Source: a virus
IMG/VR virus record: IMGVR_UViG_3300022885_000024
Location: 1 to 49,529 of that record
DNA length: 49,529 bases
Direction: 5' to 3' (one strand)
Shown here: in pieces, positions 1 to 49,529 of the stretch
Position numbering within the stretch: the stretch's first letter is position 1
Layout of the letters: every line of letters begins with the position of its first letter
Translations under genes and position numbers: made by a program
The notes under the pieces: model-generated
What the model was told of the DNA's origin: nothing
The model's database searches: none
The model's input: only the letters and a program-made list of their open reading frames with translations

Positions 1-20
1 CTATTATTCGGAGGATGAAT

Positions 21-374
21 ATGAAAAGCTTTAAAGAGTTAGCACAAGACATTGTTAATAGAATGGAAGAAGACGCTCCTGTAAATTCAATAGCAGGTGG
101 TGGAGTTGATATGGCTCCTAACGCTGCCGTATCTCACTCACCTAAAATGATGAAAAGAAAAAAAGAACAAGGTGATGAACAACAACAGATATCTAAAAAG
201 ATCGGTAATATGGTCAAAGAGAATAACGACAACAATAGTATTCTACTAAAACAAATATTAGATGGCCTTGATAAAGTTGATACAAAAATTGATGAACAAA
301 TTTATGGAAAAACTGAAATTGTAATAGAAGAAAAACCTGAATACAAAACTTTTAAGGACAAATATAATGGTTAA
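21..374 (+). CDS. Conserved phage protein of unknown function (117 aa)
   Basis: I do not recognise a function. A GGAGG at 10-14 sits six bases before the ATG at 21, so this start is preferred over the in-frame ATG at 15, which directly abuts the GGAGG. The N-terminus (MKSFKELAQDI) is followed by a Gly-rich segment (PVNSIAGGGVDMAPNA), a Lys/Gln-rich middle, and a C-terminal half that looks like a short helical coil. It overlaps the next gene by 8 bases, so the two are probably translated together. Soluble; no membrane segment seen. Confidence 0.75.
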   Translation: MKSFKELAQDIVNRMEEDAPVNSIAGGGVDMAPNAAVSHSPKMMKRKKEQGDEQQQISKKIGNMVKENNDNNSILLKQILDGLDKVDTKIDEQIYGKTEIVIEEKPEYKTFKDKYNG

Positions 375-762
375 AACTTTAAAAGAGTATATGGGTGGAT
401 ATAGAATAGGTTACGTTGATAACATAACTCCTATGGCTAGTTTAGGTGATATACCACCAAAAGGACAAGGTGGTAAAGACAGTAGAGGTGTTGGTTTAAA
501 TGCTAACTCTACTTCACACGGACTTGGTACAATTAAACCATTCTTAACAGCAAATACTGAAAAGAAAAAGGCAGAGATGTATAAGTTGACGAGAAAGGCT
601 ATGTCAATTATGCCAGGTTCTCAAAAACAAAAAGAAATCAAAATACAATTAAACAAAGTTAGAAAAGAATTAGGTTTAGATCCTGTTAAAGAGGATATTA
701 ATAAGATAAAAGAATCAGCTTTATATAAACATATGGTTGATAAAAAAATAATAAAGGACTAA
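367..762 (+). CDS. Conserved phage protein of unknown function (131 aa)
   Basis: Starts inside the end of the preceding gene, which implies translational coupling. The first 60 residues are Gly/Ser/Asn-rich and probably disordered; residues 65-131 are Lys-rich and predicted helical. There are no cysteines and no signal peptide. It shares with its upstream neighbour a Pro/Gly-containing segment in the first third, but I cannot show they are homologous. Function unknown. Confidence 0.7.
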   Translation: MVKTLKEYMGGYRIGYVDNITPMASLGDIPPKGQGGKDSRGVGLNANSTSHGLGTIKPFLTANTEKKKAEMYKLTRKAMSIMPGSQKQKEIKIQLNKVRKELGLDPVKEDINKIKESALYKHMVDKKIIKD

Positions 763-763
763 A

Positions 764-1342
764 ATGGAACTATTAATAGCATTAGCAATGAAATTTTGGC
801 AGTGGTCACTTCTAATCGTATTAGTGATTATTGGTTATCTGATTAACTTGTTAGATAAAAAGAAAAGTAATATGAAATTTACCTACACAGGTATGCCTCA
901 TCTTAAACCCATACCAATTAAAACAAAAGGTAAAGGTTTTTGGAAGGGTATAGTTATGTGGTTACTATCAACTAGAAATTGGGAATTAGTAGCAGATTGG
1001 AAATATAATATGAACGGTAACGAATATGTAATACCAGCAGGCTTTCAATTTGATGGTGCTAGTATACCTAAATTTATGAGAACATTTTTCTCACCAGTGG
1101 GAGTTTTATTAATGGGTGGATTAGTCCACGATTATATGTACAAGTACACAGCTTGTAAGCCGTCAACTAAAAAAGGTTCACTTCTACTTGTAGATCAAAA
1201 GAAAGCAGATCAAATCTTTAGAGATATTAATATAGAAGTAAATGGATTTTATTTTATGAATTATCTAGCATACTGGTCATTAAGAGCTGGTGGTTTTGTT
1301 GCTTGGAGAGGTCATAGAAAAATAAACGCTAAAATAAAATAG
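764..1342 (+). CDS. DUF1353-type phage membrane protein (192 aa)
   Basis: The first 30 residues form one transmembrane helix (WQWSLLIVLVIIGYLINLL). The rest matches the DUF1353 pattern common in tailed phages: a short beta region ending in FDGASIPKFMR, then GGLVHDYMY and an Asp/Lys-rich helix (DQKKADQIFRDI). The role of DUF1353 is unknown; its members often lie near lysis genes, as here. It starts one base after the previous stop. The N-terminal anchor is an addition to the domain and would tether it to the inner membrane with the domain on one side. Confidence 0.8.
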   Translation: MELLIALAMKFWQWSLLIVLVIIGYLINLLDKKKSNMKFTYTGMPHLKPIPIKTKGKGFWKGIVMWLLSTRNWELVADWKYNMNGNEYVIPAGFQFDGASIPKFMRTFFSPVGVLLMGGLVHDYMYKYTACKPSTKKGSLLLVDQKKADQIFRDINIEVNGFYFMNYLAYWSLRAGGFVAWRGHRKINAKIK

Positions 1343-1351
1343 GAGACTAAT

Positions 1352-1474
1352 ATGTTTTTAACAATAGGTTTATTACTAGGTTTTATATTAGGTTGGTATG
1401 TCAATGAGAAGTTTGAAGACATACAAGAAATACTTGAAAAATCATATTCAAAATTAAAGTTTTGGAATAAATAA
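1352..1474 (+). CDS. Small single-pass membrane protein (40 aa)
   Basis: The ATG at 1352 follows AGGAG at 1341-1345. The product starts MFLTIGLLLGFILGWYVNEK and ends with a charged amphipathic tail. The hydrophobic stretch at residues 2-16 is a membrane anchor. It lies between the DUF1353 membrane protein and the spanin-like protein, so a role in lysis or envelope is plausible but unproven. Confidence 0.65.
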   Translation: MFLTIGLLLGFILGWYVNEKFEDIQEILEKSYSKLKFWNK

Positions 1475-1487
1475 AAAAGGATAAATT

Positions 1488-1958
1488 ATGTTTGGTGGAA
1501 TTAGATTACTTTTTATTGGGATTATCGCTAGCGCTGTAATAGGCGCTAGTGTTTATGTGATGAAGTTAAGATCAGATAATGCTATTCTAAAAGCAAATCA
1601 AGTACAATTGGAACAAGCAGTTTCAACTCAAAAACAACTTATAGAAAATCAACAAAAAGATTTTACAGAAATTTTAGAAGCTAATAAGAAAATGAATGAG
1701 CTAGTCGGCAATCTTAAAAAAGATATGGACGATTTAGACAAACGTTTCAACAAAAACAATAGGGACATTGGCAAACTTGCCTTTGAAAAACCTGCTGTTG
1801 TGGAACGATTAATCAACAAAGGTACTGTAAAAGCTAACAGATGTATAGAAATTGCTAGCGGATCACCTTTAACCGAAATAGAAAAAAATGCTACAAAGAA
1901 ATCGGAGATCAATACTGAATGCCCGGCGATAGCAAATCCAAATTTCATAAATTATTAA
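1488..1958 (+). CDS. Spanin-like (Rz-type) inner-membrane coiled-coil protein (156 aa)
   Basis: An N-terminal transmembrane helix (residues 5-25) is followed by a long coiled coil (about 27-100) and a globular C-terminus with two cysteines (NRCIEI and NTECPAI). This is the layout of an inner-membrane spanin such as lambda Rz, which links the inner membrane to an outer-membrane lipoprotein to complete lysis. A lipoprotein gene (2639-2995) and small membrane proteins lie just downstream, which supports the call. I see no decisive sequence signature; a general membrane-anchored structural protein is the alternative. Confidence 0.55.
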   Translation: MFGGIRLLFIGIIASAVIGASVYVMKLRSDNAILKANQVQLEQAVSTQKQLIENQQKDFTEILEANKKMNELVGNLKKDMDDLDKRFNKNNRDIGKLAFEKPAVVERLINKGTVKANRCIEIASGSPLTEIEKNATKKSEINTECPAIANPNFINY

Positions 1959-1979
1959 TCTTTACTATGTTCCTTATTG

Positions 1980-1987
1980 TATAAATA
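1980..1987 (+). promoter_or_regulatory. T4-type late promoter TATAAATA
   Basis: The octamer TATAAATA matches the T4 late promoter recognised by gp55-bound RNA polymerase. It is followed by five bases (GATAT) and then the ATG at 1993 of the GIY-YIG gene. Transcription from T4 late promoters begins a few bases downstream of the octamer, so the message would begin at or next to the start codon. A gp33 homologue elsewhere in the window shows the phage uses this system. Confidence 0.7.
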
Positions 1988-1992
1988 GATAT

Positions 1993-2646
1993 ATGTTAAA
2001 TACTACTAGATTTTATGTATATCATTGGTTAAGAAAAGATGGCACACCATATTATGTTGGTAAAGGTCAGACGAATAGGGCAACCGATAAAAGACGAAGA
2101 TATATTCCGTCATTAGATAGAATTAAATTAATAAAAGTAAATCTTACAGAAAAACAAGCACACGATTTTGAGAAATCTGAAATCTCAAAGTATGGCCGTA
2201 AAGATTTGGGAACAGGTATTTTAAGAAATAAAACTGAAGGTGGAGATGGTCACGTACCAGGTCCAGAAACAAGATTAAAGTTATCTTTAGCACTCAAAGG
2301 AAAAAACAAAGGAAACCCTGCTTGGAATAAAGGTCTCAAAGGTGTTCAAAAATCAAATAAAAAAGGTGGTAATAGACCTGACCTTACACCAGAGATAAGA
2401 GCAAGAATGGCAGAAAAAGTCAGAGCATATAAACTAGGTAAAAAAATGAGTGATGAGTCAAAAAAGAAAATCAGTAAAGCAAACAAAGGTAATAAAAGAC
2501 CTGATATGATAGGTAATAAATTATCAAGTGGCGCAAGAGATAACTCGGCGTTTAGAACACCAGAATGGAGACAAATGCTAAGTGAAAGAATGAAAAAAAG
2601 ATGGGCAAATGGATTACATACTCACCAAAGGTGGGCAAATGCGTAA
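1993..2646 (+). CDS. GIY-YIG homing endonuclease with NUMOD3 repeats (217 aa)
   Basis: The N-terminal 95 residues carry a GIY-YIG nuclease domain: FYVYHWLRKDG and PYYVGKGQTNRA give the two signature strands, with catalytic-type Arg and Tyr following. The C-terminal half is very basic and holds NUMOD3-like DNA-binding repeats (for example LALKGKNKGNPAWNKG and MSDESKKKISKANKG). This matches free-standing Seg-type homing endonucleases of T4-like phages. It has its own late promoter and separates the spanin-like gene from the lipoprotein gene, so it is probably an insertion in a lysis cluster. Its last 8 bases overlap the next gene. Confidence 0.9.
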   Translation: MLNTTRFYVYHWLRKDGTPYYVGKGQTNRATDKRRRYIPSLDRIKLIKVNLTEKQAHDFEKSEISKYGRKDLGTGILRNKTEGGDGHVPGPETRLKLSLALKGKNKGNPAWNKGLKGVQKSNKKGGNRPDLTPEIRARMAEKVRAYKLGKKMSDESKKKISKANKGNKRPDMIGNKLSSGARDNSAFRTPEWRQMLSERMKKRWANGLHTHQRWANA

Positions 2647-2995
2647 CATCATATTAGTTATTCTATTAGGACTTATTCTAACAGGTTGTTCTAGTGTTAA
2701 GAAGTTAAGTATATTTAAGGAAGAAGTAAAAAGACAAGAACTTAACTTATCAAAACCTACACCATTACAGTTAGAAGCTATAAAATGGATTATTATCACT
2801 AGTGAGAACGCTGAGGAAGTTTTTAAAAAACTAAAAGAACAAGGCATAGACCCGGTTTTATGGGGCCTGAGCGATAACGATTTTGAACTATTATCAAAGA
2901 ACTTTGCTCAAATAAGAAACCAATTAACAATAACAAATGAGTTACTAGACAAGTATAAAGAATACTACGAACCAAAGGAGAAAAATAATGATTAG
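2639..2995 (+). CDS. Phage lipoprotein, possible outer-membrane lysis partner (118 aa)
   Basis: The start at 2639 is chosen because AAAGGTGG at 2627-2633 precedes it and because it gives a clean lipoprotein signal, MRNIILVILLGLILTGCSS, with lipid-modified Cys17. The mature part is helical (KPTPLQLEAIKWIIITSENA onwards) and contains a segment (PVLWGLSDNDFELLSKNFAQ) that I have seen in marine phage lipoproteins next to holins. It may be the outer-membrane partner of the coiled-coil protein at 1488, but it is longer than a classical Rz1 and lacks a Pro-rich tract. It overlaps the GIY-YIG gene upstream and the membrane protein downstream. Confidence 0.75.
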   Translation: MRNIILVILLGLILTGCSSVKKLSIFKEEVKRQELNLSKPTPLQLEAIKWIIITSENAEEVFKKLKEQGIDPVLWGLSDNDFELLSKNFAQIRNQLTITNELLDKYKEYYEPKEKNND

Positions 2996-3188
2996 AAATT
3001 ATAAAGACATAGTGATTTTATTAATAACAAGCGGTGTACTATTGCTTCTTGGAGTTATCATCATAGGAGACTATGTGGTAGCACTAGAAGAAAACAGACC
3101 AGTAGATGAAAGCGTAATTACATTAATGAAGATGTCAGTTACAGGATTAATTGGTGTTATTGGTGGTTACATTGGTGGAAGTAAATAA
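2988..3188 (+). CDS. Small two-helix membrane protein, holin candidate (66 aa)
   Basis: Two hydrophobic helices (about residues 8-28 and 46-62) separated by a charged loop (ALEENRPVDES). The second helix is Gly-rich (GLIGVIGGYIGGSK), as in several small phage holins. The gene overlaps the preceding lipoprotein by 8 bases and GGAG precedes the ATG. A holin role fits the surrounding lysis-like genes but rests only on size, topology and place. Confidence 0.55.
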   Translation: MIRNYKDIVILLITSGVLLLLGVIIIGDYVVALEENRPVDESVITLMKMSVTGLIGVIGGYIGGSK

Positions 3189-3194
3189 GACACA

Positions 3195-3470
3195 ATGTTT
3201 TTTGAAATACTAACACAGTTTGGATTACCAGTAGCAGCTGCTGTTACAATGGGTGGCTTCATCTATATTATTCTAAAGTATATTTTAGGTGGTGTTGTAG
3301 GTTCAGTAAAAGGTTTACACGGTATCATTATGGGTTTAGAAAACAGAATAGATACAATGAATAACGACTTGATACATATTGATACTTTAATATCATCAGC
3401 TCTACATCTTAAACCTGATTTAGATAGAATTGCTAGGTCTGATGGAAAAAATGATGCTCGTAAAGACTAA
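3195..3470 (+). CDS. Single-pass membrane protein with coiled tail, copy 1 (91 aa)
   Basis: Residues 5-35 are hydrophobic (FGLPVAAAVTMGGFIYIILK), then a helical, probably coiled segment (ENRIDTMNNDLIHIDTLISS). It resembles the next gene in layout and in parts of its sequence (LPVAAAVTMGGFIYIILK against FATLAAIAMGWFIWFIYN), so the two are likely tandem duplicates. They may be holins or holin/antiholin partners; nothing in the sequence proves it. Transcribed with the lysis-like group. Confidence 0.55.
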   Translation: MFFEILTQFGLPVAAAVTMGGFIYIILKYILGGVVGSVKGLHGIIMGLENRIDTMNNDLIHIDTLISSALHLKPDLDRIARSDGKNDARKD

Positions 3471-3721
3471 TGCCAATATTAGACATACTTAATCAATACG
3501 GTTTTGCGACACTGGCCGCTATTGCTATGGGTTGGTTTATTTGGTTCATCTATAATTTTATAACACAAGAAGTTACAAGTAAGTTAAAAGAAGCTTCATC
3601 AGCTCTAATACAGTTATTAGATAAAATAAGAAGACTTGACAATGACCTTATACGAATTAAGGCAAAATTAAACACAGTTCTCACTCTCCGAGAACAAGAA
3701 AAATACAAAAACAAAGACTAA
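3470..3721 (+). CDS. Single-pass membrane protein with coiled tail, copy 2 (83 aa)
   Basis: Begins on the last base of the preceding stop (TAATG), so it is translationally coupled. One N-terminal hydrophobic helix (FATLAAIAMGWFIWFIYNFI) is followed by a helical, charged tail (DKIRRLDNDLIRIKAKLNT) that parallels the tail of its neighbour (ENRIDTMNNDLIHIDTLISS). Probable diverged paralogue of the 3195 gene. Holin-type role possible, not shown. Confidence 0.55.
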   Translation: MPILDILNQYGFATLAAIAMGWFIWFIYNFITQEVTSKLKEASSALIQLLDKIRRLDNDLIRIKAKLNTVLTLREQEKYKNKD

Positions 3722-3725
3722 TAAT

Positions 3726-3733
3726 TATAAATA
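3726..3733 (+). promoter_or_regulatory. T4-type late promoter TATAAATA before the curli cassette
   Basis: Exact TATAAATA followed by five bases (GTAGT) and the ATG of the CsgF gene at 3739, the same geometry as at 1980 and 41481. It implies that the curli cassette is expressed late in infection, together with virion genes, from a message that begins at or next to the start codon. No Shine-Dalgarno-like sequence lies between the octamer and the ATG. Confidence 0.75.
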
Positions 3734-3738
3734 GTAGT

Positions 3739-4227
3739 ATGAAAACATCATTTAAAACAATGGTGTTAGTAGTGGGACTTACATTAATTACACCGACTAC
3801 ATCAATACTAGCATCCGAATTGACACAGGAGTTTAAAAACCCTGCCTTTAGTGGTAATGGTTACTCGTCCCATGTGCTATCCATAAATCAACTTGAAGTA
3901 CAAAGAAAACAAAAAGTAATTGATGATGAGAAATCAGCAGCTTCGGCCGCTGAAAGAGATGAAAAGAACAAGACAGTAAACAAATTTATTGCCAACGTAG
4001 AGAGTAGAATATATGCTAACTTATCCAAACAGTTAGTTGACAATATGTTTGGTACAAGTTGTGATAGTAGTACAACAACTTGCCCCACAAGTGGTACTTC
4101 AACGATTGAAGGAGCTACAATCTATTGGGTAAAAGACACTATAACTGAAATCATTACATTAACAATTACAGCTGATGATGGAACAACCACAACTATGGCA
4201 GTTCCGATTGGTGACTTTAAATTTTAA
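3739..4227 (+). CDS. csgF: CsgF-like curli assembly factor (162 aa)
   Basis: In bacteria CsgF binds the CsgG outer-membrane pore from outside and helps anchor and nucleate curli fibres. Here a signal peptide (residues 1-26) is followed by a mature N-terminus with FKNPAFSGNGY, matching the conserved F-K/R-N-P-x-F-x-G-N start of CsgF, and then LSINQLEVQRK, a helix, and a C-terminal beta-rich domain ending in DGTTTTMAVPIGDFKF. Length is close to bacterial CsgF. There are two Cys in a Thr/Ser-rich loop (CDSSTTTCPTSG). csgG follows after one base. The call is strong because of this pairing. Confidence 0.88.
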   Translation: MKTSFKTMVLVVGLTLITPTTSILASELTQEFKNPAFSGNGYSSHVLSINQLEVQRKQKVIDDEKSAASAAERDEKNKTVNKFIANVESRIYANLSKQLVDNMFGTSCDSSTTTCPTSGTSTIEGATIYWVKDTITEIITLTITADDGTTTTMAVPIGDFKF

Positions 4228-4228
4228 A

Positions 4229-5059
4229 ATGAAAATATTACTAATCTTATTACTAGGACTTGTATTATCAGGTTGTCAAACCGGAAAAGAAATTGAAATA
4301 TATAAAGGTAAAACGCCATACATTGAAGGTACAACTACTAAAGATAGATTAATGGCTATACCTGATTTAGATGGTCAACCTAAGATTACAATTGCTATTT
4401 ACAGCTTTACAGACCAGACAGGTCAAAGAAAACCAAGTACAAAGTTTTCTCAATTGTCAACTGCTGTTACACAAGGTAGTAGTATGTTTGTAGTGGACGC
4501 ATTTAAAAGTATCTCTGGTGGAGATTGGTTTCAAGTATTAGAGAGAGAAGGATTAGGTAATCTAATTAAAGAAAGACAACTAATTAGATCAACAAGAACA
4601 GAATATGATGGTGAACAAGTAGTAGGTAATATATTAAAACCGTTAGTGTTCGCTGGACTTCTTGTAGAAGGTGGTATCGTAGGGTACGACAGTAATATAC
4701 AGACCGGAGGAATGGGCGCTAGATTTTTAGGAATTGGTTTAAGTGAGCAATATAGAGTAGACCAAGTAACAATATCATTAAGACTTGTTTCTGTACAATC
4801 GGGTGAGATATTAATAACCACAAATGTGACTAAAACAATTGCTAGTCATTCAAAAGGTGGTGATGTATTTACATTTTTAGATATGAATACAAAAGCTTTA
4901 GAATTAGAAAGTGGCGTTGCCGTTAACGAACCAGTAACCTACGCTATTAGAACTGCTATAGAATTTGCCGTACTTGAATTGATTTACGAAGGTAAAGACA
5001 AAGGATACTGGGAATTTAAAGAAGAAAATAAAAAAGAAAAAGGAATACATAAAAAATGA
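4229..5059 (+). CDS. csgG: CsgG-like curli secretion channel lipoprotein (276 aa)
   Basis: CsgG forms the nonameric outer-membrane pore of type VIII secretion that exports curli subunits. The start at 4229 gives a clean lipoprotein signal (MKILLILLLGLVLSGCQTG, lipidated Cys16), so an upstream in-frame start is rejected. The mature protein has CsgG features: KITIAIYSFTDQTGQRKPS, FKSISGGDWFQVLEREGLGN and a C-terminal helical end. The length is almost that of E. coli CsgG (277). It ends in an ATGA overlap with the curlin gene, its likely substrate. No csgE or csgC homologue is seen nearby. Confidence 0.93.
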   Translation: MKILLILLLGLVLSGCQTGKEIEIYKGKTPYIEGTTTKDRLMAIPDLDGQPKITIAIYSFTDQTGQRKPSTKFSQLSTAVTQGSSMFVVDAFKSISGGDWFQVLEREGLGNLIKERQLIRSTRTEYDGEQVVGNILKPLVFAGLLVEGGIVGYDSNIQTGGMGARFLGIGLSEQYRVDQVTISLRLVSVQSGEILITTNVTKTIASHSKGGDVFTFLDMNTKALELESGVAVNEPVTYAIRTAIEFAVLELIYEGKDKGYWEFKEENKKEKGIHKK

Positions 5060-5739
5060 AAACAATAATTAGTGTTATTATGTTCTTAATGATGACTACT
5101 TTGTCATATGCTAACGACATATACGTTACTCAATCAGGCGCTAACCTTGATTTAGATATAACACAAGACGGATCTAACAACACAGTAGGTAACTCAACTA
5201 CAGCATCAGCTTCAACAGGTGCTACAACTATATTGAATATAGACCAAGTTGGAGGTTCAAACGTTATTAAATACCAGATCAATGGTGCTACATACACAGG
5301 TGTTATTAGTTTAACTGGTGATTCAAATGATGTTGACTTAAATTGTGATAGTGGAAATGGTAACAGTTCTTGTGGAACTATAACTGCCAATATTACTTGG
5401 ACAGGTTCATCAAGTGATATAGATTTAGATATAGGAGAAACAGCTGACGCTGCTAGTTCAACTGTTAATATAACAGGAGCTTCAGGATCAGACAGTAACG
5501 TAATCGCTGCTACTGTTGATGGTACAAGTGCTGTATTAACAATTACAGTTAACGGAGATACAAACAATTACTTAATTGACATAGATGGTAATGGGGATAG
5601 TATTGGTCACACACTAATACACGCACATACAGGATCAATTGCTGATGTTGACATTATACAATCAGGTGTTAATGATAACTATATTGACCTAACAACAAGC
5701 GGAGATAACGCTGAGGTTACTATCAGCCAAACGGATTAA
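5056..5739 (+). CDS. Curlin-repeat protein, secreted amyloid subunit (227 aa)
   Basis: A signal peptide (residues 1-19) is followed by curlin-type repeats with the spaced Gln/Gly/Asn pattern, such as YVTQSGANLDLDITQDGSNN, LNIDQVGGSNVIKY and VDIIQSGVNDNYIDLT. This is the pattern of CsgA/CsgB subunits, which exit through CsgG and assemble into amyloid fibres. The repeats are irregular in the middle, where a Cys pair lies (DLNCDSGNGNSSCGTI). It overlaps csgG by four bases, so the channel and cargo are coupled. Whether it plays the CsgA or the CsgB part cannot be told. Confidence 0.85.
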   Translation: MKTIISVIMFLMMTTLSYANDIYVTQSGANLDLDITQDGSNNTVGNSTTASASTGATTILNIDQVGGSNVIKYQINGATYTGVISLTGDSNDVDLNCDSGNGNSSCGTITANITWTGSSSDIDLDIGETADAASSTVNITGASGSDSNVIAATVDGTSAVLTITVNGDTNNYLIDIDGNGDSIGHTLIHAHTGSIADVDIIQSGVNDNYIDLTTSGDNAEVTISQTD

Positions 5740-5777
5740 TATGATAACAATAATTTTATACTCGGGGTTAATAATTT

Positions 5778-6893
5778 ATGCGAGCTACAAATTTTATAAT
5801 TGGGTTCATACTTTTAACCCTTACGACTTTAGCAACAAATAGTTTTGCTACTATTGGTGAAGTAACACTACACAAAGGTAGTGCTGTTATTGATAGGCAA
5901 GATGGTGATAAAGGTATAACCGTAAAGAAAGAACTAGATATTTTTTCTTATGATACTGTTAAGACCGGGAATGGTAAAGTTGGTATTGTTTTTATAGATG
6001 ATACTAGAGTTGATATTACCGAACACAGTAAACTTATTATAGATGAGTTTGTTTATGACCCTAACACTAACACAGGTTCTTTATCATTAAAAGCTTCCTT
6101 AGGTACAATTAGATATGCTAGTGGTCAAATCGCTAAAAACTCAGCACAGAATGTAAAGATTACTACACCAACAGCTACTATTGCTGTTAGAGGTACTGAT
6201 TTTGCTATGACTGTAAATGAAATAGGCGGATCAACAATTATATTACTACCTAGTTGTAATGGTAACGGTCAATGTTATGTTGGTGAGATTGAAGTACAAA
6301 CAGACGCAGGATTTGTAATAATGAATCAAGCATTTCAAGCTACACAAGTTGATACGTTAGAATCGAAACCTTTAAAACCTGTATTACTTGACCTTGATGA
6401 AAATATGATTAATAATCTCCTGATTGTTAGTCAACCACAAAACTTAAAAGATCAAATAGAAGATGAAAAGTTTAAAGAAACAGCAAGTGCTTTAGATTTA
6501 GACTTTTTAAAGTTTGATGATTTAGACGTTGATATGTTAGAAGTTGAAGAAGATGAATTTGCTTCAGCACTTGATATAGATTTTTTAGATAATGATTTTT
6601 TAGTTGATATTTTAGATCAATTAAACAAACAACTTGCTTTACAAATGAGAAGTGAGTTTGATAAAAATAAAGACACAAAGAAAGCAGGTAAAGATGAGTT
6701 TGGTGTTATACTTTTACTAGAGGATCCTCAATGGGTTTGGACTAGACTTGACGCTGCTCAAAACAATATAGTATTAAGACTTGATATGGAAAACAGTTAT
6801 ACTATAAACGTAAGACAAGGCGATACAGAAATTATAGATTATGAATTAGGTGATGGTGGTCAAAATCAAATTAGAATAAATCAGAATCAATAA
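5778..6893 (+). CDS. Exported FecR-domain protein with acidic tail (371 aa)
   Basis: A signal peptide (about residues 1-25) precedes a FecR domain: IGEVTLHKGSAVI, VKTGNGKVGIVFIDDTRVDI and the hallmark TPTATIAVRGTDFAM. In bacteria FecR domains are periplasmic sensors or scaffold domains, often linked to surface polymers. Here there is no membrane helix before the domain, so it is exported and not a classical anti-sigma factor. Residues about 230-285 are very acidic, with a twofold repeat (ASALDLDFL, ASALDIDFL). The start at 5778 gives the best signal peptide. It lies between two curlin genes and shares TAATG with the next, so a part in fibre assembly or regulation is likely. Confidence 0.82.
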   Translation: MRATNFIIGFILLTLTTLATNSFATIGEVTLHKGSAVIDRQDGDKGITVKKELDIFSYDTVKTGNGKVGIVFIDDTRVDITEHSKLIIDEFVYDPNTNTGSLSLKASLGTIRYASGQIAKNSAQNVKITTPTATIAVRGTDFAMTVNEIGGSTIILLPSCNGNGQCYVGEIEVQTDAGFVIMNQAFQATQVDTLESKPLKPVLLDLDENMINNLLIVSQPQNLKDQIEDEKFKETASALDLDFLKFDDLDVDMLEVEEDEFASALDIDFLDNDFLVDILDQLNKQLALQMRSEFDKNKDTKKAGKDEFGVILLLEDPQWVWTRLDAAQNNIVLRLDMENSYTINVRQGDTEIIDYELGDGGQNQIRINQNQ

Positions 6894-8146
6894 TGTATAA
6901 ATTTATGAAATGGTTTACAATCTGGTTGTTCGTATGGATGGTGTTTTTTTCTATTGTAGATAAAGTAAAAGCAGATTTAACATACAAGACCTACGCCGGC
7001 ACAGGTGCCTATCCAAGTTTCCCAGGCAACGGTGGTACTTTGTATTACGGCACAGTGTTGAGCACAGGCACAGTGAGTCAGTTGAATTACAATTGGAGCG
7101 GTGGATATATTTTAGACTCAGGCAGGGTTGACCGAGTAATCGTTAACTTCTATGGCTACATCACCATACCAGACACAGGTTCACAGGACATACAATTCTA
7201 TCTGTATGCTGATGACGGCGTTTACATGAAGATAGACGGCACTGTGGTCATCAATGATTGGAATGAACAGGGAGGTGCAACTTGGAATTATGTTTCCACG
7301 GACCAAACACTCACAGGTGGTCAAACTTATTACATAGATGCTTGGTGGTATGAGAACGGTGGCGGTGCCTCTTTCAAATTATATTGGGACCAGACAGGCT
7401 CAGTGGCATTGGTGCCCAGCTCGGCATATTCAACCACAGAACCCACACCTTCAGCTGCCATATCATCATCACAACAAACAGAAATAAACACAGCAAAAGC
7501 AAAAACTCAAAATGGTAATGCCATTTATATATCTCAAAGTGGTAGTGGTATAGATTTAGATATTGTACAAGACGGTGACAATAATTTAATCATAGGTTCT
7601 GATCTGACAAATGCTGGTTCTATACAAGGTGATAACAATGAGATAACACTTACACAAAAGAATAACAATAACGTTTTAGGTATTGACGTAAATGGCAATT
7701 CAAATGATGTAGATATATGGCAAGACACAGGACAAAGAGCTATAGTTGAAATAACAGGTGCTTCAAATACTTTAGATTTAGAACAATTACATTTAAGTAA
7801 TAGTGGAGAACACTTTGCTAGAGTTGAAGTAAATGGTAATAGTAATTCATTAACAATAGACCAAAAAGAAACTGGTGATAAGATACTATTTTTAGATGTG
7901 GATAGTAGTAATAATGTTCAAGTAGACCAAAAAGGTACAGGCGATCACTACCTAAATATAATACTAACTGATAGTCATACACTAGACATAACACAAGACG
8001 GATCAGGTAGCCATGACGCCCACATTAATTTGAGTGGAAACAATACATCAATAACATTAACACAAGATAGTAGCACAGATCAAAACTACTATTTGGAACA
8101 AAACTGTGTATCTGCTAGTTGCTCAGCAACAGTAACACAGAATTAA
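6893..8146 (+). CDS. PA14 domain fused to curlin repeats, secreted adhesin-like protein (417 aa)
   Basis: A signal peptide (residues 1-28) is followed by a PA14-type beta-sandwich (about 30-185; FYGYITIPDTGSQDIQFYLY, ADDGVYMKIDGTVVINDW, SFKLYWDQTGS). PA14 domains often bind glycans. From about residue 205 the protein turns into curlin repeats (ISQSGSGIDLDIVQDGDNNL, LTIDQKETGD, LDITQDGSGSHD, ITLTQDSS) to the end. So a putative binding head sits on an amyloid-forming stalk that CsgG could export. The DNA of the PA14 part is clearly richer in GC than both flanks, which suggests recent acquisition of that domain. Start at 6893 overlaps the FecR stop; the ATG at 6905 is an alternative. Confidence 0.85.
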   Translation: MYKFMKWFTIWLFVWMVFFSIVDKVKADLTYKTYAGTGAYPSFPGNGGTLYYGTVLSTGTVSQLNYNWSGGYILDSGRVDRVIVNFYGYITIPDTGSQDIQFYLYADDGVYMKIDGTVVINDWNEQGGATWNYVSTDQTLTGGQTYYIDAWWYENGGGASFKLYWDQTGSVALVPSSAYSTTEPTPSAAISSSQQTEINTAKAKTQNGNAIYISQSGSGIDLDIVQDGDNNLIIGSDLTNAGSIQGDNNEITLTQKNNNNVLGIDVNGNSNDVDIWQDTGQRAIVEITGASNTLDLEQLHLSNSGEHFARVEVNGNSNSLTIDQKETGDKILFLDVDSSNNVQVDQKGTGDHYLNIILTDSHTLDITQDGSGSHDAHINLSGNNTSITLTQDSSTDQNYYLEQNCVSASCSATVTQN

Positions 8147-8180
8147 ATTTATAGATATTAAGTAAATGGAGATAATTAAA

Positions 8181-8249
8181 ATGGCACCAAACAGATATAC
8201 TTTACTATTATTAGTAATACTTTTTCTATTTGCTATTTTAGTCAGTTAA
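8181..8249 (+). CDS. Possible 22-aa membrane peptide
   Basis: An ATG at 8181 opens a 22-codon frame, MAPNRYTLLLLVILFLFAIL plus two residues, which is almost entirely one membrane helix. GGAG at 8168-8171 could be its ribosome site. Its stop shares TAATG with the cyclase start, so its translation may feed the cyclase gene. It is too short to be sure. Confidence 0.4.
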   Translation: MAPNRYTLLLLVILFLFAILVS

Positions 8250-10087
8250 TGAAAAAGATACTAACACATTGGACAATTGCTTTTCTAACTTTATTTGTTA
8301 TTACTTACATAGGTTTAAAAGACCCACAAGTCAAAGAGATATTAAGACTTAAAGGTTTTGATTTACTTCTTCAATCAGAAAAGAAAGAACTATCACAAGA
8401 CATAGGTGTTATTACAATTGACGAAAAGGCAATAGAGAAGTACGGCCAGTGGCCTTGGAAGAGAGATGTACTTGCTGATGTCATTATAAAACTACGAGAA
8501 GCAGAAGTTGGTATCATAGTAATACCTATATTGTTTAGTGAAGAAGATAGATTAGGTGGTGATAATGAATTAGCAGAGGTATTACAATATGGAGTGGTCA
8601 TATCACAAGTAGGAACAACACAAACAAATAAGAATGCCGTACCTAGAGGTATTGCTAAGATTAATGATCCTATGGCCTATATGTTTGAATGGCCAGGTAT
8701 GTTAGGACCTATACCATTGTTAGGTGAAAAGGCAAGCGGTGTTGGTGTTGTAAATACTGTACCTGAAGTTGACGGTGTTGTAAGAAGAATACCATTGATT
8801 ATGAAGATTGGAAACGACACCTATCCAGCGATGGCAATAGAGGTCATAAGAGTTTCTACAGGCGCTCCAAGCTATCAGGTGAAGGCAGGAGAAGGTGGTA
8901 TTATCGCTATGAGAGTACCTGGTTTCTCTACAATAAAGACTGATTCAAATGGCCGTATATGGTTAAGATGGAACAAAGAATATGATACTATCAGTCTAGC
9001 AGATTTAGACCAAGTTGGCAAGTTTAAAGGTAAGACTGTTATCATAACTACCACAGCAGAGGGTTTAAATTCAATAGTGGCAACTCCTTTAGGTGAAAGA
9101 TATATGTATGAGATAACTGCCTCAACATTATCAACTGTATTAGATGGTAAGAATATAACAAGAGTTGATATTAGTTTTATATCAGAATTAGCTGTTGCCT
9201 TTTTATTAGGTTGTGTTATCATATTAATGGCTAGATTTGCTCCGTATTGGTTAATAGGTTTAAAACTTATATCTTGGTATGTTATAGCAGTATGGTTAAG
9301 TCATTACTTCTTTACAAAACATTTGATGTTAGTAGATGCAAGTTGGATTATTATTACCTTAACAATTGTAGGATTTCATTCTGTATTTAACAGATTTATT
9401 TTAGAGTTTCAACTAAAACAACAAATACGAAAACAGTTTGAGAAGTATTTGGATCCAAGACAAGTTGCTATACTTGTAAAGAATCCTGAAAAATTAAAAC
9501 TTGGTGGTGTTAGAAAAGAGATGTCTTTTATATTCATGGACATTGTAGGGTTTACACCAATTTCTGAACACTATAAAAACAAAGACGATCCAGAGGGATT
9601 AGTAGAATTGATAAATGAATTTCTAAACGAGGTCAGTATAATAATATTAAAGAACGGTGGAATGATAGATAAGTTTATGGGAGATTGTGTGATGGGAATA
9701 TTTGGTGCGCCTTTAGATATGAAAAACCACGCCGAGATGGCTGTTAAGTCTGCTAAAGAGATAGAAGAAAAAGTTAAAGAATTAAAAGTAATTTACAAAG
9801 AACGTGGATTACCAGACATCAATGTTGGAACAGGTGTAAATACAGGAATAGCAATTGTTGGTAATATGGGTTCTAAAACAAGACTCGACTATTCAGTTGT
9901 GGGTGACGCTGTTAATTTAGCGGCAAGATTAGAAGCCACTGCTGGAAGACATGAACATATAAATAATAAGACTATATGGTCATCTTATACACAAGATCAA
10001 TTACCAGATACATTTAAGACAAAGAGTATTGGTACTATTAAGGTTAAAGGAAAGGAAGAACTAATTAAGATTTTTACGTTTCAATAA
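8249..10087 (+). CDS. CHASE2-domain class III adenylate cyclase, membrane sensor (612 aa)
   Basis: Makes cAMP from ATP in response to a signal outside the inner membrane. Layout: one N-terminal membrane helix (7-25), an extracytoplasmic CHASE2 sensor (about 35-305; IGVITIDEKAIEKYGQWPW), three membrane helices (about 310-390), a short linker and a cytoplasmic class III cyclase domain (about 425-605). Catalytic residues are in place: metal-binding D431 (FMDIVGFT) and D479 (KFMGD), purine-selecting K475 and D547, and N556/R560 (NLAAR) for the transition state. K and D point to ATP over GTP. It is the last large gene of the curli cassette and appears intact. Confidence 0.92.
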   Translation: MKKILTHWTIAFLTLFVITYIGLKDPQVKEILRLKGFDLLLQSEKKELSQDIGVITIDEKAIEKYGQWPWKRDVLADVIIKLREAEVGIIVIPILFSEEDRLGGDNELAEVLQYGVVISQVGTTQTNKNAVPRGIAKINDPMAYMFEWPGMLGPIPLLGEKASGVGVVNTVPEVDGVVRRIPLIMKIGNDTYPAMAIEVIRVSTGAPSYQVKAGEGGIIAMRVPGFSTIKTDSNGRIWLRWNKEYDTISLADLDQVGKFKGKTVIITTTAEGLNSIVATPLGERYMYEITASTLSTVLDGKNITRVDISFISELAVAFLLGCVIILMARFAPYWLIGLKLISWYVIAVWLSHYFFTKHLMLVDASWIIITLTIVGFHSVFNRFILEFQLKQQIRKQFEKYLDPRQVAILVKNPEKLKLGGVRKEMSFIFMDIVGFTPISEHYKNKDDPEGLVELINEFLNEVSIIILKNGGMIDKFMGDCVMGIFGAPLDMKNHAEMAVKSAKEIEEKVKELKVIYKERGLPDINVGTGVNTGIAIVGNMGSKTRLDYSVVGDAVNLAARLEATAGRHEHINNKTIWSSYTQDQLPDTFKTKSIGTIKVKGKEELIKIFTFQ

Positions 10088-10103
10088 ACATAGACGGAGG
10101 GTT

Positions 10104-10304
10104 ATGACACTACTTCAACAAAAGAAGTTAAGAAAGACACTAACGAAAATAATAAGAGACAAAAAGAAACTTAAATTATATTTACTGAATTTACATTGGA
10201 TAGTAATAAAGAAACAAAAAGAACGAAGAAGAAGAAAAACATTGATAAAACTATATAAAATGAGAAGACTTGAAGAACTCAGGTCAATGTTAAGGTCAGC
10301 ATAA
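10104..10304 (+). CDS. Small highly basic protein (66 aa)
   Basis: GGAGG at 10096-10100 lies three bases before the ATG, which is close but strong. The protein is very rich in Lys, Arg and Leu (KKQKERRRRKTLIKLYK) with no acidic patch, so it may bind nucleic acid. I do not recognise a family. It ends the gene group that starts with the curli cassette. Confidence 0.55.
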   Translation: MTLLQQKKLRKTLTKIIRDKKKLKLYLLNLHWIVIKKQKERRRRKTLIKLYKMRRLEELRSMLRSA

Positions 10305-10412
10305 AAATAAATATAACATAGGTTATTGATAAGTTAAAATAGTATAAAGACGTTATATCGGCGTACACCCACTAGGGAAACAAACTTATACTAACCAACT
10401 AAATAGGACGAC

Positions 10413-10844
10413 ATGGTAGAAAACGTACACACAGATATAAAGGTTCAATTAGAATCTTTACGAAAAGACATAGAGAGCGTTAACGGTATTCAAGGTCGTT
10501 TAGATACGGCGATTGATAAACTGACTGATGTTTCTACTGCTATTAAATCTATGTTAGCTGTACATGAAGAAAAACTCCAAAGAAGTGAATCGATAGATGA
10601 TGTTATTTTTGACAAGCTTAAGGATAGACAAAATGAGATAGATAATATTCACAAAGAATTGAAAGCGGATATTGAACTGTCTGAAAAACGGCTACTATGT
10701 GAACTAAAATCAATGAGAAACGAAATTAGTGGCAGAGTGGGTGTATTAGAAAAATGGAGATGGTTAATACTAGGTGGTTCTATTGTTATTGGATGGGTAT
10801 TATCCAAAAACTTCATCTATATTATGTCCATGGTTCAATCCTAG
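10413..10844 (+). CDS. Coiled-coil protein with C-terminal membrane anchor (143 aa)
   Basis: Residues 1-110 are a long helical coiled coil (LDTAIDKLTDVSTAIKSMLA, VHEEKLQRSES). Residues about 118-136 form one membrane helix (WLILGGSIVIGWVLSKNFI). Such tail-anchored coiled-coil proteins are common in marine T4-like phages; the function is not known. AGGACG precedes the ATG. It ends just before the promoter of the primase operon. Confidence 0.7.
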   Translation: MVENVHTDIKVQLESLRKDIESVNGIQGRLDTAIDKLTDVSTAIKSMLAVHEEKLQRSESIDDVIFDKLKDRQNEIDNIHKELKADIELSEKRLLCELKSMRNEISGRVGVLEKWRWLILGGSIVIGWVLSKNFIYIMSMVQS

Positions 10845-10846
10845 AC

Positions 10847-10875
10847 TTGACTTTTTGATACAATTGTGTTATATT
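10847..10875 (+). promoter_or_regulatory. Sigma70-like promoter P1, upstream of primase
   Basis: TTGACT (10847-10852), a 17-base spacer and TATATT (10870-10875), preceded by TG as in an extended -10. The primase ATG is at 10886, ten bases past the -10, so the message has almost no leader. It heads a run of genes that ends at the terminator near 22450. Confidence 0.75.
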
Positions 10876-10885
10876 ATAGTCTGTT

Positions 10886-11887
10886 ATGTCAAGTTATATA
10901 GACCTAAAATTTATTACAAACATTTCAAGTAGATTAGGTCAGTTTAAGAAGAAAACTGATTACCTATTCAACTTTAGATGTCCTCATTGTGGAGACTCAC
11001 AAAAGTCCAAGACAAAGGCAAGAGCATATTTTTATAGAGTTAAAAATGATATGTTCTTCAAATGTCATAATTGTGGACAAGGCCAAAGTTTGGCTAATTT
11101 TATAAAAATGATTGATCCTAAAATGTATGAACAATACCTTTTAGAAAGATATAAGAAATCGGCACCAGCGACACCGAAACCAGAGTTTGAATTTGAACCT
11201 GTAAAGTTTAAAGATACAACTCTACTAGATAAGTTGAAAAGGATCAGTGGTCTAACGCCAGACCACCCCGCTAGATTATATTGTGAAAACAGAAAGATAC
11301 CTGAAAAGTATTTTGACAAATTGTATCTTGCTGAAAAGTTTATGACTCTAGTTAACGAAGTAAAACCTAATACTTACAGAGTTACTAGAGATCAACCAAG
11401 ATTAGTTATACCCTTTTTTGACACAGCCGGAGAAGTCTTTGCTTTTCAAGGTCGTGCCTTTGGTAATGAACAACCAAAATACTTAACAATTAAACTAGAC
11501 GAGAGTAAACAAAAGGTATATGGACTTGAGCGAATCAATTTTGCTGACCATATTCATATTGTTGAAGGTCCTATTGATAGTTTATTTGTTGATAATTGCT
11601 TAGCGGCTGGTGGAGCGGATTTATTTTTAAAAAACAAAATTTCTAACGATCAGATCACATATATATTTGACAACGAACCTCGTAATAAAGAAATCGTTAA
11701 TAGAATGTATAAAGTGATAGAACAGAATTACAATGTGGTGGTGTGGCCAGATGACATACAACTAAAAGATGTAAACGATTTGATCATGTCAGGTGTATCA
11801 AAAACAGAATTAAAAGAAATTATAAGTAGTAACACTTACTCGAAGTTAGCTGCTCTTACGAAGCTCAATTACTGGAAAAAAATATAA
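10886..11887 (+). CDS. 61: T4 gp61-like DNA primase (333 aa)
   Basis: Makes RNA primers for lagging-strand synthesis with the replicative helicase. An N-terminal zinc ribbon has C32-C35 (CPHCGD) and C60-C63 (CHNCGQ). A TOPRIM-like region follows, with VIPFFDTAGEVFAFQGRAFG and the acidic VEGPIDSLF near residue 226, then IFDNEPRNKE as the second acidic motif. The length is near T4 gp61 (342). The start is set by the conserved N-terminus and by the promoter ten bases upstream of it, so little or no leader exists. First gene of a long operon with ribonucleotide reductase. Confidence 0.92.
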   Translation: MSSYIDLKFITNISSRLGQFKKKTDYLFNFRCPHCGDSQKSKTKARAYFYRVKNDMFFKCHNCGQGQSLANFIKMIDPKMYEQYLLERYKKSAPATPKPEFEFEPVKFKDTTLLDKLKRISGLTPDHPARLYCENRKIPEKYFDKLYLAEKFMTLVNEVKPNTYRVTRDQPRLVIPFFDTAGEVFAFQGRAFGNEQPKYLTIKLDESKQKVYGLERINFADHIHIVEGPIDSLFVDNCLAAGGADLFLKNKISNDQITYIFDNEPRNKEIVNRMYKVIEQNYNVVVWPDDIQLKDVNDLIMSGVSKTELKEIISSNTYSKLAALTKLNYWKKI

Positions 11888-11899
11888 AAAGGGAAACAT

Positions 11900-14209
11900 A
11901 TGGTAGAAAAACAAATAATAAATGTAGTTAAACGTGGTGTAAGAGGAAAAGAACCCCTTAATATAGAAAAGATACATGAAATGGTTGAGTATGCCTGTGA
12001 AGATATAAAAGGTGTATCATCATCTCAGGTAGAGATGTCAAGTGGTCTACAATTCTTTGATGGTATTTCAACAGATGATATACAACAGATTCTAATTAAG
12101 TCAGCAGCTGATTTAATTTCACTAGACAATCCAAACTACCAATATGTGGCAGCCAGATTGTTATTATATTCATTGAGAAAAACAGTTATCAATAAACTTT
12201 GGGATCACCCTCACATTTATGAACATGTAAAAAAAGGTGTAGAAATAAAAGTATATGATGAAAATATTTTAAATTGGTATGACGAAAAAGATTTTGATAG
12301 AATGGAAAATTGGATTAACCATGATAGAGATTATACCTTTACATATGCCGGTTTAAGACAAGTCATTGACAAGTATCTAGTACAAGATAGATCAAATGGT
12401 AATATATTTGAAACACCACAGTTTATGTATATGATGATCGCTGCTACTGTATTTGCTCAATATCCAAAAACAAAAAGGATGATTTATGTTAAAAAATATT
12501 ATGACGCAATTTCACAATTCAAAATTAATATACCAACTCCGGTTATGGCAGGTGTTAGAACACCTCTCAAACAGTATGCTAGTTGTGTTCTGGTTGATGT
12601 TGATGATACTTTGGACAGTATTTTTTCTAGTGATATGGCTGTTGGACGTTATGTTGCACAAAGGGCTGGCATTGGTATTAATGCTGGTAGAATACGAGGT
12701 ATCAATGCGAGGATACGAGGCGGTGAAGTACAACACACCGGCGTTATTCCATTCCTTAAGAAATTTGAGGCAACAGTTAAGTGCTGTACTCAAAACGGAG
12801 TACGGGGCGGTTCGGCTACTGTTCACTTTCCTATTTGGCACCAAGAAATAGAAGACATCATTGTACTAAAGAATAATAAAGGTACAGAGGATAATAGAGT
12901 TAGAAAATTAGATTACTCAATTCAATTATCAAAAATATTCTATGAGAGATTTATAAAAGAAGAAGATATAACTTTGTTCTCACCACATGAAGTGCCTGAA
13001 TTATATGAGGCATGGGGTACACCTGAGTTTGATGAACTTTATGAAAAGGCTGAAAGAAAAACTAGTGTTAAGAAAAAGAAAATTAATGCTCAAGTTTTAT
13101 TTGGTAGTATTTTAAAAGAAAGAGCAGAAACAGGTAGGATTTATATTATGAATATAGATCACTGTAATTCTCACTCATCATTTAAAGACCTAATTAGAAT
13201 GTCAAATCTTTGTCAGGAGATTACATTACCTACTGACCCTATCGACCATATAGACGGAGAAGGAGAGATTGCCTTGTGTATTCTATCTGCCATCAATGTA
13301 GGTACAATAGATAAGAGAGATGAATTAGAACCTTTGTGTGATTTAGCAGTAAGAAGTTTAGATGAAATTATAGATCATCAACAATATCCCGTTAAGGCTG
13401 CCGAAGTATCTACAAAAGCAAGAAGAAGTTTGGGTATAGGTTATATTGGCCTTGCTCATTATCTAGCAAAAAAAGGTTACACATATGACCAAAAATTAGC
13501 ATGGCGTCAAGTTGATAAATTAACAGAGGCGTTTCAATATTATCTTTTAAAAGCAAGCAACACACTTGCTAAAGAAAAAGGTCCTTGTGAATTTTTTAAT
13601 AGAACAAAATATTCTGATGGTATCTTACCAATAGACACTTACAAGAAAGAGGTAGACGAGGTTGTAACCAGAAATCTAACTTATGATTGGGAGAGTTTAA
13701 GGAAAGAAATAAAAGAGTCAGGTCTACGACATAGCACCCTTTCGGCTCAAATGCCATCTGAATCCTCTAGTGTGGTTTCAAATGCTACTAACGGTATTGA
13801 ACCACCTAGAGATTATTTAAGTATTAAGAAAAGTAAAAAAGGTCCATTAAAACAAGTGGTACCTGATTACAAAAAACTAAAAAGTAATTATACTTTATTA
13901 TGGGATATGAAATCAAATGAGGGATATATAAATGTAGTGGCTGTAATGCAAAAGTATTTTGATCAGTCTATATCAGGTAACTGGTCATATAATCCAGAGA
14001 ACTACGAAGACAATCAGGTACCTGTATCTGTAATGGCACACGACCTTTTAACGACATACAGGTTAGGTTGGAAAACATCATATTATCAGAATACATATGA
14101 CGCTAAGAAAGATATAGACGAACCGGCGCATCCTGTTGGTTTCCACGATAATGTACCTGAAGATAAGCCACAAATAGACGAGGAAGATTGTGAAAGCTGT
14201 ACAATATAA
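11900..14209 (+). CDS. nrdA: Class Ia ribonucleotide reductase large subunit NrdA (769 aa)
   Basis: Reduces ribonucleoside diphosphates to deoxy forms for phage DNA synthesis. An N-terminal ATP-cone (about residues 4-95) provides allosteric control of activity. Active-site residues are present: C229 (QYASC), C438 with N436 and E440 (NLCQE), C460 (IALCILS), the SESSSVVSNATNGIEPPR signature, and the C-terminal redox pair C764/C767 (DCESCTI) that would be reduced by glutaredoxin, which the phage also encodes at 28305. It looks complete. Its stop overlaps the next start (TAATG). Confidence 0.97.
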   Translation: MVEKQIINVVKRGVRGKEPLNIEKIHEMVEYACEDIKGVSSSQVEMSSGLQFFDGISTDDIQQILIKSAADLISLDNPNYQYVAARLLLYSLRKTVINKLWDHPHIYEHVKKGVEIKVYDENILNWYDEKDFDRMENWINHDRDYTFTYAGLRQVIDKYLVQDRSNGNIFETPQFMYMMIAATVFAQYPKTKRMIYVKKYYDAISQFKINIPTPVMAGVRTPLKQYASCVLVDVDDTLDSIFSSDMAVGRYVAQRAGIGINAGRIRGINARIRGGEVQHTGVIPFLKKFEATVKCCTQNGVRGGSATVHFPIWHQEIEDIIVLKNNKGTEDNRVRKLDYSIQLSKIFYERFIKEEDITLFSPHEVPELYEAWGTPEFDELYEKAERKTSVKKKKINAQVLFGSILKERAETGRIYIMNIDHCNSHSSFKDLIRMSNLCQEITLPTDPIDHIDGEGEIALCILSAINVGTIDKRDELEPLCDLAVRSLDEIIDHQQYPVKAAEVSTKARRSLGIGYIGLAHYLAKKGYTYDQKLAWRQVDKLTEAFQYYLLKASNTLAKEKGPCEFFNRTKYSDGILPIDTYKKEVDEVVTRNLTYDWESLRKEIKESGLRHSTLSAQMPSESSSVVSNATNGIEPPRDYLSIKKSKKGPLKQVVPDYKKLKSNYTLLWDMKSNEGYINVVAVMQKYFDQSISGNWSYNPENYEDNQVPVSVMAHDLLTTYRLGWKTSYYQNTYDAKKDIDEPAHPVGFHDNVPEDKPQIDEEDCESCTI

Positions 14210-14877
14210 TGAACTTCGTAGCAAACTTACCTTATACAAAAGTCTTTATTAAAAAAGAATACTTACATGATTTAGAAAAAGGTCATGGAGAATTTGTTGA
14301 AGCAGTGTTAATATCTGTAAAATCAATACAAGGTCGTGCCTTATATTTTGAGGCATATCTACCAGATTATGGTGCTTGTTTTGATAAGTTTCCTTTGTGT
14401 GCTTTTACATGGAGAACGGATATAAAAGAAGAAGAACAACTAAAACTTGGTGAATTGTGTTTATGGGATTCTTTTTCATATGACATACAAGTTTGGTCAA
14501 AAAGATTGTTAAAAAATTGTGATGTAAAGATACTGTTAAAAGGTGGTAAGAAGATGAAAGGTGAATATCTGTTCACAATTGACGCTTGCCATAGTGATTC
14601 AAATATTATAAATACAACAGTTGCTGAAGTACCAAGTGAACATAAACAACATAACTTTGGTAAACTAGATAACGGACAATTCTTTGCCCAGCCTAACAAT
14701 AGAATGTTATGGTTTGAACAATCACTAACGCCGAAAGAGTTAAAGATACCTGACTTTCAGGTTTCTAGTAGATACTTTTTCAGTGAACAGGAAGAAAAAT
14801 GGGCATTTGGTGATAGTAAGGACTACTTTTACAAAGATGAAAAAAGAAACGAAGATGAGGACAAGGACTACAAATAA
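14209..14877 (+). CDS. Conserved protein between nrdA and nrdB, function unknown (222 aa)
   Basis: Coupled on both sides by TAATG overlaps to nrdA and nrdB. The protein is soluble, with N-terminal beta strands (TKVFIKKEYLHDLEKGHGEF), several aromatic residues, and a very acidic C-terminal tail (KRNEDEDKDYK). I recall similar genes of unknown function in this position in marine T4-like phages. The tight placement suggests it works with the reductase or with DNA metabolism, but no motif shows how. Confidence 0.8.
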   Translation: MNFVANLPYTKVFIKKEYLHDLEKGHGEFVEAVLISVKSIQGRALYFEAYLPDYGACFDKFPLCAFTWRTDIKEEEQLKLGELCLWDSFSYDIQVWSKRLLKNCDVKILLKGGKKMKGEYLFTIDACHSDSNIINTTVAEVPSEHKQHNFGKLDNGQFFAQPNNRMLWFEQSLTPKELKIPDFQVSSRYFFSEQEEKWAFGDSKDYFYKDEKRNEDEDKDYK

Positions 14878-15980
14878 TGACAAAATCAGTATTAAATAAA
14901 AGTAAAACGGTAGATTTTACAAAACAACCAATGTTTTTTGGTGAAGATTTACAAATACAAAGATATGACACAATGAAGTATCCTATATTTGATAAGTTAA
15001 CACAACAACAGTTAGGTTACTTTTGGAGACCTGAAGAAGTATCTTTACAAAAAGATAGAAATGATTACCTTGATTTGAGTGATGAACAAAAGTTTATTTT
15101 TACATCTAATCTAAAGTATCAAACAATGTTAGATAGTGTACAAGGTAGAGGTCCGTGTTTAGCATTTTTACCTTTTGTATCATTACCAGAATTAGAAGGT
15201 GCCATTGTAGCATGGGACTTTATGGAAACTATTCATAGTAGAAGTTATACTTACATTATTAAAAATCTATATTCAGATCCAGGATTAGTATTTGATACGA
15301 TTATACAAGATGAAAAGATTGAAAAAAGAGCAAATTCAGTTACAAAAACCTATGATGATTTAATTAAATTAGGTTATCAATGGACATTAACACCAGATAA
15401 AGTTGATATGTATGAACTAAAGAAAAGTTTATATCTAGCAATGGTATCGGTAAACATATTAGAAGGCCTAAGATTTTATGTATCGTTTGCTTGTAGTTTT
15501 GCCTTTGGTGAATTAAAGAAACTAGAGGGTTCTGCTAAGATTATATCATTTATTGCTAGAGATGAAAGTCAACATCTAGCAATGTCACAAAGAGTTATTA
15601 ATAACTGGAAAGACCATGAAAATGATAAAGAAATGTTAAAGATTATTAAAGATACAGAGAAAGAAGTTTATAAAATGTATGATGAGGCCGTTGGTGAAGA
15701 AAAACGCTGGGCAACCTATCTATTTTCAAAAGGTTCAATGATTGGTTTATCAGAAAAATTGTTACACCAATTTGTTGAGTATATGGCAAATAGAAGAATG
15801 AAAGCTATACAATTAAATCCTATATATAATCAAAAAACAAATCCGTTACCTTGGGTTGACCATTGGTTGAATAGTAGATCAACACAAAATGCTCCACAGG
15901 AAACAGAGATTGAGTCTTATGTTATTGGTGGTATTAAACAAGACGTTAAGAAAGATCAATTTAAATCCTTTAAACTATAA
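14877..15980 (+). CDS. nrdB: Class Ia ribonucleotide reductase small subunit NrdB (367 aa)
   Basis: Carries the di-iron centre and tyrosyl radical used by NrdA. The sequence is close to the enterobacterial type: GYFWRPEEVSLQKDRNDY, SNLKYQTMLDSVQGRGP and the key ETIHSRSY with E117, H120 and radical Tyr124. Other iron ligands are E196 (LEGLRF) and E230/H233 (RDESQHLAM). All needed residues are present, so an active tyrosyl-radical enzyme is expected. The C-terminal peptide (KKDQFKSFKL) would dock to NrdA. Overlaps its neighbours by one base at each end. Confidence 0.97.
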   Translation: MTKSVLNKSKTVDFTKQPMFFGEDLQIQRYDTMKYPIFDKLTQQQLGYFWRPEEVSLQKDRNDYLDLSDEQKFIFTSNLKYQTMLDSVQGRGPCLAFLPFVSLPELEGAIVAWDFMETIHSRSYTYIIKNLYSDPGLVFDTIIQDEKIEKRANSVTKTYDDLIKLGYQWTLTPDKVDMYELKKSLYLAMVSVNILEGLRFYVSFACSFAFGELKKLEGSAKIISFIARDESQHLAMSQRVINNWKDHENDKEMLKIIKDTEKEVYKMYDEAVGEEKRWATYLFSKGSMIGLSEKLLHQFVEYMANRRMKAIQLNPIYNQKTNPLPWVDHWLNSRSTQNAPQETEIESYVIGGIKQDVKKDQFKSFKL

Positions 15981-16165
15981 TGATTGAAAAAAGACTAAAA
16001 ACTTGCTCCAGTTGTGAAACTAAATATACAGTAGAATGGGATATTGAGGTACAAGACCTTGAGCCATTAACTTGTCCATTTTGTGGACGTGAAGTAGAGG
16101 AAATTGAAGATGACGGTGAAGAATCAATCTGGACAAACGAATCCGAAGACGATAATTGGAATTGA
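15980..16165 (+). CDS. Zinc-ribbon protein (61 aa)
   Basis: Two CxxC pairs (CSSCETKY and CPFCGREV) form a zinc ribbon in residues 9-36, followed by an acidic tail. It starts on the last base of nrdB (TAATG) and overlaps the RuvC-like gene by 56 bases in another frame. Zinc ribbons of this size often act in DNA or RNA binding or as protein adaptors. No specific role can be named. Confidence 0.75.
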   Translation: MIEKRLKTCSSCETKYTVEWDIEVQDLEPLTCPFCGREVEEIEDDGEESIWTNESEDDNWN

Positions 16166-16700
16166 TTATAGTTTAAATAGTCCTGCCATTTGTATTACAA
16201 CAGATTTTATATTTGAAAACAGTAAGTTTTTTTATTTAACGAATAAGAAAAAGTATATTGGTCCTATGGCCAAAAATATTATAGGTACGGAACACAAAGA
16301 ATACGATACACCTATTAAACGATTTAGTCAAATATCAGATTGGGTATATGAACTAATAGAGGACACCATACACACAGAGCAGTTAGTTTACATAGAGGGA
16401 TATTCCTTTGGATCAAAAGGACAAGGTATATTCCAGATAGCAGAGAACTGTGGTATTCTAAAGTATAGATTACAAGAGTTTAATATACATTACGATACTG
16501 TTGTTCCTAGTGTAGTAAAAAAAGGTGCCACTGGAAAAGGTAATGCTGATAAGGATATGATGTATGAATTCTTTTCTAAAGAAACAAAGACGGACTTAAA
16601 AAAAGTATTTGATACAGTAAAGGTTGGTAACCCTATATCAGATATTGTTGATAGTTATTATATAGCAAAAGTTGGTTATGAAAATTCAAACAATCACTAG
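16110..16700 (+). CDS. RuvC-like Holliday junction resolvase (196 aa)
   Basis: RNase H-fold nuclease that would cut branched DNA before packaging, the job of gp49 in T4. Motifs: D19 in IIGIDYSLNSP, E96 in VYIEGYSFGSKGQG and the D178/D181 pair in NPISDIVDSYYIA, the four acidic residues expected of RuvC enzymes. The ATG at 16110 follows AGAGG at 16096-16100 with normal spacing; TTG at 16104 and GTG at 16116 are alternatives. The start lies inside the zinc-ribbon gene, an unusually long overlap for this window. Confidence 0.85.
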   Translation: MTVKNQSGQTNPKTIIGIDYSLNSPAICITTDFIFENSKFFYLTNKKKYIGPMAKNIIGTEHKEYDTPIKRFSQISDWVYELIEDTIHTEQLVYIEGYSFGSKGQGIFQIAENCGILKYRLQEFNIHYDTVVPSVVKKGATGKGNADKDMMYEFFSKETKTDLKKVFDTVKVGNPISDIVDSYYIAKVGYENSNNH

Positions 16701-17355
16701 TTGGAACAATAAGTTACATAAAGAATATGCTCATAGATTTGAGAAAACATATAACTGGCCATTTGACTTATTGGTCTATAACGAAGATGTTGATATGTTT
16801 GATAAGATACCTGATCTCAAAAAATTCATAGAAAGAAATAAAGATAGAGAAGTTGAATCATTTAAAAAAGATGGTGTAAGATTTTCTTATAAAGTTTATG
16901 CTTATACACATGCAATAGAAAATGCTTCAAGTGATGTAGATGGTTTAATTTGTATAGACGCTGATAGTGTATTCTATAAATCAATAGATGTAGATTGGAT
17001 TAAAAAACATATTCATAAAGACGATTGTATGATGTCATATCTTGGTCGTGGTAGTAATTATAGTGAGTGTGGTTTTTTATATTTTAATATGAAACACGAT
17101 CAAATAAGAAACTATGCTCGTTACATGAAAAAGATGTATGATTTTAATGAGATATATAGTTTAAGCGAATACCATGATAGTTATGTTTGGGACTATGTGA
17201 GAAAAGTTTTTGAAAGTGAATTAAAAGTAAAGAATAATAATATTGGTGACAACAAAGGTGGTCATGTACAAGCAAGATCAATATTGGGAACTGTCTATGA
17301 TCATACAAAAGGCAAGAGAAAACTGGTAGGAAAAAGTCCAGAGATAAAATTATGA
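16678..17355 (+). CDS. Glycosyltransferase-like protein, GT-A type (225 aa)
   Basis: Residues 88-100 read DGLICIDADSVFY, with D94-A95-D96 as the metal- and sugar-nucleotide-binding DxD motif at the end of a hydrophobic strand. A C-terminal GHVQARSILGTVYDHTKGKR adds conserved-looking His and basic residues. The start at 16678 falls inside the RuvC-like gene. First of eight genes that look devoted to glycans. Sugar and acceptor are unknown. Confidence 0.7.
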   Translation: MKIQTITSWNNKLHKEYAHRFEKTYNWPFDLLVYNEDVDMFDKIPDLKKFIERNKDREVESFKKDGVRFSYKVYAYTHAIENASSDVDGLICIDADSVFYKSIDVDWIKKHIHKDDCMMSYLGRGSNYSECGFLYFNMKHDQIRNYARYMKKMYDFNEIYSLSEYHDSYVWDYVRKVFESELKVKNNNIGDNKGGHVQARSILGTVYDHTKGKRKLVGKSPEIKL

Positions 17356-18023
17356 TAAAGATTTTTATAGGTTTTGATAGTAAAGAAAAGATTGCTTACC
17401 ACGTCTTATCACAAAGTATATTAAGACAATCAACAAGACCTGTGTCCATAACACCATTATACCTACCAAATATAAAATACGAATTTAGTAGAGAACGAGG
17501 TAAAATAGAATCAACGGAGTTTTCTTTTAGTAGATTTATTGTACCTAAACTTATGGACTATTCAGGTTGGGCATTGTTTATGGATTGTGATATGTTAATG
17601 AAGACAGATATATCAAAACTATGGGCATTAAGAGATGATAGATATGCTGTACAAGTTGCTAAACATGATTATGTACCAAAAGAAAAGACAAAGTTTTTAG
17701 GACAAGAACAAACAAAATATCAAAAGAAAAACTGGTCTAGTTTTATGTTAATGAATTGTGATAAGTGTACAGCATTAACACCAGATTATGTTAATACAGC
17801 TTCAGGATTACAATTACATCAATTTAAATGGTTAGATGATGAAAAACTAATAGGTGATTTACCATTAGAATGGAATTGGTTAGTTGGTGAATATGAACAC
17901 AAAAAAGATGTAAACAATGTACACTATACAAAAGGTGGACCATACTTTAAAAATTATAAGAAGTGTCATTATGCCGAAGAATGGTTTGATACCTTTAAAG
18001 ATACAACAAAGGTTGATATGTAA
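17352..18023 (+). CDS. Glycosyltransferase, GT8-like (223 aa)
   Basis: Starts IKIFIGFDSKEKIAYHVLSQ, typical of GT8-like lipopolysaccharide glycosyltransferases, then SFSRFIVPKLMDYSGWALFM and DCD at residues 78-80 as the DxD metal site. Later conserved aromatic and His residues (LEWNWLVGEYEH, VHYTKGGPYFKNY) complete the fold. Overlaps the previous gene by ATGA. It would transfer a sugar from a nucleotide donor; the acceptor may be a virion protein or host surface glycan. Confidence 0.85.
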   Translation: MIKIFIGFDSKEKIAYHVLSQSILRQSTRPVSITPLYLPNIKYEFSRERGKIESTEFSFSRFIVPKLMDYSGWALFMDCDMLMKTDISKLWALRDDRYAVQVAKHDYVPKEKTKFLGQEQTKYQKKNWSSFMLMNCDKCTALTPDYVNTASGLQLHQFKWLDDEKLIGDLPLEWNWLVGEYEHKKDVNNVHYTKGGPYFKNYKKCHYAEEWFDTFKDTTKVDM

Positions 18024-18991
18024 TGAACACAATAGATGTTTATGAAAATACAACAACAGCTAAAGGTTTCAAACACGATTTAATGATGTCCTTTTATCAA
18101 GGCGTCAACAAAACAAATAACCAAGATTGGCAAGCTAATCTAATTACCGACTATAAAGTATCAACAGGAACACACGCCTTTTGTTTCAACTATCAAAGAG
18201 TTATAGATAAGGATAATAGACCTGCTTTAGAATTAAGAAAGAACATAATAGACAGATATGAACCACCTGGTAAAATATTTTACTTTGATAGTAACGTTTT
18301 GGTTTCTTATGAAACAAAAAAACACCACTCAACAGATTCATATGTTAGAATAGCTTATGGTAATGTTTATCCAGACAAAGCAAAATATTTTAATAATAAT
18401 CCATCATCTAATAGATGGAATACTATGAAAGAAAGATTAAGCATAAAGGTAAAAGATTATGATAAATCAGGTGAACAAATTTATATCTGTTGTAATAGAG
18501 GTAGTGGTGGTTATTCAGCCTTTGGTAAGAATGCTGCTCAATGGGCCATAGAAACAATACAAGAGTTAAGACAATTTACAAAAAGACCTATTGTAATTAG
18601 ATTACATGGTGGTCAAGGGTATCCTACAGTTGAGGCAGATGTACAAAGACTATATGAGTTTAAAAAGAATAATAAAAATGTTGACATACACACTCCTAAT
18701 GGTAACTATCCAAAATTATTAGAAGAAGTAAGAAAAAGTTATGCCGTTGTAATATATACCTCATCATCAGGAGCACCTGCTGTAATTGAAGGTAAACCTT
18801 TATTTGTAACTCACCAATCAAGTTATCTGGCACCTATGAATGCTGGTCATTTAAGTAAAATTGAAGAACCTAATATAAATTTAGATAGAGAAAAGTTTTT
18901 ATGGTCTTTAGGAGAAAGTCATTGGACTTTACGTGACATAGAAACAGGTATATACTTTAATAAATTTTTGGAGAATATAAATGAAAACTAA
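18023..18991 (+). CDS. GT-B-like glycan-related protein, paralogue 1 of 3 (322 aa)
   Basis: The second half has a nucleotide-sugar-binding look: IYICCNRGSGGYSAFGKNAA, then RPIVIRLHGG and a block with Ser/Thr followed by a Gly-Lys-Pro turn (YAVVIYTSSSGAPAVIEGKP). The same kind of block is found in the genes at 18981 and 20929, so the three look related. The layout suggests a GT-B or capsule-polymer-type transferase. No DxD motif. Activity is unproven. Confidence 0.65.
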   Translation: MNTIDVYENTTTAKGFKHDLMMSFYQGVNKTNNQDWQANLITDYKVSTGTHAFCFNYQRVIDKDNRPALELRKNIIDRYEPPGKIFYFDSNVLVSYETKKHHSTDSYVRIAYGNVYPDKAKYFNNNPSSNRWNTMKERLSIKVKDYDKSGEQIYICCNRGSGGYSAFGKNAAQWAIETIQELRQFTKRPIVIRLHGGQGYPTVEADVQRLYEFKKNNKNVDIHTPNGNYPKLLEEVRKSYAVVIYTSSSGAPAVIEGKPLFVTHQSSYLAPMNAGHLSKIEEPNINLDREKFLWSLGESHWTLRDIETGIYFNKFLENINEN

Positions 18992-19916
18992 TAATAAAAC
19001 GGTATGGCGTTGTGTTGATTGGGGAAGTGATAAGGCACAAGAAAGATTTGAAGGAGGTAAAAATAGAGCAGATCCTTATATACTTAATATGTCAATGGGT
19101 ACAAATGGTATCTATATGAATGATGAAAAACTTGATTTAGAAAATGACGATAGACCTTGTGTGTTTAGAGGTTTAGGTAAATCACCTCATATAAACAAAT
19201 GTATAGAGAAAAAAATACCCTTTATGTATATCGATACAGGTTATTTTGGTAATGGTCCGAGAAAACAGTGGCATAGAGTTGCTTACAATAATCTACAAAC
19301 ATTAAATCACCGATCATTTGATGAAACAAAAAAATTATTAGTAGATGGACTAGGTAATGCAAAGTCTAAACATATGATAAACAACCGGTTTCCTGAAATA
19401 ATGGGTTGTGATTATAAAAAATATAAACCTACAAAAACTTCGAGAGGTGCTAAGATATTGGTTGTACCGCCAAGTCAAAAAGTATTTAACCATTTTGGAG
19501 CTGATGCAAAACAATATACAGATAATCTAGTAGAAAAACTTAAAAAACTTACTGATAGAGAAATAGAAGTTAGAGAAAAATTAGGCAGATCAGAAAGAGT
19601 ACATTTTACATTACAAGATCAATTATCAACTGGTCAATATCATTGTATAGTTACCTTTAATAGTATCGCCTCAATAGAATCTGTAACAGTAGGCATACCT
19701 GCTATTGTATTAGGTCTTAACGCTGGTGAATTTTTAAGTGAAACTAATTTAAAAAATATAGAAAATCCTTATTTACCACATGCGGAAAAAATAAGACAAC
19801 ACGTATTTTATTTAACACTATGTCAATTTTCTAGTGAAGAAATGCAAAGTATATTGACTAAAAGAACTGTTGAAATATTACAAGGAGATCAAATACCTAG
19901 AGAGTTTAAAATATGA
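18981..19916 (+). CDS. GT-B-like glycan-related protein, paralogue 2 of 3 (311 aa)
   Basis: GGAG at 18969-18972 precedes the ATG. The N-terminal half has PCVFRGLGKSPHINKCIEKK and MYIDTGYFGNGPRKQWHRVA; the C-terminal half has AKILVVPPSQKVFNHFG and HCIVTFNSIASIESVTVGIP, the shared block of this trio. That block resembles the donor-binding half of surface-polysaccharide transferases, where a Ser and a following Gly-Ile-Pro turn are usual. Specificity unknown. Confidence 0.65.
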   Translation: MKTNNKTVWRCVDWGSDKAQERFEGGKNRADPYILNMSMGTNGIYMNDEKLDLENDDRPCVFRGLGKSPHINKCIEKKIPFMYIDTGYFGNGPRKQWHRVAYNNLQTLNHRSFDETKKLLVDGLGNAKSKHMINNRFPEIMGCDYKKYKPTKTSRGAKILVVPPSQKVFNHFGADAKQYTDNLVEKLKKLTDREIEVREKLGRSERVHFTLQDQLSTGQYHCIVTFNSIASIESVTVGIPAIVLGLNAGEFLSETNLKNIENPYLPHAEKIRQHVFYLTLCQFSSEEMQSILTKRTVEILQGDQIPREFKI

Positions 19917-20272
19917 AAAGTTTTCAACAGTTATTTGACGAACACATAGGTAATGGTATTTTAAAATGGTCACATTATCCAGAAATATACGATAAGCATT
20001 TTGAAAAGTATAGAGATCAACCAATTAATATATTAGAAATAAACTATTGGGAATCTTCCAAGAATAAAACTGTAAACTTTATGTCATATCTAAAAGATAA
20101 AATAGATGAATTGAATATCAAAAGAACTATGCGTCTTAAAAACTCGGCAGTACACCCCTGGAAAGATGTAGAAGTTAGGTTTACACAAAATACAAACTCA
20201 ATGACTTTTTATGATAATGTTGTTGTTTTAGAAAAAGAACTAAAAAACACACCTAAGGAAATAAGAAAATGA
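19913..20272 (+). CDS. Internally deleted methyltransferase remnant or derived small protein (119 aa)
   Basis: Residues 1-45 (FDEHIGNGILKWSHYPEIYD, then INILEIN) look like the N-terminus of a class I SAM-dependent methyltransferase, up to the strand that normally continues into the Gly-rich SAM loop. Residues about 55-119 (YLKDKIDELN, NSMTFYDNVVVLEKE) resemble the end of the same family. The middle, with the SAM site, is absent: LEIN is followed directly by YWESSKNKTVNF. The frame is open and coupled to both neighbours by overlaps. It cannot be an active methyltransferase as it stands. Confidence 0.55.
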   Translation: MKSFQQLFDEHIGNGILKWSHYPEIYDKHFEKYRDQPINILEINYWESSKNKTVNFMSYLKDKIDELNIKRTMRLKNSAVHPWKDVEVRFTQNTNSMTFYDNVVVLEKELKNTPKEIRK

Positions 20273-20907
20273 AAAAAGTAAAAGGTTGGTATTTGCCTGA
20301 TACTGATACAGATTTTGATAGATGGATTTCAAATGGTGAATATCAAAAAGTACATAGAGATGGTATATTAGAATTTTTAAATAAACAAGGAATAAAGTTT
20401 GATAACTGTTTAGATGTAGGTGCCCATGTGGGATTTTGGTTAAAAGATTTACAAAATAAATTTAAGATGGTTTATGCCTTTGAACCTATTGAAGAAGTAA
20501 GAGAATGTTTACTAAACAATATTACCAAAAACAATTATATCTTATATCCCTTTGGTCTAGGACAAGAGAATAAGAAAACAAAAGTAATGTATATGCCAAA
20601 AGAAACAGGCAACACCTATGTTTCTTTTGATGGTAATAGGGAGATTGAAATAAAAAGATTAGATGATTTAGAATTACCAAAGATAGATTATATAAAGATA
20701 GACGCCGAAGGTTATGAGATAGAAGTTATAAAAGGTGGTAAAGAACTAGTCAATAGAGATAAGCCATACATACACGTAGAAGTAAAACAAAAAATATTAG
20801 ATAAGCAAGGACTAAATGCTGTCGATATCGATAGATTCTTTGAGGAGATCAACTATGAAAAAGTATTCACAATAAAATCCGAGATTGTTTATGCCCACAA
20901 AAAATGA
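20269..20907 (+). CDS. FkbM-family methyltransferase (212 aa)
   Basis: SAM-binding motif I is intact (CLDVGAHVGFWLKDL), followed by VYAFEPIEE and the FkbM signature KIDAEGYEIEVIKGG near residues 144-158. FkbM enzymes O-methylate sugars or polyketides; beside glycosyltransferases, a sugar substrate is the simplest guess. It overlaps the deleted methyltransferase upstream by ATGA. Confidence 0.88.
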   Translation: MKKVKGWYLPDTDTDFDRWISNGEYQKVHRDGILEFLNKQGIKFDNCLDVGAHVGFWLKDLQNKFKMVYAFEPIEEVRECLLNNITKNNYILYPFGLGQENKKTKVMYMPKETGNTYVSFDGNREIEIKRLDDLELPKIDYIKIDAEGYEIEVIKGGKELVNRDKPYIHVEVKQKILDKQGLNAVDIDRFFEEINYEKVFTIKSEIVYAHKK

Positions 20908-20928
20908 ACATAGCACAGCAATATTATT

Positions 20929-21738
20929 ATGAACGTATACCATCAGATAAGTAGAAAAGATTGTCTATCACATCAATTATGGCCACACTTTAAAAAGGGT
21001 TGGCCCGAAAGTGATAAACCTGTCCATTTCTTTTGGGGATTAGGAGATAATCAAACAGAAAAGATTGTTGAAGTATCAGCAAAAGATGAAGAATGGTGGT
21101 ATGTAGATGTTGGTTATATCACAGAACAGATTACAAGATACCCTAGCCCAATCATCAACGATTACGATAGAACATATTTTAGAATAGTTAAAGGTGGTAT
21201 GCATATACGAGGTGGTACACCAAAAGATGGATCACGCCATAGTTATTTGCTACATCAAGGCATAGATGCAGAGTTTAAAGGTTGGAATACGGGAGAATGT
21301 AATCATATACTACTAGCACCATCATCACAAACAGTCTGTTTTTATAACAATCAAATGTCACAAGAAGATTGGATAAAAGAATGTGGTGAAGAAATAAGAA
21401 TATACACGGATAGACTTATTAGAATGAGAAACAAGCCTAGACCTAATAACGAATGGTGGGGAACAGATATAAAAGATGAACTAAAAGATTGTCACGCACT
21501 AGTAACTAATATGAGTTTGGCAGCAGTTGACGCTGTGTTAAATAAAGTACCAGTGGTTACACATAGTAATAATGTATGTTATCCTTTATCAGGTAATACA
21601 GCAAACATAGAAAATAGAACTATGAAACCTAGAGAAGATATGACGATATGGCTAAGAACATTAGCCAATAATCAATTTACTTTACAAGAAATAGAAGATG
21701 GTTTAGCATGTGATATACTAAAGGAACAATATGCTTAA
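20929..21738 (+). CDS. GT-B-like glycan-related protein, paralogue 3 of 3 (269 aa)
   Basis: Shares with the genes at 18023 and 18981 the block HALVTNMSLAAVDAVLNKVP, and has an upstream ILLAPSSQTVCFYNN strand like VVPPSQKVFNHFG in the 18981 product. The N-terminal half is rich in Trp, Tyr and His. No good ribosome site precedes the ATG. It overlaps the next gene by 8 bases. Probably a glycan transferase of unknown specificity. Confidence 0.65.
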   Translation: MNVYHQISRKDCLSHQLWPHFKKGWPESDKPVHFFWGLGDNQTEKIVEVSAKDEEWWYVDVGYITEQITRYPSPIINDYDRTYFRIVKGGMHIRGGTPKDGSRHSYLLHQGIDAEFKGWNTGECNHILLAPSSQTVCFYNNQMSQEDWIKECGEEIRIYTDRLIRMRNKPRPNNEWWGTDIKDELKDCHALVTNMSLAAVDAVLNKVPVVTHSNNVCYPLSGNTANIENRTMKPREDMTIWLRTLANNQFTLQEIEDGLACDILKEQYA

Positions 21739-22432
21739 TTTTGCTTGTGTATTTTATGGTGACAAATATATTATGCCACCTACAGATCCATGGTCTTATG
21801 TACGAAACTTATATAACATGGTTGAAAAAAACTTAACCATACCTTATAGATTTGTTTGTTTTACAGACAATACAATCATACATAAACGAAAAGAGTTTAA
21901 AGGTAAAGATATAGAATTTAGACAATTTAAAAGACATGACTTTGAAGGTTGGTTTAATAAACTACAACTCTTTAGTCCACAAAGTGAGCTAGAGGGTGAT
22001 ACTTTATATATGGATTTAGATTTGGTAATTATGAAGAACATAGATGAAATGGCCACAATAGGAGAATCAAAGAACTTTGTAGGTATGAATGACTTTAATC
22101 CATCATCTGGTTTGTTTAACTCTAGTATAATGAGATTTAATAACAAATATCATAGTATCATATGGGAAGAGTATATAAAAAAAAGAGGTGATTTTAGCAA
22201 ATGTCATGGTGACCAAGAAATCATATCTCAAATAATAAAAGACAAAGAAGACACAATATCCTTTCCTGATTCGTGGACACAATCATACAAATGGTTAAAT
22301 CGTAAGGGTGAAAAATACCATATAGATAAAATGACATACGAACAAGATCCAAATGCTAAAGTTTGTGTGTTCCACGGTAGACCAAATCCACACGAATCAG
22401 ACCAGGAATGGGTCAAAAATAACTGGAAATAA
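21731..22432 (+). CDS. Glycosyltransferase, GT-A type (233 aa)
   Basis: AAGGA precedes the ATG by five bases. Core motifs: WFNKLQLFSP, then LYMDLDLVI with D95-L96-D97 as DxD, GMNDFNPSSGLFNSSIMRF, and GDQEIIS followed by a C-terminal VCVFHGRPNPHE, a set known from phage and bacterial glycosyltransferases. Last gene of the long operon; a terminator follows directly. Confidence 0.85.
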   Translation: MLNFACVFYGDKYIMPPTDPWSYVRNLYNMVEKNLTIPYRFVCFTDNTIIHKRKEFKGKDIEFRQFKRHDFEGWFNKLQLFSPQSELEGDTLYMDLDLVIMKNIDEMATIGESKNFVGMNDFNPSSGLFNSSIMRFNNKYHSIIWEEYIKKRGDFSKCHGDQEIISQIIKDKEDTISFPDSWTQSYKWLNRKGEKYHIDKMTYEQDPNAKVCVFHGRPNPHESDQEWVKNNWK

Positions 22433-22435
22433 AGC

Positions 22436-22462
22436 AAAAATCACCCTTCGGGGTTTTTGTTC
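22436..22462 (+). terminator. Rho-independent terminator closing the primase-glycan operon
   Basis: ACCC-TTCG-GGGT (22443-22454) is a short stem with a stable UUCG loop, flanked by A5 (22436-22440) and T5 (22454-22458), which can extend the stem. It lies just after the last glycosyltransferase gene and before promoter P2. The short GC stem makes it moderate in strength. Confidence 0.7.
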
Positions 22463-22509
22463 TGGTTTCGTTCTACTAAAAACTCAATAAAATCAACGAT
22501 AATTAACGC

Positions 22510-22537
22510 TTGACTTATAGGCCAGGTATGATATTAT
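22510..22537 (+). promoter_or_regulatory. Sigma70-like promoter P2
   Basis: TTGACT (22510-22515), 16-base spacer, TATTAT (22532-22537) with a TG just before it (extended -10). It serves the sigma region 4-like gene. The leader that follows has AACACTAATAAAGGACA, also seen after P3 and P4. Confidence 0.75.
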
Positions 22538-22573
22538 ATACCAATGATTAACACTAATAAAGGACAATACACT

Positions 22574-22882
22574 ATGATACAAGAAAACTTAATAGATAAC
22601 AACTTTGAAGACAGAATGATACAAACTATTGATATTAATAATATACTTAATCAACTCACCCCAAGAGAAATAGTTGTATTAAAAATGAGATCAATGAACT
22701 ATACTTTAAAAATGATTGGCCAGAGTAAAGAATTTAAAATCGCTTCTCGTTTGATGAAAGACATTGTTAAAACTGATTATGTTGACGCTGAACGAATCAG
22801 ACAAATTGAAGCGAAAGCTATGAGAAAATTAAAACACCCTAGTAGATCAAACGCTTTAAAAGACTTATTAATTAATGACTAA
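22574..22882 (+). CDS. Sigma70 region 4-like protein (102 aa)
   Basis: Residues 28-38 ([11 protein letters not shown]) match region 4.1 of housekeeping sigma factors, residues 43-50 (YTLKMIGQ) match the first helix of region 4.2, and residues 73-92 ([20 protein letters not shown]) match the recognition helix and end of RpoD almost residue for residue. Regions 1 to 3 are absent. Between the two helices there are about 18 extra residues (51-69). Such a piece could bind the beta-flap or -35 DNA of host RNA polymerase and so redirect it. ATG 22574 is chosen because AAAGGA lies upstream; the in-frame ATG at 22544 is at the expected transcript start and would add 10 residues. Confidence 0.85.
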
Positions 22883-22922
22883 AACCAGTACAAAACCAGA
22901 ACAAAAAAGTTTATTTAATGGC

Positions 22923-22950
22923 TTGACTTTTAGTCCAAATATGATAGGAT
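22923..22950 (+). promoter_or_regulatory. Sigma70-like promoter P3
   Basis: TTGACT (22923-22928), 16-base spacer, TAGGAT (22945-22950) preceded by TGA. Serves the small genes from 22994. The leader contains AACACTAACAAAAAGGA before the start codon. Confidence 0.7.
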
Positions 22951-22993
22951 ATATGTATATTATGAAAAAAAACACTAACAAAAAGGAAACACT

Positions 22994-23224
22994 ATGTCAA
23001 AAGTAAAACAATGGGCTGAAGATACAGCCGAACAAAAAGTAGATTCAATTATATTCAAACTAAAAGATGGTCAGATTGATTATGATACAGCTAAAGTTGA
23101 TATTTTGAATACAGAGAATAAACAAATGTTAGGTATTAATTCAGAAAACGTTGATGAGATAATCGATATGGAATTAACATCAGCTAATATTTCAAAGAGT
23201 GATTTAAAACAGGAGAATGCTTAA
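22994..23224 (+). CDS. Small acidic protein of unknown function (76 aa)
   Basis: AAAAAGGA precedes the ATG in the leader shared by P2, P3 and P4. The protein is helical, acidic and soluble (KQWAEDTAEQKVDSIIFKLK at its start) with no cysteines. No family recognised. Its stop overlaps the next start, so the group 22994-23879 is coupled. Confidence 0.7.
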   Translation: MSKVKQWAEDTAEQKVDSIIFKLKDGQIDYDTAKVDILNTENKQMLGINSENVDEIIDMELTSANISKSDLKQENA

Positions 23225-23619
23225 TGAGTAAGACATTTAATGTATGTTATTTGAGAGAGTATTCGGATCCAGATGTTGGTGGTGAATACTTTTATTCTTA
23301 TGAAACGGTATATAGAAATGTACCTAATAAGTTTAAAAAGAAATTCAATGATAAGACAAAACTAAAGATTTTGAAACACATAGATTGGAACTATAAAGAA
23401 ACAGCAACCAACTATCAGAATATATCTAAACTGGAACTTATAGATGAAAAACAATATTACACAACATACGGAGATGTATATCCTGAATCTGCTGAAGGTG
23501 ACAAGAAACTGTGGATGGATTATGGTCAATCGTATGATAGACAATCTTTAAGAAAAGACTTTAATAAAAAATTAACAAAAAGAAAAGTATTAAGTTATAA
23601 TGATAAGAGGATAAACTAA
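23224..23619 (+). CDS. Hypothetical protein (131 aa)
   Basis: TAATG overlap with both neighbours. Rich in Tyr, Lys and Asp; the first 30 residues look like beta strands (YLREYSDPDVGGEYFYSYET) and the C-terminus is basic. Not recognised. Coexpressed with the DUF3310 protein that follows. Confidence 0.7.
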   Translation: MSKTFNVCYLREYSDPDVGGEYFYSYETVYRNVPNKFKKKFNDKTKLKILKHIDWNYKETATNYQNISKLELIDEKQYYTTYGDVYPESAEGDKKLWMDYGQSYDRQSLRKDFNKKLTKRKVLSYNDKRIN

Positions 23620-23879
23620 TGAAATACGGTGAAGACAAGATAGTAAAAGAAATAGGTAAATATATCGAATCAACTTACGGACAACATTATAGTACAACCA
23701 AAGATGGTTTTCAAGTACAAGATATGTTAAGACAATTAGATATTGATAAAGATTTCTGCCAGGCTAATGCCATTAAGTATCTTTGTAGATATGGTAAAAA
23801 AGATGGTAAGAATAGAAAAGATTTATTAAAGGCGATACATTATATCGTATTATTAATGAGTAGTGAAGACAACAAATAG
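23619..23879 (+). CDS. DUF3310-family phage protein (86 aa)
   Basis: The C-terminal two thirds match the small phage family DUF3310: FQVQDMLRQLDID, then FCQANAIKYLCRYGKKDG and DLLKAIHYIVLL. The NAIKYLCRYGKKDG core is the family hallmark. Members are common in phages and are sometimes annotated as nucleotide kinase-like, which is not well supported. Starts on the stop of the preceding gene. Confidence 0.82.
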   Translation: MKYGEDKIVKEIGKYIESTYGQHYSTTKDGFQVQDMLRQLDIDKDFCQANAIKYLCRYGKKDGKNRKDLLKAIHYIVLLMSSEDNK

Positions 23880-23888
23880 GAGAATATT

Positions 23889-24236
23889 ATGGACACACAA
23901 TATAAAGACACTGATGTTATGATAGTAAAAGAAGATTTAGGTAAAAATCTATACAGAAAGAAAACTTATTACACATTGGTGATAGAACAAGACGTATTAG
24001 CAAATACTAAAGATGAAGCTGAAACTAAATTTGGTAATAATGGTATAAGTCACTCAAATATAAATGCTGAGATCACAGAAGAAAAAGAAGGTGTATCAAC
24101 TTATATGATTGACGCTAACTATTCAGAATCTGATAAAACAGAATACCTTGGTAAAGTAACTTATACAGATGATGAGTTTGCTGAAGAAAACGGTGATGTA
24201 GAAATAAACAGATATGTGGAGGAAAATGAAAAATAA
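23889..24236 (+). CDS. Hypothetical acidic protein (115 aa)
   Basis: TAGGAGA lies before the ATG. The product is acidic and likely mixed alpha/beta (TYYTLVIEQDVLANTKDEAE, a pattern of a strand then a helix that recalls small phage-encoded repeat domains). No membrane segment and no cysteine. Not recognised. Confidence 0.7.
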   Translation: MDTQYKDTDVMIVKEDLGKNLYRKKTYYTLVIEQDVLANTKDEAETKFGNNGISHSNINAEITEEKEGVSTYMIDANYSESDKTEYLGKVTYTDDEFAEENGDVEINRYVEENEK

Positions 24237-24408
24237 AATACAAAAAGATGTAAGAATTATTGAATCAATATGGGATACAATAATGAAAAATACACAATAT
24301 AAAAATATTGATTTTACTAAATTTGAAAATGCTTATATTGATTATGAAAAAAAACAGATTGATTTAGGCAATTATATTTTAACAATTAACAAAAAAAATA
24401 AAATATGA
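24226..24408 (+). CDS. Small hypothetical protein (60 aa)
   Basis: GGAGG at 24218-24222 sets the start at 24226; an in-frame ATG at 24214 would put the GGAGG inside the gene. The start lies in the last 11 bases of the gene before. Lys- and Ile-rich, soluble, unrecognised. Confidence 0.65.
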   Translation: MKNKIQKDVRIIESIWDTIMKNTQYKNIDFTKFENAYIDYEKKQIDLGNYILTINKKNKI

Positions 24409-24533
24409 AAAATAAAAGAAATCAATTAGAAAGAAAACTAGATGAATATAACCATACGATGGAATTGATTAGAACAATTGTTCCAGTAGTTATATTAGTT
24501 CTTCAAGTTATTATATTGGTAAAAATTATATGA
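24405..24533 (+). CDS. Small membrane protein, C-terminal anchor (42 aa)
   Basis: ATGA overlap with the gene before and after. The first 22 residues are charged and helical (MKNKRNQLERKLDEYNHTME); residues 25-42 are one hydrophobic helix (IVPVVILVLQVIILVKII). A tail-anchored peptide of unknown job. The overlaps on both sides support it being real. Confidence 0.65.
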   Translation: MKNKRNQLERKLDEYNHTMELIRTIVPVVILVLQVIILVKII

Positions 24534-24766
24534 TAGAAACAATAGCAACCATTGATATTATTGAATTAGCATTAGACAATTTAAATAGTATTAATTATAA
24601 TAATAAAGAAGATACTGAAAAGAAAGTGGTAGAGGCAAAAATTACTTTACAAAATTTCAGAGATAAACTTCAAAAAGAGATTAATGAATTTGACAAATGG
24701 GCTACGAATCAGTCAAATATAGACGAATCAATACAACTAGAAATTGATTTAGAATCAGGAAAGTAA
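24530..24766 (+). CDS. Small hypothetical helical protein (78 aa)
   Basis: Coupled by ATGA to the membrane peptide. Almost entirely predicted helix (ALDNLNSINYNNKEDTEKKV then KITLQNFRDKLQKEINEF), acidic at the end. Not recognised. Promoter P4 follows. Confidence 0.65.
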   Translation: MIETIATIDIIELALDNLNSINYNNKEDTEKKVVEAKITLQNFRDKLQKEINEFDKWATNQSNIDESIQLEIDLESGK

Positions 24767-24790
24767 GTAAAATCAATGCTTTTTAAAGGG

Positions 24791-24819
24791 TTGACAAATA
24801 CACCATTTTCTGATAGGAT
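24791..24819 (+). promoter_or_regulatory. Sigma70-like promoter P4
   Basis: TTGACA (24791-24796), 17-base spacer, TAGGAT (24814-24819) after TGA. Serves the small genes from 24854. The leader has ATTAACACTAACAAAAGGACA, close to that of P2. Confidence 0.75.
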
Positions 24820-24853
24820 ATAGACTATTAACACTAACAAAAGGACATAATAT

Positions 24854-25213
24854 ATGAGTTACTTATACACTAAAGAACAACTATTCAACGAGTTTAAAGA
24901 CGTAACAGTAAAAGATCAAAGTAAGAAAAAAGAAACTTTTACTCACAGAGTCGAATATCTAAAAGCTCTTAAAGAAGATATGATCAAAGTACCGAAAAAC
25001 TTTAATAATCTTAATCTTACAACAGATCAACTACAGAATTTGATTGATGATTGGTCTGCTCCTAATCCGAGAGATGCGACATACATGAGAGTTTTTAAAA
25101 TGACATACGCTGAGAAAAAAGCAGAAGAAGAAGATGAGTATTATGACTTGACTAAAAAAGAAAAAGTATATACTCCGAAAAAGAAAAAAGAAGAAGATAT
25201 AAAATATAACTAA
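24854..25213 (+). CDS. Hypothetical charged protein (119 aa)
   Basis: AAAAGGACA precedes the ATG. The first 80 residues are helical with an LNLTTDQLQNLIDDW segment; the last 40 are very charged (KKKKEEDIKYN). Soluble. Not recognised. First gene after promoter P4, so probably expressed early. Confidence 0.7.
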   Translation: MSYLYTKEQLFNEFKDVTVKDQSKKKETFTHRVEYLKALKEDMIKVPKNFNNLNLTTDQLQNLIDDWSAPNPRDATYMRVFKMTYAEKKAEEEDEYYDLTKKEKVYTPKKKKEEDIKYN

Positions 25214-25504
25214 ATGTTAACTAAAAGCGAAAAATTAAATAAGTTGAGAGAAGACTACGATAATTATTGTAGATCATTAGGTGTCAATATTGATTCCGAC
25301 TACAACTCTTTTGAAGGTTATAATATGCCAAATTACAATTGTAGGCCATCAGTTCCTACAAGTGATAGAATAGTAGGTGATACTAAAAAAAGAGTTTACT
25401 CCACACAATTACCTATTGGCAAAACAATTAGTGTGGCGTATAACAAAGGTCCTTATATGATTGTTGATGTTAAGGACTTTAAAACTATGGGAAAAAAAGT
25501 ATGA
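25214..25504 (+). CDS. Hypothetical protein (96 aa)
   Basis: Starts directly after the preceding stop. Residues 1-20 are helical, the middle is Asn/Tyr/Pro-rich (NSFEGYNMPNYNCRPSVPTS), and the end is strand-like. One region (KKRVYSTQLPIGKTISVAYN) may be a small beta domain. Not recognised. Confidence 0.65.
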   Translation: MLTKSEKLNKLREDYDNYCRSLGVNIDSDYNSFEGYNMPNYNCRPSVPTSDRIVGDTKKRVYSTQLPIGKTISVAYNKGPYMIVDVKDFKTMGKKV

Positions 25505-25626
25505 GAACAATAAAGACATTTTTAGTAAAAATCATATACCATTATTCAACTTATTTAACAAGTTGGTCTTGGCAGAAATTATATAAAAATAAAAATAGCT
25601 TAGGTTATAAAAAAGGAGAGAAATAG
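25501..25626 (+). CDS. Small basic protein (41 aa)
   Basis: ATGA overlap with the gene before; stop one base before the next ATG region. Basic and aromatic (TFLVKIIYHYSTYLTSWSWQ). It may sit at a membrane surface. Supported by its tight fit between two genes only. Confidence 0.5.
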   Translation: MRTIKTFLVKIIYHYSTYLTSWSWQKLYKNKNSLGYKKGEK

Positions 25627-25627
25627 T

Positions 25628-25810
25628 ATGACAAAAAAAATTGAAATAACAATGATGAATGACGGCCAACTATCAATAGATGGTCAATGTAAACCAGCAG
25701 GTAATATTCATATTGAAGAATATGTTGATAATGATTTAGTTGGAGGTTCTTATACCACATATGAAAATGTAGTAGAAACATTAAAAGACTTTTTTAAGGA
25801 GGTAAAATAA
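25628..25810 (+). CDS. Small hypothetical protein (60 aa)
   Basis: GGAGAG at 25616-25621 precedes the ATG. Predicted strands then a helix (TYENVVETLKDFFKEVK). Acidic. Its stop overlaps the next start (TAATG). Not recognised. Confidence 0.65.
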   Translation: MTKKIEITMMNDGQLSIDGQCKPAGNIHIEEYVDNDLVGGSYTTYENVVETLKDFFKEVK

Positions 25811-25968
25811 TGGGTCACGCTAAAAAAAGAGGCACATATGAAGAAAGAGTTGCTCAATCTAAAAAAGGTATAAAAACCTATGAGCAGTTTTTAGAGGTAA
25901 AAACAGATACTAGAGTTAATAAATCTAAAGTATTTGTTGATTATGTTAAACATACCAATCAAAAGTAA
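25810..25968 (+). CDS. Small basic phage protein (52 aa)
   Basis: Coupled by TAATG. Begins MGHAKKRGTYEERVAQSKKG, a KRGTYEER start that I recall from small proteins of other phages. AAGGAGG (25796-25802) precedes it. Function unknown; the charge suggests nucleic-acid or protein binding. Confidence 0.6.
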   Translation: MGHAKKRGTYEERVAQSKKGIKTYEQFLEVKTDTRVNKSKVFVDYVKHTNQK

Positions 25969-25986
25969 AAAAAGAGGACAAATAAT

Positions 25987-26214
25987 ATGAGAACAATGAT
26001 GATGATAACCATTGCCGTCTTAATGACTATGACTATGGTAAAGAGTGACGAAACAATAGACGTTAAAGTTAAGAACTATATTGTAAACGAAGTTAATGAT
26101 ATTAAAGAGTATCAAAAAATTCAATGGGAACAAGGCAAACAACAGAATGCTAACAATTGGAATTTTATCAAAACAATTTTTATAAAGGTGAAAAATAATG
26201 TTACACAAGATTAG
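25987..26214 (+). CDS. Exported small protein (75 aa)
   Basis: AGAGGACA precedes the ATG. Residues 1-20 form a signal peptide or anchor (MRTMMMITIAVLMTMTMVKS), and the rest is a soluble helical segment with an amphipathic end. It would act in the periplasm. First of several exported products in this region. Confidence 0.65.
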   Translation: MRTMMMITIAVLMTMTMVKSDETIDVKVKNYIVNEVNDIKEYQKIQWEQGKQQNANNWNFIKTIFIKVKNNVTQD

Positions 26215-26386
26215 TGATTTTTGTTTAAAGATAGATGGTCTTAAAAAGACTAGCGATAGATTGTATAATCTTAAATACAATAATTCAAAAACACCTGAAA
26301 GGGATGCTGAAGTTAATGAGTTAATAGATGATATTCAATCTACGTGTAAAATAATTTCTGCTGATAATAAACCATATGACAAATAG
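26198..26386 (+). CDS. Small helical protein (62 aa)
   Basis: AAAGGTGA lies before the ATG, inside the previous gene. Helical and charged, with two Cys far apart (DFCLKI, STCKII). Not recognised. Overlaps both neighbours. Confidence 0.6.
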   Translation: MLHKISDFCLKIDGLKKTSDRLYNLKYNNSKTPERDAEVNELIDDIQSTCKIISADNKPYDK

Positions 26387-26585
26387 AAATTATAGCTCAC
26401 ACGACTTTAGAAAGAATACAGATGACGCTGTTATTGTAGATGAACACAAAACAGTTATTAGAGAAGCTAATGCCTGTAGAGTTGTCTTTAAAGATAAACA
26501 CGGTAAAGAACAAGAGGTGGAAGTATCCAGATTGATACAAGTATTTCTTAATAATATTTGGGAGAATAAAAAAAGTGTCAAATAA
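26376..26585 (+). CDS. Small hypothetical protein (69 aa)
   Basis: Overlaps the gene before by 11 bases. It has a basic start, a strand region (KTVIREANACRVVFKDKHGK) and a C-terminal helix (VSRLIQVFLNNIWENK). The GTG start of the next gene lies at its end. Not recognised. Confidence 0.6.
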   Translation: MTNRNYSSHDFRKNTDDAVIVDEHKTVIREANACRVVFKDKHGKEQEVEVSRLIQVFLNNIWENKKSVK

Positions 26586-26736
26586 AGATATAACTATAAA
26601 ACAATTAGAAGAACAGAAAAAAGAAATAAACGAGAAGTTAGAACACTACGAGTTTAGAGGTCCATCTATAAAGATACAAGAACTTGAAGATGAACTTTTT
26701 GAAGTGAATGATACAATAAAGAAATTAAATGCCTAG
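26575..26736 (+). CDS. Small coiled-coil protein, GTG start (53 aa)
   Basis: GGGAG at 26560-26564 precedes GTG 26575. The product is a likely coiled coil (LEEQKKEINEKLEHYEF, LEDELFEVNDTIKKL). It overlaps both neighbours. No membrane segment. Function unknown. Confidence 0.55.
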   Translation: MSNKDITIKQLEEQKKEINEKLEHYEFRGPSIKIQELEDELFEVNDTIKKLNA

Positions 26737-27199
26737 AATATTTTTAATATTAATTATTGGTGTATTATTAACCAATTGCTCAGCCAATAGATCAACCGTT
26801 GGTGCCACATTGGGTGGAGCAACGGCTACGAGTGCTTGTGTGAGTTTAGGTGTTACAGATCCATATGTTATTGGTGGTTGTGCTTTAGTAGGTGCCTTTA
26901 AGGGTGCTGATATTATGTATAAATCAGACTATGATGTACACAATGCCGTATTTGTAGATCATTTAAATACAGGTCCGTCAAAACAATCATATACAAATTG
27001 GTATAATCAGAAATCAGGTAATAGTGGTATTATCAAAACAAGTAGCTCTTATATGAAAGGTCCTTTAAAATGTAAAGATTATGACGCTACAGTTGATATT
27101 ACACAACAATGGCCTTTAGTTGGAATTGGAAGTCCAAATAGAAAAGCAGTGTTTGGTACAGCATGTCAGTTACCAGACGGAAGATGGATTGAGGGTTAA
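26729..27199 (+). CDS. Outer-membrane-type lipoprotein with glycine-zipper segment (156 aa)
   Basis: Lipoprotein signal MPRIFLILIIGVLLTNCSAN with Cys17. A Gly/Ala/Thr-rich hydrophobic stretch (STVGATLGGATATSACVSLG and GGCALVGAFKGAD) recalls the glycine-zipper of 17 kDa surface antigen-type lipoproteins, and the end (CKDYDATVDI, AVFGTACQLPDGRWIEG) resembles the C-terminal domain of that family in alphaproteobacteria. It probably came from a host. Possible role: altering the infected cell's outer membrane, for example blocking other phages; that is a guess. Confidence 0.75.
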   Translation: MPRIFLILIIGVLLTNCSANRSTVGATLGGATATSACVSLGVTDPYVIGGCALVGAFKGADIMYKSDYDVHNAVFVDHLNTGPSKQSYTNWYNQKSGNSGIIKTSSSYMKGPLKCKDYDATVDITQQWPLVGIGSPNRKAVFGTACQLPDGRWIEG

Positions 27200-27570
27200 T
27201 GAGAAAATTATTATTAATTATATCATTATTGGTTCTAACATCTATAGTAGTAAATCATGTTATGGCTGGAGAAAAGATATTATATTCAAAAGTAAAAACA
27301 ATACAACCAGAAAAAACTGATGGCCAATATTGTTTTGTAAAGGTTGTTATCAAACAAGAGGGAGATACAATCTCAAAAGAAGAAATTTTGGAGTGTGCTG
27401 ACGGTAAAAAGGGTATTTATACCCCAGGTTATTGGGATTTATTTGCTCAATTCTATTACAGAGATGTTTCAGCTCCAGAATATTGCCGATATTATAGTCG
27501 GCCAAAACATGTCTTTAAAACACCAGGAAAGACTTGTTTAAAAATAGATGGTGAATGGGAGGTTAGATGA
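27199..27570 (+). CDS. Exported Cys-containing protein (123 aa)
   Basis: Signal peptide at residues 1-23 (LLIISLLVLTSIVVNHVMAG). The mature part has four or five Cys and many aromatic residues (YWDLFAQFYYRDVSAPEYCR). It is likely a small periplasmic domain held by disulfides. Coupled by TAATG to the lipoprotein upstream. Not recognised. Confidence 0.65.
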   Translation: MRKLLLIISLLVLTSIVVNHVMAGEKILYSKVKTIQPEKTDGQYCFVKVVIKQEGDTISKEEILECADGKKGIYTPGYWDLFAQFYYRDVSAPEYCRYYSRPKHVFKTPGKTCLKIDGEWEVR

Positions 27571-27707
27571 TTAAGAATATAATCATAATATCACTTCTAC
27601 TTGTAATTGTGCTAGATGTTAGTCCTAATGAGTTTTTAGACTATATTTCAATGGGACTTGACAAATTACAAGATTTAGTATATAATGTAAAAAGTGAGGT
27701 TAATTAA
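27567..27707 (+). CDS. Small membrane or exported peptide (46 aa)
   Basis: ATGA overlap with the gene before. The first 17 residues are hydrophobic (MIKNIIIISLLLVIVLDVS), the rest is an amphipathic helix (LDYISMGLDKLQDLVYNV). GGGAGG lies about five bases before the ATG (27557-27562). Function unknown. Confidence 0.6.
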   Translation: MIKNIIIISLLLVIVLDVSPNEFLDYISMGLDKLQDLVYNVKSEVN

Positions 27708-27709
27708 TT

Positions 27710-28327
27710 ATGAATAAAATGATAAAACTAGTATCAGTTGTAGTAGCAGGCCTATTGATGGCTAACTGTTCAGCAACTTATAAGATGAAAAGTGAGAAAG
27801 GTAAAGTATTAAACGAAGTACCGAAATGGTATATGGCCGACTTCTCAGAAAAACAAGCGTGTGATACACCAACGTTTGGTAAAGATAAAGATAAAATGTG
27901 TATCTTTGGTGTTGGTACTGCCGTATCTCCAGACCTTAATTTAGCAATAGAAAAAGGTATGATGATAGCGAAAGCAGAGTTAGCTGACATTATCAAAGGT
28001 GAAATGAATAAGTCTAGTAAACAATTCATTACAGAGTTAGGAAAGAATAATAACAAGACAACTGTATCAGAGGTTGAGTCAACGATTGTTAACTTAATTA
28101 AAAATACACCAGTTAGAGGTTATGAAATCTTTGCTAAAGATGTAACAATCACAAATCAAAAATACTACAGAGCTTGGGTTGGTTTAAGATTACCAATGGG
28201 TGAATACAATAAAATGTATAACTTCACAATTGAAGAAGCTGTAGATTCATATAACGTTAAGATGAAAGCTAATGTAGCTTATGACAACTTAATGAAAGAA
28301 AAAAATGAAGATAGTAATATACAGTAA
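27710..28327 (+). CDS. LPP20-like lipoprotein (205 aa)
   Basis: Lipoprotein signal with Cys20 (VVVAGLLMANCSA). The body fits the LPP20 family: VPKWYMADF, IFGVGTAVSPDLNLAIEKGM, then AKAELADIIKGEMNKSSKQF and a C-terminal YYRAWVGLRLP strand. LPP20 proteins are outer-membrane lipoproteins of unclear function in bacteria. It is likely host-derived. It ends in overlap with the glutaredoxin gene. Confidence 0.75.
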   Translation: MNKMIKLVSVVVAGLLMANCSATYKMKSEKGKVLNEVPKWYMADFSEKQACDTPTFGKDKDKMCIFGVGTAVSPDLNLAIEKGMMIAKAELADIIKGEMNKSSKQFITELGKNNNKTTVSEVESTIVNLIKNTPVRGYEIFAKDVTITNQKYYRAWVGLRLPMGEYNKMYNFTIEEAVDSYNVKMKANVAYDNLMKEKNEDSNIQ

Positions 28328-28571
28328 AAACAATTGTCAATTTTGTAACAAGGCGAAGCATATGATAAAATCACTTGGCCTTGAATACGAAGAAAAGTCA
28401 TTAGAGAAAGACTTTGATTCAGACCCTACAAAACTAATGGAAGATATTGGTAAACCAGTAAGAACTATGCCACAAATTAAAATTGATGATAAATTAATTG
28501 GTGGTTATAATCAATTAATAGAATACTTTATGGTAAAAGGTAGAGTAAACTTTAAAGGTGAAATCATATAG
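28305..28571 (+). CDS. Glutaredoxin (88 aa)
   Basis: Thiol reductase that would supply electrons to the phage ribonucleotide reductase, as nrdC does in T4. C11-x-x-C14 active site (NCQFCNKA), the cis-Pro loop (TMPQIKID) and GGYNQL for glutathione binding are all present. Full length for a phage glutaredoxin. It starts inside the end of the lipoprotein gene. Confidence 0.93.
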   Translation: MKIVIYSKNNCQFCNKAKHMIKSLGLEYEEKSLEKDFDSDPTKLMEDIGKPVRTMPQIKIDDKLIGGYNQLIEYFMVKGRVNFKGEII

Positions 28572-29056
28572 TGTCAAACGATAAACTGCCACCAAAAGAC
28601 AACGTTATTTTGTTTCCTTTAAATAAAATTGTAGAGAAACCTGGTATTACAAAATCACCAGAAGATAATGAGTATATCAAAAGAATACAACAGAAACAAA
28701 CAAAAGAGTTTGTTGAAACAGCAGTTGATGATATTAGTATGAACTTGTTAAGACAATTATATGACCTTGCCATTAAAACAGAAAAACAATCATTTACAAA
28801 AGACTTGGCCATGGTTGTTGATATGATTAGAGGTTTAGTTTATAGAGATTTTGATATGGTACACCCAGCACAAAAACTATCAGACAAGTTGGTACAAGTA
28901 AATAAAAATCAAGGTAGTGCTTTGTCAGCTAGAATAGATTATAGTAGTATAATTGATAAGCCAACAAAGACTAAACCATTAAGTAAAGATGTAAAAGAAG
29001 ATTTAAAGGATCTAAATGATTCAAGTATGTTTGAAGGAGAAAATTTAGATGACTAA
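28571..29056 (+). CDS. Conserved phage protein of unknown function, GTG start (161 aa)
   Basis: GTG 28571 shares its first base with the glutaredoxin stop (TAGTG), so it is coupled. Contains two helical blocks (NEYIKRIQQKQTKEFVETAV, MNLLRQLYDLAIKTEKQSFT) and an acidic end. I recall similar genes next to glutaredoxin in marine T4-like phages. No function known. Confidence 0.7.
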   Translation: MSNDKLPPKDNVILFPLNKIVEKPGITKSPEDNEYIKRIQQKQTKEFVETAVDDISMNLLRQLYDLAIKTEKQSFTKDLAMVVDMIRGLVYRDFDMVHPAQKLSDKLVQVNKNQGSALSARIDYSSIIDKPTKTKPLSKDVKEDLKDLNDSSMFEGENLDD

Positions 29057-29127
29057 CAAAATTCCTAAGAGAATCGCCACAGCTGGTTGTAAAATAGCAT
29101 TTAATAATAAACAAAAGGAGATAAATC

Positions 29128-29481
29128 ATGTTTGGTTTAACTAAAAAAACAAATACAACTACGGAAACTAGAGGAAGAAAAAAATTGTCTAAAAAGGCTA
29201 AAATTCTTAATCTATTACAAAGAGGTTCATCAATCTCATGGAAAGCTTTAAATACCAATTACGGTCTAAAGTCACCTAGAGCTATGGTTGATACTTTAAG
29301 AGCTGAAGGTTTTATGATCTACGGTTCAAAATCTAAAGGTAACCATGTGTATAGATTAGGTACACCTACTAGAGCTATTATATCAGCAGGTATTAACGCT
29401 CTATACGGAACACCTTTTAAATACGACAATGCTAGCACTGTTGCTCCTACAAAAGCAACTGTAGCTTCTATTGACGCCTAG
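29128..29481 (+). CDS. Winged-helix DNA-binding phage protein (117 aa)
   Basis: AAAGGAG precedes the ATG. Residues about 22-75 fit a winged helix: AKILNLLQRGSSISWKALNT, SPRAMVDTLRAEGFMIYGSK, NHVYRLGTPTRA, where the second segment would be the recognition helix and the third the wing. Similar small proteins occur in many tailed phages. It is followed by a GC-rich hairpin, so it may end a transcript. Regulator or nucleoid-type role, unproven. Confidence 0.75.
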   Translation: MFGLTKKTNTTTETRGRKKLSKKAKILNLLQRGSSISWKALNTNYGLKSPRAMVDTLRAEGFMIYGSKSKGNHVYRLGTPTRAIISAGINALYGTPFKYDNASTVAPTKATVASIDA

Positions 29482-29490
29482 TTAGTTACA

Positions 29491-29510
29491 TGGGGGCCTT
29501 CGGGCCCCTA
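29491..29510 (+). terminator. GC-rich TTCG hairpin, possible terminator
   Basis: GGGGCC (29493-29498), TTCG loop and GGCCCC (29503-29508), extended by a GT pair and a TA pair. The stem is very stable for this AT-rich genome. There is only a weak T-run after it (CTATACTATTATG), so it may be an RNA-stabilising 3' end instead of a classical terminator. Confidence 0.6.
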
Positions 29511-29517
29511 TACTATT

Positions 29518-29682
29518 ATGACAATAGGATACGGTTTAGGTTTATTTTTAATAGGCACAACATTAACAATAATTTTTATGGCTATTGCTTATCATATAGG
29601 CAGTAGACCTTTAAAAAAAGAAGAAGAATTAAACGAAGCAGAAAAGACAATTTTAAAACTAAAAAAAATAAAAGAATTATAA
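29518..29682 (+). CDS. Small membrane protein (54 aa)
   Basis: ATG 29518 comes eight bases after the hairpin. One membrane helix (GLGLFLIGTTLTIIFMAIAY) and a charged, coiled C-terminus (EELNEAEKTILKLKKIKEL). It ends directly before the RNase H start. No clear ribosome site. Unknown function. Confidence 0.55.
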   Translation: MTIGYGLGLFLIGTTLTIIFMAIAYHIGSRPLKKEEELNEAEKTILKLKKIKEL

Positions 29683-30528
29683 ATGATACTAGTCGATTTA
29701 AACCAAATACTAATTTCAAACCTAATGGCTCAAGTAAGAGGCAAAGGTGATGTAAAACCAAATAAAGATATGATTAGACATATGGTCTTAAATTCTTTGA
29801 GAGGGTTTAATATAAAGTTTAAAGGAGAATATGGTCAGATGGTACTATGTTCAGACGCTGCTGATCCATGGCGTAGAGATTTCTTCCCACAATACAAACA
29901 CAGTAGAAAAATGGCCAGACAAGATGGTCCATTTGATTGGGATAATATATTTAAGATTATAACGGAAGTTAAAGACGAAATATCTAAAAACTTTCCATAC
30001 ATAATGATGTATGTTGAGAACTGTGAGGCTGATGATATAATAGCAACACTAGTAAAAGAACAAAAAGAAGATTTATACCTGATTGTTTCAGGTGATAAGG
30101 ACTTCATACAATTACACCATTATGGTAATGTATATCAATGGTCACCTTTCTTAAAAGGTTTTATAGGAGAACAAGAAGATCCAGTAAAATTTTTAAGAGA
30201 ACAAATTATTAAAGGCGATAGATCAGATGGTGTACCAAATATACTAAGTCCAGATAATATATTTGTAACTGGTGAAAGACAAAAACCTATTACGAAAAAG
30301 AAATTGGAAGAATGGTCCAATATTGAAAATATACCATTAGGATCAGAAACTAAAAAGAATTTCAATAGAAATAAGAAGTTAATCGATCTATCACAGATAC
30401 CATTAACGATACAGGAAAACATTATAAATAAGTATAAAGACTATAAAGTACCAAGCAGGTCGCTCCTGTTACCATACTTTATTGAAAATAAAATGAAGTC
30501 AATGATAGAAGTTATATCCGACTTTTGA
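29683..30528 (+). CDS. rnh: T4 RNase H-like 5' nuclease (281 aa)
   Basis: Removes RNA primers and 5' flaps from lagging-strand fragments. FEN-type motifs: MILVDLNQI (first Asp), CSDAADPWRRDFFPQYKHSR, then ENCEADDIIATLV and YLIVSGDKDFIQL, which carry the clustered metal-binding Asp/Glu residues, and KGDRSDGVPNIL in the helix-hairpin part. The length is near T4 RNase H (305). It complements primase, gp32 and gp59 in this window. Confidence 0.92.
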   Translation: MILVDLNQILISNLMAQVRGKGDVKPNKDMIRHMVLNSLRGFNIKFKGEYGQMVLCSDAADPWRRDFFPQYKHSRKMARQDGPFDWDNIFKIITEVKDEISKNFPYIMMYVENCEADDIIATLVKEQKEDLYLIVSGDKDFIQLHHYGNVYQWSPFLKGFIGEQEDPVKFLREQIIKGDRSDGVPNILSPDNIFVTGERQKPITKKKLEEWSNIENIPLGSETKKNFNRNKKLIDLSQIPLTIQENIINKYKDYKVPSRSLLLPYFIENKMKSMIEVISDF

Positions 30529-30547
30529 AACATATATGGAGTAAATA

Positions 30548-31075
30548 ATGGCCGAACAAGAAAAACAACAACAACATCCAAACTTAATTAGTAAGAAAGC
30601 TATGTCATCTTTAGCTAACACTAGAGGTTCTCAAGGAGAAACTGTACATGAAATTTTTACTAAAATTAATAACGCTAAAGATAAACCTAAAAAGAAAGAA
30701 GTATTAAAAAAATATGATACTCCTTACATTAGACAAATCTTAAAAGCAGGATTTGATCCTAAAATAAAATGGGTCTTACCAGAAGGAACACCTCCTTACA
30801 TTGCTAATGAATCACCGGTTGGTACGGAACATGGCTTGTTAAGAAACGAGGCAAGAAAACTATACCTTTTCATAGAAGGTGGCGACAATACAATTACTAG
30901 AACAAAAAAAGAAACTTTGTTTATACAGATGTTAGAAGGCTTACATAAGACAGAAGCTGAAGTATTAATACATGTAAAAGACAAGACTTTAAATAAGACT
31001 TATAAAGGTCTAACTGAACAATTAGTAAAGGAAACTTTTGATTGGAATGATGACTTTATGAGAAATACCAAATAA
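30548..31075 (+). CDS. Conserved T4-like phage protein, DUF6433-like (175 aa)
   Basis: Matches a family I recall from marine and other T4-like phages: HEIFTKINNAKDKPKKKEVL, then WVLPEGTPPYIANE, YLFIEGGDN and LFIQMLEGLHKTEAEVL with a C-terminal KGLTEQLVKETF. Soluble, basic at the start. Function unknown. ATG preceded by GGAG. A hairpin and promoter P5 follow. Confidence 0.75.
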   Translation: MAEQEKQQQHPNLISKKAMSSLANTRGSQGETVHEIFTKINNAKDKPKKKEVLKKYDTPYIRQILKAGFDPKIKWVLPEGTPPYIANESPVGTEHGLLRNEARKLYLFIEGGDNTITRTKKETLFIQMLEGLHKTEAEVLIHVKDKTLNKTYKGLTEQLVKETFDWNDDFMRNTK

Positions 31076-31088
31076 TTCTAACGAATCA

Positions 31089-31113
31089 CATGGTCGGAGC
31101 TCTTCCGGCCATG
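31089..31113 (+). other. Stable hairpin without T-run
   Basis: CATGGTCGG (31089-31097) pairs with CCGGCCATG (31105-31113), one G-U pair, loop of 7. It lies between the DUF6433-like gene and promoter P5. No T-run follows on either strand, so a simple rho-independent terminator is not supported; it may protect an mRNA end or pair elsewhere. Confidence 0.55.
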
Positions 31114-31146
31114 CCAAAACCCTTACCTCCCAACGAAAAATAGAGC

Positions 31147-31175
31147 TTGACTTTATAGTCTTTTTATGGTATCCT
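31147..31175 (+). promoter_or_regulatory. Sigma70-like promoter P5
   Basis: TTGACT (31147-31152), 17-base spacer, TATCCT (31170-31175) preceded by TGG. The leader contains AAGGAG before the ATG at 31204. Serves an exported protein and the genes after it. Confidence 0.7.
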
Positions 31176-31203
31176 ATACCAATAAATATAAGGAGAATAT
31201 ACT

Positions 31204-31563
31204 ATGAAGAAATACTTGATTACATTAACGATTATACTAGCAACATTATGGTTTGGTCTAACGAGTTTTATGAACTCGGCGATGGCTAATGACTATAACA
31301 AGGCAGTAATTGGCCATGTTATACAATCTAAAGTTAATGGTATTGATGTAAATACTCAAAAGTTATTAGAGTACGAAATGTCAAAACTAGGACACCAATT
31401 TGCTTTAGAGTCAATACAGATTATACAAGCTTATTTACCTGCCATACTTGATGGTGTATTAGCTGAAATGAGATTAAAAGCAGATAGTGAATATAAATGT
31501 TCATTATTAAAAGGTAGTCAAATAGAGGATAAAGAATGTAATGATAAAGGTAAAGAAAAATAA
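31204..31563 (+). CDS. Exported protein of unknown function (119 aa)
   Basis: AAGGAG precedes the ATG by normal spacing. A signal peptide (residues 1-28, ending AMAND) is followed by a helical domain (KLLEYEMSKLGHQFALESIQ, IIQAYLPAILDGVL) and a Cys pair near the end. Likely periplasmic. It has its own promoter, so it may be needed early. Not recognised. Confidence 0.7.
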   Translation: MKKYLITLTIILATLWFGLTSFMNSAMANDYNKAVIGHVIQSKVNGIDVNTQKLLEYEMSKLGHQFALESIQIIQAYLPAILDGVLAEMRLKADSEYKCSLLKGSQIEDKECNDKGKEK

Positions 31564-31567
31564 TAGT

Positions 31568-31969
31568 ATGAAAGTTAAGAAAATTCTCAAAAGAGATTTG
31601 TCTATTCGTAAAAGGTATAAAACTACCTATAAAGATATTAAAAAGTATTTTACTATTATTAATAAATCGGTATTTAATGATCTATTATCTCCATTTAACG
31701 AAATTTTAATCAAAAAAATTTACAGAGATAGTAAATCATGTACTCATACTTGGGGACAAGTGGTATGTTGGGAGTGGAAAAGAAAAGGTACAAAACAATA
31801 CTGGTTAGAAATGTTACCAGAATACAGAGATAAGAGAGATTTTGTGGAAACGTTAGGACATGAAATGGTCCATCTATATCAAATGGCTAATATAGGTGAT
31901 ACAGGAAATCATAATAAGGTTTTCTATAGTTTTAGACCAAAGTTAAATAGAATTGGCCTTGATATATAA
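31568..31969 (+). CDS. SprT-like zinc metallopeptidase-type protein (133 aa)
   Basis: H98-E99-M-V-H102 in FVETLGHEMVHLYQ is a HExxH zinc site, and NHNKVFYSFRPKL supplies a possible third ligand, as in SprT-like domains that are common in phages. The N-terminal 40 residues are basic and helical. Substrate unknown. The start at 31568 is preferred as it lies after the previous stop; the in-frame ATG at 31541 would add nine residues and overlap it. Confidence 0.75.
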   Translation: MKVKKILKRDLSIRKRYKTTYKDIKKYFTIINKSVFNDLLSPFNEILIKKIYRDSKSCTHTWGQVVCWEWKRKGTKQYWLEMLPEYRDKRDFVETLGHEMVHLYQMANIGDTGNHNKVFYSFRPKLNRIGLDI

Positions 31970-31981
31970 TTATGGAGAGAT

Positions 31982-32290
31982 ATGATGACAAGAAGACAAG
32001 TAAAAGAACTAGACCCCTATTTGAAGACTAGAATAGGTGAAGCGTACATACAAATTAGAGAACTGGCAAAACCAAGTAATTTAGCTGGTACACAAAAAGT
32101 TTATTATGAGGGTAATTGGGTAAAAGATATACACAATAACTATACAGAAAAACAAGCACAAGTAATATTCGATAATGTGGCTCAGTATATGGACAAATTA
32201 GATTTTTTTCAAAAGAAATTAAAATATACTTATGAAGATATTGATGAGAGTCCTATTCAAGCATACGAATACATAGCAAGAGTAAAATAA
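31982..32290 (+). CDS. Hypothetical protein (102 aa)
   Basis: GGAGA precedes the ATG closely; the next in-frame ATG (31985) is an alternative. It is soluble and helical with aromatic residues (VIFDNVAQYMDKLDFFQKKL). Its stop overlaps the next start (TAATG), so it is coupled to the glucosaminidase-like gene. Not recognised. Confidence 0.65.
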   Translation: MMTRRQVKELDPYLKTRIGEAYIQIRELAKPSNLAGTQKVYYEGNWVKDIHNNYTEKQAQVIFDNVAQYMDKLDFFQKKLKYTYEDIDESPIQAYEYIARVK

Positions 32291-32973
32291 TGAAAAAGGT
32301 TAATTGGGATAATCTAATAGATAAATCTTGGTATTGGACCAAAATAACTTTTCTATGTGCCGCTATCATATTGGTGGCGTATGGTTATGGTACATTTAAC
32401 CCTAATGAATTTGCTGAGAAAAAGATATTTAAAATCGCAGAAAACGATTATCTTATTAAAGTAAAGAAGATGGAACTAACTGAACCTAGTATGGAATATA
32501 CAAATGATATTCAGTTTGTGAGAGCAATGCATAAATGTATTGACTATATAAACTTTACTTTACCACATAGTAAGAGAGTGCCATTTGAAATGATTATAGG
32601 TCAAGCGGCATTAGAGTCTGGTTGGGGTTCAAGTAGATTTGCCAAAGAGGCAAAAAACTTATTTGGTATAAGAGTGTTTAGTAAAGAAAGTGCTCATCTA
32701 TTACCACAAGGTATCACAGAGTGGCCAGGTTGGGGTGTAAGAGTTTTTCCAAGTAAGTGTGCTAGTGTTGTTGAGTATGTAAGATTATTAAATGAACACC
32801 AAGCATACAAAGAGTTTAGAGCGTTGAGAGAAAAAACTAGAGACCCTATTAAACTAATTAAAAAATTAGATAACTTTTCTACTACACCTGATTATGACAA
32901 AAGAGTAATCAGAATAATTAAGAAGATTAGAAAACTAGAAGATACCTACGCTTCAGATAAGACAATCAACTAA
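32290..32973 (+). CDS. Bax/glucosaminidase-type peptidoglycan hydrolase with membrane anchor (227 aa)
   Basis: An N-terminal membrane helix (about 16-34) tethers or exports the enzyme. The domain at about 72-215 fits the Bax/glucosaminidase family: FEMIIGQAALESGWGSSRFA with the catalytic-type E109, NLFGIRVF, and later WPGWGVRVFPSKCASVVEYV and the DYDKRVIRIIKK end. It would cut the glycan strands of the cell wall, so it is a good endolysin candidate; the uncleaved anchor recalls signal-anchor endolysins. The membrane protein and lipoprotein that follow may act with it. Confidence 0.85.
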   Translation: MKKVNWDNLIDKSWYWTKITFLCAAIILVAYGYGTFNPNEFAEKKIFKIAENDYLIKVKKMELTEPSMEYTNDIQFVRAMHKCIDYINFTLPHSKRVPFEMIIGQAALESGWGSSRFAKEAKNLFGIRVFSKESAHLLPQGITEWPGWGVRVFPSKCASVVEYVRLLNEHQAYKEFRALREKTRDPIKLIKKLDNFSTTPDYDKRVIRIIKKIRKLEDTYASDKTIN

Positions 32974-32981
32974 ATATAACT

Positions 32982-33926
32982 ATGTTTCTAACAATATTAA
33001 CATTTTTATCCGCCATATCTATATCAATTATAGCGGCTGGGTATTCAATCATTGGTCTAGCAACACTATTTGCTGGTGCCGTGATACCTATTATCGCTAT
33101 GGGTTCAGCACTAGAAGTTGGTAAGTTAGTAGCGGCCAGTTGGTTGTATCATAATTGGAACAGTGATGTACCAAGGTTATTAAAAGGGTATCTGTTTGGT
33201 GCCATTATCATACTAGTCTTTATTACATCTATGGGTATATTTGGTTTCTTATCAAAGGCACACCTAGATCAAGTTAAACCTACATCAAGTAATAATATAA
33301 AAATAGAATTATTAGATAACCAAATTAAATCACAACAACTTATTATTGATAGATCACAAAAGACATTAACACTATTAGACAAGGCATTAGAAGTTTACAT
33401 AGATAAAGAATTTGTAACTAGAGGTCTAAAAGAACGTAGGAAACAAGAGCCAGAAAGATTAGAATTAAATACGGCAATCAAAGAAGCTAGTAATGAAATT
33501 GGTAGACTATCCGAAGAAAAGGGTACATTAAGTTTAGAACAAAACAAAATAGAGGCCGAAGTAGGACCTATCAAATATGTGGCAGAGTTAATCTATGGTG
33601 AGAATGCTGAAGATAACTTTGACAAGTCAGTTCGTATAGTAATATTGATACTCATATTTGTATTTGATCCATTGGCAGTATTGTTATTGATCGCTGCTAA
33701 CATATCATTAAGGCAGTGGAGAATGAGAAAACAATCTGTTAAACTACAAAAAGAAATTGATTTACAAGACAAGTTAAATAAACAAAAGAAACGATTGGAT
33801 AAGTTAGGTAAGAAACAAAGAGATTATAAAAAGATGGTGGCGACCATGGAAGACTTCAAGGACATGTCTCCTGACGAGATTAAAGTTAAAATAGACCAAA
33901 TATATGATTGGAAAGATAAAGGTTAG
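32982..33926 (+). CDS. Multi-pass membrane protein with central coiled coil (314 aa)
   Basis: Three hydrophobic segments near the N-terminus (about 3-55 and 70-90), a long coiled coil (about 100-195), one more membrane helix (about 217-240; VILILIFVFDPLAVLLLIAA) and a second charged coil to the end. I recall close relatives in marine phages with no assigned function. Position between the hydrolase and a small lipoprotein suggests an envelope or lysis role. Confidence 0.7.
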   Translation: MFLTILTFLSAISISIIAAGYSIIGLATLFAGAVIPIIAMGSALEVGKLVAASWLYHNWNSDVPRLLKGYLFGAIIILVFITSMGIFGFLSKAHLDQVKPTSSNNIKIELLDNQIKSQQLIIDRSQKTLTLLDKALEVYIDKEFVTRGLKERRKQEPERLELNTAIKEASNEIGRLSEEKGTLSLEQNKIEAEVGPIKYVAELIYGENAEDNFDKSVRIVILILIFVFDPLAVLLLIAANISLRQWRMRKQSVKLQKEIDLQDKLNKQKKRLDKLGKKQRDYKKMVATMEDFKDMSPDEIKVKIDQIYDWKDKG

Positions 33927-34077
33927 TATTATACTATTCATTGCTGTGATTCTATCAGGTTGTATGAAAACCACCTGTGTAACCGATACTCATTGTGAGA
34001 AAAAGATCGATTGGAACAATCCTAAGTTTTCAATAATGAGAACCATAATAACAAATGGCACAAATTTGGGAAAATAG
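33904..34077 (+). CDS. Small lipoprotein, overlapping the membrane protein gene (57 aa)
   Basis: ATG 33904 opens a frame that encodes KVSIILFIAVILSGCMKT, a lipoprotein signal with Cys20, then a short mature part with two more Cys. It overlaps the 3' end of the membrane protein gene by 23 bases in another frame. The size and nested start recall Rz1-type outer-membrane spanins, but there is no Pro-rich tract. Confidence 0.65.
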   Translation: MIGKIKVSIILFIAVILSGCMKTTCVTDTHCEKKIDWNNPKFSIMRTIITNGTNLGK

Positions 34078-34081
34078 AGGC

Positions 34082-34110
34082 TTGACAATCGCCTCGTAAT
34101 GTGATATATT
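34082..34110 (+). promoter_or_regulatory. Sigma70-like promoter P6, near-leaderless
   Basis: TTGACA (34082-34087), 17-base spacer, TATATT (34105-34110) after TGA. The ATG of the next gene is at 34118, so transcription should begin within a base or two of the start codon. Confidence 0.75.
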
Positions 34111-34117
34111 ATATACT

Positions 34118-34288
34118 ATGGAAACAAAAATACATATACCAATAGAGGTACAAAACTTACAAAAGTTAGCACAGGCATGTAAGAATGCTGAAAGTGATGA
34201 CTTCAAAGCATTGTGGTATAAAAAAATGATTGACTTAGCCAAGGAATATGGTATGATGGACTATGTAATGAGAAAGTTGATACACTAA
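34118..34288 (+). CDS. Small conserved phage protein (56 aa)
   Basis: Starts eight bases after the -10 of P6 with no ribosome site. The product is helical (LQKLAQACKNAESDDFKALW, MIDLAKEYGMMDYVMRKL). Its stop shares TAATG with the next gene. The position right at a promoter and the coupling support it. Function unknown. Confidence 0.7.
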   Translation: METKIHIPIEVQNLQKLAQACKNAESDDFKALWYKKMIDLAKEYGMMDYVMRKLIH

Positions 34289-34860
34289 TGAATATATTTT
34301 ACGTACATAAAAATCCTATCGTGGCAGCTAAGATGTTGATAGATAAACATGTGGTAAAAATGATTGTTGAATCAGCACAGATGTTATCTACAGCTCATAG
34401 ACTATTAGATGGTACAGAGTATTATGGTAAAACTAAAACAGGTCGTAAAATTAAAAGATGGACACACCCTAATAACAATTTAGATAATGTTTTATATCTA
34501 GCAGGCCATGTTAAACACCCTAGTACATTATGGGTTATGAAAAATATCTTTCATTACAATTGGTTATATACTCATATGATGTCTTTAAATGATGAATTTA
34601 AATTAAGATATAATCATACAAAAGACCACATGACAATTCAAAAACTAAAAGACATATTAAAATATCCACCTAAAAATATACCTGTAAATGTAATTGGTAC
34701 TGATCCTACACCGGCAATGCCTGATGAATGTAAGATACCAGGAGATGTAATTGGTTCTTATAGGAAATACTATATAGAAAAGAAACAAAGTTTTGCTAGT
34801 TGGAAATCACCAGCTAAACCACCTAAATGGTGGACTGAGGGAGTTGCTAATGGCATTTAA
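34288..34860 (+). CDS. Conserved phage protein, possibly DNA-repair related (190 aa)
   Basis: Starts MNIFYVHKNPIVAAKMLIDK followed by HVVKMIVESAQMLSTAHR, a strongly conserved start of a family widespread in tailed phages. Later HPSTLWVMKNIFHYNWLY and DPTPAMPDECK are also typical. Some relatives have been annotated as pyrimidine-dimer glycosylase/endonuclease V-like; I cannot confirm that from sequence alone, so it is best called a conserved protein of unknown function. Confidence 0.75.
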   Translation: MNIFYVHKNPIVAAKMLIDKHVVKMIVESAQMLSTAHRLLDGTEYYGKTKTGRKIKRWTHPNNNLDNVLYLAGHVKHPSTLWVMKNIFHYNWLYTHMMSLNDEFKLRYNHTKDHMTIQKLKDILKYPPKNIPVNVIGTDPTPAMPDECKIPGDVIGSYRKYYIEKKQSFASWKSPAKPPKWWTEGVANGI

Positions 34861-35059
34861 GTGGGACGGTAAGAGTAGAGTTACAAATGAAACTTATAGA
34901 AAGAATTGGGAAGATATATTTGGTACTAAAAAACCAAATCCAATAGCTAAAGAAGTAAGAACACCGAAGTACAAACCTAGAGTAGTTAAAGCTAAAAAAG
35001 GTAAAGGTAGTTTTACAAGAAAAAAAGAACCTGATGATGGATGGAGTGGAATAGTATAA
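34850..35059 (+). CDS. Small basic protein (69 aa)
   Basis: GAGGGAG upstream supports the ATG at 34850 inside the end of the previous gene. It is Lys/Arg-rich (KPRVVKAKKGKGSFTRKK) and may bind nucleic acid. The C-terminus is DDGWSGIV. Not recognised. Coupled to the next gene by TAATG. Confidence 0.65.
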   Translation: MAFKWDGKSRVTNETYRKNWEDIFGTKKPNPIAKEVRTPKYKPRVVKAKKGKGSFTRKKEPDDGWSGIV

Positions 35060-35229
35060 TGAAAGTAACAAATAAAGATCCTGGCAAAGGACATTTTTAT
35101 GTTAGTCTTGTTAAAAGTGTAGTTAGATTAGTAGGTTGTGTTGTTGCGATATATACTGGTTCTGTAATAATGTTGGCTATATTTTTAGCAGTAGCAGAAC
35201 TTATTGGAGTAGTTGAGGAGTTAGTATAA
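35059..35229 (+). CDS. Small membrane protein (56 aa)
   Basis: Starts on the last base of the previous stop. Residues 20-52 are hydrophobic (VVRLVGCVVAIYTGSVIMLA then IFLAVAELIGVV), enough for one long or two short helices. Unknown function; membrane location is clear. Confidence 0.65.
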   Translation: MKVTNKDPGKGHFYVSLVKSVVRLVGCVVAIYTGSVIMLAIFLAVAELIGVVEELV

Positions 35230-35236
35230 CGAATAT

Positions 35237-35413
35237 ATGGACAAAGACTTCTTAGAAGAAACAATCAAAGAACAAGAACTTTTAGATATTAGTTATAAAC
35301 AATCAAAACAAAACAAAGTAGATAGACAAACTAAAGAAAGAAAAAAAACTGAATCAGAAAGATTACAAGACGAGTTGGAACCATTACCATGGTGTCCTAT
35401 GTCAGATGAATAA
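35237..35413 (+). CDS. Small charged protein (58 aa)
   Basis: ATG 35237; a helical, charged product (FLEETIKEQELLDI, ERKKTESERLQDELEPLPW). No clear ribosome site (AACGAATATATG). It ends in an 8-base overlap with the next small frame. Not recognised. Confidence 0.5.
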   Translation: MDKDFLEETIKEQELLDISYKQSKQNKVDRQTKERKKTESERLQDELEPLPWCPMSDE

Positions 35414-35552
35414 TAGATACTTAGAATCATTTAGTGATGATTTAAGAAATAGTATCATAAAGAAAGTGAGAAGTAAAAACATGATAAGACCCTATACACC
35501 AGAAGAAGAAGAAATATTAAGAAAAGGATTAAAGGAGAATAATAATGGCTGA
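35406..35552 (+). CDS. Small basic protein (48 aa)
   Basis: Overlaps the frames on both sides by 8 bases, a pattern frequent in this phage. Product: MNNRYLESFSDDLRNSIIKK and on, with PYTPEEEEILRKGLKE at the end. Not recognised. Real status depends mostly on the overlaps. Confidence 0.5.
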   Translation: MNNRYLESFSDDLRNSIIKKVRSKNMIRPYTPEEEEILRKGLKENNNG

Positions 35553-35784
35553 ATATAATAGAAAAAATACAATAGAGGCAATCAAAGACCACGCAAAAGG
35601 TCATATTGCAAAACACAAAATGAATGTTGAAATATATCTGAAAAATGCTTCAGGTATTGGTGAACACCCAGACGTATTAGAATCAATAGAAAAAGAACTA
35701 AAAATAATAGCAGAGTATAATGATCAATTAGAAGTAATTAAAAAATACTTTGACCTTGACCCATTAAAACCTATACAAAGTTAA
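35545..35784 (+). CDS. Conserved small T4-like phage protein (79 aa)
   Basis: AAGGAG precedes the ATG. Sequence AIKDHAKGHIAKHKMNVEIY, then ASGIGEHPDVLESIEKELKI and AEYNDQLEVIKKYF. I recall this pattern from several marine T4-like phages, always without function. Helical, soluble; coupled by TAATG to the next gene. Confidence 0.75.
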   Translation: MAEYNRKNTIEAIKDHAKGHIAKHKMNVEIYLKNASGIGEHPDVLESIEKELKIIAEYNDQLEVIKKYFDLDPLKPIQS

Positions 35785-36101
35785 TGCCAATATATTCATT
35801 TAAAAATAAGAAAACTGGTAAAGAGTTTGATGATATGATGACTATTGCTGAAATGGAATCGTACCTGGATAATAATAAACACATTACACAGGTACCCAAA
35901 GGACTAAATATTGTAAGCGGAGTAGGTGGTATAAAACATGACAACGGCTGGAAAGAAAATTTGAGTAGAATAGCCGAAGCACATCCACAAAGCACTCTCG
36001 CTGATACATATGGCAAAAAAGGTGTCAAACAAATTAAAACTCAACAAGCATTAGCAAAAAACAAACAAAGAATAGCAAGTAGAAGTAGAGGTAAAAAATA
36101 A
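35784..36101 (+). CDS. FmdB-like phage protein without zinc cysteines (105 aa)
   Basis: MPIYSFKNKKTGKEFDDMM looks like the start of an FmdB-type zinc ribbon (MPxYxFxCxxCG), but the cysteines are absent, as I recall from T4-like phage relatives. Then MESYLDNNKHITQVPKG, KHDNGWKENLSRIAEAHPQS and LADTYGKK follow; the C-terminus is basic. Function unknown. Coupled on both sides. Confidence 0.7.
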   Translation: MPIYSFKNKKTGKEFDDMMTIAEMESYLDNNKHITQVPKGLNIVSGVGGIKHDNGWKENLSRIAEAHPQSTLADTYGKKGVKQIKTQQALAKNKQRIASRSRGKK

Positions 36102-36493
36102 TGGCTGACGATATACCAGATTATATGAGGGGGTTTGACCTTGATGAAGATTGGGGAATAACACCTGTCACTAAACCCGCTGAAAGTACAACACCTACAA
36201 TAGACCCTAGTGTCATTGAAAATTCAAATTTAGAAATATCTAAAGTAAAAGATGATGTTTCATCTATCAAATCTATGATGAATGAGATTATGCAAATTGT
36301 ATCTGAAAAGGAAACAATTACAAAAGAAATTTTAGATGGAGAAACCGAACAAAGATTTAAAGAAATAGAGAAAATTATATTACCGTTTTTATATAATCTA
36401 TCTAAGAGTGATGAACCTTACATACATTGGCCTAACAGAGGACCAATCATTAAGTCACAAGTAGAAAAAATATTAAAACTAACAAGAGGATAA
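36101..36493 (+). CDS. Conserved T4-like phage protein (130 aa)
   Basis: An acidic N-terminus (DDIPDYMRGFDLDEDWGI), a coiled segment (about 50-80) and a conserved C-terminus (KIILPFLYNLSKSDEPYIHW then PNRGPIIKSQVEKILKLTRG). I recall this C-terminal block from cyanophage and pelagiphage genomes, where no function is known. Starts on the last base of the stop before it. Confidence 0.75.
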   Translation: MADDIPDYMRGFDLDEDWGITPVTKPAESTTPTIDPSVIENSNLEISKVKDDVSSIKSMMNEIMQIVSEKETITKEILDGETEQRFKEIEKIILPFLYNLSKSDEPYIHWPNRGPIIKSQVEKILKLTRG

Positions 36494-36495
36494 AA

Positions 36496-36654
36496 ATGAA
36501 CTATAAAGGATATCATAAAGAGTTAAAAAAGAAAGTTACTATCGCTGAAGAAATCAGAAATAATGACAGGACATATAAGACTTGGGACGATATTCATTCC
36601 TTGAAAAAACAAAAATTAAAAGCAAAGGATAAATTAAATGAAATTAAGCAATAA
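36496..36654 (+). CDS. Small DUF465-like helical protein (52 aa)
   Basis: Short protein with IAEEIRNNDRTYKTWDDIHS then LKKQKLKAKDKLNEI; the LKKxKLxxKDxL block recalls DUF465 (YdcH) helical hairpins. GAGGA precedes the ATG. It overlaps the peptidase gene by 17 bases. The family call is tentative. Confidence 0.6.
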   Translation: MNYKGYHKELKKKVTIAEEIRNNDRTYKTWDDIHSLKKQKLKAKDKLNEIKQ

Positions 36655-37108
36655 TTTTAGTCTAAACGAGCTAACGAAGAGCCAAACAGCTGAACGTAAA
36701 GGTATCAGTAATAACCCTAGCGAAGACCACATGAATAACTTAAAAGAGTTATGTGAAAATGTATTACAAAAAGTAAGAGACCATTATGGTAAAGTCGTAT
36801 CAGTATCAAGTGGTTATCGAAGTCCAGAGTTGTGTGTAGCAATTGGATCAAGTGTAAATTCACAACACTCTAAAGGGCAGGCGGCCGATTTCGAGGTTTA
36901 TGGATTATCTAATGCTGAACTATGTAAATACATAGCAGAGACCTTGGATTTTGACCAACTGATTTTGGAATACCACAATATTGGAGAACCAAACAGTGGG
37001 TGGATCCATTGTTCATATAGAAATGATGGTGAAAATCGTAAACAGATTTTACGTGCTTACCGTGATGACGCTGGTAAAACCAAATATGAAAATTACGATC
37101 CTAACTGA
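36638..37108 (+). CDS. M15-type peptidoglycan peptidase (156 aa)
   Basis: Fits the peptidase M15A / DD-carboxypeptidase-type fold: VSSGYRSPELC, then H77 and D84 in SQHSKGQAADFEV, ILEYHNIGEPNSG and H124 in WIHCSY form the zinc site and catalytic residues. It would cut peptide stems of the cell wall. It is not next to the other hydrolase (32290), so the phage seems to have two enzymes for different bonds. No signal peptide. Could also act in tail entry. Confidence 0.88.
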   Translation: MKLSNNFSLNELTKSQTAERKGISNNPSEDHMNNLKELCENVLQKVRDHYGKVVSVSSGYRSPELCVAIGSSVNSQHSKGQAADFEVYGLSNAELCKYIAETLDFDQLILEYHNIGEPNSGWIHCSYRNDGENRKQILRAYRDDAGKTKYENYDPN

Positions 37109-37185
37109 AAAGAGAAACGGGAAGAGTTAAGAAACTCACCTGAAAAGATAGAAGACCATTTACAACTATACCGGTCTACCTAGAC

Positions 37186-37214
37186 TTGACTTTTTGATTA
37201 AATTATGATATAAT
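37186..37214 (+). promoter_or_regulatory. Sigma70-like promoter P7
   Basis: TTGACT (37186-37191), 17-base spacer, perfect TATAAT (37209-37214) with TGA before it. Serves the exonuclease gene at 37247. The best consensus in the window together with P9. Confidence 0.85.
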
Positions 37215-37246
37215 ATACGAATACAATAAATGAAAGTGAATATAAT

Positions 37247-37942
37247 ATGAAAAAAGAGTTTAAGTTTATAGAACTAGATAAAACTGTTCTACCTAAAACC
37301 AAAGGCAAATCAGTTGACGGTTTTAGATTTTATGATATTAATGGTAAAGCATATCCATCTGTTACAACAGTATTAGGTATTCTTAAAAAAGAAGGCCTAC
37401 AAAAGTGGAGAGATGCAATTGGCGAAAAGGTTGCTCAATGGGAAATGGGTAGAGCGGCTCGTAGAGGTAAAGCAACCCATACTTTAGTTGAACAATATAT
37501 CAAAAACGAAACACCAAGTATTAGAGCTGTATTACCACTCGGCTTGTTTAAATTACTAAAACCTTACGTAGATCAAATAGATAATATACATTTACTAGAA
37601 GCAATTATGTATAGTAAAAAACTTACAATTGCTGGTCAAGTAGATTGTGTCGCTGAATACAACGGTAAGTTATCTGTGATTGATTTTAAAACAGCTAATA
37701 AAGAACGAGAAGAAAGTTGGATTGAAAACTATTTCTTACAAACAACGGCCTATGCCTGTATGTACGAAGAAACATTTGGTAAACCAATTGAACAGTTAGT
37801 TATTATATTGGCCAGTGAAGATGGTACTTCACAATGTTTTATTAAAGAGAGAAAAGATTACGAACAGGATTTGATGAAGGCAATTGATGGTTTTTATAAA
37901 TATTATGAAGAACTAAACAAAGATAAGATTCAAGCAAGTTAA
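37247..37942 (+). CDS. PD-(D/E)XK exonuclease, Cas4/RecB-like (231 aa)
   Basis: Nuclease motifs: RRGKATHTLVEQY with H78, IAGQVDCVAEYNGKL with D133, VIDFKTA with D146 and K148, then QTTAYACMYEE with Q165 and Y169. This order is that of RecB/Cas4-type exonucleases used by phages in recombination or host DNA breakdown. No Fe-S cysteine cluster is visible, so it is closer to phage RecB-like nucleases than to Cas4. Expressed from P7. Confidence 0.88.
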   Translation: MKKEFKFIELDKTVLPKTKGKSVDGFRFYDINGKAYPSVTTVLGILKKEGLQKWRDAIGEKVAQWEMGRAARRGKATHTLVEQYIKNETPSIRAVLPLGLFKLLKPYVDQIDNIHLLEAIMYSKKLTIAGQVDCVAEYNGKLSVIDFKTANKEREESWIENYFLQTTAYACMYEETFGKPIEQLVIILASEDGTSQCFIKERKDYEQDLMKAIDGFYKYYEELNKDKIQAS

Positions 37943-37979
37943 TCAAAAAAGTGGCCCATATTTTATCGTAAGAGGGCAA

Positions 37980-38312
37980 ATGAAAAAAACAATAATAGGA
38001 CTTTTTTTTAGTTTATTTGTGTTATCAGCAAATGCTAATAATAAAGAACTTTATATGATAAACTTACCAGCGTTGTGTGGAACTCCAGATAATGTTCAAA
38101 AGTATTTGGACTACAATGGGTTTAAACCTTTTCATTTAGCGTTAGGTAGATCAGGTATGAATAAAGACGGTGAACCAGTTTATATGTTAACGTATATGGT
38201 AAACGAAGACTTAACTGAAAATGTTGCTGTATTAGATATACCAAGTAACCTTGAAAGATGTATTTTATTTCATACATTTGATTTAGTTACTGAAATACCA
38301 AATAAAGGTTGA
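37980..38312 (+). CDS. Exported small protein (110 aa)
   Basis: GAGGGCAA precedes the ATG. Signal peptide MKKTIIGLFFSLFVLSANAN (cleavage near residue 19-20). Mature part has two Cys (LPALCGTPDN and LERCILFH), which could form a disulfide in the periplasm, and a central YMLTYMVNE strand. I recall related exported proteins in marine phages. Function unknown. Confidence 0.75.
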   Translation: MKKTIIGLFFSLFVLSANANNKELYMINLPALCGTPDNVQKYLDYNGFKPFHLALGRSGMNKDGEPVYMLTYMVNEDLTENVAVLDIPSNLERCILFHTFDLVTEIPNKG

Positions 38313-38337
38313 CAAAAACAAATAAGTATGATACATT
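38309..38337 (+). promoter_or_regulatory. Sigma70-like promoter P8
   Basis: TTGACA (38309-38314) overlaps the stop of the exported-protein gene; 17-base spacer; TACATT (38332-38337) after TGA. Its transcript would carry the hairpin at 38353-38385 in a leader of about 60 bases. Confidence 0.65.
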
Positions 38338-38352
38338 AATAGAGTTGCAACT

Positions 38353-38385
38353 ATGTAGGTGAAAACGAGAGTTAGTAACCTACAT
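38353..38385 (+). promoter_or_regulatory. Leader hairpin upstream of the gp33/gp59 genes
   Basis: ATGTAGGT (38353-38360) is perfectly repaired by ACCTACAT (38378-38385), loop of 17. It lies in the leader between P8 and the ATG at 38406, before AGGAGA at 38395-38400. It could modulate translation or stability; no riboswitch class is recognised. Confidence 0.6.
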
Positions 38386-38405
38386 TTATATAATAGGAGA
38401 ATATA

Positions 38406-38615
38406 ATGACAGACGATAGATCGGAAGACGCAAGTTACGAAAATGAAGCAAGTCCACCAACACCAATGGTACAGATTTCATTAAAAGAATACGATAAATT
38501 AAAATCAAAACAACATTACATCACAGATAAAGGTCTAATTGATATTATTGATAATATGGAAAGACTATTAAGAGCTTTAAGAAAACACATAGTTAGATCG
38601 GACTTTAATGAATAG
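38406..38615 (+). CDS. Small acidic hypothetical protein (69 aa)
   Basis: AGGAGA precedes the ATG. A disordered acidic start (TDDRSEDASYENEASPPTP) followed by a helical part (IDIIDNMERLLRALRKHI). It overlaps the gp33-like gene by 8 bases. Expressed from P8 with replication and late-transcription genes. Not recognised. Confidence 0.65.
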   Translation: MTDDRSEDASYENEASPPTPMVQISLKEYDKLKSKQHYITDKGLIDIIDNMERLLRALRKHIVRSDFNE

Positions 38616-38823
38616 TAAAGAATTTAGTTTAAAGATCGAAAGTATAGTAAAAGAAAAGAGAATCACTTACATGGATGCTGTAATCTTATATTGTGAAGAA
38701 AATGATATTGATCCATCATTAGCAAAACCATTAATATCAAAATCATTAAAAGAAAAGATTAAGTTAGAAGCTACAAACAAGAGAATGTTAAAATATCCTA
38801 AATGTGGCCAATTGCCAATTTAG
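38608..38823 (+). CDS. 33: T4 gp33-like late transcription coactivator (71 aa)
   Basis: In T4, gp33 bridges RNA polymerase (beta-flap) and the sliding clamp and enables late transcription with gp55. Here IESIVKEKRITYMDAVILYC then EENDIDPSLAKPLISKSLKE and KIKLEATNKRML follow the T4 gp33 core (IEKMVEEFGMSYLEA, EENSIPETQFAKFI). It is shorter than T4 gp33 at the N-terminus. The C-terminus ends GQLPI and lacks the acidic LDFLL-type clamp motif of T4. It supports the reading of TATAAATA as late promoters. The sigma gene (55) is not in the window. Confidence 0.82.
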   Translation: MNSKEFSLKIESIVKEKRITYMDAVILYCEENDIDPSLAKPLISKSLKEKIKLEATNKRMLKYPKCGQLPI

Positions 38824-38824
38824 T

Positions 38825-39436
38825 ATGTATGATGGTTTTGATGTATTTAAAGTATATTTGGGAGTTAAATTACACTTCACAACAAAAACTTATGATTATG
38901 TTAAATATGAAGGAAAGGTTAACGTTAAACTTGAAACATTTACAAAAAGAAATGATCGTTATTTCTTTTACAAGTTAAGCAAACAATATGGACAAAATGA
39001 TATACTTGATTTCTTTGTTGCAAACTTTGCTTCAGATAGTAAGGGATGGATTGGTAACCTTTTACAAAGAGATGGTAAAGATGTGTTCCTGGATTATAAG
39101 AAACGTAAAGAATCCTTTATCTACCACTTTAGAAGTGATTGTACATCTATTGTTAATGACTTTCATGCTCGTGGTATTTCTTTTGATGATGGTTTTCTAT
39201 GCCATAGCGGACAACATCCTAGATTTTTACGATTACTTATACAAAAGAAATTATCCTTACAAACCGCTATCGTGTTTGACCACTTCTTATCGTTTAGTAA
39301 GAATTGGACTAAAGAAATTACCGAGAAAGTTGTATGGCCTAAAATCTCATCTACGCTTACCAGATTAAAACCATTTATGAGATTTAATGAAACAGAATGT
39401 AAAATGATTATGAAAGAAGTCTTTGTAAATGAGTAA
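38825..39436 (+). CDS. 59: T4 gp59-like helicase loader (203 aa)
   Basis: In T4, gp59 loads helicase gp41 onto gp32-coated forks. Here DGFDVFKVYLGVKLHF, DYVKYEGKVN and YFFYKLSKQYGQNDILDFF match the gp59 N-terminal half, and LSLQTAIVFDHFLSF with KPFMRFNETECKMI the C-terminal half. The length is near T4 gp59 (217). The ATG at 38825 is one base after the gp33 stop; an upstream GTG at 38804 is less likely. Its gp32 partner is encoded 1 kb downstream. Confidence 0.87.
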   Translation: MYDGFDVFKVYLGVKLHFTTKTYDYVKYEGKVNVKLETFTKRNDRYFFYKLSKQYGQNDILDFFVANFASDSKGWIGNLLQRDGKDVFLDYKKRKESFIYHFRSDCTSIVNDFHARGISFDDGFLCHSGQHPRFLRLLIQKKLSLQTAIVFDHFLSFSKNWTKEITEKVVWPKISSTLTRLKPFMRFNETECKMIMKEVFVNE

Positions 39437-40286
39437 AGTATTTTGTATAGGTAATGGTGAAAGTAGAAAGTCATTTGATTTAAGAATACTAAAACCTCAT
39501 GGGAGAACTTATGGTTGTAATGCTTTGTATAGAGATTTTACACCTGATGTATTGACAGCAGTTGACCATGGAATCATGCACGAGATATATCAAAGTGGTT
39601 ATTGTGATAAGAATGAAACTTGGTTAAGAAATTGGACTAGAATACCAGCACCAACATACGATACATTAGTCTATGGTAATATGAAGAATGAAGATAAAGA
39701 ATTAATTGACAAGTACCAATCAAACAAATTAGAAAACAAACGAGATGATAAACAAGAGTTTGTATTTCATGGTTCCAATCTTGCTGGCAAAGTACAAATA
39801 TTAAAATCAAAATCTAATAAAAAAGAAGTTGTTGAAAAGAATATTAATCACACAAGTACCTATGTAAGTTGGACTAGTCCAGAGGATAAGGCAAACTCTT
39901 TAGATGATTTAGTTGAAGGTCAACGAGATAGTGGTTGGGCTTGTGGTGCTTCTAGTGGAAGAGTGGCGTTAATAAGAGAAAAGAATTTGCAAGAGTTATA
40001 TTTAATTGGACACGATTTAGTCAGCGACACTCATAAAATTAATAATATGTACAAGGGTACAAAGTATTATGGAGTACCAGAGGCTTCACCAATACCATCT
40101 GTTAATTGGATTAATCAATGGAAAACTTTAATGACGGAATATCCTAAAGTTAAGTTTATTAAAGTCAATCCAGATGGAAATAGTGGTAAAACACCAGTAA
40201 GCTCCCCTATAAACGAATGGGCTGGTTTAAAGAATTTAGAGTATATGTCGTTTGAAAGGACACTTGACAAATTTAGTAAAGTGTGA
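39429..40286 (+). CDS. Conserved phage protein with GNGESR start, DUF115-like (285 aa)
   Basis: Begins MSKVFCIGNGESRKSFDLRI then GCNALYRDFTPDVLTAVDHG, a pattern close to the nucleotide-binding N-terminus of DUF115-like proteins and common in marine T4-like phages. Later GWACGASSGRVALIREK and LYLIGHDLVSD are conserved-looking. Rossmann-type ligand binding is likely; the ligand is unknown. It overlaps gp59 by 8 bases, and the promoter P9 sits inside its 3' end. Confidence 0.75.
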   Translation: MSKVFCIGNGESRKSFDLRILKPHGRTYGCNALYRDFTPDVLTAVDHGIMHEIYQSGYCDKNETWLRNWTRIPAPTYDTLVYGNMKNEDKELIDKYQSNKLENKRDDKQEFVFHGSNLAGKVQILKSKSNKKEVVEKNINHTSTYVSWTSPEDKANSLDDLVEGQRDSGWACGASSGRVALIREKNLQELYLIGHDLVSDTHKINNMYKGTKYYGVPEASPIPSVNWINQWKTLMTEYPKVKFIKVNPDGNSGKTPVSSPINEWAGLKNLEYMSFERTLDKFSKV

Positions 40287-40292
40287 TATAAT
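40264..40292 (+). promoter_or_regulatory. Sigma70-like promoter P9, near-leaderless
   Basis: TTGACA (40264-40269), 17-base spacer, TATAAT (40287-40292), TGA before the -10: a perfect consensus. The -35 lies inside the end of the preceding gene. The next ATG is at 40301, eight bases past the -10, so the mRNA starts at about the start codon. Confidence 0.85.
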
Positions 40293-40300
40293 ATAGACAT

Positions 40301-40459
40301 ATGTTTGACAATATAATTTATAGAACTTTAGACACCATAGTAAATTGGTGTGAAAAGTACAAGAATTATAGGATGAATAAGAGTCTTCCTAAACATGATC
40401 CCAATCAATTAAAAAAGTGGGTGAAACAACAAGAAAGACAAAAAAAGTCTTATAAATAA
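40301..40459 (+). CDS. Small basic protein (52 aa)
   Basis: Starts at the presumed transcript start of P9. Sequence MFDNIIYRTLDTIVNWCEKY then basic and Gln-rich (LKKWVKQQERQKKSYK). No ribosome site. It may be a leader gene ahead of gp32. Not recognised. Confidence 0.6.
   Translation: MFDNIIYRTLDTIVNWCEKYKNYRMNKSLPKHDPNQLKKWVKQQERQKKSYK
40451..40458 (+). promoter_or_regulatory. Possible T4-type late promoter upstream of gp32
   Basis: TATAAATA lies in the last codons of the 52-aa gene and 65 bases before the gp32 start. It could add late transcription of gp32. It is less certain than those at 1980, 3726 and 41481 because it sits in coding sequence and does not have the five-base spacing to an ATG. 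Confidence 0.4.
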
Positions 40460-40523
40460 AAATGATACCGATTAAACAGGTAACACAAATACAACAATAC
40501 GAAACATACAAAGGAGATATAAT

Positions 40524-41414
40524 ATGGATTTCGAAACGTTAAAAAGCTCGTCAAGTAACTTTGACAAACTAACAAAAGCACTAGAGCAAAACCTTGCTCC
40601 AGAAGATCAATCAAATAAAAACAAATATCAGGACGATAGATTTTGGAAACCAGAGATGGATAAAACTGGTAACGGCTATGCTGTTATTAGATTCTTACCA
40701 TCAGTTGAGGGTGAAGACTTACCTTGGCAAAGAGTATGGTCACATGCTTTCCAAGACAAAGGGGGTTGGTTTATTGAAAACTCTCTAACAACACTTGGTC
40801 AAAAAGATCCTGTTAGTGAAGAAAATACAAGACTATGGAATACTGGTTTAGATAGTGATAAAGAAATTGCTCGTAAGAGAAAAAGAAAATTATCATATCA
40901 TGCTAATATCCTAGTAGTAAGTGATCCAAAACATCCAGAAAATGAAGGTCAAGTAAAATTATACAAATTCGGTAAAAAGATATTTGATAAGATTACTGAA
41001 GCGATGCAACCAGCATTTGAAGATGAAAGTCCAATCAATCCATTTGATTTTTGGAAAGGTGCAAACTTTAAACTAAAAATCAGAAAAGTTGATGGCTATT
41101 GGAACTATGATAAGTCTGAATTTGAGAGTGTATCAGCAATTGCTGAAAGTGATGATAAGATTAAAGAAATCTGGTCAAAACAACACGCTCTAAAAGCTTT
41201 CGTTGACCCTAGTAATTTTAAAACCTATGATGAACTCAAAGAGAAACTGAATAGGGTAATTACGGGTGATAGAAACGCCAGTACCGTTGAGAATGTAAGC
41301 CTCCCGCCTCAGACCAACGGTTCGGTGAAAAGCGCTCCGGTTAACTCTAAACCTGAGTCAAGTGATGATGACGATACGTTGTCTTACTTTAGTAAATTGG
41401 CTGAGGAAGAGTAA
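40524..41414 (+). CDS. 32: T4 gp32-like single-stranded DNA-binding protein (296 aa)
   Basis: Coats single-stranded DNA in replication and recombination. N-terminal FETLKSSSSNFDKLTKAL is the cooperativity segment; the core has NGYAVIRFLPSVEGEDLPW, GWFIENSLTTLGQKDPVSEE, KLSYHANILVVSDPKHPENE, then KFGKKIFDKI and NPFDFWKGANFKLKI. The acidic C-tail (ESSDDDDTLSYF) would bind partners. The zinc-ligand cysteines of T4 gp32 are absent here, as I recall for marine T4-like relatives. AAAGGAG precedes the ATG; a strong terminator follows. Confidence 0.95.
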   Translation: MDFETLKSSSSNFDKLTKALEQNLAPEDQSNKNKYQDDRFWKPEMDKTGNGYAVIRFLPSVEGEDLPWQRVWSHAFQDKGGWFIENSLTTLGQKDPVSEENTRLWNTGLDSDKEIARKRKRKLSYHANILVVSDPKHPENEGQVKLYKFGKKIFDKITEAMQPAFEDESPINPFDFWKGANFKLKIRKVDGYWNYDKSEFESVSAIAESDDKIKEIWSKQHALKAFVDPSNFKTYDELKEKLNRVITGDRNASTVENVSLPPQTNGSVKSAPVNSKPESSDDDDTLSYFSKLAEEE

Positions 41415-41439
41415 TCTCTCTCTTAACTGAATGCTTTAA

Positions 41440-41470
41440 GGGGCCGTTAGAAATAACGGCCTCTTTTTTT
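41440..41470 (+). terminator. Strong rho-independent terminator after gp32
   Basis: GGCCGTTA (41442-41449), GAAA loop and TAACGGCC (41454-41461), with two further pairs (G40-C63, G41-T62), then a run of seven T (41464-41470). It separates early/middle genes from the late tail genes that start at 41494. Confidence 0.93.
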
Positions 41471-41480
41471 ATTTCCAGCG

Positions 41481-41488
41481 TATAAATA
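41481..41488 (+). promoter_or_regulatory. T4-type late promoter TATAAATA before the tail genes
   Basis: Exact TATAAATA, then five bases (TAGAT), then ATG 41494, with the terminator directly upstream. It is the clearest of the late promoters: its place at the head of the tail/baseplate genes is what the T4 model predicts. Confidence 0.85.
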
Positions 41489-41493
41489 TAGAT

Positions 41494-42045
41494 ATGGCTT
41501 CAATCCTAGACCCATTAGTAGATAAACAAGGTGGTATAAAGAAATCAGCAAATTGGTACAGAAATAATGTATCTTCACTTGCTGATAGAATTACTGCTAG
41601 AAAGTTAATGAATCAAGGTAAGTTAATTGGTAGACCTAGTGTTGGCCGATTAAATATGTTTTTTTATGATCCAAAGTTTAAAAAGACATTACCTTACTAT
41701 GATACGTTTCCTTTAGTCTTACCTTTAGAACCAATTAAAGGTGGTTTTATGGGAATGAACTTTCATTATTTACCACCAATGTTGAGATTTAGATTATTAG
41801 AACGTATGCAAAAGTTTGCTGATGGTGGATTAAATGAAAAAACAAAGATTGATGCTAGTTATGATGGTGTAAAAAATATTAATTTAGTTAAACCAACAAT
41901 TAAAAAATATTTGTATAATCACGTAAGATCACAATTTTTAAGAATAGACTTTGATGAAGCGGCGTTGGCCGTTTATCTTCCGGTACAGCAATTTAAGAAA
42001 GCTGGAACAAGTAAAGTTTATGCTGATAGTAGAGGAATGATTTAA
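41494..42045 (+). CDS. Conserved late T4-like protein, probably structural (183 aa)
   Basis: First gene of the late tail region. Sequence contains KKSANWYRNNVSSLADRITA, then GRLNMFFYDPKFKKTLPYYD and FPLVLPLEPIKGGFMGMNFH, a pattern I recall from marine T4-like phages in this position. No catalytic motif. It is likely a virion or assembly protein because of its promoter and neighbours. Its stop overlaps the tiny CxC gene that follows. Confidence 0.7.
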   Translation: MASILDPLVDKQGGIKKSANWYRNNVSSLADRITARKLMNQGKLIGRPSVGRLNMFFYDPKFKKTLPYYDTFPLVLPLEPIKGGFMGMNFHYLPPMLRFRLLERMQKFADGGLNEKTKIDASYDGVKNINLVKPTIKKYLYNHVRSQFLRIDFDEAALAVYLPVQQFKKAGTSKVYADSRGMI

Positions 42046-42113
42046 TGAAAACAATTAAAAGAATTATAGCAAAATTATTTGGCATAAAACAATGTCAATG
42101 TAAAGGTAAGTAA
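42045..42113 (+). CDS. Tiny CxC-containing peptide (22 aa)
   Basis: ATG 42045 overlaps the stop before it (TAATG), and its own stop overlaps the next ATG in the same way. The product is MKTIKRIIAKLFGIKQCQCK plus two residues: a basic helix and a Cys-x-Cys end. The double coupling supports a real gene, perhaps a translation bridge or a small tail component. Confidence 0.55.
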   Translation: MKTIKRIIAKLFGIKQCQCKGK

Positions 42114-43084
42114 TGGCAATTTTAAGAGGCGGGACAAGAATATTTGGCCAAGATATAAGAATTGGTCTTCCTAGAGATAACACTTTGACAACAGGTGGTA
42201 TTTTAAAAAGAGCTTCTGAACTTCCAGGTAAAAGTATTGGTGCTAGTGAAAGCACAATAGGCCGATTTATGGCCAATATTGGTCAAGGTGAGGGTATGGC
42301 TAGACCTACTCGTTATCTCGTTAGATTTAATATGCCAAATAACATAGTTTTAGGTAACAACAGTGAAGGATTAGATAACGAAGAAATAGAAGCAAGAGCC
42401 GTAGCGAAACAAGGTATAAATGACATAGGCGGCCAAGAATTGGCAAGAACTGTTGGTATGATGTGTGAAAGTATTGAAATGCCGGCAAGAAGTGTTACAA
42501 CAGCAGATAGTATCACTTATGGACCAAAAAGAAAAATGCCAACGGGTTACAATTTTCCAGGAGAAGTACAATTATCGGTTTATGGCGACAAGTTTTTAAG
42601 ACAAAGAATGTTTTTTGAAACTTGGCAGAAAATGATTTTTGATATAAACTCACACAATATGAATTATTATGAAGAATATACAGGCTCAGTTGATATTATG
42701 CAATTAGGTTCATTTGAAGCCGAGAATGATAGAGATAGAGTTACATATATGGTTAGATTATATGAATGTTATCCACAAACAATTGGTAGTTACGATTATA
42801 GTTATGGTTCTGTGAATGACATAGTAAAATTACCAATTACACTGAATTACAGAAATTGGAGAAACTTAGGTATTGACCAAGTAAACAATTTTACAGTTGG
42901 CAAATCATTTGGTACTTTGCCTAAAATCAAACCATCACCTGGTTTTGGAGGGATATTTGGAGGCATACTAAATAGATTACCACCTGAATTGAAAAGAGCA
43001 GGTGCACAAGTGGTCAATACAGCGAAAAGAAATTTGCCTATTGGTCGAGTATTTGGCGGAAAAGTTTTTCCACCATTTTTATAA
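42113..43084 (+). CDS. 54: gp54-like baseplate tail-tube initiator (323 aa)
   Basis: In T4, gp54 (320 aa) sits on the baseplate and starts tail-tube polymerisation; it shares the tube-protein fold with gp19. Here RYLVRFNMPNNIV, MCESIEMPARSVTTADSI, GPKRKMPTGYNFPGEVQLSV and FETWQKMIFDINSHNMNYYE match the tube-type fold of contractile phages, and the length fits gp54. A tube protein gp19 has about half this size, so gp54 is favoured. The C-terminal 70 residues are Gly/Pro-rich. Confidence 0.7.
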   Translation: MAILRGGTRIFGQDIRIGLPRDNTLTTGGILKRASELPGKSIGASESTIGRFMANIGQGEGMARPTRYLVRFNMPNNIVLGNNSEGLDNEEIEARAVAKQGINDIGGQELARTVGMMCESIEMPARSVTTADSITYGPKRKMPTGYNFPGEVQLSVYGDKFLRQRMFFETWQKMIFDINSHNMNYYEEYTGSVDIMQLGSFEAENDRDRVTYMVRLYECYPQTIGSYDYSYGSVNDIVKLPITLNYRNWRNLGIDQVNNFTVGKSFGTLPKIKPSPGFGGIFGGILNRLPPELKRAGAQVVNTAKRNLPIGRVFGGKVFPPFL

Positions 43085-43114
43085 TTAATATAGTAATAGT
43101 AATAAGGAGATATA

Positions 43115-43855
43115 ATGACATTACCTAAAGTAGAGGTACCTACATATGAGTTGACTTTACCATCGCAAGATATAAAAGTTAAGTATCGACCATTTTTAGT
43201 AAAAGAGGAAAAGATACTTTTAATAGCTGCTGAAACAGGTGGCCAAAAAGAATTGGTGCAAGCAATTAAAGATATAGTTGACGCTTGTACATTTAAGAAA
43301 GTTGACGCAAGTAAACTGCCTATTTTTGATTTAGAATATTTGTTTTTACAAATAAGAGCTAAGTCAGTAGGTGAAATAGCAAAGATAAAGATTTTATGTC
43401 CAGATGACAACGAAACATATGCTGACATCTCAATTGATTTAAGTAAAGTTGAGGTTCAAGTAGATGATAGTCATACTAATAAAATAATGATTGACGAACA
43501 AAAAAACTTAGGTATTATATTTAAATATCCTACAATAGATAGTATTTCATTAAAGGCTGGCGAAGATGTTAAAGCAAATACAGAAACGTTGTTTTCTGTT
43601 CTTGTTGGTTGTATTGACCACATTTTTGAGGGTGAAAAAGTCTATCATTCCACAGACAGTAGTGCGGAAGAGTTAAAAGAGTTTTTAGAAAATCTATCAC
43701 AATCAAACTTTGAAAAACTTAAACAATTTTTCGAAACAATACCAAAATTAACACACGAATTGGAAATAGAAAATCCTAAAACGAAAGTTAAGAGTAAAGT
43801 GACACTATCAGGTGTACAAGATTTTTTCGGATCAGCCTCTCCCATAACAGCCTAG
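43115..43855 (+). CDS. 26: gp26-like baseplate/tail assembly protein (246 aa)
   Basis: Matches the T4 gp26/gp51 baseplate family: PTYELTLPSQDIKVKYRPFL then VKEEKILLIAAETG, DACTFKKVDASKLPIFDLEY and FLQIRAKSVGEIAKI. These proteins help build the baseplate hub and correspond in position to the tail-assembly chaperones found before tape-measure genes. AAGGAGA precedes the ATG. A T TTT TTC slippery site nine codons before the stop, with a hairpin after it, suggests that part of the ribosomes shift into the gp51-like frame. Confidence 0.82.
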   Translation: MTLPKVEVPTYELTLPSQDIKVKYRPFLVKEEKILLIAAETGGQKELVQAIKDIVDACTFKKVDASKLPIFDLEYLFLQIRAKSVGEIAKIKILCPDDNETYADISIDLSKVEVQVDDSHTNKIMIDEQKNLGIIFKYPTIDSISLKAGEDVKANTETLFSVLVGCIDHIFEGEKVYHSTDSSAEELKEFLENLSQSNFEKLKQFFETIPKLTHELEIENPKTKVKSKVTLSGVQDFFGSASPITA

Positions 43856-43859
43856 AGGC
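43822..43859 (+). promoter_or_regulatory. Candidate -1 programmed ribosomal frameshift site
   Basis: The heptamer T TTT TTC (43822-43828) is in the correct phase with the gp26-like frame (GAT TTT TTC). Six bases later a stem GCCTCT (43835-43840) pairs with AGAGGC (43854-43859), loop of 13, enclosing the gp26 stop codon TAG (43853-43855) in part. This layout is that of classical -1 frameshift signals in tail-assembly chaperone genes. A shift would read on in the frame that ends at 44016. Confidence 0.75.
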
Positions 43860-44016
43860 CTACTTCGAAACTAATTTTGCTCTGATGCAACATCATAAAT
43901 ATAGCTTGAGAGAGATTGAATCATTAATGCCGTGGGAACGTGACATTTATGTTAATTTACTTACAAGTTATATTAAAGAAGAAAACGAAAAAAGACAGAG
44001 AGAGACACAAAAGTAA
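43828..44016 (+). CDS. 51: gp51-like reading frame reached by -1 frameshift (62 aa extension)
   Basis: After a shift at 43828 the frame reads SLEAYFETNFALMQHHKYSL then REIESLMPWERDIYVNLLTS and a charged end, up to the stop at 44014-44016. This block is what I recall as gp51 (hub assembly catalyst) in marine T4-like phages. The frame is closed just upstream (stop at 43795-43797) and its only ATG in the early part (43885) lies inside the conserved block and has no ribosome site, so fusion to gp26 (about 300 aa in all) is the simplest way to make it. The next gene starts on its stop. Confidence 0.7.
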   Translation, partial: RISLSHNSLEAYFETNFALMQHHKYSLREIESLMPWERDIYVNLLTSYIKEENEKRQRETQK

Positions 44017-44372
44017 TGGAACCAGTAATAGTAAAAGAAAACACAGAAAACACAGTAAAACCGGTATCTAAAGAAAATACGGTGACTAAAAAGGTTACTG
44101 TAGAATTAGAGGTTGATACTTCTGTAAAAGACTTAGGACCGAATCCATATGCTAAATTAATTCATCTGGCTAGAGCGGTAGACGCTTGGAGAATATTCCC
44201 TAGAATATTCATATCAGTATATATGGTGTTACTATATCAAGTAATAGTTTGGTATATGAACATGCCAACACCTACTATGGAACAATCAGGCTTAGTATCA
44301 ATCGTAGTTGGTGCTGGTGCCGCATGGTTCGGTCTATACACAGGTTCAGGTTCAAGTAAAGGTAAAAAATAA
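44016..44372 (+). CDS. Two-helix membrane protein of the tail region (118 aa)
   Basis: A disordered Thr/Lys/Glu-rich start (1-45) is followed by LIHLARAVDAWRIFPRIF, a membrane helix (FISVYMVLLYQVIVWYM) and a second, Gly-rich one (GLVSIVVGAGAAWFGLYTGS). I recall relatives in many marine phages, encoded among structural genes and of unknown role. It lies between the chaperone-like gene and the tape-measure-like gene and is coupled to both by overlaps. Confidence 0.75.
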   Translation: MEPVIVKENTENTVKPVSKENTVTKKVTVELEVDTSVKDLGPNPYAKLIHLARAVDAWRIFPRIFISVYMVLLYQVIVWYMNMPTPTMEQSGLVSIVVGAGAAWFGLYTGSGSSKGKK

Positions 44373-46132
44373 TGGCAATAGTAGCTACAGTACAAGATTT
44401 AGCGGAACAACAAACTGAAGAACTTGCAAATAAATTTGCTGGTATTTTAAAATCTGTTGTGCCTGATGTTACTAAATCTTTGTCAAAAACAGCTGAATCT
44501 TTTCAAAAAGCATTACTGACAGGTAGTAATCAGAAAATACAAACGGCTTATGGTAACTTAAAGACTTTTTTAAAGAACTTTGATGTGAGTATAGGCGATT
44601 TAGGTGAGGGATTTAGAGATACAGAAAAAGTATTTAAAAGTTTAACAGACCAATTTGCAGATACAGATGAGAAAATACAAGGATTAAGAGAAAAGAATAT
44701 ATTTGCTGAAAAAGAATTGTTTGTTAATAAAAAAAATAACAATTTAGAAGTTAGAGCTACAATTTTAACAGATCAACAATTATTTGAAAAAAGAAAGAAA
44801 CTTTTAGCAAAAGAAAAAGACTTAAAAGATAAAGAAAAAGACTATTTAGATCAAATAAGAAGATTTCAATCAGGTGAAGATACATTATCTAAATCAAAAA
44901 AGGCAAACTTACTAAAAAACTTTCAAAACAACCAAGACGAAATCAAAAACACAGAGGAATTAAAAAAGTTATATTCAGGTAAAGGTGGTTTAGCTGTCAA
45001 TCTTTTAGATAGATTTGAACGATCTTTAGAAGATAACGCTCCTAGTTTTTTAGTAGCTGCTTTTGCGCCAATCATTGATATAGCTAGACAATTTCAAAAA
45101 ACATTTGGTTTATTAGTATCAGGAATTAAATCTACTGCTAAGTTTATAGGTGGATTATCTGAATCATTTAATTCAGTTAAAAAAAGTTTTAGTAAAACAA
45201 TGACAAGTATAGGTGGCGGGCTTAAATCATTTGGTAAATCAATAAAAATGGCCTCTCTAGGATTGCTAAAGTTTGTTAAAAGAATTTTTCTAGCAGGAAT
45301 GGCCTTGTTACTAGGTATCATAACACCATTATTACCAATAATAATACCTATGTTAGCATTCGCAGGCATAGTAACTACGGTAGTAGCCGGACTATATTTG
45401 CTTAAAAAAGGTTTAAACGCACTAGTAGATTGGTTTAAAAATAGTACCATAGGTAAACTGTTAGGTTTAGATGATAAATCACAGGAGAAAAAAGAAAAGA
45501 AAGATAAAAAAGATGGTACAGGCAAATATCAAGGCTTGGAGGGTGAAATGGATTATGGAGATTATGGAGATACAAGTTCACCTAAAGCTAAAGTTATAAT
45601 AGAAAAACCTTTAATGCCAGCTAATACAGGTGACGCCGGTGTCGCAGAAAAAGTGGCTCAAGATAATAAATCAGGTAAAGAAACTATTGGCGGTAAATAT
45701 AATTTTCAAGACGGCGTATTCCAATATAACGGTGAAAATTTTGAAACTAGCAAACCACAGAAGGCAAAGAGGATCGCTAAAATAATAGGAGACCAAGTTA
45801 AAGTTGCAAAAGATAATAAATCAGGTAACTATGTTATAGTTAAAAAAGATATGGTGACAACTGAAAAACCTGACACAAAAATTATGCAAGGCGCAACTGG
45901 TGATATAGAAGGTATTACAGGATCTAAACAAGATAAATTTAAGAAACCAGATACTATTAAAAAAGATTTAAAAGGTGAAGGCACATCATCAAGTAATACT
46001 ACAACAACAGTAGTTAATAATCAACCTACATCTAGTGAAACAAAAGTAAATAATACAAGTATGTTTACTCCTATTAATACAAGTTCAGGTGATAGTTATT
46101 TCGATAGACAAGCAAACGCTTCAAATTTTTAA
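44372..46132 (+). CDS. gp29-like tape-measure/baseplate hub protein (586 aa)
   Basis: By size (T4 gp29 is 590 aa) and place it fits the tape-measure protein that sets tail length. The N-terminal 200 residues are helical and charged; a hydrophobic segment at about 300-345 (IFLAGMALLLGIITPLLPII, IPMLAFAGIVTTVVAGLYLL) is usual in tape measures, which enter the membrane on injection. The C-terminal part is Lys-, Gly- and Thr-rich with an internal repeat (AQDNKSGKETIGGKYNF against AKDNKSGNYVIVKKD). Sequence identity to T4 gp29 is not obvious. Its stop shares TTAA with the converging gp4-like gene. Confidence 0.68.
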   Translation: MAIVATVQDLAEQQTEELANKFAGILKSVVPDVTKSLSKTAESFQKALLTGSNQKIQTAYGNLKTFLKNFDVSIGDLGEGFRDTEKVFKSLTDQFADTDEKIQGLREKNIFAEKELFVNKKNNNLEVRATILTDQQLFEKRKKLLAKEKDLKDKEKDYLDQIRRFQSGEDTLSKSKKANLLKNFQNNQDEIKNTEELKKLYSGKGGLAVNLLDRFERSLEDNAPSFLVAAFAPIIDIARQFQKTFGLLVSGIKSTAKFIGGLSESFNSVKKSFSKTMTSIGGGLKSFGKSIKMASLGLLKFVKRIFLAGMALLLGIITPLLPIIIPMLAFAGIVTTVVAGLYLLKKGLNALVDWFKNSTIGKLLGLDDKSQEKKEKKDKKDGTGKYQGLEGEMDYGDYGDTSSPKAKVIIEKPLMPANTGDAGVAEKVAQDNKSGKETIGGKYNFQDGVFQYNGENFETSKPQKAKRIAKIIGDQVKVAKDNKSGNYVIVKKDMVTTEKPDTKIMQGATGDIEGITGSKQDKFKKPDTIKKDLKGEGTSSSNTTTTVVNNQPTSSETKVNNTSMFTPINTSSGDSYFDRQANASNF

Positions 46133-46566
46133 TAGATACCTAATTCTTTTTCAGTAAAGATTTTAAACTCCAAATCATTATCATTACAGTACACATCAGC
46201 GGCTTGCCATTTGGCTACATTTTTGATATACTCTAAACTCTCTCTCATAAATGCTCTTGACTTCTTTGTTCTAGGTTTAGGTTTTTTAGTTTGGGCGGCT
46301 GGTTTTATCTCTATCATAAAACGCTTGCCATTTTTTGTTTTTATGATAAAGTCAGGATAGTAACGGTGCCTCTTTCTATCAATAGGATTAATGTAAGGTA
46401 TCGCCAATTCTTCACTTGCCCAATGGATTATATCATCATTCCTATCACAATATAACATAAATTTCTTTTCCCATCCGGATCTATAGACGATTCTTTTAGG
46501 ATCGCCAGCATATTTGCTTGGATTGGTTGGTCTGTAAATACCTTTATACGATTGTCTTTTTTTCAT
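46129..46566 (-). CDS. 4: gp4-like head completion protein (145 aa)
   Basis: The only minus-strand gene found. In T4, gp4 (150 aa) is needed to complete filled heads and has a nuclease-like fold. The sequence KGIYRPTNPSKYAGDPKRIV, RSGWEKKFMLYCD, then YYPDFIIKTKNGKRFMIEIK gives D72, E86 and K88 of a PD-(D/E)XK-type site, with E33 upstream. The start MKKRQSY is preferred over an in-frame ATG 33 bases upstream. It ends on the TTAA shared with the tape-measure-like gene. No strong late promoter is seen on its strand; GATAAATA at 46597-46590 is a possible variant. Confidence 0.88.
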   Translation of the reverse strand: MKKRQSYKGIYRPTNPSKYAGDPKRIVYRSGWEKKFMLYCDRNDDIIHWASEELAIPYINPIDRKRHRYYPDFIIKTKNGKRFMIEIKPAAQTKKPKPRTKKSRAFMRESLEYIKNVAKWQAADVYCNDNDLEFKIFTEKELGIY

Positions 46567-46574
46567 TATAAATA
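46567..46574 (+). promoter_or_regulatory. T4-type late promoter TATAAATA before gp48
   Basis: TATAAATA on the plus strand, directly beyond the start of the minus-strand gp4-like gene. The gp48-like ATG is at 46600, leaving a leader of about 20 bases with AAAGG at 46584-46588. So this late promoter, unlike the others, gives a normal leader. Confidence 0.65.
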
Positions 46575-46599
46575 TTACTATACAAAGGTTATTTATCAC

Positions 46600-47703
46600 A
46601 TGGCATTAACAAACGTAGCAAATCATTTAAAAGGCATGGCAACAGGTCTTGCAAAAGGAATAAGAGGTGGAGTACCAGGTCTTATGAAATCGGTGTCTGG
46701 TAGTCAGGCAAAAGTAGCCGCTCAATTACTAAAGAAATCACCATTTGAAGTACCTGATTCCCCTATGGCTAAAGCAACAGCTAATCCTTTAGAATTCAGT
46801 CATGTATCCTATCCTAGAGATTTAGAATCTACAGGTTTAGGACATTGTATAATATTTTATGCTATGTCAAACTCTTATGAAGATGTAGAGGCTGATTTAA
46901 AATTTGGTGGTAGAGTTTCTGCTGCTAATATTATGGATGAGGTAGCCTTAACAGGCAATGCAGTTAAAAACATTAAAGGTTTAAATGGAAAATCATTCAC
47001 GCCTGTTAAAAACAACAATTCAGTATTATCAAAAATAGTTAAAGCAAAAACAGCAACAGCAGCTATAGGATTGTACATGCCTCCTGGAATACAAGTTAAA
47101 TATACTATGAGTTATGATGTTGAATCAACAGGAGCAATAGGCGCTATAGCGAAAGGTTTTGGCGCAGGTGGTTTAAAAGAAGCCTTAGCTACAGGTGCTG
47201 GGGGTGTTGCAATACAAACTGGTAAAAAAATAATAGATGAAGTATTTTCGGCATTAGGAGCAGGTAGACCGGCTCAACTTATAGATAAGTCTTTAGGTAT
47301 TGCTGTTAATCCACATGAAGAAATGTTTTTTAAGAAACCAGAGTTTAGAAGTTTTAGTTATACATTTGATTTTTATCCTAAGAGTGAACAAGAAATGGAA
47401 GATGTAAACAAAATTATATTTTTATTCAAGTATCATATGCACCCAAGTGTATCTGGTAATATTCATTTTAACGTACCATCTGAATTTGAAATACATTACG
47501 CTTATTTCGGACAAGAGAATGAATACTTAAACAAAATTAGCACTTGTGTGTTAAGAGATATGAATGTTGAATATGGACCTACTGAACAATTTAGCACATT
47601 TAGAAACAATCAAAAAGGTGCTCCACCAGTTCACACAAAGGTAACACTAGAGTTCCAAGAAACACAATTCATAACTAAAAAAGAAATTACTGAAGGATAT
47701 TAA
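46600..47703 (+). CDS. 48: gp48-like baseplate tail-tube cap protein (367 aa)
   Basis: In T4, gp48 (364 aa) joins gp54 on the baseplate to carry the tail tube. The start at 46600 follows AAAGG; an upstream in-frame start would lie within the promoter. The first 60 residues are basic and Gly/Ala-rich (NHLKGMATGLAKGIRGGVPG), then HVSYPRDLESTGLGHCIIFY, later KPEFRSFSYTFDFYPKSEQE and FNVPSEFEIHYAYFGQENEY with VTLEFQETQFITKKEI near the end, which fit a tube-like fold. Followed by gp53 through TAATG. Confidence 0.8.
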   Translation: MALTNVANHLKGMATGLAKGIRGGVPGLMKSVSGSQAKVAAQLLKKSPFEVPDSPMAKATANPLEFSHVSYPRDLESTGLGHCIIFYAMSNSYEDVEADLKFGGRVSAANIMDEVALTGNAVKNIKGLNGKSFTPVKNNNSVLSKIVKAKTATAAIGLYMPPGIQVKYTMSYDVESTGAIGAIAKGFGAGGLKEALATGAGGVAIQTGKKIIDEVFSALGAGRPAQLIDKSLGIAVNPHEEMFFKKPEFRSFSYTFDFYPKSEQEMEDVNKIIFLFKYHMHPSVSGNIHFNVPSEFEIHYAYFGQENEYLNKISTCVLRDMNVEYGPTEQFSTFRNNQKGAPPVHTKVTLEFQETQFITKKEITEGY

Positions 47704-48236
47704 TGTATTTTGCTAAGTTTCCAAAAATTATGTATGACATACTAGGTGATGGTAACACTAAAATAGTTACTGATCTTCTTAGACGAGTAAAAATTAAAAG
47801 CTCTATTAAAGATAGTCTTATTATGTTTGATTCATATGATGTTCAAAGTGGTGAATCTCCTGAAACCATAGCCTACAAATTATATGGCGATTCTAAATAT
47901 CATTATGTTATTCTATTATTAAACAATATAACAGACCGATATTATGGTTGGCCGTTAAGTGATTACGACTTTGAAGTATATGTAACAAACAAATATGCTG
48001 AACCTGGTGCTATACATCATTACGAAGTAACACAATCGAGTGGTAGAACTACATCAAATGGTCCTGAAGATTACTCACACAAAATTGAAGTGAACAGTGA
48101 TGCAACTGGCGCTGAAGCGGTAACAAATTACGAATACGAAAGAAGACTACAAGATCAGTTAAGACAAATTAAACTATTAAATCCTGATTACTTATCTGCT
48201 TTTGACAAAGAATATAATAAACTGATACGTGTTTAA
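47703..48236 (+). CDS. 53: gp53-like baseplate wedge protein (177 aa)
   Basis: In T4, gp53 (196 aa) joins the wedges of the baseplate around the hub. Here YFAKFPKIMYDI at the start and a LysM-like stretch, VQSGESPETIAYKLYGDSKY then HYVILLLNNITDRYYGWPLS, are characteristic. The C-terminal 60 residues are helical and basic (NYEYERRLQDQLRQIKLLNP). Starts on the last base of gp48. Confidence 0.92.
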   Translation: MYFAKFPKIMYDILGDGNTKIVTDLLRRVKIKSSIKDSLIMFDSYDVQSGESPETIAYKLYGDSKYHYVILLLNNITDRYYGWPLSDYDFEVYVTNKYAEPGAIHHYEVTQSSGRTTSNGPEDYSHKIEVNSDATGAEAVTNYEYERRLQDQLRQIKLLNPDYLSAFDKEYNKLIRV

Positions 48237-48239
48237 ATA

Positions 48240-49529
48240 ATGACAAATCAAATTGATAATCCTAATGTAATACACCAACCCGGTGATTACAACCTAGAAA
48301 CGGTTAACATCATATCATATAGAAAAAATGATGCAGAAGGAATATTGTATGAGTACAATATAAAACCAATTGTTATAAGTGTAGAATTGACGGAAGATAT
48401 ATTCACTGGTTTTATGTCAGGTAATATAATCATAAAAGACGCACAAGATATCCGATCTGTATTGCCTATCACAGGTTTAGAAAAATTAGAACTGGCATTT
48501 AGTACGCCAGGTATGAAAGGTGTCAGAGCATTACGAGATGAAGGTCACCCATTTCATATTTACAAAATAGAGGGTATGATAATAGACTCTACTAATCCTA
48601 AAGCACAATTTTATAATCTTTATTTTTGTTCAAAAGAGATGGTATATAACTCTTTTAATAGAATAAGTCAAGCGTACGCAGGACCAATTGAGGAGGGCGT
48701 AGAGAAGATTTTGAGAGATAATGATGGTATGAATAGTAAGAAACCATTTCTATATGAACCAACTAAAACAAACACCAAACTCGTTATTCCTAATTTAAAA
48801 CCACTGAATGCTATTAATCTAATGAGTCAGTCGGCCATATCAGGTTTGTATAACAATGCGGGTTATCTGTTTTACGAAACGCCAACCGGATTTCACTTTA
48901 GAAGTGTTGAATCAATGTTAGCTTTAGGTGGTGCGATTGCTCGACCTGCCTCTTTTAAATATAGGTATCAACTTGCAAGTACACAAGAAAGTGATACAGA
49001 GAAAGGGTTATCTGCAGTGATTCAATACCATTTTCAACGACCCGCCAACACCTTGTTTAATTTAAATGAAGGTATGATTGCAAGTAAATTGATTGCACAC
49101 GATAGTTTTCATAAGACTATACAAGAGTTTGATTTTGATTACCATGAGAGTTTTGGTAAATACTTTCATACAGAGCATGAGAATGGCAACAAAGCAGACC
49201 TTAAAGGCACCTTACCACTTTCTAAGTTTGATGGCAACCAGTATTATCTGTCAGAGAAGTCTAATGCTAAATTAATGACCACTACCAATACAACTAATAT
49301 ACACAATGACTATGAACGTGTACCTGTAGACCAGACGATACAAAACAAACTATCACAAAGATTGCAAATGAGAAACGTAAATGTAGATTTACAAGTATAT
49401 GGTAATAGTTTAATTACCGCAGGGTCTATTATCTATTTTGAAATGCCACTTATGAAACCGTCAGGTGAGAATGAACTGTTAAAAGAAAATCCTTACTGGT
49501 CAGGTCGTTACCTAGTCATGGCTGTTAAA
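48240..49529 (+). CDS. gp27-like baseplate hub protein, cut by the window end (430+ aa)
   Basis: The frame opens at ATG 48240, four bases after gp53, and stays open to the last base. Blocks such as IVISVELTEDIFTGFMSGNI, IRSVLPITGLEKLELAFSTP and the end LLKENPYWSGRYLVMAVK are typical of the hub proteins that plug the tail tube (T4 gp27, 391 aa). The C-terminal SGRYLVxxV ending suggests that little is missing. The identity as gp27 counterpart rests on this pattern and on order, not on strong sequence likeness to T4. Confidence 0.75.
   Translation, partial: MTNQIDNPNVIHQPGDYNLETVNIISYRKNDAEGILYEYNIKPIVISVELTEDIFTGFMSGNIIIKDAQDIRSVLPITGLEKLELAFSTPGMKGVRALRDEGHPFHIYKIEGMIIDSTNPKAQFYNLYFCSKEMVYNSFNRISQAYAGPIEEGVEKILRDNDGMNSKKPFLYEPTKTNTKLVIPNLKPLNAINLMSQSAISGLYNNAGYLFYETPTGFHFRSVESMLALGGAIARPASFKYRYQLASTQESDTEKGLSAVIQYHFQRPANTLFNLNEGMIASKLIAHDSFHKTIQEFDFDYHESFGKYFHTEHENGNKADLKGTLPLSKFDGNQYYLSEKSNAKLMTTTNTTNIHNDYERVPVDQTIQNKLSQRLQMRNVNVDLQVYGNSLITAGSIIYFEMPLMKPSGENELLKENPYWSGRYLVMAVK

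Follow-up and report, generated by a model that had tools for sequence, protein, structure and literature searches.

The window, by which we mean the whole stretch of 49,529 nucleotides analysed (IMG/VR virus record IMGVR_UViG_3300022885_000024, positions 1 to 49,529), belongs to an uncultivated T4-related marine phage. Its tail region holds, in order, a tail-tube-like gene, a gp26-like gene with an overlapping -1 frame, a gene for a 118-aa protein and a long gene with a weak tape-measure match (Table 1). The gp26-like frame begins at an ATG preceded by AAGGAG, ends with a TAG at 43853-43855 and contains the T4_baseplate domain (PF12322), the mark of the gp26/gp51 family. This is the single PF12322 match in the record, a 49.5-kb fragment, and no second one that could represent a separate gp51 was found there. 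A profile of the gp26-like protein matched no sequence of a solved structure. Likewise, a fold search of the PDB with its AF2 model (pLDDT 86) gave no significant match, the HK97 chaperone 2OB9 being matched at E 1.9 (TM 0.43 by target length), and the matches in BFVD were other gp26-type proteins. Elsewhere in the window, the minus strand at 46129-46599 encodes a gp4-like head-closure protein (phrog_218, 1.2e-56) with a second match, to a TnsA-like endonuclease domain (PF08722, 4.6e-21), and a 285-aa conserved protein of unknown function (39429-40286; phrog_30607, 5.8e-63) is encoded between gp59-like and gp32-like genes.

Table 1. Features of the gp26-like locus and its neighbours (window coordinates).
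Feature	Positions	Strand	Remarks
Tail-tube-like protein (gp54/gp48 type), upstream	42113..43084	+	phrog_45 tail tube, 1e-34
gp26-like ORF, short form (TAC-N, lambda G-like)	43115..43855	+	246 aa; PF12322 2.4e-63, phrog_150 2.7e-78
Slippery heptamer T TTT TTC, 0 frame	43822..43828	+	codons GAT TTT TTC; in phase
Spacer GGATCA, 6 nt	43829..43834	+	last triplet is the 0-frame stop in most relatives
Downstream stem, 5' arm GCCTCT	43835..43840	+	predicted hairpin, -7.5 kcal/mol
Downstream stem, 3' arm AGAGGC	43854..43859	+	overlaps the 0-frame stop
-1 frame extension (TAC-C, gp51-like C-terminal block)	43828..44016	+	62 aa, RISLSHNSLE...RETQK; stop TAA 44014-44016
118-aa small protein	44016..44372	+	phrog_10198, unknown function, 5e-22
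586-aa candidate tape-measure protein	44372..46132	+	weak phrog_305 tail length tape measure match, 4.8e-4

The original prediction for this locus was a -1 frameshift that joins the gp26-like and gp51-like frames in a role like that of lambda G/GT, and all of the sequence evidence supports it. The heptamer lies in phase with the gp26-like frame, as claimed, and shortly before that frame ends; the second frame, open from 43798 to 44016, overlaps the first in the -1 register. Read on after the slip, it gives RISLSHNSLEAYFETNFALMQHHKYSLREIESLMPWERDIYVNLLTSYIKEENEKRQRETQK, which matches phrog_634, 'baseplate hub assembly catalyst' (gp51 family), at 2.8e-27, so that the predicted long form would carry the C-terminal block of gp51 as foreseen. 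A Pfam candidate for this block, Stealth_CR2, was rejected (0.005, far below the cut-off). The fusion had been expected at about 300 aa, and joining 43115-43828 to the -1 frame yields a computed length of 300 aa.

Scanning IMG/VR with the fusions of the window and of S-PM2 returned 80 loci each, and other queries contributed 5 further loci; in scans of viral contigs, the fusions of KVP40, phiM9, Mendera and SRB7757 found 2, 1, 2 and 0 loci. The heptamer is not a product of chance: relatives keep it, and although ORFs of 150 aa or more in the window contain 22 Phe-Phe codon pairs, no other stands in a T TTT TT[TC] context. The original prediction had called for a search for the heptamer and the stem in related phages, and for the heptamer the outcome is clear: TTTTTT[C/T/G] stands in phase before the stop at 161 of the 164 IMG/VR loci with a readable gp26 end. 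The three exceptions are indels, located upstream in L014 and L175 and within the run in L190. L189 and L190 are near-twin Stenotrophomonas phage genomes, and the T that L190 lacks, which alters its reading frame at the junction, is probably a sequencing error. In a non-redundant set of 88 sequences, with fewer than half of the 8-mers in common, the in-phase heptamer is present in all 88, with TTT as the first Phe codon and a T preceding it every time (GAT, AAT, AGT or TCT). The 0-frame stop comes in two layouts, 10 bases past the heptamer start (68/88) or 31 bases past it (20/88, the window's type included).

We computed pN/pS between relatives of 70-95% identity for the region past the 0-frame stop. 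The -1 frame scored 0.22 in the window-like class, where the other two frames scored 1.2 and 1.7, and 0.14 in the other layout class, where they exceeded 1.1; the gp26 end gave 0.33-0.35. As pairs are non-independent and synonymous sites near saturation, the contrast between these frames, rather than the exact pN/pS, is the evidence. The eight codons directly before an internal Met of the gp51-like block showed a pN/pS of 0.13-0.15 in the -1 frame, suggesting that translation enters from upstream. Judged by these substitution patterns, purifying selection acts on the -1 frame, even ahead of any usable ATG.

The gp51-like block had been described as having neither a start codon nor a ribosome site. 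The first statement holds for no more than the 19 codons that follow the slip, because in-frame ATGs occur at 43885 and 43927; from 43798 up to 43885 the frame has no ATG, GTG or TTG. As to the second, the ATG at 43885 has no Shine-Dalgarno sequence, and 68 of 70 relatives with MQHHKYS likewise have no such match there. The second ORF thus lacks an initiation signal of its own while showing coding selection in the -1 frame. The ATG at 43885 nonetheless exists, and gp51 might be made from it as a separate small protein by reinitiation or translational coupling. Annotators do place a gp51 start downstream of gp26, as the database annotations of Mosig and Melnitz imply, and in KVP40, phiM9, P10VF, EniLVp02 and Mendera a stop and a start codon overlap (TAATG/TGATG) just past the slip. 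We consider this improbable for several reasons besides the missing Shine-Dalgarno sequence. The internal Met is conserved in 80 of 118 relatives and replaced by L, I or V in the other 38, the -1 codons ahead of it show purifying selection, a start codon upstream of the slip or up to 7 codons past it is absent from 74 of the 88 non-redundant relatives, and coupling would leave the heptamer without a reason. The overlap of the 0-frame stop with a -1 frame ATG was recorded at loci L086 (KVP40, 2505), L087 (phiM9, 2191), L094, L095 and L098; there, reinitiation by coupling could yield a free C-terminal protein in addition to the product of the frameshift.

After the six-base gap that the original prediction described, the two arms of the downstream stem are exact reverse complements, and in the window they span the stop TAG. 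The claim of a perfect six-pair stem is correct for the window itself but only in part for its class, in which five pairs are invariant and the sixth, T-A in the window, is G.A or A.A in 22 of the 32 distinct relatives that share its layout. With five invariant pairs and a sixth that mostly does not form, the window's exact stem has thin covariation support. The position of the stem is fixed in most relatives: a perfect six-pair stem starts at +7/+8 after the heptamer in 66 of 109 distinct sequences, compared with 6% of shuffles, and the distance is the same in both stop layouts, the TAA, TAG or TGA of the other layout corresponding to a sense triplet in the window's class. Stem sequences differ by lineage (GCCTC/GAGGC, GCCTGT/ACAGGC, CACTCTTCC/GGAAGGGT and, in P-SSM2, AGTATGGCTCA/TGAGTCATACT). 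Two-sided pair changes are few (+7/+31, +11/+27 and +9/+32; for example GCCTCT/AGAGGC to GCCTGT/ACAGGC), and hairpins were assigned to registers by best fit, which favours pairing. Since the hairpin is weak or absent in P19, S13 and Ci1, the stem is not universal. Most relatives thus possess a candidate stimulatory structure downstream of the heptamer, within the distance of ~5-9 nt expected for a programmed -1 frameshift site.

The spacing of this hairpin suits a ribosome, and it speaks against transcriptional slippage, in which RNA polymerase would add or remove mRNA bases on the T6 run and so join the frames. A homopolymer run is indeed present, but it is only six long, and its second Phe codon is TTC in 82 of 88 relatives, in genes whose other Phe codons are mostly TTT (852 versus 245 TTC), the opposite of what RNA polymerase slippage would prefer; we regard this explanation as slightly less probable still than a separate gp51. 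That a single fused gene was broken by sequencing error or decay is refuted by the comparative data, for although one-base homopolymer indels are common, as the one-T difference between L190 and L189 illustrates, the same -1 layout, its stop kept and its -1 frame under selection, recurs in many isolate genomes and in over 160 independent contigs.

Together, these features are best explained by a tail-assembly chaperone pair of the lambda G/GT type produced by -1 frameshifting, a reading to which we give a probability of roughly 0.92. Most ribosomes would stop at the end of the gp26-like ORF and release the short chaperone (TAC-N). A minority would pause at the hairpin, the tRNA-Phe in the P and A sites would slip back by one base, and the -1 frame would be read to its end, giving the long form (TAC-NC). 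If lambda gpG/gpGT is taken as the model, the tape-measure protein may be coated by many copies of the short form, and the long form, which would be rare, may recruit tail-tube subunits through its C-terminal part. We infer slippage, its efficiency and chaperone function; a chaperone role is suggested by homology to T4 gp26/gp51, by the architecture of the locus and by the cited literature.

An in-phase heptamer followed by the -1 block occurs in 20 named phages of several families: Mosig, Melnitz, S-PM2, P-SSM2, MED4-213, BUCT-ZZ01, phiM7, phiM9, P10VF, IC12, KVP40, EniLVp02, P19, PX29, Aeh1, S13, Ci1, Mendera, pf16 and SRB7757. The layout is found in phages of Pelagibacter, Synechococcus, Prochlorococcus, Sinorhizobium, Vibrio, Aeromonas, Cronobacter, Stenotrophomonas and Pseudomonas, and 933 INPHARED records match the fusion. 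Among the phages examined that have a short gp51 block, all carry the heptamer except Ackermannviridae (IME250, PhaxI, T751) and Vibrio phage K361, which do have the -1 block but read GATTTTC or ACTTTTC where the heptamer would be. The Ackermannviridae loci (L089, L100, L104 and L191-L205) all share ATTTTCATTTAATTTTTGAAATTG at the gp26 end (at ~2293 of the locus; in L100 at 2533), despite proteins that differ by up to 30%, and their -1 frame, often unannotated, runs into the gp51-like block without a canonical heptamer. It is possible that ATTTTCATTTAATTTTTGAAATTG acts as a non-canonical frameshift signal.

Separate gp51 genes without the heptamer, named beforehand as a finding that would refute the frameshift, do exist in T4 and Aeromonas phage 31, where genes 26 and 51 are separate and divergent. 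In both phages gp51 is a full-length paralogue of gp26 with N- and C-terminal parts, PF12322 matching both proteins along their length, rather than the C-terminal block encoded on its own; these phages therefore do not refute the prediction. T4 gp51 matches phrog_150 as well as phrog_634. Of the two T4 proteins only gp51 has the C-terminal part; gp26 stops at the point that corresponds to the slip, its end reading AAAGAGTTCTTTGAG... We tentatively suggest, with rather less than even confidence, that one cassette (T TTT TTC, a six-base spacer and a lineage-specific hairpin) persists in T4-like phages that infect many different hosts, that gene duplication replaced it in T4 and its closest kin, and that in Ackermannviridae a non-canonical -1 signal, the invariant ATTTTCATTTAATTTTTGAAATTG without a heptamer, took its place.

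Such a pair would also explain an earlier observation. Sullivan et al. 2010 described the gp51 of cyanophages and vibriophages as lacking the first ~200 aa and found none in Aeh1 (PMC3037559); the missing part would be gp26, joined to the rest by frameshifting. The gp51-like -1 frame is present yet unannotated in P19 (L088), S13 (L207) and Aeh1 (L206, about 2280-2450), the last having been reported as the only T4-like phage that lacks gp51. Many marine phage database records give gp51 a doubtful start or leave the frame out, and correcting them would yield the proper long chaperone.

The original prediction knew of no frameshift of this kind in T4-like phages, and on this point it was wrong. 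Tail assembly chaperones had been identified in T4-like phages in 2022 (Vladimirov, Gautam and Davidson, Virology 566:9-15; cited in PMC10885494 and PMC12846349); by these citations, some of these phages have one short and one fused long gene (PMC10885494), and TAC-N genes carry poly-T -1 shift signals (PMC12846349). From the citing papers, and from T4 gp51 matching both parts, we infer that the genes concerned are gp26 and gp51, the same pair as in the window. The kind of system is thus already known from the 2022 work as cited, and the window's contig is a well-supported further member. Specialists who know that paper will not be surprised; the locus is well suited to studies of how phages exchange frameshifting for gene duplication.

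Among known systems, T4 offers gp26, listed with gp51 as a hub assembly chaperone (PMC3004832), as the counterpart of the short form and gp51 as that of the long form; unlike the window, it has two divergently oriented genes and no slip site. The TAC locus of Pakpunavirus and Vandenendeviridae resembles the window in having a conserved poly-T -1 shift close to where a myovirus TAC-N gene ends and in a downstream ORF that is mis-annotated, as in the window's kin, although it belongs to another phage family and its motif is GTTTTT (PMC12846349). No sequence similarity was found between the window's proteins and lambda-type chaperones. The window's heptamer is T TTT TTC, its gp26 is more than twice as long as the HK97 chaperone chain, and, unlike in lambda, the extra 118-aa gene lies between the chaperone frames and the putative tape measure. 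Nevertheless, as in lambda gpG/gpGT (Levin 1993; Xu, Hendrix and Duda 2004), the slip site lies near the 3' end of the short ORF, the -1 extension has no start of its own, and the pair sits in a tail cluster before a long putative tape-measure gene.
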